A DNA stretch of 26,872 nucleotides from a virus. Within the stretch, counting starts at the first letter, position 1. Each line of letters opens with the position of its first letter. The notes beneath the pieces were generated by a model. The model saw nothing but the letters and a program-made list of their open reading frames with translations, had not been told where the DNA came from and searched no databases. Positions 1-26,872 of the stretch are shown here, piece by piece. A program made the position numbers and the translations under genes. The stretch is from the IMG/VR virus record IMGVR_UViG_3300032665_000163, positions 1 through 26,872 of that record. The stretch is one strand, 5' to 3'.

Positions 1-50
1 TGGTTGATGGTGCCATCGGCTAGTACTTCTACAATTTCAGTGTCTTTCAT
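1..50 (-). CDS. Partial CDS, N-terminus only, unknown protein
   Basis: On the minus strand an ATG at 50-48 overlaps the TGA stop (49-47) of the preceding GIY-YIG gene in an ATGA arrangement typical of coupled phage genes. The 16 readable residues are MKDTEIVEVLADGTIN, after which the window ends. The upstream bases are purine-rich but hold no clear Shine-Dalgarno sequence. The fragment is too short for any functional assignment. The call rests on the open frame and the stop/start overlap. Confidence 0.45.
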   Translation of the reverse strand, partial: MKDTEIVEVLADGTIN

Positions 51-865
51 TTTGTTTCTTTCTTGGGGGTGTTGTTGGGGGATTGTTTACAACGGTCAGC
101 ATGCCATCGTGTATACATGCTCACGCTTGCAGTTTTTCCACAGTGCTCGCAAGTTTTTTTTATTTGACTTGGATGATTACCGGCTTTGAGCCTGTCTAGA
201 TTCGAACTTGGACCGAGCAGGTTATGTGTACCTTCTTTGATTCGTTTGGCATTGTGCTCGGGCCCAAGTAAATTGTGTGTTCCGGCTTCTACAAGTTTTT
301 TGTTTAATTTGCCGCCAGCGTTAGGACTGTTGCCATTTTGCCAGTGGTGTATACCTGCTTCGCTACGCCATATACTTGGATTATTCTTAAGCCAGACGTG
401 ATTGCCATTCTCATATGCTTTTTTAGCGTTACGGCCATCCTTGTTTGGATTGCGATCGCCTTGTAAATTATGCTTACCTTCCTGAACTAATTTATTTTGC
501 TTTTGTCTACTATTTTCTCTTGCTTGCGGATTTTTCCTCATATAGTGATTATCGCCGGCAATTTTTTCTGCTATAATTGGATTTTTCATTGGATTATTAT
601 CTGTATCAAACCCAATAGGGTCTACAGTTTGATTCATGCAACCCGGTTTGCCATAATGTTCTGCTAGATACTGCCCTTCGAGTCTTGTTACCTGTTCAAC
701 CGAATCAGCATATTCAAGTATTTCTCGAGTTAGTGTGGATTTATCTTTTATAGAACTAGGCCAAAGACCGGACCCAATGTAGCCATCGTTGATGTTTTCT
801 GTACTATGTCTTCCAATATAGTATTTGCCGTTTATGTGAGTTGTTTTGTATATAAAGTGTTTCAT
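47..865 (-). CDS. GIY-YIG homing endonuclease with NUMOD-like repeats and a zinc-finger tail
   Basis: About 272 aa. The N-terminus (MKHFIYKTTH, then KYYIGRHS) has the two halves of the GIY-YIG nuclease core, followed by YIGSG and a conserved glutamate region (LEGQYL). The C-terminal half is basic and repetitive: units of the form EGTHNLLGP with Asn/Lys-rich linkers recur several times, resembling NUMOD3-type DNA-binding modules. It ends in a Cys2-His-Cys zinc-finger-like motif (CEHCG, then HADRC). This matches Seg-type free-standing homing endonucleases of T4-like phages, which cut DNA site-specifically and spread their own gene. The frame is open further upstream through the gp23 terminator, but that extension is not protein-like. 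The ATG at 865 starts directly at the domain; an ATG at 880 would add five residues. Neither start has a strong Shine-Dalgarno. It lies behind the gp23 terminator with its own promoter, which suits a mobile cassette. Confidence 0.85.
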   Translation of the reverse strand: MKHFIYKTTHINGKYYIGRHSTENINDGYIGSGLWPSSIKDKSTLTREILEYADSVEQVTRLEGQYLAEHYGKPGCMNQTVDPIGFDTDNNPMKNPIIAEKIAGDNHYMRKNPQARENSRQKQNKLVQEGKHNLQGDRNPNKDGRNAKKAYENGNHVWLKNNPSIWRSEAGIHHWQNGNSPNAGGKLNKKLVEAGTHNLLGPEHNAKRIKEGTHNLLGPSSNLDRLKAGNHPSQIKKTCEHCGKTASVSMYTRWHADRCKQSPNNTPKKETK

Positions 866-900
866 GCTTTTATTTATCATAGTCCGTAGCATTACTAAGA

Positions 901-930
901 ATAATACACTCAAAACATAATGTTTGTCAA
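901..930 (-). promoter_or_regulatory. Sigma70-type promoter for the GIY-YIG gene
   Basis: On the minus strand a perfect -35 box TTGACA (930-925) is followed after 18 nt by TATTAT (906-901). Transcription would start near 894, about 30 nt upstream of the ATG at 865. It lies between the gp23 terminator and the endonuclease gene, so the endonuclease can be transcribed by host-type polymerase independently of late capsid transcription. This is a match by eye to the consensus and is not tested. Confidence 0.6.
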
Positions 931-944
931 ATAATTTGGCCAAC

Positions 945-969
945 AAAAAAGCGCCTTGCGGCGCTTTTC
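945..969 (-). terminator. Intrinsic terminator after gp23
   Basis: The GC-rich stem AGCGCC/GGCGCT (950-955 with 960-965) closes a 4-nt loop. On the minus strand it is followed by a run of six T (950-945). A-T pairs on both sides lengthen the stem to about 9 bp. It sits 50-75 nt downstream of the gp23 stop, where a highly expressed capsid transcript is expected to end. The opposite strand has four T after the stem, so weak bidirectional action is possible. Confidence 0.85.
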
Positions 970-1019
970 TGCTTCTTCCCATCCCTGGGTTGAATAAACT
1001 TTTCGTTGTTGCTGTTTGA

Positions 1020-2216
1020 TTAGCTGAACGATAAATTTTGCACTGCGATTTCCCCAACATAATCTGCTGCGTTTCCAAAACTGCTCGCAGTATTAGTGAG
1101 CTCGACAAATCCGTAGCGAGTCATAAAGCTAACTACTGGTTCGAATGTACTTGGATCCAATACAACACCACTACTCATCAACGGAATGTATGGGCAGTAG
1201 AACGCGGCAGCGTCAGCTTCACTAGAGCCTTTGTAACCAACTAACACAGCTTGTGTATCTTGTGCGTAGCTGTTTACAAACACACGCATAGCACCATTCA
1301 ATGTACCAACAAACTTGGTGTTTGTAGGAGCTTCAAATGTGCCTTCTGTTGTGCGAGCAAAAGCAGAAGTGGTTGCAGATTGCAATACTGTCAAACTAGC
1401 TGGAGATACAACAGCCCAGTTACCTGCGCCACGGCGTGTACGCTGAGCGATCAAGTTAGCAACGCGGTTGATCAACACTGCCAAAGCGGCATGCTCATCA
1501 CCAACGAATGTTGCTGTACCAGATACAGTAGCTTGGTTGTATGTGTACTCTGTTGTAGCCAATGTTTGTAGACTCAAGAGGATCTCTTGGTCAATCTCAG
1601 CTGTGATCTCTTGTGCAAGAGCAGCCATGATTTCAGCTTCAACATCGATGCCATGCATAGCTTGAGCATCTTGTGCAGATTCAAATGTCCAACGAGCTTG
1701 GAGTTTGCGTGTCTTAGCTTCAACAGCTTGCTTCAAGATCTGTACGGAAATTTGCTTACCGCCTGTACCTTCCATTGTAGCTGTGTTGTTACCAGTATAG
1801 CCAGTAGCTGTACTAGAACTTTGTGGCTGTGTGGAGTATGCAGTTGCAATGGTAAATGGTGACAAAGCTTCTTGGCCAGCTGTTACACTTGTTTGTGCCA
1901 AGCTGTTGTCTGTTAAAGACTGAGCATAGCGAACACGCAATGTGTGGATTTGACCAACTGGGCCTGTCATAGGCTGAACACCAACCAACTCGTTAGCAAT
2001 AACAGTTGGCATAACACGACGGATTACTGGCAGAATTACACGGTTTAATGTAGCAATGTTACCAGATGCAGTTGAACCAGAACTTGCGTTCTCTTTCAAG
2101 TACTTCTTTGTGTTCTCAAGGATTACACTCATGGAAGAACGCTTAGAACCTTGTAGGCCTTCAAGCAACGCTTCCTTAGTTTCGTCCCAACGACTTTCGA
2201 TTAATTCTTGTGACAT
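1020..2216 (-). CDS. gp23: Major capsid protein (T4 gp23 family)
   Basis: 398 aa; the main hexamer-forming shell protein of the head. Family-typical segments include LPVIRRVMPTVIANELVGVQ near residues 62-81, TGPVGQIHTLRVRYA, and a C-terminal region ending DYVGEIAVQNLSFS. It is shorter than T4 gp23 (521 aa), as in many environmental T4-like phages. The start is clear: ATG at 2216 behind AAGGAG. The basic N-terminal arm contains ILE and LKE tripeptides (about residues 32-34 and 40-42). These fit the (I/L)-x-E preference of the gp21 prohead protease, so maturation cleavage is plausible but inferred. It is the last gene of the head series and is followed by a strong terminator. Confidence 0.97.
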   Translation of the reverse strand: MSQELIESRWDETKEALLEGLQGSKRSSMSVILENTKKYLKENASSGSTASGNIATLNRVILPVIRRVMPTVIANELVGVQPMTGPVGQIHTLRVRYAQSLTDNSLAQTSVTAGQEALSPFTIATAYSTQPQSSSTATGYTGNNTATMEGTGGKQISVQILKQAVEAKTRKLQARWTFESAQDAQAMHGIDVEAEIMAALAQEITAEIDQEILLSLQTLATTEYTYNQATVSGTATFVGDEHAALAVLINRVANLIAQRTRRGAGNWAVVSPASLTVLQSATTSAFARTTEGTFEAPTNTKFVGTLNGAMRVFVNSYAQDTQAVLVGYKGSSEADAAAFYCPYIPLMSSGVVLDPSTFEPVVSFMTRYGFVELTNTASSFGNAADYVGEIAVQNLSFS

Positions 2217-2243
2217 TTAAGTCTCCTTTTTGATATCTTTAAA

Positions 2244-3338
2244 TTACAGCCCTGCCAACCGCTTCAGATTAATGACATTGCTTTCGCTTTGCTCATCAGC
2301 ATCTTGGACACGGGCAGATTTATCGCCAGTTACTTCGGACAATGATTCTGTGATCACTTTTGTGGCTTTCACGGAACGATCTTCCAAAACAGCTGGTAGA
2401 TACTTTTCGAATGCGGCAGACAAACGCTTAGTCTGTACGCTTTCGAGCAAATTACGCATGATTTCACGCTTCTCATTGTTTAGAGGAGCGAGCAATTCTT
2501 CCATGGCGCTTTCGCGTTCATTGGATTCCTTGATCATACGGATTTCGCGTTCTTTGGACTCCACAAGTACTTTCGCCTTTTGTGTGAGTTGGATGGCTTC
2601 GGCCAGTTTTGCATCTTTCTGAGCTAATGCATCGTGTAATTTGCGAACTTCTTGCTTCTCATTTAAGTGAGTAGCGCCAAATTCTGCGGCATACGCTTCA
2701 AAAATACGACGACCAAAATTGTTCTCGCGAGCAACTTTGATGTCTTCTTGCAACTGACTGAGTTCGGCCTTGAGATGCTTGCCAACAGCTTGACTCATCT
2801 TGGCGGCAGATTCTTTTACAAATCGTGTCTTCAATGTTTCAAGTTTGCTACGAGCTTCACGCACTAAACGAACTTTTGTATTAACTACATCTTGTTTGTC
2901 TTGTGCAAATTCTTGAATCTCTTTAGCTAATGCATGTACGATAAAGCCTTCCAATTTCTGGAGACCTTCGTTGTGCATTTTACGATCTTTACGCAATTCG
3001 CCAATTTCTTCTGCTAATTTGGTTACCATAAAGTCGTTAAACTTTGTGGAATTTTCTTTCATCTTAGCTTGGAAACGAACGCGATCTTCAGCAAGTTGAG
3101 CTTTTTCAGCTTGTACTTGTTGTAGTTCATCAGTAAGACCATCTGTTATCATGCGATCCAGGGCTTCTACCATTACTTGTTTATCATGCTCATAGCGTTG
3201 TGCAAACTCTTCGCGGAGTTCTGCACGGGCTTGTTCTTTGGCTTCAACTAACTTGGATTCCCAAGCTTCATTGATTTCTGCTTTCGCATCCTCAGAAATT
3301 AGCTCGCTATCTAATAACGGTTTAATAGCATCTAGCAT
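2244..3338 (-). CDS. gp22: Prohead core scaffolding protein (T4 gp22-like)
   Basis: 364 aa from MLDAIKPLLDSELISEDAK. Nearly the whole length is charged and helical, with long coiled-coil-like stretches (for example the KAQLAEDRVRFQAK and LVESKEREIRMI regions), as expected of the internal scaffold that is degraded during head maturation. It lies between gp21 and gp23, the T4 order. An in-frame ATG five codons upstream exists, but the AAGGGA Shine-Dalgarno sits just before the internal ATG at 3338, and the gp21 stop (3342-3340) is one base away. The downstream start is therefore preferred. Confidence 0.92.
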   Translation of the reverse strand: MLDAIKPLLDSELISEDAKAEINEAWESKLVEAKEQARAELREEFAQRYEHDKQVMVEALDRMITDGLTDELQQVQAEKAQLAEDRVRFQAKMKENSTKFNDFMVTKLAEEIGELRKDRKMHNEGLQKLEGFIVHALAKEIQEFAQDKQDVVNTKVRLVREARSKLETLKTRFVKESAAKMSQAVGKHLKAELSQLQEDIKVARENNFGRRIFEAYAAEFGATHLNEKQEVRKLHDALAQKDAKLAEAIQLTQKAKVLVESKEREIRMIKESNERESAMEELLAPLNNEKREIMRNLLESVQTKRLSAAFEKYLPAVLEDRSVKATKVITESLSEVTGDKSARVQDADEQSESNVINLKRLAGL

Positions 3339-3339
3339 A

Positions 3340-3993
3340 TTATTTCCCTTCAATCTTGAGACCTTGTATCAAACGAAGAACTTCGCTCTTTACAAATCTC
3401 TGTGCTTTGTTGCCTTTAGCAGGGTCCTTAAACATATCTAGCAACTGCTGACCGCCACGATGATTCAGTAGGCCTTCATAAATTGCTGTTGGATATGCAT
3501 TAGGAGCACTTGGTTGAGCAACCACATCAACAGTGACTATTTCAAAGTCACTGACATGTCCGTTTGCGTCGTTGACATTTCCAGATCCACGACTGCTAAC
3601 ACCTAGTTTAACACCGGATTCTAACATTGTTTTTACTAATGTTCCCATCGGTGTTGGTAATATCTTTAGTTTTCCATAGCCTGCAGGGCCATCCATCCAC
3701 ATTTTTTCAATCATGTGACTTACACGATCCAAGTTGATCTTTAAATCATCTGGGTGATCTACTTCACCTAAAACTGAATGACCAGTTTTAATCTGTTCGT
3801 TGATAGTGTCTACTGCCTTGGCAATTTCGTTTACAGGATATACTCGCTCGTTGGCATTGCGAACTCCGCCCTCAATACAAATGCCTTTGAGGTACAAGTT
3901 CTTGCCAGAACCATCCGCGGCTTCCTCAGTCAGGATTTCTGCCCTGGCCTGAGTGAAGCTTAGATGTTCTTTAAGATATGTATAGCGAGCCAT
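3340..3993 (-). CDS. gp21: Prohead core protein protease (T4 gp21-like)
   Basis: 217 aa. This is the herpesvirus-assemblin-like serine protease that cleaves scaffold and capsid proteins during head maturation. The expected His is in LGEVDHP (H80), and the nucleophile serine is in GVSSRGSG (S133/S134). The following segments VSDFEIVTVDVVAQPSAP and YPTAIYE are family-typical. The N-terminus has the characteristic GVRNANERVYP segment. It lies between the acidic core protein and gp22, as in T4. Its stop nearly touches the gp22 start, suggesting translational coupling. Confidence 0.95.
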   Translation of the reverse strand: MARYTYLKEHLSFTQARAEILTEEAADGSGKNLYLKGICIEGGVRNANERVYPVNEIAKAVDTINEQIKTGHSVLGEVDHPDDLKINLDRVSHMIEKMWMDGPAGYGKLKILPTPMGTLVKTMLESGVKLGVSSRGSGNVNDANGHVSDFEIVTVDVVAQPSAPNAYPTAIYEGLLNHRGGQQLLDMFKDPAKGNKAQRFVKSEVLRLIQGLKIEGK

Positions 3994-4002
3994 ATCTACC
4001 TA

Positions 4003-4947
4003 TTAACCTCTTGGAAAAGGTGTCTTTGTATTAACACCGGCTGCTTGTGCAGTTACTGGCTTTGGTGCTGGTGCCAATTTACTACCGTCTTTAGCTGGAG
4101 TGTTTTTAAAAGTACCTGCGCCTGGCAAATTGCCTTCGCCCTTACTGTAAGCGTTTGATGGCTTCTTGTAAGCGGCTGTGCCGTCTGGGTTCTTCTCATC
4201 TGGGCTACCGCCTACTGGCTTACTTGCCATACCGGCTGCACCTGAATTAAATGCTGTTGTAGACTTTGTGTTTGTTCCAGCTGGCTCAGTAGTAACTGGC
4301 TTTGGTGCTGATGGCAAACTGATGTTTTCGCCCAATGGCATGTCAGCAAATTCAGCTGTGTCGTCCATTTCTAGCTCGTCGCCTTGCATATCGTGGTTGC
4401 CTACATCATTGCGCTCAGCATCAAATTCATCTTCTTCGCCGTGCTCGCCGCCCATAATAGCTTCAAATTCAGCCATTAATTCGTCTAACTTGTCTTCCAA
4501 GTCAACTACGCGATCTTCAATGTCGCCTTCTTCATCATGATCGTTTTCCATATCATGAGTCATTTCTTCGCCTTCTTCTTCAGCTTCGTCGTCAAACTCA
4601 GCATCATTTTCCATGGTCATACCTTCTTCGTCCATTTCGACGTCGTCAATAAGATCAGGAGCGGCATCAGAAGTCATATCTTCTTCAAGATCTTCTTCGT
4701 CATCTTCTTCTTCATCTTCGTCCAACTTGTTTTTCTTCTCGTCGTACTCGATGTCTTTAGCAACTTTTTTACCAGCTTTTTCAGCTTTGTCGTCGCGCTC
4801 AGCACTAGACTCTTCGTCTTCTTCTTCCATAAGACTCTCGTAGATTTCGCGTGATTTCTCAACAACGATATCATGGAAAAGCTCACGGGCTTTTTGTTCT
4901 TCATCATTAATCACATATTCGATTAATTGTTCAAATTTATTAGTCAT
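4003..4947 (-). CDS. Acidic prohead core protein (T4 gp67/gp68 position)
   Basis: 314 aa. The N-terminus (FEQLIEYVINDEEQKARELF, then VVEKSREIYESLMEEE) resembles the gp68-type prohead core proteins of T4-like phages. Residues of about 40-200 are extremely acidic (long Asp/Glu runs), a composition also known from T4 gp67. The C-terminal third is Pro/Ala/Gly/Thr-rich and disordered-looking. It carries two copies of a 16-residue unit (APKPVTTEPAGTNTKS at 214-229 and APKPVTAQAAGVNTKT at 294-309). The ATG at 4947 has a good AAGGAG site. By position, between gp20 and gp21, it should be an internal head/scaffold component. Whether it combines the roles of gp67 and gp68 is an inference. Confidence 0.8.
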   Translation of the reverse strand: MTNKFEQLIEYVINDEEQKARELFHDIVVEKSREIYESLMEEEDEESSAERDDKAEKAGKKVAKDIEYDEKKNKLDEDEEEDDEEDLEEDMTSDAAPDLIDDVEMDEEGMTMENDAEFDDEAEEEGEEMTHDMENDHDEEGDIEDRVVDLEDKLDELMAEFEAIMGGEHGEEDEFDAERNDVGNHDMQGDELEMDDTAEFADMPLGENISLPSAPKPVTTEPAGTNTKSTTAFNSGAAGMASKPVGGSPDEKNPDGTAAYKKPSNAYSKGEGNLPGAGTFKNTPAKDGSKLAPAPKPVTAQAAGVNTKTPFPRG

Positions 4948-5021
4948 ATTTTCTCCTTAAGGTATGGCTCGGTAATATATTTACATATATTACATAATCT
5001 AGGTACTTTAACGGTGATTTT

Positions 5022-5044
5022 CTGTCAGAAATGACAGTTTTTTT
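5022..5044 (+). terminator. Terminator-like hairpin pointing against the flanking genes
   Basis: The perfect 6-bp stem CTGTCA/TGACAG (5022-5027 with 5032-5037) closes a GAAA tetraloop and is followed by seven T on the plus strand (5038-5044). This is the layout of an intrinsic terminator for plus-strand transcription, yet both flanking genes are on the minus strand. Read on the minus strand the same hairpin has no T-run after it, so there it could only be a processing or stability element just 3' of the 74-aa gene. Confidence 0.55.
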
Positions 5045-5267
5045 ACAGGCCTGTAGGAGGCTCAGGTGCAGGTGCGTATTGGCGTTTTATATCTTTTAGT
5101 TTTTCTCTGTATTCCACGGACCTGATATCGTTCATTTGGCGCAGTTTATTAAGCTGGCGCAGAGTCAAACGGGTTTTGCGAGTATCGCTTAACCGCGGTT
5201 GAGTATTGTCTTGACTTAGGTCCTGATAAGCTTCAGGACTGCGGTCATATAATTCATTTAAGATCAT
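5043..5267 (-). CDS. Small conserved T4-like protein between gp20 and the acidic core protein
   Basis: 74 aa, strongly charged, with a central LSDTRKTRLTLRQLNKLRQM segment that looks like a helix-rich motif. Similar short proteins with a 'TRKT-LTLRQLNKLR' pattern occur at this position in environmental T4-like phages, as far as I can recall; the function is unknown. It occupies the slot of T4 gp67 but is basic rather than acidic, so equivalence is not claimed. The ATG at 5267 is nine bases beyond the gp20 stop. No clear Shine-Dalgarno is present, but a TATAAATA box lies directly upstream. Confidence 0.7.
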   Translation of the reverse strand: MILNELYDRSPEAYQDLSQDNTQPRLSDTRKTRLTLRQLNKLRQMNDIRSVEYREKLKDIKRQYAPAPEPPTGL

Positions 5268-5272
5268 GCTAG

Positions 5273-5280
5273 TATTTATA
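5273..5280 (-). promoter_or_regulatory. Candidate T4-type late promoter box (TATAAATA)
   Basis: A perfect match to the T4 late -10 box TATAAATA lies on the minus strand and includes the gp20 stop codon TAA. The ATG of the 74-aa gene is only five bases further on. In T4 this box occupies about -13 to -6, so transcription would start at or next to that ATG and give an almost leaderless message for this gene, or a leader for the acidic core gene. The presence of a gp55 gene in the window supports late promoters existing. The exact use is inferred. Confidence 0.4.
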
Positions 5281-7117
5281 AGCCTGCGCCAGAAGCGCCA
5301 GCTGGAGCCGCTACGGCACCTTGGCCACCAGGGCCTGCTGTGTTAGGTACTGCTGGCATAGCGCCTTCAGGAGCTTCACCACCTGGAGGTGCCTGTGATA
5401 ATTCAGCGTTTTGTAGGTCAGATTCAATGCCAGCTGGGGTTACGCCCACGCTACGCAAGTCTTGTCCTTGTGTGGTTTGAAGCTCAGGCTCGTCGCGCTC
5501 TTCTTTCCACATCTGCTCATTTTCAAGTAATTCTTCTTCGGTCAAGCCCAAATAACGCTTCATTAAGAATCGTTTACTCATATATGGCAAGGGTTCTAGC
5601 TGTGCAAATGCTTGAATTTTGCTGTTATCTAACTCACTTTGGCGATAACTTGCAAAGTTTTGTGGCTCGCAAAGTGCAATATTAAACAGACTGCTGTCAA
5701 GATTGAAGCCTCTCCAGCGTAAAAACATCTTGAATTCGTCATCTAATTTCTGCATAATCAGCTTTTGTAAGCGTATGCAGTACTGGTTAAAACGGTATTC
5801 TTGTATCAATGCTGTGCCTACACGACCGTCATTCATAGCTAAATTTGAGTCGTCTGGGCCTGTTGGCAAGTAGCTACTAGGCACACGCAAGCCACGAGCC
5901 ATCTTGTTATTAAAATATTTTAAGTCATCAATTTCGCCTAGGTTCTGACCGCCTGGCAATACATCAATACTGGATCCACGACCGTCTGCTGTCTGTGGGA
6001 AAAAGTAGTCTTCGTTGATACTTAATGGATTATAACTAGCATCCATCATGTTTTGTCCGCCACCTGTTACAGTAGGAATACGGCGTTGATGCATTTCATT
6101 TTTAACACGCTCAACAAAGGCCATGGCCATATGACTAGGCATGTTGCCCACATCAATCTTGAACAAGCGGCGTTCTGGAGCTCGTTGAATACGATAGATC
6201 AATACCGCATCTTCTAATAATTCTTTTTGTTTGTAAACTTTGTAGATGTTTTCTAGAATACTTTGTCCAAATGGCCAGAAAAAATCAAGACCTTCGTTTA
6301 GGCTCAAATGCACAATATGACGAGCATCTAAACAGGATTCGTTCATGGCCTGCACAAAACGATTGTTACCTACTCCGCCGCCGCTTACTCCAGCTCCGCC
6401 ACCAGCTCCGCCGCCAAAGGCTGAATTACCTGCGCCTTGACCAATAGTGCCAGTTGGACGACTAACATAATAGTCCTGTGTGGTTTTTGATGCCACAGTC
6501 ATGTTTTGGAAATTAGGATTAATATCGCGAATCACATACTGTTCTGGACGCTTGCCTTGGCTTTCGTTAACAATAACGCGAGCTACTTTGGTCATATCAA
6601 CCCACATCATTTCAAATGTTTCTGGGTCACGAACAAATACTTGATCGCCGTACTTGATAGTGTTACGGAATAATTTGAATATGCGCTGATCTAGTTTATT
6701 AAGTTTTGTCCACTGTTGTAGCTGTTTCTTAATAATTTCTACTTCGTGATCAGTTGGTTTATCTTTGAAGTGTATATCAAACGGAGTTTCGTTATCTTCG
6801 TTGATCTGTGTTGAGAATTCAGCAATAATGTCTAAACAGGCATTAATCTCAGAATCCATATCCATATTTTCGTATTGATTATAGCGTTCAACACGATTAG
6901 GATGTCCTGTGTATACTTCTGGTAGTCTACTGGCATAGTTGCGAAATGCAAAATCATTAGGAGTATTAATACCTTCGCCACCACCAGTATTACGGTTATA
7001 GCCCGGTAATCCAAATTGATTTGATCCGGAAATTGGACTTAGTTGTCCACCAGGTGTTGCAACCTTAAAATACTTGCGCCACCCACCATTAGGGCCTCTG
7101 CGGTTATTATCTGCCAT
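5276..7117 (-). CDS. gp20: Portal vertex protein (T4 gp20)
   Basis: 613 aa; a dodecameric portal through which DNA is packaged and to which the tail attaches. Family-typical segments include YASRLPEVYTGHPNR, MDMDSEINACLDIIAEF, FKLFRNTIKYGDQVFVRDP, and LKYFNNKMARGLRVPSSYLP. A glycine-rich low-complexity insert occupies about residues 225-252 and a Pro/Gly/Ala-rich tail follows residue 560. Both look like flexible additions. The ATG at 7117 lacks an obvious Shine-Dalgarno. A GTAAATAA sequence (7131-7124) lies just upstream. The gene follows the tape-measure-like gene by 20 nt. Confidence 0.97.
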   Translation of the reverse strand: MADNNRRGPNGGWRKYFKVATPGGQLSPISGSNQFGLPGYNRNTGGGEGINTPNDFAFRNYASRLPEVYTGHPNRVERYNQYENMDMDSEINACLDIIAEFSTQINEDNETPFDIHFKDKPTDHEVEIIKKQLQQWTKLNKLDQRIFKLFRNTIKYGDQVFVRDPETFEMMWVDMTKVARVIVNESQGKRPEQYVIRDINPNFQNMTVASKTTQDYYVSRPTGTIGQGAGNSAFGGGAGGGAGVSGGGVGNNRFVQAMNESCLDARHIVHLSLNEGLDFFWPFGQSILENIYKVYKQKELLEDAVLIYRIQRAPERRLFKIDVGNMPSHMAMAFVERVKNEMHQRRIPTVTGGGQNMMDASYNPLSINEDYFFPQTADGRGSSIDVLPGGQNLGEIDDLKYFNNKMARGLRVPSSYLPTGPDDSNLAMNDGRVGTALIQEYRFNQYCIRLQKLIMQKLDDEFKMFLRWRGFNLDSSLFNIALCEPQNFASYRQSELDNSKIQAFAQLEPLPYMSKRFLMKRYLGLTEEELLENEQMWKEERDEPELQTTQGQDLRSVGVTPAGIESDLQNAELSQAPPGGEAPEGAMPAVPNTAGPGGQGAVAAPAGASGAGL

Positions 7118-7137
7118 AGTAAGTTATTTACCGCAGT

Positions 7138-9444
7138 TTAGCTAGTAGCTTTTAATTGTTGTTTCTGTACTGATAACTGTGCAGTCTGTACACGCAACAT
7201 TTCGGCAAATCCAGATTTTAATGCGCCGATCAGATTTTCATGCAACATGCTAGGATCATTGGCTGCCATTGCAGTTTCTCCGGTGGATGCTGTTTTGTCT
7301 TTGGGAACTGTTAGATCCGTGGGTTTACTTACACTGGAACTATAACTGCCTGTAGGTGCCGCTATTGGCGCTTGCGGTGTAGTAGATGCTGTTTGTACAG
7401 CTGGCCCACCCATTTTATTAAACATGTTCATCCAACCGGATGCATATTTTTCTGCTGTCAAACCGTTATTGGCTGCCAGTGCTTGAGCACTCATTTTGCC
7501 TTGTGCATTGCCTGTGTACCAGGTGTTGGCAACCGCAGACAAACTGCCATTATTTTTGGCTAGAATTTCTTCAACATTTTTGCGAGCAATTAAATCTTGT
7601 ATTTCTTTAGGAGCATCTTTGGCTTTTTTAAATTCAGCACCAATACTAAATTTCTTGGTTAAAGACTGCCATGTGCTGTCGATATATTGATATGCACCTG
7701 ATGCAGAACTGCCTTTGGCCTGTGCACCATAATTGCCGCCGGATTCTTTGGCACGAATTGTGGATAAAATCTTATCAACATCGCTGGCGTTTTGCATTCC
7801 TCTAGCACCGGTAGTGTACCCACCGCCGCCGGATTTGGCTGTGTCAAATGATGTGGCACCACCGCCTTTGGCCATTTCTTCTCTAATGGCTTTAGCTCTA
7901 GCTGTATCTCCCGCGGCAGTAGCATCTCTTAATTTTGATTCAAGTTGGTGTGTAGTTTTGCCTGCTAGGAAATCCAGTGGGTGTAGAATATCTTCTACTA
8001 GATCACCAATCGTTTCTATAGCACCAGCTAATATATTCATTGCGGCAGTTACTGGGCCTATACCTATCTCAACCAAACGATCCAATGCCTGTTGATAATG
8101 CTGTTGTTTAACCTGCATCAATGTCATGTTTTTTGCGGCAGCTTCAGCTTGATCATTTTGATAATGCGTAATTTTAGCATTGGCTTCTGTTTGATCCTTT
8201 AAGTTGGCCATTGCGGCAACTTCTGCACCAATACCTGCTACTGCATCTGCGGCTCCTACTGCTCTTAGTCGATCAAACTTTTGTTCATTGGCTACAGCTT
8301 CTTCTCTCATGCTGTTGGCAATGGTTATCTGATCGGCACCTTTTCTTATCAGTTCAGCAGTTCTAGGAAAACCAATTTGAAATTGACGGGCAGCCGGGCT
8401 AGTAACAAATCCAGTGGATATGTCACGCATACCTTGTGCTAGATTTTTACCCCCAGCTTTTAATACTTGAACACTGACATTTTGAATGTCTTCGTTTTGT
8501 TTTCGTAATTTTGAAGCCAATTCGTGGTCGCCGCGTATGTCTGCTTCTTTGGCTTGTCGTTCGCGCAGACGAATTGAAGCTCCAAATCGTTCTTCTGACA
8601 GAGCAGACTCTTTAAGTTTAGCCTGCTCATCGGCACTGGCGCCAGTAAGTTTAGTGAGTCTATCTTGCTGAACTAGATATTGTTCAGCACCTTCGGTCAG
8701 TTGCTCTTGAGTTTTATTTCCTAGCTCGCCTTGTGCCGCTTGTAGTCTTAGATAATTTGCTGTACCTTTGTTAAGACTATCAATAGTAAAGCCCATCATA
8801 CGCAAATGATCGCCAAAGGCACTTTCACGAACTGCCTGACTCATTTCAGCAAACTGCGCTGTACCGTCTGCTACCGTACCACCCAATACTGCTAGATTGT
8901 CAGCACTGTCTTTAACCAGTGCGCCTAAATTGCCAATTTGTTTTACTGTATAACCAAACTGTTGTAGGTTAGTAAAAACTTCATCTAAACCACCAGAGAT
9001 AGTTGTAGCACCAATGGCACTTAAATCTTGATAGCTTTTATATAGAGCATCTGCCTGCTTGCTTACTGCTTTACCATACTCTGCCAGCGACAGGGTAGCA
9101 AATTGTACAGTTTTAATTAATAATGAAAATTCTGGAAAAAGTACACTTAGATAATTGCCAAGTTTATTGATTCCAGCCGCTGTTGAATCAATGGCCTTGT
9201 TATATGCTTGTGCGCCAGATTCATTTCTCAAAGATCCCAGTGTGCCAGTAACAGCATTTACTGTATTTTTCATGGCATCTAACGACTTGTTAGCTTCGGC
9301 CATTTTTTTGCCAAACTCGCTATTATCAGTCTTTTTAGTTTTGACATCAACACCCAGGGCCGCGGCTAATCCTTTGTTAATTTCGATTAGTTCGCGAATG
9401 CTATCGTTCAGCGCATTAATTTGATCGTCATTGATATCAGCCAT
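7138..9444 (-). CDS. Tape-measure-like tail protein with C-terminal transglycosylase/lysozyme domain
   Basis: 768 aa from MADINDDQINALNDSIRELI. Residues of about 1-480 are Ala/Gln/Leu-rich, mostly helical, with short hydrophobic stretches (for example AAMNILAGAIETIGDLV), as in tail tape-measure proteins. From about residue 555 a lysozyme-like SLT domain begins: AKESGGNYGAQAKGSSASGA with predicted catalytic Glu567, then YQYIDSTWQSLTKKF and the NGSLSAVANTWYTGN segment. The role inferred is to set tail length and locally open peptidoglycan during DNA entry. The frame is open 17 codons further upstream, but that extension runs over the divergent gp26 start and lacks support; GGATAAG precedes the ATG at 9444. 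It is not alignable by eye to T4 gp29, so the tape-measure call rests on size, composition and the fused muramidase. Confidence 0.75.
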   Translation of the reverse strand: MADINDDQINALNDSIRELIEINKGLAAALGVDVKTKKTDNSEFGKKMAEANKSLDAMKNTVNAVTGTLGSLRNESGAQAYNKAIDSTAAGINKLGNYLSVLFPEFSLLIKTVQFATLSLAEYGKAVSKQADALYKSYQDLSAIGATTISGGLDEVFTNLQQFGYTVKQIGNLGALVKDSADNLAVLGGTVADGTAQFAEMSQAVRESAFGDHLRMMGFTIDSLNKGTANYLRLQAAQGELGNKTQEQLTEGAEQYLVQQDRLTKLTGASADEQAKLKESALSEERFGASIRLRERQAKEADIRGDHELASKLRKQNEDIQNVSVQVLKAGGKNLAQGMRDISTGFVTSPAARQFQIGFPRTAELIRKGADQITIANSMREEAVANEQKFDRLRAVGAADAVAGIGAEVAAMANLKDQTEANAKITHYQNDQAEAAAKNMTLMQVKQQHYQQALDRLVEIGIGPVTAAMNILAGAIETIGDLVEDILHPLDFLAGKTTHQLESKLRDATAAGDTARAKAIREEMAKGGGATSFDTAKSGGGGYTTGARGMQNASDVDKILSTIRAKESGGNYGAQAKGSSASGAYQYIDSTWQSLTKKFSIGAEFKKAKDAPKEIQDLIARKNVEEILAKNNGSLSAVANTWYTGNAQGKMSAQALAANNGLTAEKYASGWMNMFNKMGGPAVQTASTTPQAPIAAPTGSYSSSVSKPTDLTVPKDKTASTGETAMAANDPSMLHENLIGALKSGFAEMLRVQTAQLSVQKQQLKATS

Positions 9445-9470
9445 AATTATACTTATCCAAGGAAAAACCC

Positions 9471-10319
9471 ATGAATCCAAACAACCCTTTATCACAGTAT
9501 TTTAGACAGCCTGCGCTGTACATTCGACTACCTAGTCAGGGTAATTTTTATCCAGAAGGCACACTAGCGATGCCGCAGAACGGTGAATTGCCGGTGTTGC
9601 CCATGACGGCCATTGATGAAATTACCTATCGTACTCCAGATGCATTGTTCAACGGTCAGGCAGTGGTCAGTGTTATTGAAAGTTGTGTTCCTAATATCAA
9701 AGACGGCTGGTCAGTGCCTAGTATTGACATTGATGCTATTCTTGTTGGTATTAGAATTGCCAGTTACGGGCAAAATATGGATTTTTCTACCGAATGTCCA
9801 CAGTGTCAGACCATTACTGAACTGGCTTTGGATCTGCGTACTGTATTGGCTAAGATGAAAACTCCAGATTTTGAACACAGCATCAAGCATGGCGATATTG
9901 AAATTTTCTTTAAACCACTCAGCTACAAAGAAGTTAACAGCAACAATCAAGTACAGTTTGAAGAACAGCGAGCACTACAGATGTTGCCAGATCTCAATGA
10001 CAACGGCGAAGCTAACCAAGAAAAAGTTATGGCATTGAGTCATGCACTCAAAAAATTAACTGAAATTACTGTACGCACAATCGCCCAGAGTGTGTCATTG
10101 ATTAGAACTCCCAATGCCATGGTCAACCAGCCCGAATTTATACAAGAATTTTTTAAGAACTGCGATCGTTCGCTGTTTAACGATATCCGAGATCACTTGG
10201 TAAAAATTAAATCTGATTCAGAACTACAACCAGTTGATTTAACCTGTCCAGAGTGCCAATTCAAATACGAGCAACAGCTTACCTTGGATATGACAAGTTT
10301 TTTCGATCGCGCCTCCTGA
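9471..10319 (+). CDS. gp26: Baseplate hub protein (T4 gp26-like)
   Basis: 282 aa. It contains LPSQGNFYPEG, LPMTAIDEITYRTPDALFNG and VVSVIESCVPNIKDGWSVPS, which are typical of the T4 baseplate-hub gp26 family. Two CxxC pairs (ECPQC near residue 108 and TCPEC near 260) could bind a metal. It is longer than T4 gp26 (208 aa). The start has AAGGA nine bases upstream. It is divergent from the tape-measure-like gene, with only 26 bp between the two start codons, so both promoters must overlap the coding ends. Confidence 0.9.
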   Translation: MNPNNPLSQYFRQPALYIRLPSQGNFYPEGTLAMPQNGELPVLPMTAIDEITYRTPDALFNGQAVVSVIESCVPNIKDGWSVPSIDIDAILVGIRIASYGQNMDFSTECPQCQTITELALDLRTVLAKMKTPDFEHSIKHGDIEIFFKPLSYKEVNSNNQVQFEEQRALQMLPDLNDNGEANQEKVMALSHALKKLTEITVRTIAQSVSLIRTPNAMVNQPEFIQEFFKNCDRSLFNDIRDHLVKIKSDSELQPVDLTCPECQFKYEQQLTLDMTSFFDRAS

Positions 10320-10534
10320 CCTTACCTCCTGAAAAAATTTCCGAGCTGATTGAGGAAATGAAAAAAGAGTCTGCTACAATCAAGGAGGAGGCGTTAAAAA
10401 TGGCCTGGTACATGCGTGGTGGAATATCATACGATCAGGCTTTACATCTAAGTTCAGACGAGCGTACTTTAATCAGTGATCTCATCAAAGAAAACTTGGA
10501 TACTACTAAAAAATCTGGATTGCCATTTTTCTAA
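10253..10534 (+). CDS. Small protein overlapping gp26 (hub assembly gp51 position)
   Basis: 93 aa if read from the first ATG, in a different frame from gp26 and overlapping its end by 67 nt. The conserved-looking part is LPPEKISELIEEMKKE, MAWYMRGGISYDQALHLSSD and ENLDTTKKSGLPFF. In other T4-like phages a short gene with a similar WYMRG/TGLPFF-like ending follows gp26 and is sometimes annotated as the hub assembly catalyst gp51; this is recalled, not searched. The start is uncertain. The first ATG (10253) has no good site. The ATG at 10400 has a textbook AAGGAGGAG nine bases upstream, but would drop the helical EKISELIEEM segment that looks like genuine protein. Confidence 0.7.
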   Translation: MPIQIRATAYLGYDKFFRSRLLTLPPEKISELIEEMKKESATIKEEALKMAWYMRGGISYDQALHLSSDERTLISDLIKENLDTTKKSGLPFF

Positions 10535-11043
10535 TGTTAGACTTAGCCACTGTACAATCAGATATAGAGCACTGGATAGAAACTTTTGTAGAAGTTCCGC
10601 ACCCAGCACTAGGCGGCTGGGCTCCTTGTCCATATGCTCGCAAGGCCAGACTGGATCGTGACTTTACCGTTAGAGTAGGTGTCAATCCTTATTTTGATCT
10701 GGTCAATGTTGCCCGTGATGGTATAGGTGGCAAGAGTGTGTTAATTCTTGCCTACAATCCTGATGAGTTTTCTTATGAACAATTTGCAAGTGATGTTACG
10801 GCTGCCAACGAAGAAGCTTTACTGCCCAAAGGTTTCATAGCGTTGGAAGATCATCCTGGCGATCCTGAAATTGTCAACGGTGTTTCAATGAATCAAGGTA
10901 CCTATGCACTGGCACTGGTTCAAGATCTCAGCGATCTAAATGAAAAAGCCCAGCTTGTTGCCAAGAAGGGCTTTTATGACACTTGGCCTGCGGACTATTT
11001 AGAAGTCTTGTTCAAACACCGTAAAGATCCACGGGCAACTTGA
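10534..11043 (+). CDS. Conserved phage protein of unknown function
   Basis: 169 aa. The ATG overlaps the previous stop as TAATG, so translation is probably coupled to the gp26/small-gene pair. Notable segments are VPHPALGGWAPCPYARKARL near residues 21-40, SVLILAYNPDEFSYEQF, and ALVQDLSDLNEKAQLVAKKG. I recall similar 'NPALGxWAPCPYA' proteins in SAR11-type and cyanobacterial T4-like phages, without known function. No signal peptide or membrane segment is seen. The last 32 nt overlap the convergent arginyltransferase-like gene. Confidence 0.8.
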   Translation: MLDLATVQSDIEHWIETFVEVPHPALGGWAPCPYARKARLDRDFTVRVGVNPYFDLVNVARDGIGGKSVLILAYNPDEFSYEQFASDVTAANEEALLPKGFIALEDHPGDPEIVNGVSMNQGTYALALVQDLSDLNEKAQLVAKKGFYDTWPADYLEVLFKHRKDPRAT

Positions 11044-11692
11044 TCTTACTGTCACGCTTGCACAGCTGACGATATTGATCAGTGTCCTGACTCCACTCTT
11101 GCCCAGTCCACCACTCAAATCCTTGTATATCAGCCTTGTACAGACTGGATCGCTCGTAGCCGGGTCCTAGATAAACATATTCATAGCCTTCGCGTTTGGC
11201 CCAGGCTATTTCGTGCTCTAGACTACGACTGCCTAATCTGGTGTGTGGCTGACTATAATCCCAGGCAAACAAACTGGTTTCTATGGCCTGATCAGAATAG
11301 TGTCTTAGTTTGGCCCAGGCCACAAATACATCACTCTGGTAATAGGCCATAAAGCGATCCGACGGCAAGTGTTGTCCAATTTCAAAATACTTTTTGAACT
11401 TTTTATAGTAGCAGTAGGCAGTATAGATATGATCCATTTCTGTAAACTGAGCCGGCGTAGGATTTTCAATAATACAGGCATCTGGCAATAACTCATAATC
11501 GGTGTTGGCCACAGCAACACGAGTACTGCGACTTTGATACCATACTACTTTGTTGTTGCGTATCGATTGTAAAAATCCAAAGTCTAACGCGGCATTGTAT
11601 TCTTCTGGAGCTACATCAACTAACTCACAACCAAAGTGAAAAAACTCACCCTGTTCTTGGTGGCCAAAATTATGTGCGAACTGTATTTTCAT
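11012..11692 (-). CDS. Arginyl-tRNA-protein-transferase-like (ATE/Bpt C-terminal, GNAT fold) protein
   Basis: 226 aa. The C-terminal half (DVFVAWAKLRHYSDQAIETS, then RLGSRSLEHEIAWAKREGYE and YVYLGPGYERSSLYKADIQG) follows the pattern of the catalytic GNAT-like domain of bacterial Bpt and eukaryotic ATE1 aminoacyl-tRNA-protein transferases: a strand, a 'SLG...EI..A...G..Y.YLG' helix-strand, then '...YKA.F'. The N-terminal part has the 'EEYNAALDFGFLQS' element also expected in these enzymes, but the cysteine-rich segment typical of true ATEs is not obvious. If active it could add an amino acid to a protein N-terminus or to another substrate. No such phage function is established to my knowledge. 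It is divergent from the DUF6614 gene over a 37-bp AT-rich gap and converges on its left neighbour with a 32-nt overlap. Confidence 0.6.
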   Translation of the reverse strand: MKIQFAHNFGHQEQGEFFHFGCELVDVAPEEYNAALDFGFLQSIRNNKVVWYQSRSTRVAVANTDYELLPDACIIENPTPAQFTEMDHIYTAYCYYKKFKKYFEIGQHLPSDRFMAYYQSDVFVAWAKLRHYSDQAIETSLFAWDYSQPHTRLGSRSLEHEIAWAKREGYEYVYLGPGYERSSLYKADIQGFEWWTGQEWSQDTDQYRQLCKRDSKIKLPVDLYGV

Positions 11693-11729
11693 ATAATTAT
11701 ATATGTATATTAAAAGTTAAGGAAAAATA

Positions 11730-12065
11730 ATGGCAGACTTGTACACAATTTGGGCAAACAAAGAAGGCGACATCTCGGACTTGGACTGGGTCAACGGAAT
11801 GAAAAGTTTCTTTGATCATTTGATCGCCGAAGGCAAGATGGAAAGCTATCGCATCACTCGTTGCAAAATGGGCTTCCGTAGTATTACTGACATGCCCGAG
11901 TGGATGATCTTGATGGAGTTCCAAGACATGGCACAGATGGATTCGGCGTTTCGCCGCGTGGCTCCTTTAGAAGGCGAACTAGAAGTCAAACACAAAAGCT
12001 TCAATCAATTTGTTGCCGGTGACATACAACACGCACTGTTCCGTGATTGGCCTGATCAGTTCTAA
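11730..12065 (+). CDS. DUF6614-like small protein
   Basis: 111 aa. The pattern (DLYTIWANKEGDISDLDWVN, HLIAEGKMESYRITRCKMGF, MILMEFQDMAQMDSAFRRVA and a final ALFRDWPDQF) matches what I recall of the DUF6614 family, predicted alpha/beta-barrel (ferredoxin-like) proteins found in bacteria and phages. The function is unknown. The ATG at 11730 has AAGGA seven bases upstream. Its stop and the next start overlap in TAATG, so the two plus-strand genes form a pair. Confidence 0.8.
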   Translation: MADLYTIWANKEGDISDLDWVNGMKSFFDHLIAEGKMESYRITRCKMGFRSITDMPEWMILMEFQDMAQMDSAFRRVAPLEGELEVKHKSFNQFVAGDIQHALFRDWPDQF

Positions 12066-12967
12066 TGTATCCAAAGAATATTATTCTTTGTACCCAGGAT
12101 CAACCGGGCGAACGAGATTGGATCAGTCAGCTATTTCCAACTTATAAAAATGTGGAAACTAAATCTAGCGGCCAATGGCAGTTGCCTGCAGACTCTAATA
12201 CCATTTGGGAAACTCCTTATATCGATCACAGTTATCAAGATCTCCACAGGTTGTTAGACAATTCCTACTCAATCAAAACCGTTTTTACACAAGACTTGCC
12301 TTATGATTTTTTAATTGGCGACAATCTATGGACTGAAACCGAAGATTTAATTATACATCCTAGCATAAGATTTAGCACCAGTACTAGCGGCATATCACAG
12401 TATATGATGTTTACCATGACTAGGTGCGCCACGGTACTACAGGAAGAAATACTACAGAAAACTTATACAGCTATTGCTGATCATCATGCTGTACCCAGCA
12501 ACACTGATGTAGTACAGCAGTGCAGTGATCCAAACACTTTGATTTGCTTTATGTATCGTCAAGACTGGTGGCGTTGGGCCTGTAGCAAGCTGATTACAGC
12601 TAGAAACATGTTGGATGATCATACCGCACTGCACTATGATTCTCCAGTGAATTTTGATCAGCTGACTCCAATAGAAATTACCAAAAACGATTTAGATCAG
12701 CTAGAGTCTGTTCTTAAACGAACATTTAATCTTTGGTGCAATATCAGAATGATTTATCCTAATCATACAGTTGAACTGTATCGTTTTGAAACTAGTGTTT
12801 GTAACCAACAGGCAACACATCTAGCCATTCCTTACAGACACGAAGATTTTATTATCAACTATGAATCAGCAAAGCAATTATTTCTTTCTGACTATCTTAC
12901 TAAATGGCAAACAATAGAATCAAATGTTTTAAAACATTTATCTAAAATGGGTATTAGATTTAACTAA
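12065..12967 (+). CDS. Unknown 300-aa protein
   Basis: Not recognised with certainty. The N-terminus (MYPKNIILCTQDQPGERDWI) looks like the first beta strand of an alpha/beta fold. A middle region with FTMTRCATVLQEEIL followed by LICFMYRQDWWRWACSKLIT is faintly reminiscent of sulfotransferase-like phage proteins, but a clear PAPS-binding loop is not visible. It has several Trp and Cys residues and no signal or membrane segment. It is coupled to the DUF6614 gene by a 1-nt overlap. Its stop lies at the edge of the structured non-coding region that follows, which is on the other strand. Confidence 0.75.
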   Translation: MYPKNIILCTQDQPGERDWISQLFPTYKNVETKSSGQWQLPADSNTIWETPYIDHSYQDLHRLLDNSYSIKTVFTQDLPYDFLIGDNLWTETEDLIIHPSIRFSTSTSGISQYMMFTMTRCATVLQEEILQKTYTAIADHHAVPSNTDVVQQCSDPNTLICFMYRQDWWRWACSKLITARNMLDDHTALHYDSPVNFDQLTPIEITKNDLDQLESVLKRTFNLWCNIRMIYPNHTVELYRFETSVCNQQATHLAIPYRHEDFIINYESAKQLFLSDYLTKWQTIESNVLKHLSKMGIRFN

Positions 12968-12974
12968 CTGTTCG

Positions 12975-13375
12975 AGATCTCATTGAGATCTATGTCTTTC
13001 GCTAAAGCTCAGACATGATTGTTTTTCTTACGCATTATCCAGATTACGCGGTCACAATTCACCGTATAACGGTGAACTGACTCTACATTATCCGAGTGTA
13101 GCTGTCATCGATTCTAATGAGATTGTATGTACACCATACACGGAGGCGGTTGACCGGTACCCCCTACTCAAGCTTCACATATCAACGGAACCCTAGTAAC
13201 CCGAAATCGATCCAAGTCCTATAAGCACGGGTTGTATCTTTTTCATCAGAGCCCGAACCATTTGTTGCCTTAAGTTAGCAATTGCCTTTCACACGCAAGC
13301 TATTCCGGACCGGGGATCTAACCGTTCCTCCTTGCGAGTCGAGCTACCTCGACCAAACAGAGTGTGTTGTTGCCT
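12975..13375 (-). ncRNA. Candidate large structured non-coding RNA, unknown class
   Basis: No gene fits this roughly 410-nt gap, but it is dense in stems. 3' domain: an 8-bp long-range helix (13123-13116 with 12984-12977) encloses four consecutive hairpins at 13083-13101, 13051-13081, 13031-13050 and 12993-13015, almost back to back. Middle: hairpins at 13124-13140 (6 bp), 13142-13164 (nested, G-rich) and a 6-bp stem 13198-13203/13228-13233. 5' domain: CACAC/GTGTG (13290-13294 with 13362-13366), GCAAG/CTTGC (13295-13299 with 13331-13335) and a 6-bp hairpin at 13338-13353 form a three-way junction. The minus strand is favoured: in two stems the non-Watson-Crick position is G.U on minus but A.C on plus, and one internal loop gives tandem G.A only on minus. 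A 9-nt direct repeat TTGTTGCCT occurs at 13262-13270 and 13367-13375. The segment 13243-13213 recalls both a group I intron core and the 3' conserved region of RNase P RNA, but neither model completes. Confidence 0.55.
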
Positions 13376-13377
13376 GT

Positions 13378-13812
13378 CTAAGTTTGTATTTTGTTTTTTA
13401 TGTGACTACCATGTATACGGCAAACTATCTGCCCATTGTAGTAGTCGTCTGACTCTAGTACTCTATGATTAAATTGTTCTCTAGCTTCAATATAACTGCA
13501 TTCTGCCTTTGATTTGCAATAAAATAATATTTCTCTTGTGAAGTTGCCTGCGCCTAAGCGTTCTATGTCTTGATTAAGTTCTATGTTGCTGCCGTAATAA
13601 AGTTGCCAATCACTGTCTATTTTGCTACGAATTTTTTTGCGTTTTTTGTTGCCGTTCTTGAGTTTTACTGTTTTGTATGTTGTTTTACTAAATTTTGCTA
13701 ATTTTTTTCCAATGTATTTTCTACCGGTTTGATTATTTGTTATCAAATAAACAAACCCAACGCAATCTTCTGGTAATGCTTCTACAGTTTGATTTTCGAA
13801 TAGCCATGTCAT
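13378..13812 (-). CDS. GIY-YIG nuclease-domain protein, conserved in T4-like phages
   Basis: 144 aa. The core reads VGFVYLITN (residues 18-26) and KYIGKK (32-37), then a lysine-rich loop (about residues 45-63) and SDWQLYYGSN. The helix with the expected glutamate is ECSYIEAREQFNH, followed by DDYYNG and a short IHGSHIK tail. I recall very similar proteins ('MTWLF-E...DDYYN') in many marine T4-like phages, usually annotated as Seg-like or GIY-YIG endonucleases. Unlike the other GIY-YIG gene here it has no DNA-binding repeats, so homing activity is less certain. It starts 24 nt after the radical SAM stop. Its TAG stop directly abuts the structured RNA region, leaving both on the same transcript. 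Confidence 0.88.
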   Translation of the reverse strand: MTWLFENQTVEALPEDCVGFVYLITNNQTGRKYIGKKLAKFSKTTYKTVKLKNGNKKRKKIRSKIDSDWQLYYGSNIELNQDIERLGAGNFTREILFYCKSKAECSYIEAREQFNHRVLESDDYYNGQIVCRIHGSHIKNKIQT

Positions 13813-13836
13813 GGACTATTAGTTATCACACTACCA

Positions 13837-14706
13837 TCAGCTGAGTTGAATTTCTCGTTGCCACTGTGTTTCAAATGCCGTTTTACTTAGTTGTTTGCTA
13901 CAATTTCTAGCACAGACTGGATTTGGATTATCTGTACGCCAAGTTTCTTTTACTGTGGCCAAATCATCTGTGATAAAATCCGTTTGCCTACTGCCTAACC
14001 AACAGCAAGGACTAAGACGCCCCTGAGCATCCATGTACATACTTTTTTCAGCCAGGGCGTGACATTCAATTTTACCCGTAGTTTCAACCACAGGCAGTTG
14101 CCAATGTACCGGTGCTTCTAAACGATCCACCAACGGACGCTTACTAACTTTGGCACGGAACCACTTGAAACCCATTTCACGAGCTAGTTGTTCGCAGGCA
14201 TCTACTTGATGTTCGTTGTGACGATATACCAACATGTCCCAGTGTGCTTTACCCCCAGCGGCAATAAAAGATTCTACATTGCTCATCAGCTTGGCCCAAT
14301 TACTATTTTTACGATATATTGCATTAGTATCTTCTAGGCCGTCTATGCTGAATACACAGTAATCTTTGGGCTGGTTAAACAATTTGCCTAGCTCGTACCA
14401 CCAAAATGTGCTTTGTAAGGCACCATTTGAATTCATGCCTAGCACAATATCTGGATTTACTGTTCTAAAATAACGATAAATCTCTAAAGTATAGTAGCCA
14501 GCGGCAGGATCTCCATAGTCTCCGCACATGAACATTTTGTCCAGCCCTTTGATCACACGATCTGAAAATTTTCTCTGTATGTGTTCAATCTTAAGCTGAT
14601 GCTTGTTAGATTTATTGAAGTTAGGATCAGTTTCGCGAGCGCATAACGGGCAGGCCAACTGACAAACATCTGTGGGTTCTATGTGAAGTACTTTAACTCT
14701 ACGCAA
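13837..14706 (-). CDS. Radical SAM protein with SPASM-like C-terminal cysteines
   Basis: 289 aa. The radical SAM cluster motif is C15-x3-C19-x2-C22 (EPTDVCQLACPLCARE). CGDYGDP (61-67) takes the place of the SAM-binding GGE motif, and SIDGLEDTNAIYR (120-132) is typical of peptide-modifying members. The C-terminus has C215, C234-C235, C265 and C269, which could hold an auxiliary Fe-S cluster as in SPASM proteins. Such enzymes often modify peptides or proteins; the substrate here is unknown. No upstream ATG exists. The likely start is TTG at 14706, overlapping the end of gp46 by 8 nt, so expression is coupled to the recombination operon. No candidate precursor peptide was recognised next to it. 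Confidence 0.85.
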   Translation of the reverse strand: MRRVKVLHIEPTDVCQLACPLCARETDPNFNKSNKHQLKIEHIQRKFSDRVIKGLDKMFMCGDYGDPAAGYYTLEIYRYFRTVNPDIVLGMNSNGALQSTFWWYELGKLFNQPKDYCVFSIDGLEDTNAIYRKNSNWAKLMSNVESFIAAGGKAHWDMLVYRHNEHQVDACEQLAREMGFKWFRAKVSKRPLVDRLEAPVHWQLPVVETTGKIECHALAEKSMYMDAQGRLSPCCWLGSRQTDFITDDLATVKETWRTDNPNPVCARNCSKQLSKTAFETQWQREIQLS

Positions 14707-16462
14707 TTTCTACATCCGTATTATAACTGGTAAAACCGTTTTCTTTGACTACCTTGAGTATGTTCTCGACACGGCCTGCTAGTTCATCTCTATGACTTAC
14801 TAACCAAATACTCTTGTGTCGTTCTCTACTCATTTGTTTTAACAAGGCCAAACTAGATTCAACACCTTGTGTGTCTAGCCCGTTGTCAATCATTTCGTCT
14901 ATAAACAACAGATTGATTGGCTGATAGAGACTTTCGAATACATCTCTAAAGGCCCAACTCATTGATAATATTAGTCGATTACGCTCACCACGACTCAAGT
15001 TATCAAAATCTAATTCACGACCCAGCTCTTCAATGCTGACAGTTAAGTCGTTTTGGAATACCACTGTATGTGGCAAGCCTACACGATCTAAATAGTGTGT
15101 TAGTCTAGCATTAAGATAGGATAAATTTTGCTCAATAATCTTCTTACGGATAAACGAATCTTTGCTAGTCAGCAATTTGAGCAAGAAATCTTGGTGTTCT
15201 TGCAAGCGAGTAAGTTCATTGAGTGTGTCATAGTTTACTTCCTGCAAGGCTTGATTCTTCATGTCCTCAATTTGTTCTACATAAGGATCTACTTCGGCTA
15301 TTTTGGCAGATAATTGTGTTTGCAAGTTTGCCAAGTTAGCCTGATGTTTAATAGCATCTTCTTCTTTATCGTAGAACATTCGAGGCGGTTTACCTAACAC
15401 GCCCAGGGTTTCGAGGGCAGTCTGTAGGTCTGATAAGAGTTGTGTATGCTCTTGGCTTGCCGCTCTCGATGTTGCCAGATCTTTCTGCTTACCTTCCAGG
15501 ACCTGTTGGTGCTTCGAGTCGTGGAACGCTTGACCGCATGTGTGACAGGTGTGAGACTCAAGCGACGCAATCTCTTTCTCCAGTTTGACAATGGCTTTAG
15601 TTTCCCTGTCGGCGTCAATTTTAGCTCGGCTAATAGCGCCCGATAGTTCATTGATATCTTTGCGTTTTTGATCCCAAGCAGTATGCGCTCTGTGTGCATC
15701 AATCTCCGCTTCAATGTCGATCTCCTTGAGGCTCGAAAGCGCGGCCTCAATTTTAGTTGTCTCTTCTTCATGTTTAGTTACCCACAGTCCTTGTCTGCGT
15801 TTTAGCGACTCAATTTGCTCTTCAATGCGCTTATTGGCCTCCTGCACAGCACGAATACGAAATTCTTCTTGTGTAATAGCGTCTTTGGTTTCTTTGTTAA
15901 TTTCTTTGATACGATCAGCTCGTTCTGACAGCATAGTGATACCCAGTAGCTGTTCAATGATAGTGCGTTGATCGTTGGCTTTAAGACTTAAAAATGGTTC
16001 TGTATAAGTGTTGAGTGCTAGAATATGTTTGAACATATCATGCGATAAACCCAAAGTGCGTTCAATAGCATCCTGTGTTTCTCTTGAGTCACCCTGTGCA
16101 TTGTCCTCTGCAGACTGTTCTTCGTCGTTTACAAAGAACTTTAAGACATTTGGTTTACGACCACGCTCAATTTTATACTGTTTTCCGTTGACACTAAAGT
16201 CTAAGGATACCAGCATGTTCTTGCCGTTGGTTTTGTTGACCAGGTTATCTTTGCGAATATTGCTCAGTGCATTGCCGTATAAAGCATAGCTGAGAGCATT
16301 GATGATGGTAGTTTTGCCTGTACCATTACGCGATCCGTCTCCACCTAGGTCAAGATTTTCACCTAATACCAAGGTCAAGTCGCTACGGTCAAAGTCAATA
16401 CCTTGTGTGGCATTACCTACGCTCATAAAATTACGAACGGTTAAATTTTTAATTTGTATCAT
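14699..16462 (-). CDS. gp46: Recombination endonuclease subunit gp46 (Rad50/SbcC-like ATPase)
   Basis: 587 aa. Walker A is GENLDLGGDGSRNGTGKTT (34-52). A central coiled coil (about 185-430) is interrupted by a zinc-hook CHTCG (C306, C309). The ABC signature LSRGE is at 489-493, Walker B LLFIDE at 518-523 and the D-loop NGLD follows. With gp47 it forms the Mre11/Rad50-like nuclease that resects DNA ends for recombination-dependent replication and host DNA breakdown. The ATG overlaps the gp47 stop by 4 nt (ATGA). Confidence 0.96.
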   Translation of the reverse strand: MIQIKNLTVRNFMSVGNATQGIDFDRSDLTLVLGENLDLGGDGSRNGTGKTTIINALSYALYGNALSNIRKDNLVNKTNGKNMLVSLDFSVNGKQYKIERGRKPNVLKFFVNDEEQSAEDNAQGDSRETQDAIERTLGLSHDMFKHILALNTYTEPFLSLKANDQRTIIEQLLGITMLSERADRIKEINKETKDAITQEEFRIRAVQEANKRIEEQIESLKRRQGLWVTKHEEETTKIEAALSSLKEIDIEAEIDAHRAHTAWDQKRKDINELSGAISRAKIDADRETKAIVKLEKEIASLESHTCHTCGQAFHDSKHQQVLEGKQKDLATSRAASQEHTQLLSDLQTALETLGVLGKPPRMFYDKEEDAIKHQANLANLQTQLSAKIAEVDPYVEQIEDMKNQALQEVNYDTLNELTRLQEHQDFLLKLLTSKDSFIRKKIIEQNLSYLNARLTHYLDRVGLPHTVVFQNDLTVSIEELGRELDFDNLSRGERNRLILSMSWAFRDVFESLYQPINLLFIDEMIDNGLDTQGVESSLALLKQMSRERHKSIWLVSHRDELAGRVENILKVVKENGFTSYNTDVEIA

Positions 16463-17475
16463 AGGCTTCGGTAAATTTGTAACAGCAACTTATTATCGTA
16501 AAACTCAGACTCGATATTGGTAATTTGATCTGTTACAATTTGATCAACACTTTCAAAATGCACTTCTCCAGGAGCTAAATCTACTTCAACTCCAGTGTTC
16601 TTAACAGGAATCAGGGCCATTTCTCGCAAGTTATGATCTCTAATAAATGTTTCTTTGATAAAGTTAGCTTCTTCGTAGCTGATGTCAATGTCTAATTCTA
16701 CACGAACATGCATGTTGGGCGCAAGTATTTTGGAACCTTGATCAATAGCCGTACTCAATTTCATAACTCGATACAAGGGTTGTCCTGGCCAAGCATAGTA
16801 TTTTTCTTTTTCTCCCCACTCTAAAATCATCATGCCACGCTGATCATCGCCGGCATCAGCAAAGTTATGAGGGAAGCAGTTTCCGATATAATTGATATTT
16901 TTCTTACTTTGTCTAAGATGAAAATGCCCAGAATATACCGATTCAAATCCGTGAAAGCTTTCGACCTTGACTTCGCCGTGATCTGGCATTTCTACCATGG
17001 CATTCATCTTAAAATGCGGAAGCTCAAAGTGTCCAAACATATATTTGCCAGACAGTTTGGGCAATCGTTTATGATCGTCTCCGACTAGCCAAGGCGCAAT
17101 AACTACATCGCCTTCATGAAACCAATCGTTGACAATTATGATGTTAGGAATGTGTTTAGCCCATTCAGCGCCGTGAATGTCTCGTTTGTCACGATAATAT
17201 AAATCGTGATTGCCAGGAATAAAGTAAAACTTATCAAAGGCCCTGGACAACTTTTCCAGTGCTTGTACACTAAACTGTAAGGTTTGTAAGTTGATACTAG
17301 CACGATGGTTGTGCCAATCGCCTAGAAAGAATCCAGTTTCACAACCTTCTTCTTTGGCTTTGGCGATGGCCCAATCCACAAATGCTTCACAGTCACGATT
17401 GTGGACCAAACTGTTTGATTTGAGTCCCCAATGTATATCGGTAAAAACCGCAGCCTTCTTGAATAGATTTGTCAT
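16459..17475 (-). CDS. gp47: Recombination endonuclease subunit gp47 (Mre11/SbcD-like nuclease)
   Basis: 338 aa. It has the calcineurin-like phosphoesterase motifs in order: FTDIHWG (D13, H15), LGDWHNH (D53, H55), PGNHD (N89, H90, D91), FGHFE (H149) and SGHFH (H184, H186), which would bind two metal ions. It is the nuclease partner of gp46. The start is 4 nt after the gp55 stop, with no strong Shine-Dalgarno, consistent with re-initiation within the gp55-gp47-gp46 operon. Confidence 0.96.
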   Translation of the reverse strand: MTNLFKKAAVFTDIHWGLKSNSLVHNRDCEAFVDWAIAKAKEEGCETGFFLGDWHNHRASINLQTLQFSVQALEKLSRAFDKFYFIPGNHDLYYRDKRDIHGAEWAKHIPNIIIVNDWFHEGDVVIAPWLVGDDHKRLPKLSGKYMFGHFELPHFKMNAMVEMPDHGEVKVESFHGFESVYSGHFHLRQSKKNINYIGNCFPHNFADAGDDQRGMMILEWGEKEKYYAWPGQPLYRVMKLSTAIDQGSKILAPNMHVRVELDIDISYEEANFIKETFIRDHNLREMALIPVKNTGVEVDLAPGEVHFESVDQIVTDQITNIESEFYDNKLLLQIYRSL

Positions 17476-17479
17476 CTAG

Positions 17480-18391
17480 TTATTGTACTATATCATCACC
17501 TGATGTTACAATGACTTCTACGCCAAAATTAGGATCTTTCTTTCCTGCGTTCTGACGAGTCCAGGATGGATTCAGGCCGGCCTGCTCTAACATGTCGTCA
17601 CGAATGTTTTGATTTTTCTTTTCTAAATTAAGAATACGAGTGAACGAATTAGTGATAGCCGCTGTATAGTAAGCAAACGGGTTCTGACTCTTGCTTTCAT
17701 CAAACTGTAGGCCAATCTGACTTAACTGTAATAAGGCTTGTCCACGCATTTCTTCATTGTAAGTATAACCACGCCAGTTGCTACGAGTAGCGTATCTTTC
17801 ACACAATTTCATAAACATTGTAGCTAATGTGCGTGTCATTTGACCGTGATCTTTTGAAAACTCTCCGTGTTCAAAATCACCAATCCAATGACTTTTTCCT
17901 ACCTGTACTAGCTCTTTATTTTCGGTTAAACGATAGTGATAGAACGGCGGAAAAGGCAATCTAATGTGCTTAGGATCCAGCACAGGCTCGTCAATTAAGT
18001 CCGCTAACGGGTCTTCTGGCTCTAGCTCTAGCTCGAAAATATCTTCAATTTTCTTCTTTTTAGCTGTGGTCTTTGGCACTTTTTTTGGTGCCATAGGTAT
18101 GTGATCCCAGCAGGTAACACGGAAAACTAAGTCAGTATTTGGAATCTTTTTAGGATCAACTACTACACCAGTTTCGCGTTTAATGCGATCTGCACGATTA
18201 CGGCGTGCTTCTGCAATGGTACGCTGATTGATCTTTAGTGTAGTAGGCAAAATAATATCGTATTGATGATCGTTTACTGGATCCAAATATGAACAATATG
18301 TATTTTTGCTAAGGTGTATCTGCTTCAGGATATCTCTGTTATTGAGATAATTTACTTTTGATGGTGTTTTAACAACGGGGGAATTAGCCAC
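17480..18391 (-). CDS. gp55: Late transcription sigma factor (T4 gp55-like)
   Basis: 303 aa, GTG start at 18391 with AGGAG nine bases upstream. The C-terminal half contains FMKLCERYATRSNWRGYTYN, MRGQALLQLSQIGLQFDESK and NPFAYYTAAITNSFTRILNL, the sigma-like core of the T4 gp55 family that directs host RNA polymerase to late promoters. The protein is longer than T4 gp55 (185 aa) because of an N-terminal extension. This includes a region with LPTTLKINQRTIAEARRNRA, a lysine patch and an acidic stretch (about residues 100-150). It is the first gene of a tight operon with gp47, gp46 and the radical SAM gene. Confidence 0.93.
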   Translation of the reverse strand: MANSPVVKTPSKVNYLNNRDILKQIHLSKNTYCSYLDPVNDHQYDIILPTTLKINQRTIAEARRNRADRIKRETGVVVDPKKIPNTDLVFRVTCWDHIPMAPKKVPKTTAKKKKIEDIFELELEPEDPLADLIDEPVLDPKHIRLPFPPFYHYRLTENKELVQVGKSHWIGDFEHGEFSKDHGQMTRTLATMFMKLCERYATRSNWRGYTYNEEMRGQALLQLSQIGLQFDESKSQNPFAYYTAAITNSFTRILNLEKKNQNIRDDMLEQAGLNPSWTRQNAGKKDPNFGVEVIVTSGDDIVQ

Positions 18392-18417
18392 TAGTTGAAT
18401 CTCCTAATTTGTTATTT

Positions 18418-18445
18418 ATTGTAGCATAAAAACCACAGTTGTCAA
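18418..18445 (-). promoter_or_regulatory. Sigma70-type promoter for the gp55-gp47-gp46 operon
   Basis: On the minus strand a perfect TTGACA (18445-18440) is separated by 16 nt from TACAAT (18423-18418), with a TG one base before the -10 box (extended -10). Transcription would start near 18411, about 20 nt upstream of the GTG start of gp55. A strong host-type promoter is what an early or middle gene for the late sigma factor needs. AATAAATAA overlaps the downstream edge and might also act as a late-type box. Confidence 0.65.
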
Positions 18446-18480
18446 CCTTTTAATCATTAAATTAGCCTATTTTCTTGACG

Positions 18481-18490
18481 GTAAATATAG
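18481..18490 (+). promoter_or_regulatory. Possible late promoter box for the baseplate module
   Basis: GTAAATATAG lies 16-25 nt upstream of the ATG at 18506, with AGGA between. It resembles but does not equal TATAAATA. The same GTAAATATA occurs on the minus strand at 4984-4976 upstream of the acidic core gene. No sigma70-like pair with proper spacing is seen here. Weak call based on position and recurrence. Confidence 0.25.
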
Positions 18491-18505
18491 TATAGGAAAA
18501 CAATA

Positions 18506-19489
18506 ATGACGGTTCCAGCAAGCCAAATAGATACATCACCAGCACCGGTTAGCCCAGAGGTTGATCCACAGGCAAGCCTAAGTGCTGGCGAAACAATCGT
18601 TAGCGATAGTGAAATTGTTACTCCACCAGTTAATCCAAACACTGGTATTACAGTCAAAACTAAAAGTGCTCAACAACAGCAAAACAGGTCTACACAGTTA
18701 AATCAAAGTAACAACTTTGACTGGCGTGTCAAGCTGAGTCTAGCACCTAACGCAAATTATCTGTACAAGTCCAGCGATGCGGCCACAGGTATTCTGTATC
18801 CTTTGCAGGCTACCAATGGTGTTATATTTCCGTATACTCCAGAAATTTCAACAGCCTACAGAGCCAAGTACAGTGAATATGATCTTACGCACAGCAACTA
18901 TCGTGGCTACTTTTATCAAAACAGTTACACTGATACAGTGAATATCAAAGGAACTTTCACAGCACAAAGTACCGAAGAAGCCAACTACCTATTGGCAGTG
19001 ATACACTTTTTTAGATCTGTAACTAAAATGTTTTATGGTCAAGATACCAACGCTGGCGCACCACCACCTATAGTATTTTTGTCTGGTTATGGAAATTTCC
19101 AATTTAACAATCACCCGTTGTTGGTTACACAGTTTAACTATACCTTGCCGGCAGATGTAGACTACATCCGTGCTCGCAGTTCTAGTCAGCTCAATGTTAA
19201 CCTAAACAGTTTAAGAGCAGTTCAAAGTACTACCACAGCGGCCAACCCTATTTCAGCTAGTCTAAGTAGATTGGCAGCAGCCTTTACTACCAAAGGTGCA
19301 TTGAACCCGGCGGCCAGTCCAAATACTCTTGGATCAACCACAACCGGCACAGCAACACCGACTTATGTTCCAACAAAGATAGATATCAACTTAACCTTGT
19401 TGCCTGTACAGAGTCGCGCCCAGGTCAGTCAACAATTCAGTTTTGGAAAATTTGCTAACGGCGATCTTCTTAGAGGAGGCTTTTGGTAA
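18506..19489 (+). CDS. gp48: Baseplate tail-tube cap protein (T4 gp48/gp54-like)
   Basis: 327 aa. The first 70 residues are Pro/Ser/Gln-rich and probably disordered. The body has the family pattern FPYTPEISTAYRAKY, LTHSNYRGYFYQNSYTDTVN, FTAQSTEEANYLLAVIHFFR, KMFYGQD, PPPIVFLSGYGNFQFNNHPL and LPADVDYI. This part forms the ring on which the tail tube starts to polymerise. The choice of gp48 over its paralogue gp54 is by resemblance to environmental phage annotations and is not certain. It is the first gene of the rightward baseplate operon. Confidence 0.85.
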   Translation: MTVPASQIDTSPAPVSPEVDPQASLSAGETIVSDSEIVTPPVNPNTGITVKTKSAQQQQNRSTQLNQSNNFDWRVKLSLAPNANYLYKSSDAATGILYPLQATNGVIFPYTPEISTAYRAKYSEYDLTHSNYRGYFYQNSYTDTVNIKGTFTAQSTEEANYLLAVIHFFRSVTKMFYGQDTNAGAPPPIVFLSGYGNFQFNNHPLLVTQFNYTLPADVDYIRARSSSQLNVNLNSLRAVQSTTTAANPISASLSRLAAAFTTKGALNPAASPNTLGSTTTGTATPTYVPTKIDINLTLLPVQSRAQVSQQFSFGKFANGDLLRGGFW

Positions 19490-19492
19490 TCC

Positions 19493-19792
19493 ATGGCTAC
19501 ATACGATACTTCAAGTCCTTACTATTCTACACAGTTTAGTCAATTCTTTTTGGATACCATGGTCAATAGACCTATTCCAAAGTTACCGGACGATCAATAC
19601 TGGCAAATAAATTTAACATATCAATACCGTCCTGACTTGTTGGCCCACGACTTATATAATAACTCAGGTCTTTGGTGGGTATTCTATCAACGAAATCCTA
19701 ATACATTGACAGCACCGCCATTGGATTTTAAATCTGGAACACTAATTTACCTACCAAAGATTACTACTCTCCAAAGCGTATTAGGAATATAA
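19493..19792 (+). CDS. gp53: Baseplate wedge protein (T4 gp53-like), short form
   Basis: 99 aa against 196 in T4. Typical segments are QINLTYQYRPDLLAHDLYNN, SGLWWVFYQRNPNTL and a C-terminal FKSGTLIYLPK, which looks like the LysM-like end of gp53 proteins. It would bridge wedge components in the baseplate. The gene starts 3 nt after gp48, with a Shine-Dalgarno-like GAGGAGG inside the end of gp48. Confidence 0.8.
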   Translation: MATYDTSSPYYSTQFSQFFLDTMVNRPIPKLPDDQYWQINLTYQYRPDLLAHDLYNNSGLWWVFYQRNPNTLTAPPLDFKSGTLIYLPKITTLQSVLGI

Positions 19793-19793
19793 T

Positions 19794-21182
19794 ATGACTA
19801 CCAGTAGCTCTAATGTAGGTAATGTCCTAGTTTATTCAGCATCGCAGGTAAATCAAATTTTGCCTGTGGCCAGCGCCGGTGACATTGCAGCCTCTACAGG
19901 AGCCACAGTCATACCTAAAGCGACGGTGACAGTGGAAGCCGCACCTAGTAATATTGAGTACGGCACAAATCCTCCAACTGTAAGTATTCAGCAAACACAA
20001 GGTGTTAGTATTCCTCCAGCAGGAACTGCCATTGGGTTAAATGCAAATAACGGACCAATTGGATTTAGCCCCTTAGTAACATCTGGAATAGGTATTAATG
20101 CAGGTACTGCACAGGCCACAACCGCCACAACCAGCTTAGGTGTTGGTGCTATTGAGGACAGCGGCTATGGAAACACTTCAACTGCACAGACAACTATAAA
20201 TGCAACATCTGCGACTACAATTATTACTCCTCAGGCAAATGTCTTAGACCAGTATGCTAGTTACACTTATAATTTAGGATGGTATTTGTTAACGGCTGAA
20301 CAAGTAAGGAATTTACAATCAGGTGGTTCTCCAAATCCTAATACTTGGTATCTAATTGCTCGTAGCGGTGGAGCACCGGCAACAAATACATCTGGGCAAA
20401 ACATATCTCCTGGTAATAATGGACAACCATCTGAACCTGCCGGCACGGCCGCCACACAATCTATAAACACCAGTGTTACAGGTCGTGCCCCTGGATTTAG
20501 TTTAGATTATTACATGGATAATCTAAACATCACTCAAGTAGTATCACAAGGGGGCACCGGCGGACCTTATCAAACCAGTGCAATGGATTTTATGGTAACA
20601 GAGCCAAACGGCATTACTTTGTATAATAATCTATACACTGCGGTAACCAGCATTTATCCTAACGCAGGAACAGATGGTGATAAAACAAATCCAGCTAGTT
20701 GGCAAAATGCTATGTACTGTATGGTCATAAAATTTTATGGGTACGACGAGCACGGAAATTTAATTACCAATCCGGGAAGATCTGGAAGCCTAGGCTCGGC
20801 AAACAACAGCGACCCAAAAGCTATATTAGTCAAATACATACCTTTTCAGATTACTGCAATTAAAGCCACAATAGCCAACAAACAAATTGAATATCATATT
20901 GAATGTGCTTCATTAGGAACTATTGCTCCAATGAGTAGTGCTAGAGGAACTATACCATTCCCAATTGAAGTGTCGGGTGTAACTGTTAGTGATGTGTTGT
21001 CGGGGAGTTCAGGTTCCGGCAATACTGTAGCTACTGGCAACGATGGCCGTCAATCGACTCCACAAAATACTCCAGCTACAGCTAGTCAGGTGACAGGAAC
21101 TACATCTGCACAAACAGTTACATATTTGAATTCTGTAGCATCTGGATATAATAGTCCTCTTGGCGAAAGCGTAGGAACTTAA
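19794..21182 (+). CDS. Baseplate/hub structural protein, first of two adjacent large proteins
   Basis: 462 aa. The first 150 residues are Ala/Thr/Gly-rich. A folded-looking core follows from about 215: PGFSLDYYMDNLNITQVVSQ, FMVTEPNGITLYNNLYTAV, MVIKFYGYDEHGN, ILVKYIPFQITAIKATI and IEYHIECASLG. The 'TEPNGITL...FYGYDEHG...KYIPF' pattern recurs in large structural proteins encoded just before gp5 in T4-like environmental phages (annotated as VrlC-like or simply structural), as I recall. Together with the next gene it probably fills the gp27-type hub or neighbouring role. AGGA precedes the ATG by six bases. Confidence 0.65.
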   Translation: MTTSSSNVGNVLVYSASQVNQILPVASAGDIAASTGATVIPKATVTVEAAPSNIEYGTNPPTVSIQQTQGVSIPPAGTAIGLNANNGPIGFSPLVTSGIGINAGTAQATTATTSLGVGAIEDSGYGNTSTAQTTINATSATTIITPQANVLDQYASYTYNLGWYLLTAEQVRNLQSGGSPNPNTWYLIARSGGAPATNTSGQNISPGNNGQPSEPAGTAATQSINTSVTGRAPGFSLDYYMDNLNITQVVSQGGTGGPYQTSAMDFMVTEPNGITLYNNLYTAVTSIYPNAGTDGDKTNPASWQNAMYCMVIKFYGYDEHGNLITNPGRSGSLGSANNSDPKAILVKYIPFQITAIKATIANKQIEYHIECASLGTIAPMSSARGTIPFPIEVSGVTVSDVLSGSSGSGNTVATGNDGRQSTPQNTPATASQVTGTTSAQTVTYLNSVASGYNSPLGESVGT

Positions 21183-21183
21183 G

Positions 21184-23100
21184 ATGGCAAACAACGGATC
21201 AACAACTGCTTCAATCGGGTCGTTATTACAAAATCCACTAGCAGGAATAACCAATTTAGTTGGTTCTCGTACTTCCACTAGTGCGGCTTCGCCTACAACT
21301 GCACCCGCTAATTCTGCACCGCCAAAAGCTACTGCGGCACCTACGGCAGCCAATGGCACTATAATAAAAGGATTGTGCGATATATTAAACGATTGGCAGC
21401 AAGGATTAGTAAAATCAGGAGTGTATACTACTGCCGATAGGTATAATATTGTGTTTGTTCCTCCTGAGCTTGGAGCCGCTACATTAAAAAAACCTGGATC
21501 AACGGATGATACAACTACAGGTATGCAAAACCCTAGTACTGCTAAACAAATTATTGATCCAGCAACCAATTCAAGAAATACTAACAACAGATCGTTAATG
21601 GTTGAGCAAGGTAAATCAATTATACAATTAATTGACGAAGTGATGAAAGGCAGTAGTTATATAAGCAATCAACTCAAAGCGACTACTAACGAACTAACTG
21701 GCAATTCTACTCCTTCAACTCCGGCTAACAAAGATACAGCCTGGTATAATATTACCTGCCAGGCTGTACCACTAGGTGACACTCAAGATCCTAAGCGCAA
21801 TGACTGGGCCATGGATATGACCTACATTGTTAGTACATATAATATAAATCAAACTAGAAGTCCTTATGTAAATCAACCATCGTTTAAAGGTGTGTCTAAA
21901 AGTTATAACTATTGGTTCACTGGAGAAAATACAGAAATATTAAAATATGAACAGGTCATTGACAATAATTTTTGGATGCCGTTGACCGATGCTTCTGGTA
22001 CCGTAGTGCAACAACCGCAGACAGACAGCAAAATACTTTATAAACAATTTTATGCCACACGCAGTGGAACCAGTGATAAAGGCGGCGCAAACGGTGTCAA
22101 TGAGCCAATGGCCAATGCTCAAGATTCTTTAGTTAATGCGGTTGATTTTGCTAAAATTAATTTAACCATTATTGGAGATCCAGCCTGGATACCTCAAGGA
22201 GATACCACCGGTACTACTTCTGCTAAAAACTTTAATTTTAGTGGATTCTACAACGACGGTACTATTAATTTTGAATCAGGTGAAGTTTTATTTGATGTGA
22301 ATTTTAAAACTCCTAGTGATTTTAATCTTGGCACAGGTATTATGGATGTCAATGCCACTGGTGCATCATCTACCGCAGGAAATCCAACATCCATTGGTCA
22401 AAATGCAACTTATCTGGCTACACAGGTAGTTAGTAGATTTTTTAAAGGTCGTTTCGAACAAGATTTAGAAGGAACACTATTAACTTCTGTTCCAATAGAA
22501 GGACCCGTAGTTGATAAAACCCCATTAACTCCTACTGTACCGGCCGCTGCCACTGCTAGTGCTCAAGGAGTTGGAGTTGCTAATAATGTCAGCAACACAA
22601 CAGCACAACTTAACTCTTTGTTACAAAATCCATTGGCAGGAATTACAAATATTGCAAGAACTGGCATTGGTCAGTTTAATACAAATCTAAATACCTTACT
22701 GTCTGGATCTACAAATCCAACCCCCGGTATTCAAAGTACTACCTCTACTGCTAGTAGTCCTGCGGTTACTCCAGCAGGTCCTCCAGATCCAGTTACAACT
22801 AATGGGGTTGTTGCTAATCCAGGAAATGTTCCGGCCCCACAATTTATAAATCAAATTGGCACTACCTTAAATAACGCAGTTGGGCTTACTAATGTTTCAC
22901 AGTTAGGTGAACTGCAAACACAACTTAATGGACTGTTAGCAGGGCAAAGTTTGTCTAGCATAACTCCGGCATCACCTATCTATGGGGCAGTTCAAGCATT
23001 ACAAGGTCAAATTGCACAGGCACAGGCACAACTGTCTAACCCATTTAGAGGTACGCTGAACCCAAGCACAACACAAATAATGGCTAAAGAAAACGGTTAA
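21184..23100 (+). CDS. Baseplate/hub structural protein, second of two adjacent large proteins
   Basis: 638 aa. A short disordered N-terminus is followed by IIKGLCDILNDWQQGLVKSG and YNIVFVPPELGAATLKKP (about 60-110). A beta-rich core follows with AWYNITCQAVPLGDTQDPKR, MDMTYIVSTYNINQTRSPYV, YNYWFTGENTEILKYEQVID and VVSRFFKGRFEQDLEGTL. The C-terminal third (about 450-638) is Thr/Pro/Gln-rich and low in complexity. The 12-residue motif SLLQNPLAGITN occurs twice (13-24 and 478-489). In related phages the regions of this and the preceding gene may be one protein; that is an inference from the way their domains follow one another. It lies directly upstream of gp5. Confidence 0.65.
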   Translation: MANNGSTTASIGSLLQNPLAGITNLVGSRTSTSAASPTTAPANSAPPKATAAPTAANGTIIKGLCDILNDWQQGLVKSGVYTTADRYNIVFVPPELGAATLKKPGSTDDTTTGMQNPSTAKQIIDPATNSRNTNNRSLMVEQGKSIIQLIDEVMKGSSYISNQLKATTNELTGNSTPSTPANKDTAWYNITCQAVPLGDTQDPKRNDWAMDMTYIVSTYNINQTRSPYVNQPSFKGVSKSYNYWFTGENTEILKYEQVIDNNFWMPLTDASGTVVQQPQTDSKILYKQFYATRSGTSDKGGANGVNEPMANAQDSLVNAVDFAKINLTIIGDPAWIPQGDTTGTTSAKNFNFSGFYNDGTINFESGEVLFDVNFKTPSDFNLGTGIMDVNATGASSTAGNPTSIGQNATYLATQVVSRFFKGRFEQDLEGTLLTSVPIEGPVVDKTPLTPTVPAAATASAQGVGVANNVSNTTAQLNSLLQNPLAGITNIARTGIGQFNTNLNTLLSGSTNPTPGIQSTTSTASSPAVTPAGPPDPVTTNGVVANPGNVPAPQFINQIGTTLNNAVGLTNVSQLGELQTQLNGLLAGQSLSSITPASPIYGAVQALQGQIAQAQAQLSNPFRGTLNPSTTQIMAKENG

Positions 23101-23111
23101 GGAATAACACT

Positions 23112-24674
23112 ATGGCAATGAATACACCGAGAGGTAAAGGGCAACCAAAAGAATATAAATTCGATCGTGGGGGTACTCCTAACGATTTTGGTCCTTTCAT
23201 CGGCATTGTTATGAACAACATTGATAATACCCGCCAAGGACGACTACAAGTTTATATTGAGCAGTTTGCTGGACCAGATAGAGAAAATCAAAACTTGTGG
23301 CGAACTGTTAGTTACTGTCCTCCATTCTATGGAGCCACACAACAGTCGGGTACAACACAGGGTACAGGTACATTCGTAGGAAATCGACAAAGTTATGGTT
23401 TTTGGGCTACACCACCAGACTTAGGAGTCAGTGTGCTGTGTTTCTTTGTAGGCGGTGATCCTAGCCAGGGTTATTATGTTGGCTGTATTCCAGACCAAGG
23501 ATTAAATCAAATGATCCCTGCTGTTGGTGCTGTCACTAACTATGTTGTTCAAAATGCAAATCAATCCACATATTTTGCCAAGTCACCAAGATTGCCAGTA
23601 ACAGAAATAAATGCGGCTCCATCAAACACCGCTATTAGTGAAAGCCCGCAACCATTCAACCAACCTAAACCGGTGCATAGTTATAGTGCCGCGGTCTTGT
23701 TTCAACAGGGATTGAACAATGATACTATTCGCGGTCCAATTGCAAGTAGTAGCCAAAGAGAATCACCTAGTAACTGCTATGGAATGAGTACACCGGGTCG
23801 CGCTATCTATCAAGGTGGCGCTACAGACGCTACAATTTTGCAACAGGCAGATTCTGCTAGTACTAATGTAAATGCAGTCAATGTAGTAGGTCGCCGCGGC
23901 GGACATACTTTTGTTATGGATGACGGTGCTGTAGATGGATCTGATAATTTAATTCGTATTCGTACCAGCAAAGGACATCAAATTACTATGAGTGATGATG
24001 GTAACTGTTTATACATTTGCCACGCTAACGGACAGGCCTGGGTTGAACTAGGACAAGAAGGCACCCTAGATGTCTACACTACTAACTCAATTAATATGCG
24101 TACCGAAGGTACCCTAAACTTCCATTCTGATGGCGATATTAATATGTTTGCTGGCGGCAAGTTTAATGTCAAGAGTAAACAGGCGATGAATTTACAAAGT
24201 GATGAAGAACTACAAATTGCTTGTAAAAAGAACTTAACTCTATTCAGTCAAGAAGAAATTGGAGTCAGTGCCAGCGGCATGTTAGCCATTAAATCTAAGT
24301 TGGCCACCATTGATGGCGGAGCCGCACTAAGTCTTAAGGGTCTATTAGTTAGCTTAAATGGCGGCCCTGGACTACCAGTTACTACTCCCAAAGGCCTGAC
24401 AAATTATATCATGCCTAACACAGAATTTAACAACACTACAGGTTGGCAAGTAAGCCCTACCGGTACAGAAAGTATCTGTACTCGCGCTCCTACACACGAG
24501 CCTTGGCCCTATCATAATCAAGGCGTTGGAGTAACAACAGATCTAAGTCAAGGGCAGACTACTCCAAGTCCAGGAGCTCCTGCAATGCCTAGTGGATTTA
24601 GTATTACTAGTTTAGGCTCTACGGCCATTGGCCTAGTAAGTGAAGCGGCCAGTACGGCCGGGGGACTTTTCTAA
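23112..24674 (+). CDS. gp5: Baseplate central spike protein gp5 (OB-fold plus beta-helix needle, no lysozyme domain)
   Basis: 520 aa. An N-terminal gp5/VgrG-type OB fold is visible (FIGIVMNNIDNTRQGRLQVY, then FWATPPDLGVSVLCFFVGGD and GYYVGCIPDQGLNQMIPAVG). From about residue 261 (RRGGHTFVMDDGA) a needle of short beta repeats runs to about 415 (VDGSDNLIRIRTSKGHQITM, TNSINMRTEGTLNFHSDGDI and similar). The T4 lysozyme insert between OB fold and needle is absent; that stretch is a linker of about 120 residues. The last 100 residues are a separate Pro/Thr/Gly-rich tail. The protein should be the membrane-piercing spike at the tail tip. AAGGA lies upstream of the ATG. Confidence 0.92.
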   Translation: MAMNTPRGKGQPKEYKFDRGGTPNDFGPFIGIVMNNIDNTRQGRLQVYIEQFAGPDRENQNLWRTVSYCPPFYGATQQSGTTQGTGTFVGNRQSYGFWATPPDLGVSVLCFFVGGDPSQGYYVGCIPDQGLNQMIPAVGAVTNYVVQNANQSTYFAKSPRLPVTEINAAPSNTAISESPQPFNQPKPVHSYSAAVLFQQGLNNDTIRGPIASSSQRESPSNCYGMSTPGRAIYQGGATDATILQQADSASTNVNAVNVVGRRGGHTFVMDDGAVDGSDNLIRIRTSKGHQITMSDDGNCLYICHANGQAWVELGQEGTLDVYTTNSINMRTEGTLNFHSDGDINMFAGGKFNVKSKQAMNLQSDEELQIACKKNLTLFSQEEIGVSASGMLAIKSKLATIDGGAALSLKGLLVSLNGGPGLPVTTPKGLTNYIMPNTEFNNTTGWQVSPTGTESICTRAPTHEPWPYHNQGVGVTTDLSQGQTTPSPGAPAMPSGFSITSLGSTAIGLVSEAASTAGGLF

Positions 24675-24676
24675 CC

Positions 24677-26554
24677 GTGTCACAATTTACCTACACACTT
24701 CCTAGTGGCAATCGTTTTGTAATGTATGCTCCAGCAGGAACTACACAGGCGCAGGCTGACTATGTATTTTACAGTCAAGTTGCCGCTGGTAGTTTGGTAG
24801 GATATACAGCAGGACAAACACTGTCTGCACCATCTACCAAGTTGGCAAATTTTGCACTGAGTCGACAAGATCGAGACACTGCCGGCGTTCCTAACAGTAC
24901 TATATTAGCCATTGTGTCAGGTTCTCCTATTGTTGCTCCTGTACCCAAATTAACCAATGTTCCATTAACCAGTCCAATCAACGGTGCTGACTATGCCCTA
25001 GTTAATCCGCCGTTGGGAACTAACACAGTAGGACCACTACAGCCTGCACAGGTGCAAGCATTGGTAGCACAAATTTCAAACCTAGTAAATCAACCAGCTA
25101 ATGTAATCACCGCACAGGTGGGCATTGGTCAATACGGTCTTAATTGTCCACAGCTGGAACGAGCAGGATATGTTGTACCCGGAACTTATGACACTTACCT
25201 AGCTAATAATCCAGATCAGTTTGTCAGTGTAATGAGTGCGCCCGGGGTATGGACTGGACAGAATGGTGTAAACAGTGTTCAGGATGTACTAAACGATCCT
25301 TTGTTGCAAACACAGATACAAACTGAAATCATGCAGAACAGCTATGATTCTCTTACAGCGGCTGGAGTAATACAGAGTACACAACCTAACCCACCAAGTC
25401 TAAACACAGGACAAGTCTACACAACAGACAGCAACGGAAATGGTGTGCTACAAAACGCTAGTAGCATAGCATTGTTTGCCGGAGAAATTGCCTTGAGTGG
25501 AGGACTCAGCGGAATCATTGGCAACTCGTTGAGCAATATCAGCGCCAGCAATCTTGTTTCTAGTTTGTCTAATGTAAATGTAACCAGTCTTATCAACGGC
25601 GCTGTAACATCGGTCGGTAATACACTATCTAGTGTAGGAAATACTATTGGTGATATCAGTACATTGGCCTCTACTTCACTTGACAGCCTTGGTTCTACTA
25701 TTACACAAGCCGCCAGCGGGTTAACCACTACCATAGCTGGAGATGTTGGCGCATTAGTTACCAATGCCAGTCAGTTTGGTACAGCGGTTACAAGCCTTTG
25801 GGCCAATGGTAGTAATCTCAGCGGTCTATCTACTCAATTGACCAGTACTCTTAGCAGCCTTAATATACCCAGCATCTCTTCGTTGACTGACAGTCTAGGG
25901 CTAGGCACATTGACAACAGGATTAACCGGTAGTTTAAATAGTCTAACTACCAACGGATTGAACACACTCACAGGCGGACTGACCAATAGCCTTGGTAGTA
26001 TTGGTACTAGTCTTACTGGCATAACAGGATCGTTCTCTGGAGGAGCACTTGATTTGGCTGGCAATCTTAATGATCTAGCTTCTGGTGCATTAAGCGATGC
26101 TACAAATCTTGTTGAAGGATCATTGGGTAATTTACAAGATCTTGCCAGTGGTGCTTTAGGTAGCTTGGGCAGTAGTTTAGATGTGTTTGGTAGTATGAGT
26201 CAGTTTAGTGTGAATTTTTCATTACTGAGCAGTGATAGTTTAGTATCATCAACACAGCCTGCACCTGGATATAGTAACACAGTAAATCGTGCCACAGTAG
26301 ATGCCGCTTTAACTAGAATTATCGGAAATCCGTTAGTGCCTGTTCCGCAGTTTGACTTTCCATCTGGAGTTAGTTTGGGCGCCAGCGCAGACATTACCCA
26401 AGCACAAAATATCCTAAACAGTATCAAAGGAACTGCTAGTCAACTGCTAGGCGGCAGCGCGGCCACTGCCCTAAGAACCGCTACAAATGTAGTTAATAAT
26501 GCAACAACTCAGTTGAGTACAAACAGTGCCGCTGTCAGCAAACTTTTTGGATAG
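24677..26554 (+). CDS. Large repetitive structural protein between gp5 and gp25
   Basis: 625 aa, GTG start at 24677, two bases after the gp5 stop. Residues 1-45 (FTYTLPSGNRFVMYAPAGTT) form a small module. Around 140-230 lies a domain with YGLNCPQLERAGYVVPGTYD, APGVWTGQNGVNSVQDVL and MQNSYDSLTAAGVIQ. I recall this pattern from phage tail proteins, where it looks peptidoglycan-binding-like; its role is unproven. Residues of about 270-500 are built almost only of Ser, Leu, Gly, Asn and Thr in quasi-repeats (LSSLNIPSISSLTDSLGLG, LTGSLNSLTTNGLNTLTGG). A final 100-residue domain follows. It is probably a virion baseplate component given its place in the operon. Confidence 0.6.
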   Translation: MSQFTYTLPSGNRFVMYAPAGTTQAQADYVFYSQVAAGSLVGYTAGQTLSAPSTKLANFALSRQDRDTAGVPNSTILAIVSGSPIVAPVPKLTNVPLTSPINGADYALVNPPLGTNTVGPLQPAQVQALVAQISNLVNQPANVITAQVGIGQYGLNCPQLERAGYVVPGTYDTYLANNPDQFVSVMSAPGVWTGQNGVNSVQDVLNDPLLQTQIQTEIMQNSYDSLTAAGVIQSTQPNPPSLNTGQVYTTDSNGNGVLQNASSIALFAGEIALSGGLSGIIGNSLSNISASNLVSSLSNVNVTSLINGAVTSVGNTLSSVGNTIGDISTLASTSLDSLGSTITQAASGLTTTIAGDVGALVTNASQFGTAVTSLWANGSNLSGLSTQLTSTLSSLNIPSISSLTDSLGLGTLTTGLTGSLNSLTTNGLNTLTGGLTNSLGSIGTSLTGITGSFSGGALDLAGNLNDLASGALSDATNLVEGSLGNLQDLASGALGSLGSSLDVFGSMSQFSVNFSLLSSDSLVSSTQPAPGYSNTVNRATVDAALTRIIGNPLVPVPQFDFPSGVSLGASADITQAQNILNSIKGTASQLLGGSAATALRTATNVVNNATTQLSTNSAAVSKLFG

Positions 26555-26566
26555 TGTAAATACATT

Positions 26567-26872
26567 ATGGCCACATTCGTCGGATTTAGCACTATTAATC
26601 AATACAAAAAATTTACTCTAGTAGACTACGAGTTAGTCAAGCGCGACCTACTAAATGCGTTTAATATTCGTCAGGGCGAGCTGGTTGGCCGTCCTGGATA
26701 CGGAACAGTACTTTGGAATTTTATATTTGAAAACCAAACTACTGATACTGTAAATGCAATTATCACCGAAGTACAACGAGTAGCCGGGGGAGATCCTAGA
26801 GTTTACATCAGCAACACCGAAGTATATCCACAGCAAAACGGACTACTAATACAGTTTTTTGTTAGGGTAGTT
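26567..26872 (+). CDS. gp25: Baseplate wedge protein gp25 (GPW/gp25 family), partial at 3' end
   Basis: 102 codons are visible before the window ends. The segments FNIRQGELVGRPGYGTVLWN, FIFENQTTDTVNAIITEVQR and PRVYISNTEVYPQQNGLLIQ match the gp25 sheath-initiator/wedge family, including the conserved 'R-x-G-Y-G-T-x-x-W' region. The protein would be close to complete, since T4 gp25 has 132 residues. The ATG at 26567 comes 12 nt after the stop of the preceding gene; the Shine-Dalgarno is weak. It continues the rightward baseplate operon. Confidence 0.9.
   Translation, partial: MATFVGFSTINQYKKFTLVDYELVKRDLLNAFNIRQGELVGRPGYGTVLWNFIFENQTTDTVNAIITEVQRVAGGDPRVYISNTEVYPQQNGLLIQFFVRVV

What the first reader, a model, noticed from the sequence alone, without database searches (positions are those of the whole stretch)
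12968..13377. Roughly 400-nt elaborate structured RNA of unidentified class in an accessory block
This is the only gene-free stretch above 300 nt and it is full of consistent helices: a long-range 8-bp stem (12977-12984/13116-13123) closing a junction of four tightly packed hairpins, several further hairpins, and a 5' three-way junction. G.U wobbles and a tandem G.A internal loop are compatible only with the minus strand, so coding-strand coincidence is unlikely. Large ornate phage RNAs such as GOLLD and ROOL are known, but I cannot match this one to a class. It follows directly on a GIY-YIG gene and may share its transcript.
Basis: partly seen in the sequence, partly recalled or inferred. Interest (0 to 1): 0.85.

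Follow-up and report, generated by a model that had tools for sequence, protein, structure and literature searches.

The report
Structured phage RNA with twin motifs
A gene-free stretch of a large uncultivated bacterial virus encodes a ~390-nucleotide RNA with an elaborate fold backed by evolution that matches no family in the RNA library searched, and carries two short copies of one motif that change together, as if both grip the same unknown partner.

Summary
Window 13364-12975 (minus strand) encodes a structured noncoding RNA that matches no Rfam 15 family. Homologues occur in 221 of 264 fetched loci, all IMG/VR virus records, the window's own included; 119 representatives are below 93% identity. 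On 60 sequences a 14-helix model with a loop pseudoknot has 98.0% paired cells and 45 of 72 pairs with changes on both sides; 0 of 500 shuffles reach this, slid controls pair 37-48%. Its place is fixed: 30 of 30 portal loci with >=8 kb upstream hold it on the portal's strand, and 16 of 16 contigs of 124-347 kb hold it. The oddest feature: two segments (CUC-X and UCU-X) carry the same ~7-nt X, which changes in both together (22 same-branch changes at one position; >=7 nt shared in 149 of 152 sequences). I found no partner for X in the RNA or among the sites I could align in five phage contigs, so I infer an unidentified trans partner. Expression, function, host and habitat are not shown.

The parts
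12975..13364 (-). structured noncoding RNA, first covarying helix to terminal hairpin (true ends not mapped)
   Evidence: 60-sequence alignment A1 and helix counts, mapped to the window
13290..13364 (-). 5' domain closed by P1 (13364-13362/13292-13290), with P3 (13336-13333/13297-13294) and P4 (13328-13326 and 13324-13322 / 13313-13311 and 13309-13307)
   Evidence: 100, 100 and 98-99% paired cells; 2 of 3, 3 of 4 and 6 of 6 pairs change on both sides; RNAalifold on the same alignment gives P3 and P4 but not P1
13338..13353 (-). hairpin P2 (GUCGAG/CUCGAC)
   Evidence: read from the sequence; homologues carry different hairpins here that the alignment does not register, so it was not counted
13266..13280 (-). 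possible hairpin P5 (UGCU/GGCA, loop AACUUAA) within the strongly conserved GGCAAUUGCUAACUUAAGGCAAC
   Evidence: 1 of 4 pairs with changes on both sides; RNAalifold pairs these columns with 223-237 instead, so P5 is unsettled
13228..13255 (-). P6 (CGGG/CCCG) with the strongly conserved loop motif CUCUG..GAAAAAGAUAC
   Evidence: 3 of 4 pairs change on both sides
13194..13221 (-). P7 hairpin whose loop forms pseudoknot PK1
   Evidence: 5 of 10 pairs change on both sides, 99.2% paired
13107..13114 (-). 3' strand of pseudoknot PK1 (GAAUCGAU), pairs with the P7 loop 13211-13205 (AUCGAUU)
   Evidence: 6 of 8 pairs change on both sides, 92.8% paired
13118..13170 (-). junction: P8 (13170-13167/13121-13118), P9 (13164-13160/13146-13142) with invariant GGGGUACCGGUCAACCGCC, P10 (13139-13136/13128-13125)
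   Evidence: P8: U-A 32, A-U 26 at pair 239-344, other three pairs invariant; P10: 4 of 4 pairs change on both sides. RNAalifold pairs GAGU with the invariant ACUC before X1 instead of P8
13086..13093 (-). twin segment X1, GGAUAAUG, preceded by ACUC
   Evidence: changes in concert with X2; folds as a hairpin loop in the window, but a flanking stem is barely commoner than with shuffled flanks
13058..13076 (-). long hairpin P12 (UUCACCGU/ACGGUGAA) between the twin segments
   Evidence: 98.8% paired
13033..13040 (-). twin segment X2, GGAUAAUG, preceded by AUCU
   Evidence: changes in concert with X1; loop placement as weak as for X1
12992..13016 (-). hairpin P14 with tandem G.A internal loop (UGAG..GCGAAA)
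   Evidence: 6 of 6 pairs change on both sides, 97.5% paired
12975..12991 (-). terminal hairpin P15
   Evidence: 5 of 6 pairs change on both sides
13378..13812 (-). SegE-type GIY-YIG endonuclease gene, upstream neighbour on the same strand
   Evidence: PF19835 E 8.5e-33; immediately upstream in 73 of 106 loci
12065..12967 (+). convergent 300-aa ORF of unknown function
   Evidence: no Pfam or PHROG family at E<=0.001

Best explanation
SHOWN by comparison: window 13364-12975 (minus) encodes a member of a structured noncoding RNA family carried, one copy per contig in the 16 large contigs examined, by large phages, many of them T4-like by their portal. The RNA has about 14 helices, one loop pseudoknot, invariant stretches, and two segments that share the same short sequence X and change it together. 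INFERRED: the RNA is a stable trans-acting scaffold, made with or processed from the transcript that runs through the upstream gene, that presents X twice. The two segments bind two copies, or a symmetric dimer, of one partner that lies outside the RNA. I think the likeliest partner is a host-encoded nucleic acid or an RNA-binding protein, so that the RNA acts as a bivalent decoy or antisense regulator. My estimates: structured RNA family 0.97; both segments contact one shared partner 0.75; bivalent decoy or antisense regulator 0.35.
For: Homologues and fixed place: 221 of 264 loci; 30 of 30 portal loci with >=8 kb upstream (some are near-identical contigs); 16 of 16 large contigs. Structure: 98.0% of 4248 cells paired, 45 of 72 pairs and 428 cells with changes on both sides against shuffled means of 25.1 and 110.7, 0 of 500 shuffles; slides 37-48% paired. 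A separate home-made tree-simulated null on 119 sequences gave 13 significant pairs at E<0.05, 10 of them standard pairs in >80% of sequences. Not coding: longest stop-free sense stretch, median 43 codons of ~149. Twin segments: at one position A/A 62, G/G 56, mixed 1 of 119, with 22 and 23 changes of which 22 on the same branches; at the other 117 of 119 identical, 8 and 10 changes of which 7 on the same branches. At least 7 nt shared in 149 of 152 real sequences against 71 of 270 scorable chimeras. L134 and L181, not in covariance model R1, score E 3e-11 and 1e-11 and keep twins with new X. No consistent complement of X in the RNA; among 9-36 alignable own-X sites per contig pair, only the two segments change to the other phage's X.
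Against: No expression data. Single-sequence folding is barely better than shuffled. RNAalifold on A1 differs from my model: it lacks P1, P5 and P8, and cannot show PK1. I chose the helices on the alignment they were counted on. That X1 and X2 sit in hairpin loops is not established: a flanking stem of >=4 pairs occurs in 91 of 119 (76%; shuffled flanks 64%) and 64 of 119 (54%; shuffled 49%). No promoter was recognised: 1 promoter-like site in 12900-13900 against 3.1 expected. The partner of X was not found; partners shorter than 7 nt, in unalignable phage DNA, or in the host were not tested. G-U-tolerant complements of X of 8 nt occur in the tmRNA of 2 of 5 contigs and in a tRNA of another; I take these as chance but did not test it. 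X varies widely (RGAUAAU to UCAGAAA), so any protein partner would have to co-evolve often.
Confidence: 0.45

Rival explanations
1. An ornate RNA that works by self-assembly, like ROOL and GOLLD: the twin segments are symmetric contacts that join copies into a homo-oligomer.
For: Complexity, pseudoknot, phage origin and lack of a known protein resemble ROOL and GOLLD, which form RNA-only cages with kissing loops (passages of PMC12286853).
Against: No consistently placed complement of X inside the RNA, so plain kissing of X between copies is unlikely. RNA and tRNA genes lie apart in the five contigs checked, one of which has no tRNA gene by ARAGORN.
Confidence: 0.2
2. Paired binding sites for a dimeric phage or host RNA-binding protein; the RNA is a protein scaffold or a sponge.
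For: Two copies of one site around a long conserved hairpin, changing together.
Against: X is very variable and differs between 89%-identical RNAs (window and L023), which would need frequent specificity changes in the protein.
Confidence: 0.25
3. A cis-acting 3' UTR or terminator of the SbcC/radical SAM/GIY-YIG gene row.
For: It starts close after the GIY-YIG stop codon in 73 of 106 loci and ends with two hairpins between convergent genes.
Against: A terminator does not need ~390 nt with invariant stretches and a pseudoknot; 27 of 106 loci have other genes between and 6 of 106 lack GIY-YIG; L088 and L116 have mostly different neighbours.
Confidence: 0.08
4. A self-splicing intron or ribozyme remnant beside a homing endonuclease gene.
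For: A GIY-YIG endonuclease gene is adjacent.
Against: No Rfam intron or ribozyme at E<=10 in 12700-13600; it interrupts no gene; one copy at a conserved place.
Confidence: 0.02

Closest known systems
ROOL RNA
   Same: Large, ornate, pseudoknotted, phage-borne RNA of unknown function (PMC12286853, passages)
   Different: No Rfam match; ~390 nt against 659 nt for the example named there; RNA apart from tRNA genes in the contigs checked; twin segments changing in concert
GOLLD RNA
   Same: Large ornate phage RNA of unknown function (same passages)
   Different: No Rfam match; many GOLLD members exceed 800 nt and they are often near tRNA islands
EGFOA RNA (RF02955)
   Same: A sub-threshold match (29 bits, cutoff 37.7) lies in the same gene interval of Sinorhizobium phage Phosso
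   Different: No match in this RNA at E<=10; no Phosso match to my profile or model R1
bridge RNA of IS110 elements (recalled, no call)
   Same: Two parts of one RNA that share a sequence
   Different: No recombinase was identified beside it and no target is known; a resemblance only
HEARO/omega RNA (recalled, no call)
   Same: Structured RNA next to a nuclease gene
   Different: The nuclease is a 144-aa GIY-YIG, absent in 6 of 106 loci; no guide-target relation shown

Membership tests
Any Rfam 15 family, including GOLLD, ROOL, OLE, group I intron, RNase P, tmRNA | covariance-model score at or above the curated cut-off | tested here: not met
   whole window, 0 matches; 12700-13600 at E<=10, 3 chance matches, best E 1.2
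tmRNA / tRNA | ARAGORN gene call | tested here: not met
   0 genes in the window
large ornate phage RNA (general kind) | more than 300 nt, many helices supported by covariation | tested here: met
   14 helices, 45 of 72 pairs with changes on both sides
large ornate phage RNA (general kind) | pseudoknot or tertiary contacts supported by covariation | tested here: met
   PK1, 6 of 8 pairs
ROOL/GOLLD | often near tRNA islands | tested here: not met
   5 contigs checked: in 4 the RNA and the tRNA genes found lie on different 20-kb pieces, 1 has no tRNA gene by ARAGORN; 'often' is not 'always', so this is weak
ROOL/GOLLD/OLE | RNA-only homo-oligomer | not testable with these tools
   needs biophysics
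group I/II intron | intron model match and an interrupted gene | tested here: not met
   no match at E<=10; lies between convergent genes
protein-coding gene | conserved open reading frame | tested here: not met
   longest stop-free stretch over 119 sequences: sense median 43 (max 86), antisense median 60 (max 122) of ~149 codons; single-base indels among homologues

The most novel reading that the evidence does not exclude
A guide-like phage RNA: a conserved scaffold that displays one short, changeable recognition sequence twice, so that one molecule grips two copies of the same target (host RNA or DNA) and brings them together or titrates them; the frequent concerted changes of X would follow the host. 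That would be a bivalent guide of a kind I know of in no described family.
Probability: 0.15. Interest if true: 0.92.

Novelty: new variant of a known kind. Interest (0 to 1): 0.74.

Why it matters
Few large structured phage RNAs are known and their functions are open. This adds a family with 119 representatives below 93% identity, a covariation-supported fold with a pseudoknot, and a built-in clue to function: two segments that must carry the same sequence. That clue turns 'unknown function' into a search for one defined partner. The family is absent from Rfam 15 and was not found by a nucleotide search of 50,697 phage records, so as far as those collections go it is known only from uncultivated phages.

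Tried and rejected
(2) Folding energy as proof: z -1.87. (3) A GIY-YIG-specific partner RNA: the RNA persists without the gene in 6 of 106 loci. (4) Complement of X inside the RNA: no consistent place; the two most frequent columns held >=6 nt in 39 and 37 of 119 sequences, apparently in the A+U-rich P7 loop that already pairs in PK1. (5) Own X enriched in flanks or in five contigs: no. (6) Another phage site changing with X: none but the two segments among the 9-36 alignable sites per contig pair. (7) Complement of X in phage tRNA/tmRNA: scattered, up to 8 nt with G-U, not followed. (8) Block recombination as the cause of the concerted change: judged unlikely, since columns 277 and 332 score 148 with each other and at most 29 with any other column. 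(9) Cellular genomes: one GTDB scan with an 18-mer gave 5 loci, none matching the profile; four of the five matched model R1 only over 17 nt. The 18-mer is in 35 of 35 portal-derived full copies, but L205 has a variant, so a more divergent cellular copy is not excluded. (10) Cultured jumbo phages: 0 of 8 records with R1 at E<=10, with stricter filters. PA5oct has a weak match in the syntenic interval: 14.4 bits, E 0.27 with default filters; unfiltered over four loci 10.4 bits, E 0.83, second behind an unrelated place.

Limits: both pattern scans stopped at 120 stretches, so the family is larger than counted. For A1 I dropped 8 of the 119 representatives (divergent or insert-bearing) before a cut at 82% identity left 60. 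The gene context uses the 106 loci with at least 800 nt on both sides. In one search, 30 of 300 chimeras could not be scored; the one real sequence without a twin there, L066, was cut by my script and does carry both copies. MAFFT Q-INS-i could not run. My covariation null imitates R-scape's; R-scape itself was not run.

Full report
What is there. The window is a 26,872-base virus record. Its genes are those of a T4-like myovirus: major head protein, protease and portal on the minus strand, baseplate-type genes on the plus strand. The finding lies between two convergent ORFs, a 300-aa plus-strand ORF ending at 12967 and a SegE-type GIY-YIG gene ending at 13378. Rfam 15 gives nothing at gathering score in the window and three chance hits at E<=10 around the region. 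ARAGORN finds no tRNA or tmRNA. A lone fold is unconvincing: minus strand z -1.87, plus strand z -0.29.

Homologues. The 300-aa neighbour brought only near-identical contigs. The portal protein brought 80 loci, the best of at least 598 relatives. Searches with the minus-strand sequence found homologues at about 76-90% identity, on the portal's strand in these loci. A profile from 31 sequences then matched 221 of 264 loci at E<=1e-3; the 43 without it are 38 portal loci, each with less than 8 kb upstream, and 5 GTDB loci. Some contigs are present twice among the loci. There are 176 full copies, 130 distinct, and 119 representatives below 93% identity, gaps counted. In 50,697 phage records blastn found nothing better than 27-base matches at E 0.5. 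One scan of GTDB genomes with an 18-mer gave five loci that do not match the profile.

Place. Of 30 portal loci with at least 8 kb upstream, 30 hold the RNA; of 11 with 5-8 kb, 10 do. Over 42 portal loci the RNA ends 3.1-8.5 kb before the portal; some loci are near-identical contigs. Sixteen of 16 contigs of 124-347 kb hold it. Fourteen have one match; in the other two the second match lies inside or right beside the first, so I count one copy each. The usual gene order is radical SAM or SbcC, GIY-YIG, RNA, then convergent genes. In 106 loci GIY-YIG is immediately upstream in 73, upstream with other genes between in 27, and absent in 6.

Structure. On 60 sequences below 82% pairwise identity I tested 72 pairs in 14 helices: 98.0% of cells form standard pairs, 45 pairs and 428 cells have changes on both sides. 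Shuffles average 87.1%, 25.1 and 110.7, none of 500 reaching the observed values; sliding partners by 1-3 columns gives 37-48% paired. The tool warns that related sequences can exceed shuffles and that a structure derived from the same data beats the slides, and I did choose the helices on this alignment. So I also rely on a second statistic: a home-made tree-simulated null over 119 sequences gave 13 significant pairs, 10 of them standard pairs in over 80% of sequences, 9 of those in the RNAalifold fold. The most unexpected helix is a pseudoknot: the loop of P7 pairs with a segment about 90 nt downstream, 6 of 8 pairs changing on both sides. RNAalifold on A1 agrees on P3, P4, P6, P7, P9, P10, P12, P14 and P15, with 40 of its 79 pairs changing on both sides, but it omits P1, P5 and P8 and pairs P5's and P8's stretches otherwise. 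P8 keeps one covarying pair (U-A 32, A-U 26); P5 is unsettled. GGGGUACCGGUCAACCGCC is invariant in all 60 rows, so pairings inside it are untested. The sense strand is open for a median of only 43 codons of about 149.

Twin segments. Besides standard pairs, the test found two pairs of columns that hold the same letter: 277/332 and 281/336 (a third non-standard pair, 20/37, lies in the unregistered P2 hairpin). They sit in two segments that read ACUC-X and AUCU-X, where X is usually RGAURAU. The first position is G/G in 56, A/A in 62 and mixed in 1 of 119. On a tree made without these columns there are 22 and 23 changes, 22 on the same branches; at the second position 8 and 10, 7 on the same branches. 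All 119 representatives have both copies. Of 152 distinct sequences spanning the region, 149 share at least 7 nt and 151 at least 6; the remaining one, L066, was cut by my script and carries both copies. Chimeras of two phages reach 7 nt in 71 of 270. Rare types change X as a whole: ACAUGAAG, AGAUCAAG, ACGAAAU, AUGAAG, UCAGAAA. The divergent members L088, L116, L134 and L181 keep the twins; L088 and L116 lie among mostly different genes, and L134 and L181 were not in the covariance model that scores them at E 3e-11 and 1e-11. In the window both segments fold into hairpin loops, but over 119 sequences a flanking stem is hardly commoner than with shuffled flanks, so 'loop' is not established.

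What X binds. X has no consistent complement in the RNA. It is not enriched in flanks or in five contigs. Among own-X sites alignable between contigs with different X, 9-36 per pair, only the two segments change to the other phage's X. So the partner is probably outside the phage sequence examined, or a protein. This is inference. Targets shorter than 7 nt, unalignable phage DNA and the host were not tested.

Relatives in cultured phages. The nearest portals belong to PA5oct-like, Phosso and Atu_ph07 phages. Model R1 finds nothing in 8 cultured records under strict filters. The same gene interval in Phosso holds an 871-nt stretch that folds strongly on both strands (z -7.5 and -5.9, 20 shuffles each) with a sub-threshold EGFOA match. 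In PA5oct, 4300-4700 of L265 folds strongly (z -7.3; with long perfect hairpins that may be terminators), 3900-4320 does not (z -0.88). A PA5oct motif, CUCUG..GAAAAAGA, is otherwise nearly confined to this family: of 92 hits in 4.2 Mb of partly redundant loci, 87 lie inside mapped copies, three are copies in newly fetched pieces, one is elsewhere in L315, and one is PA5oct's. But the model score there is not significant. I report a possible RNA hotspot, not a homologue.

Literature. Search listings for GOLLD and ROOL with phage, jumbo phage and structured RNA, PA5oct, huge phage RNA, and candidate-RNA lists showed no title or abstract start describing this RNA; only the top of each list was shown, and only open-licence PMC papers are held. 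Of PMC12286853 I saw passages; the 2017 candidate-list paper I asked for was not held.

Verdict. A real structured RNA family of large phages, new to Rfam 15; ordinary elements are excluded as far as Rfam and the gene context can tell. The function is unknown, but the concerted twin segments give a concrete, testable reading.

Noticed in passing
L280:15238-15678 (-), L300:14202-14640, L314:17949-18305 (-), L322:10821-11310, L339:11362-11767: All 5 large phage contigs examined have an ARAGORN tmRNA, marked '*', which I recall means permuted; Rfam confirms a permuted tmRNA (RF04321) at L280, the only one of these pieces scanned. Four predicted tags are 27-29 residues, one is 13.
   Followed up: partly
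L275:1445-1534 (-) and L310:6837-6926 (-): Rfam 'freshwater-2' RNA (RF02980) occurs in two of these phages.
   Followed up: no
L266:3180-4050: Sinorhizobium phage Phosso has an 871-nt gene-free, strongly folding stretch (z -7.5 on +, -5.9 on -) with a sub-threshold EGFOA match, in the syntenic interval.
   Followed up: partly
L265:3800-4960: PA5oct's syntenic interval is gene-poor; 4300-4700 folds with z -7.3 and 4134 carries CUCUGGUAGAAAAAGA, like the P6 motif of this RNA; homology not significant.
   Followed up: partly
window 13378-13812: The GIY-YIG gene matches phrog_447, described as 'NAD synthetase', and several phage records carry that name; the Pfam match is SegE GIY-YIG, so the name looks like a propagated misannotation.
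   Followed up: no
window 11012-11692: ORF with a weak match to the arginyl-tRNA-protein transferase C-terminal domain (24.3 bits, cutoff 25); its cluster C3 recurs near the RNA in other loci.
   Followed up: no
window 7138-9495: The 785-aa ORF before the portal has no PHROG match; an ORF of similar length precedes the portal in PA5oct, Phosso, Atu_ph07 and XbC2, homology not tested.
   Followed up: no
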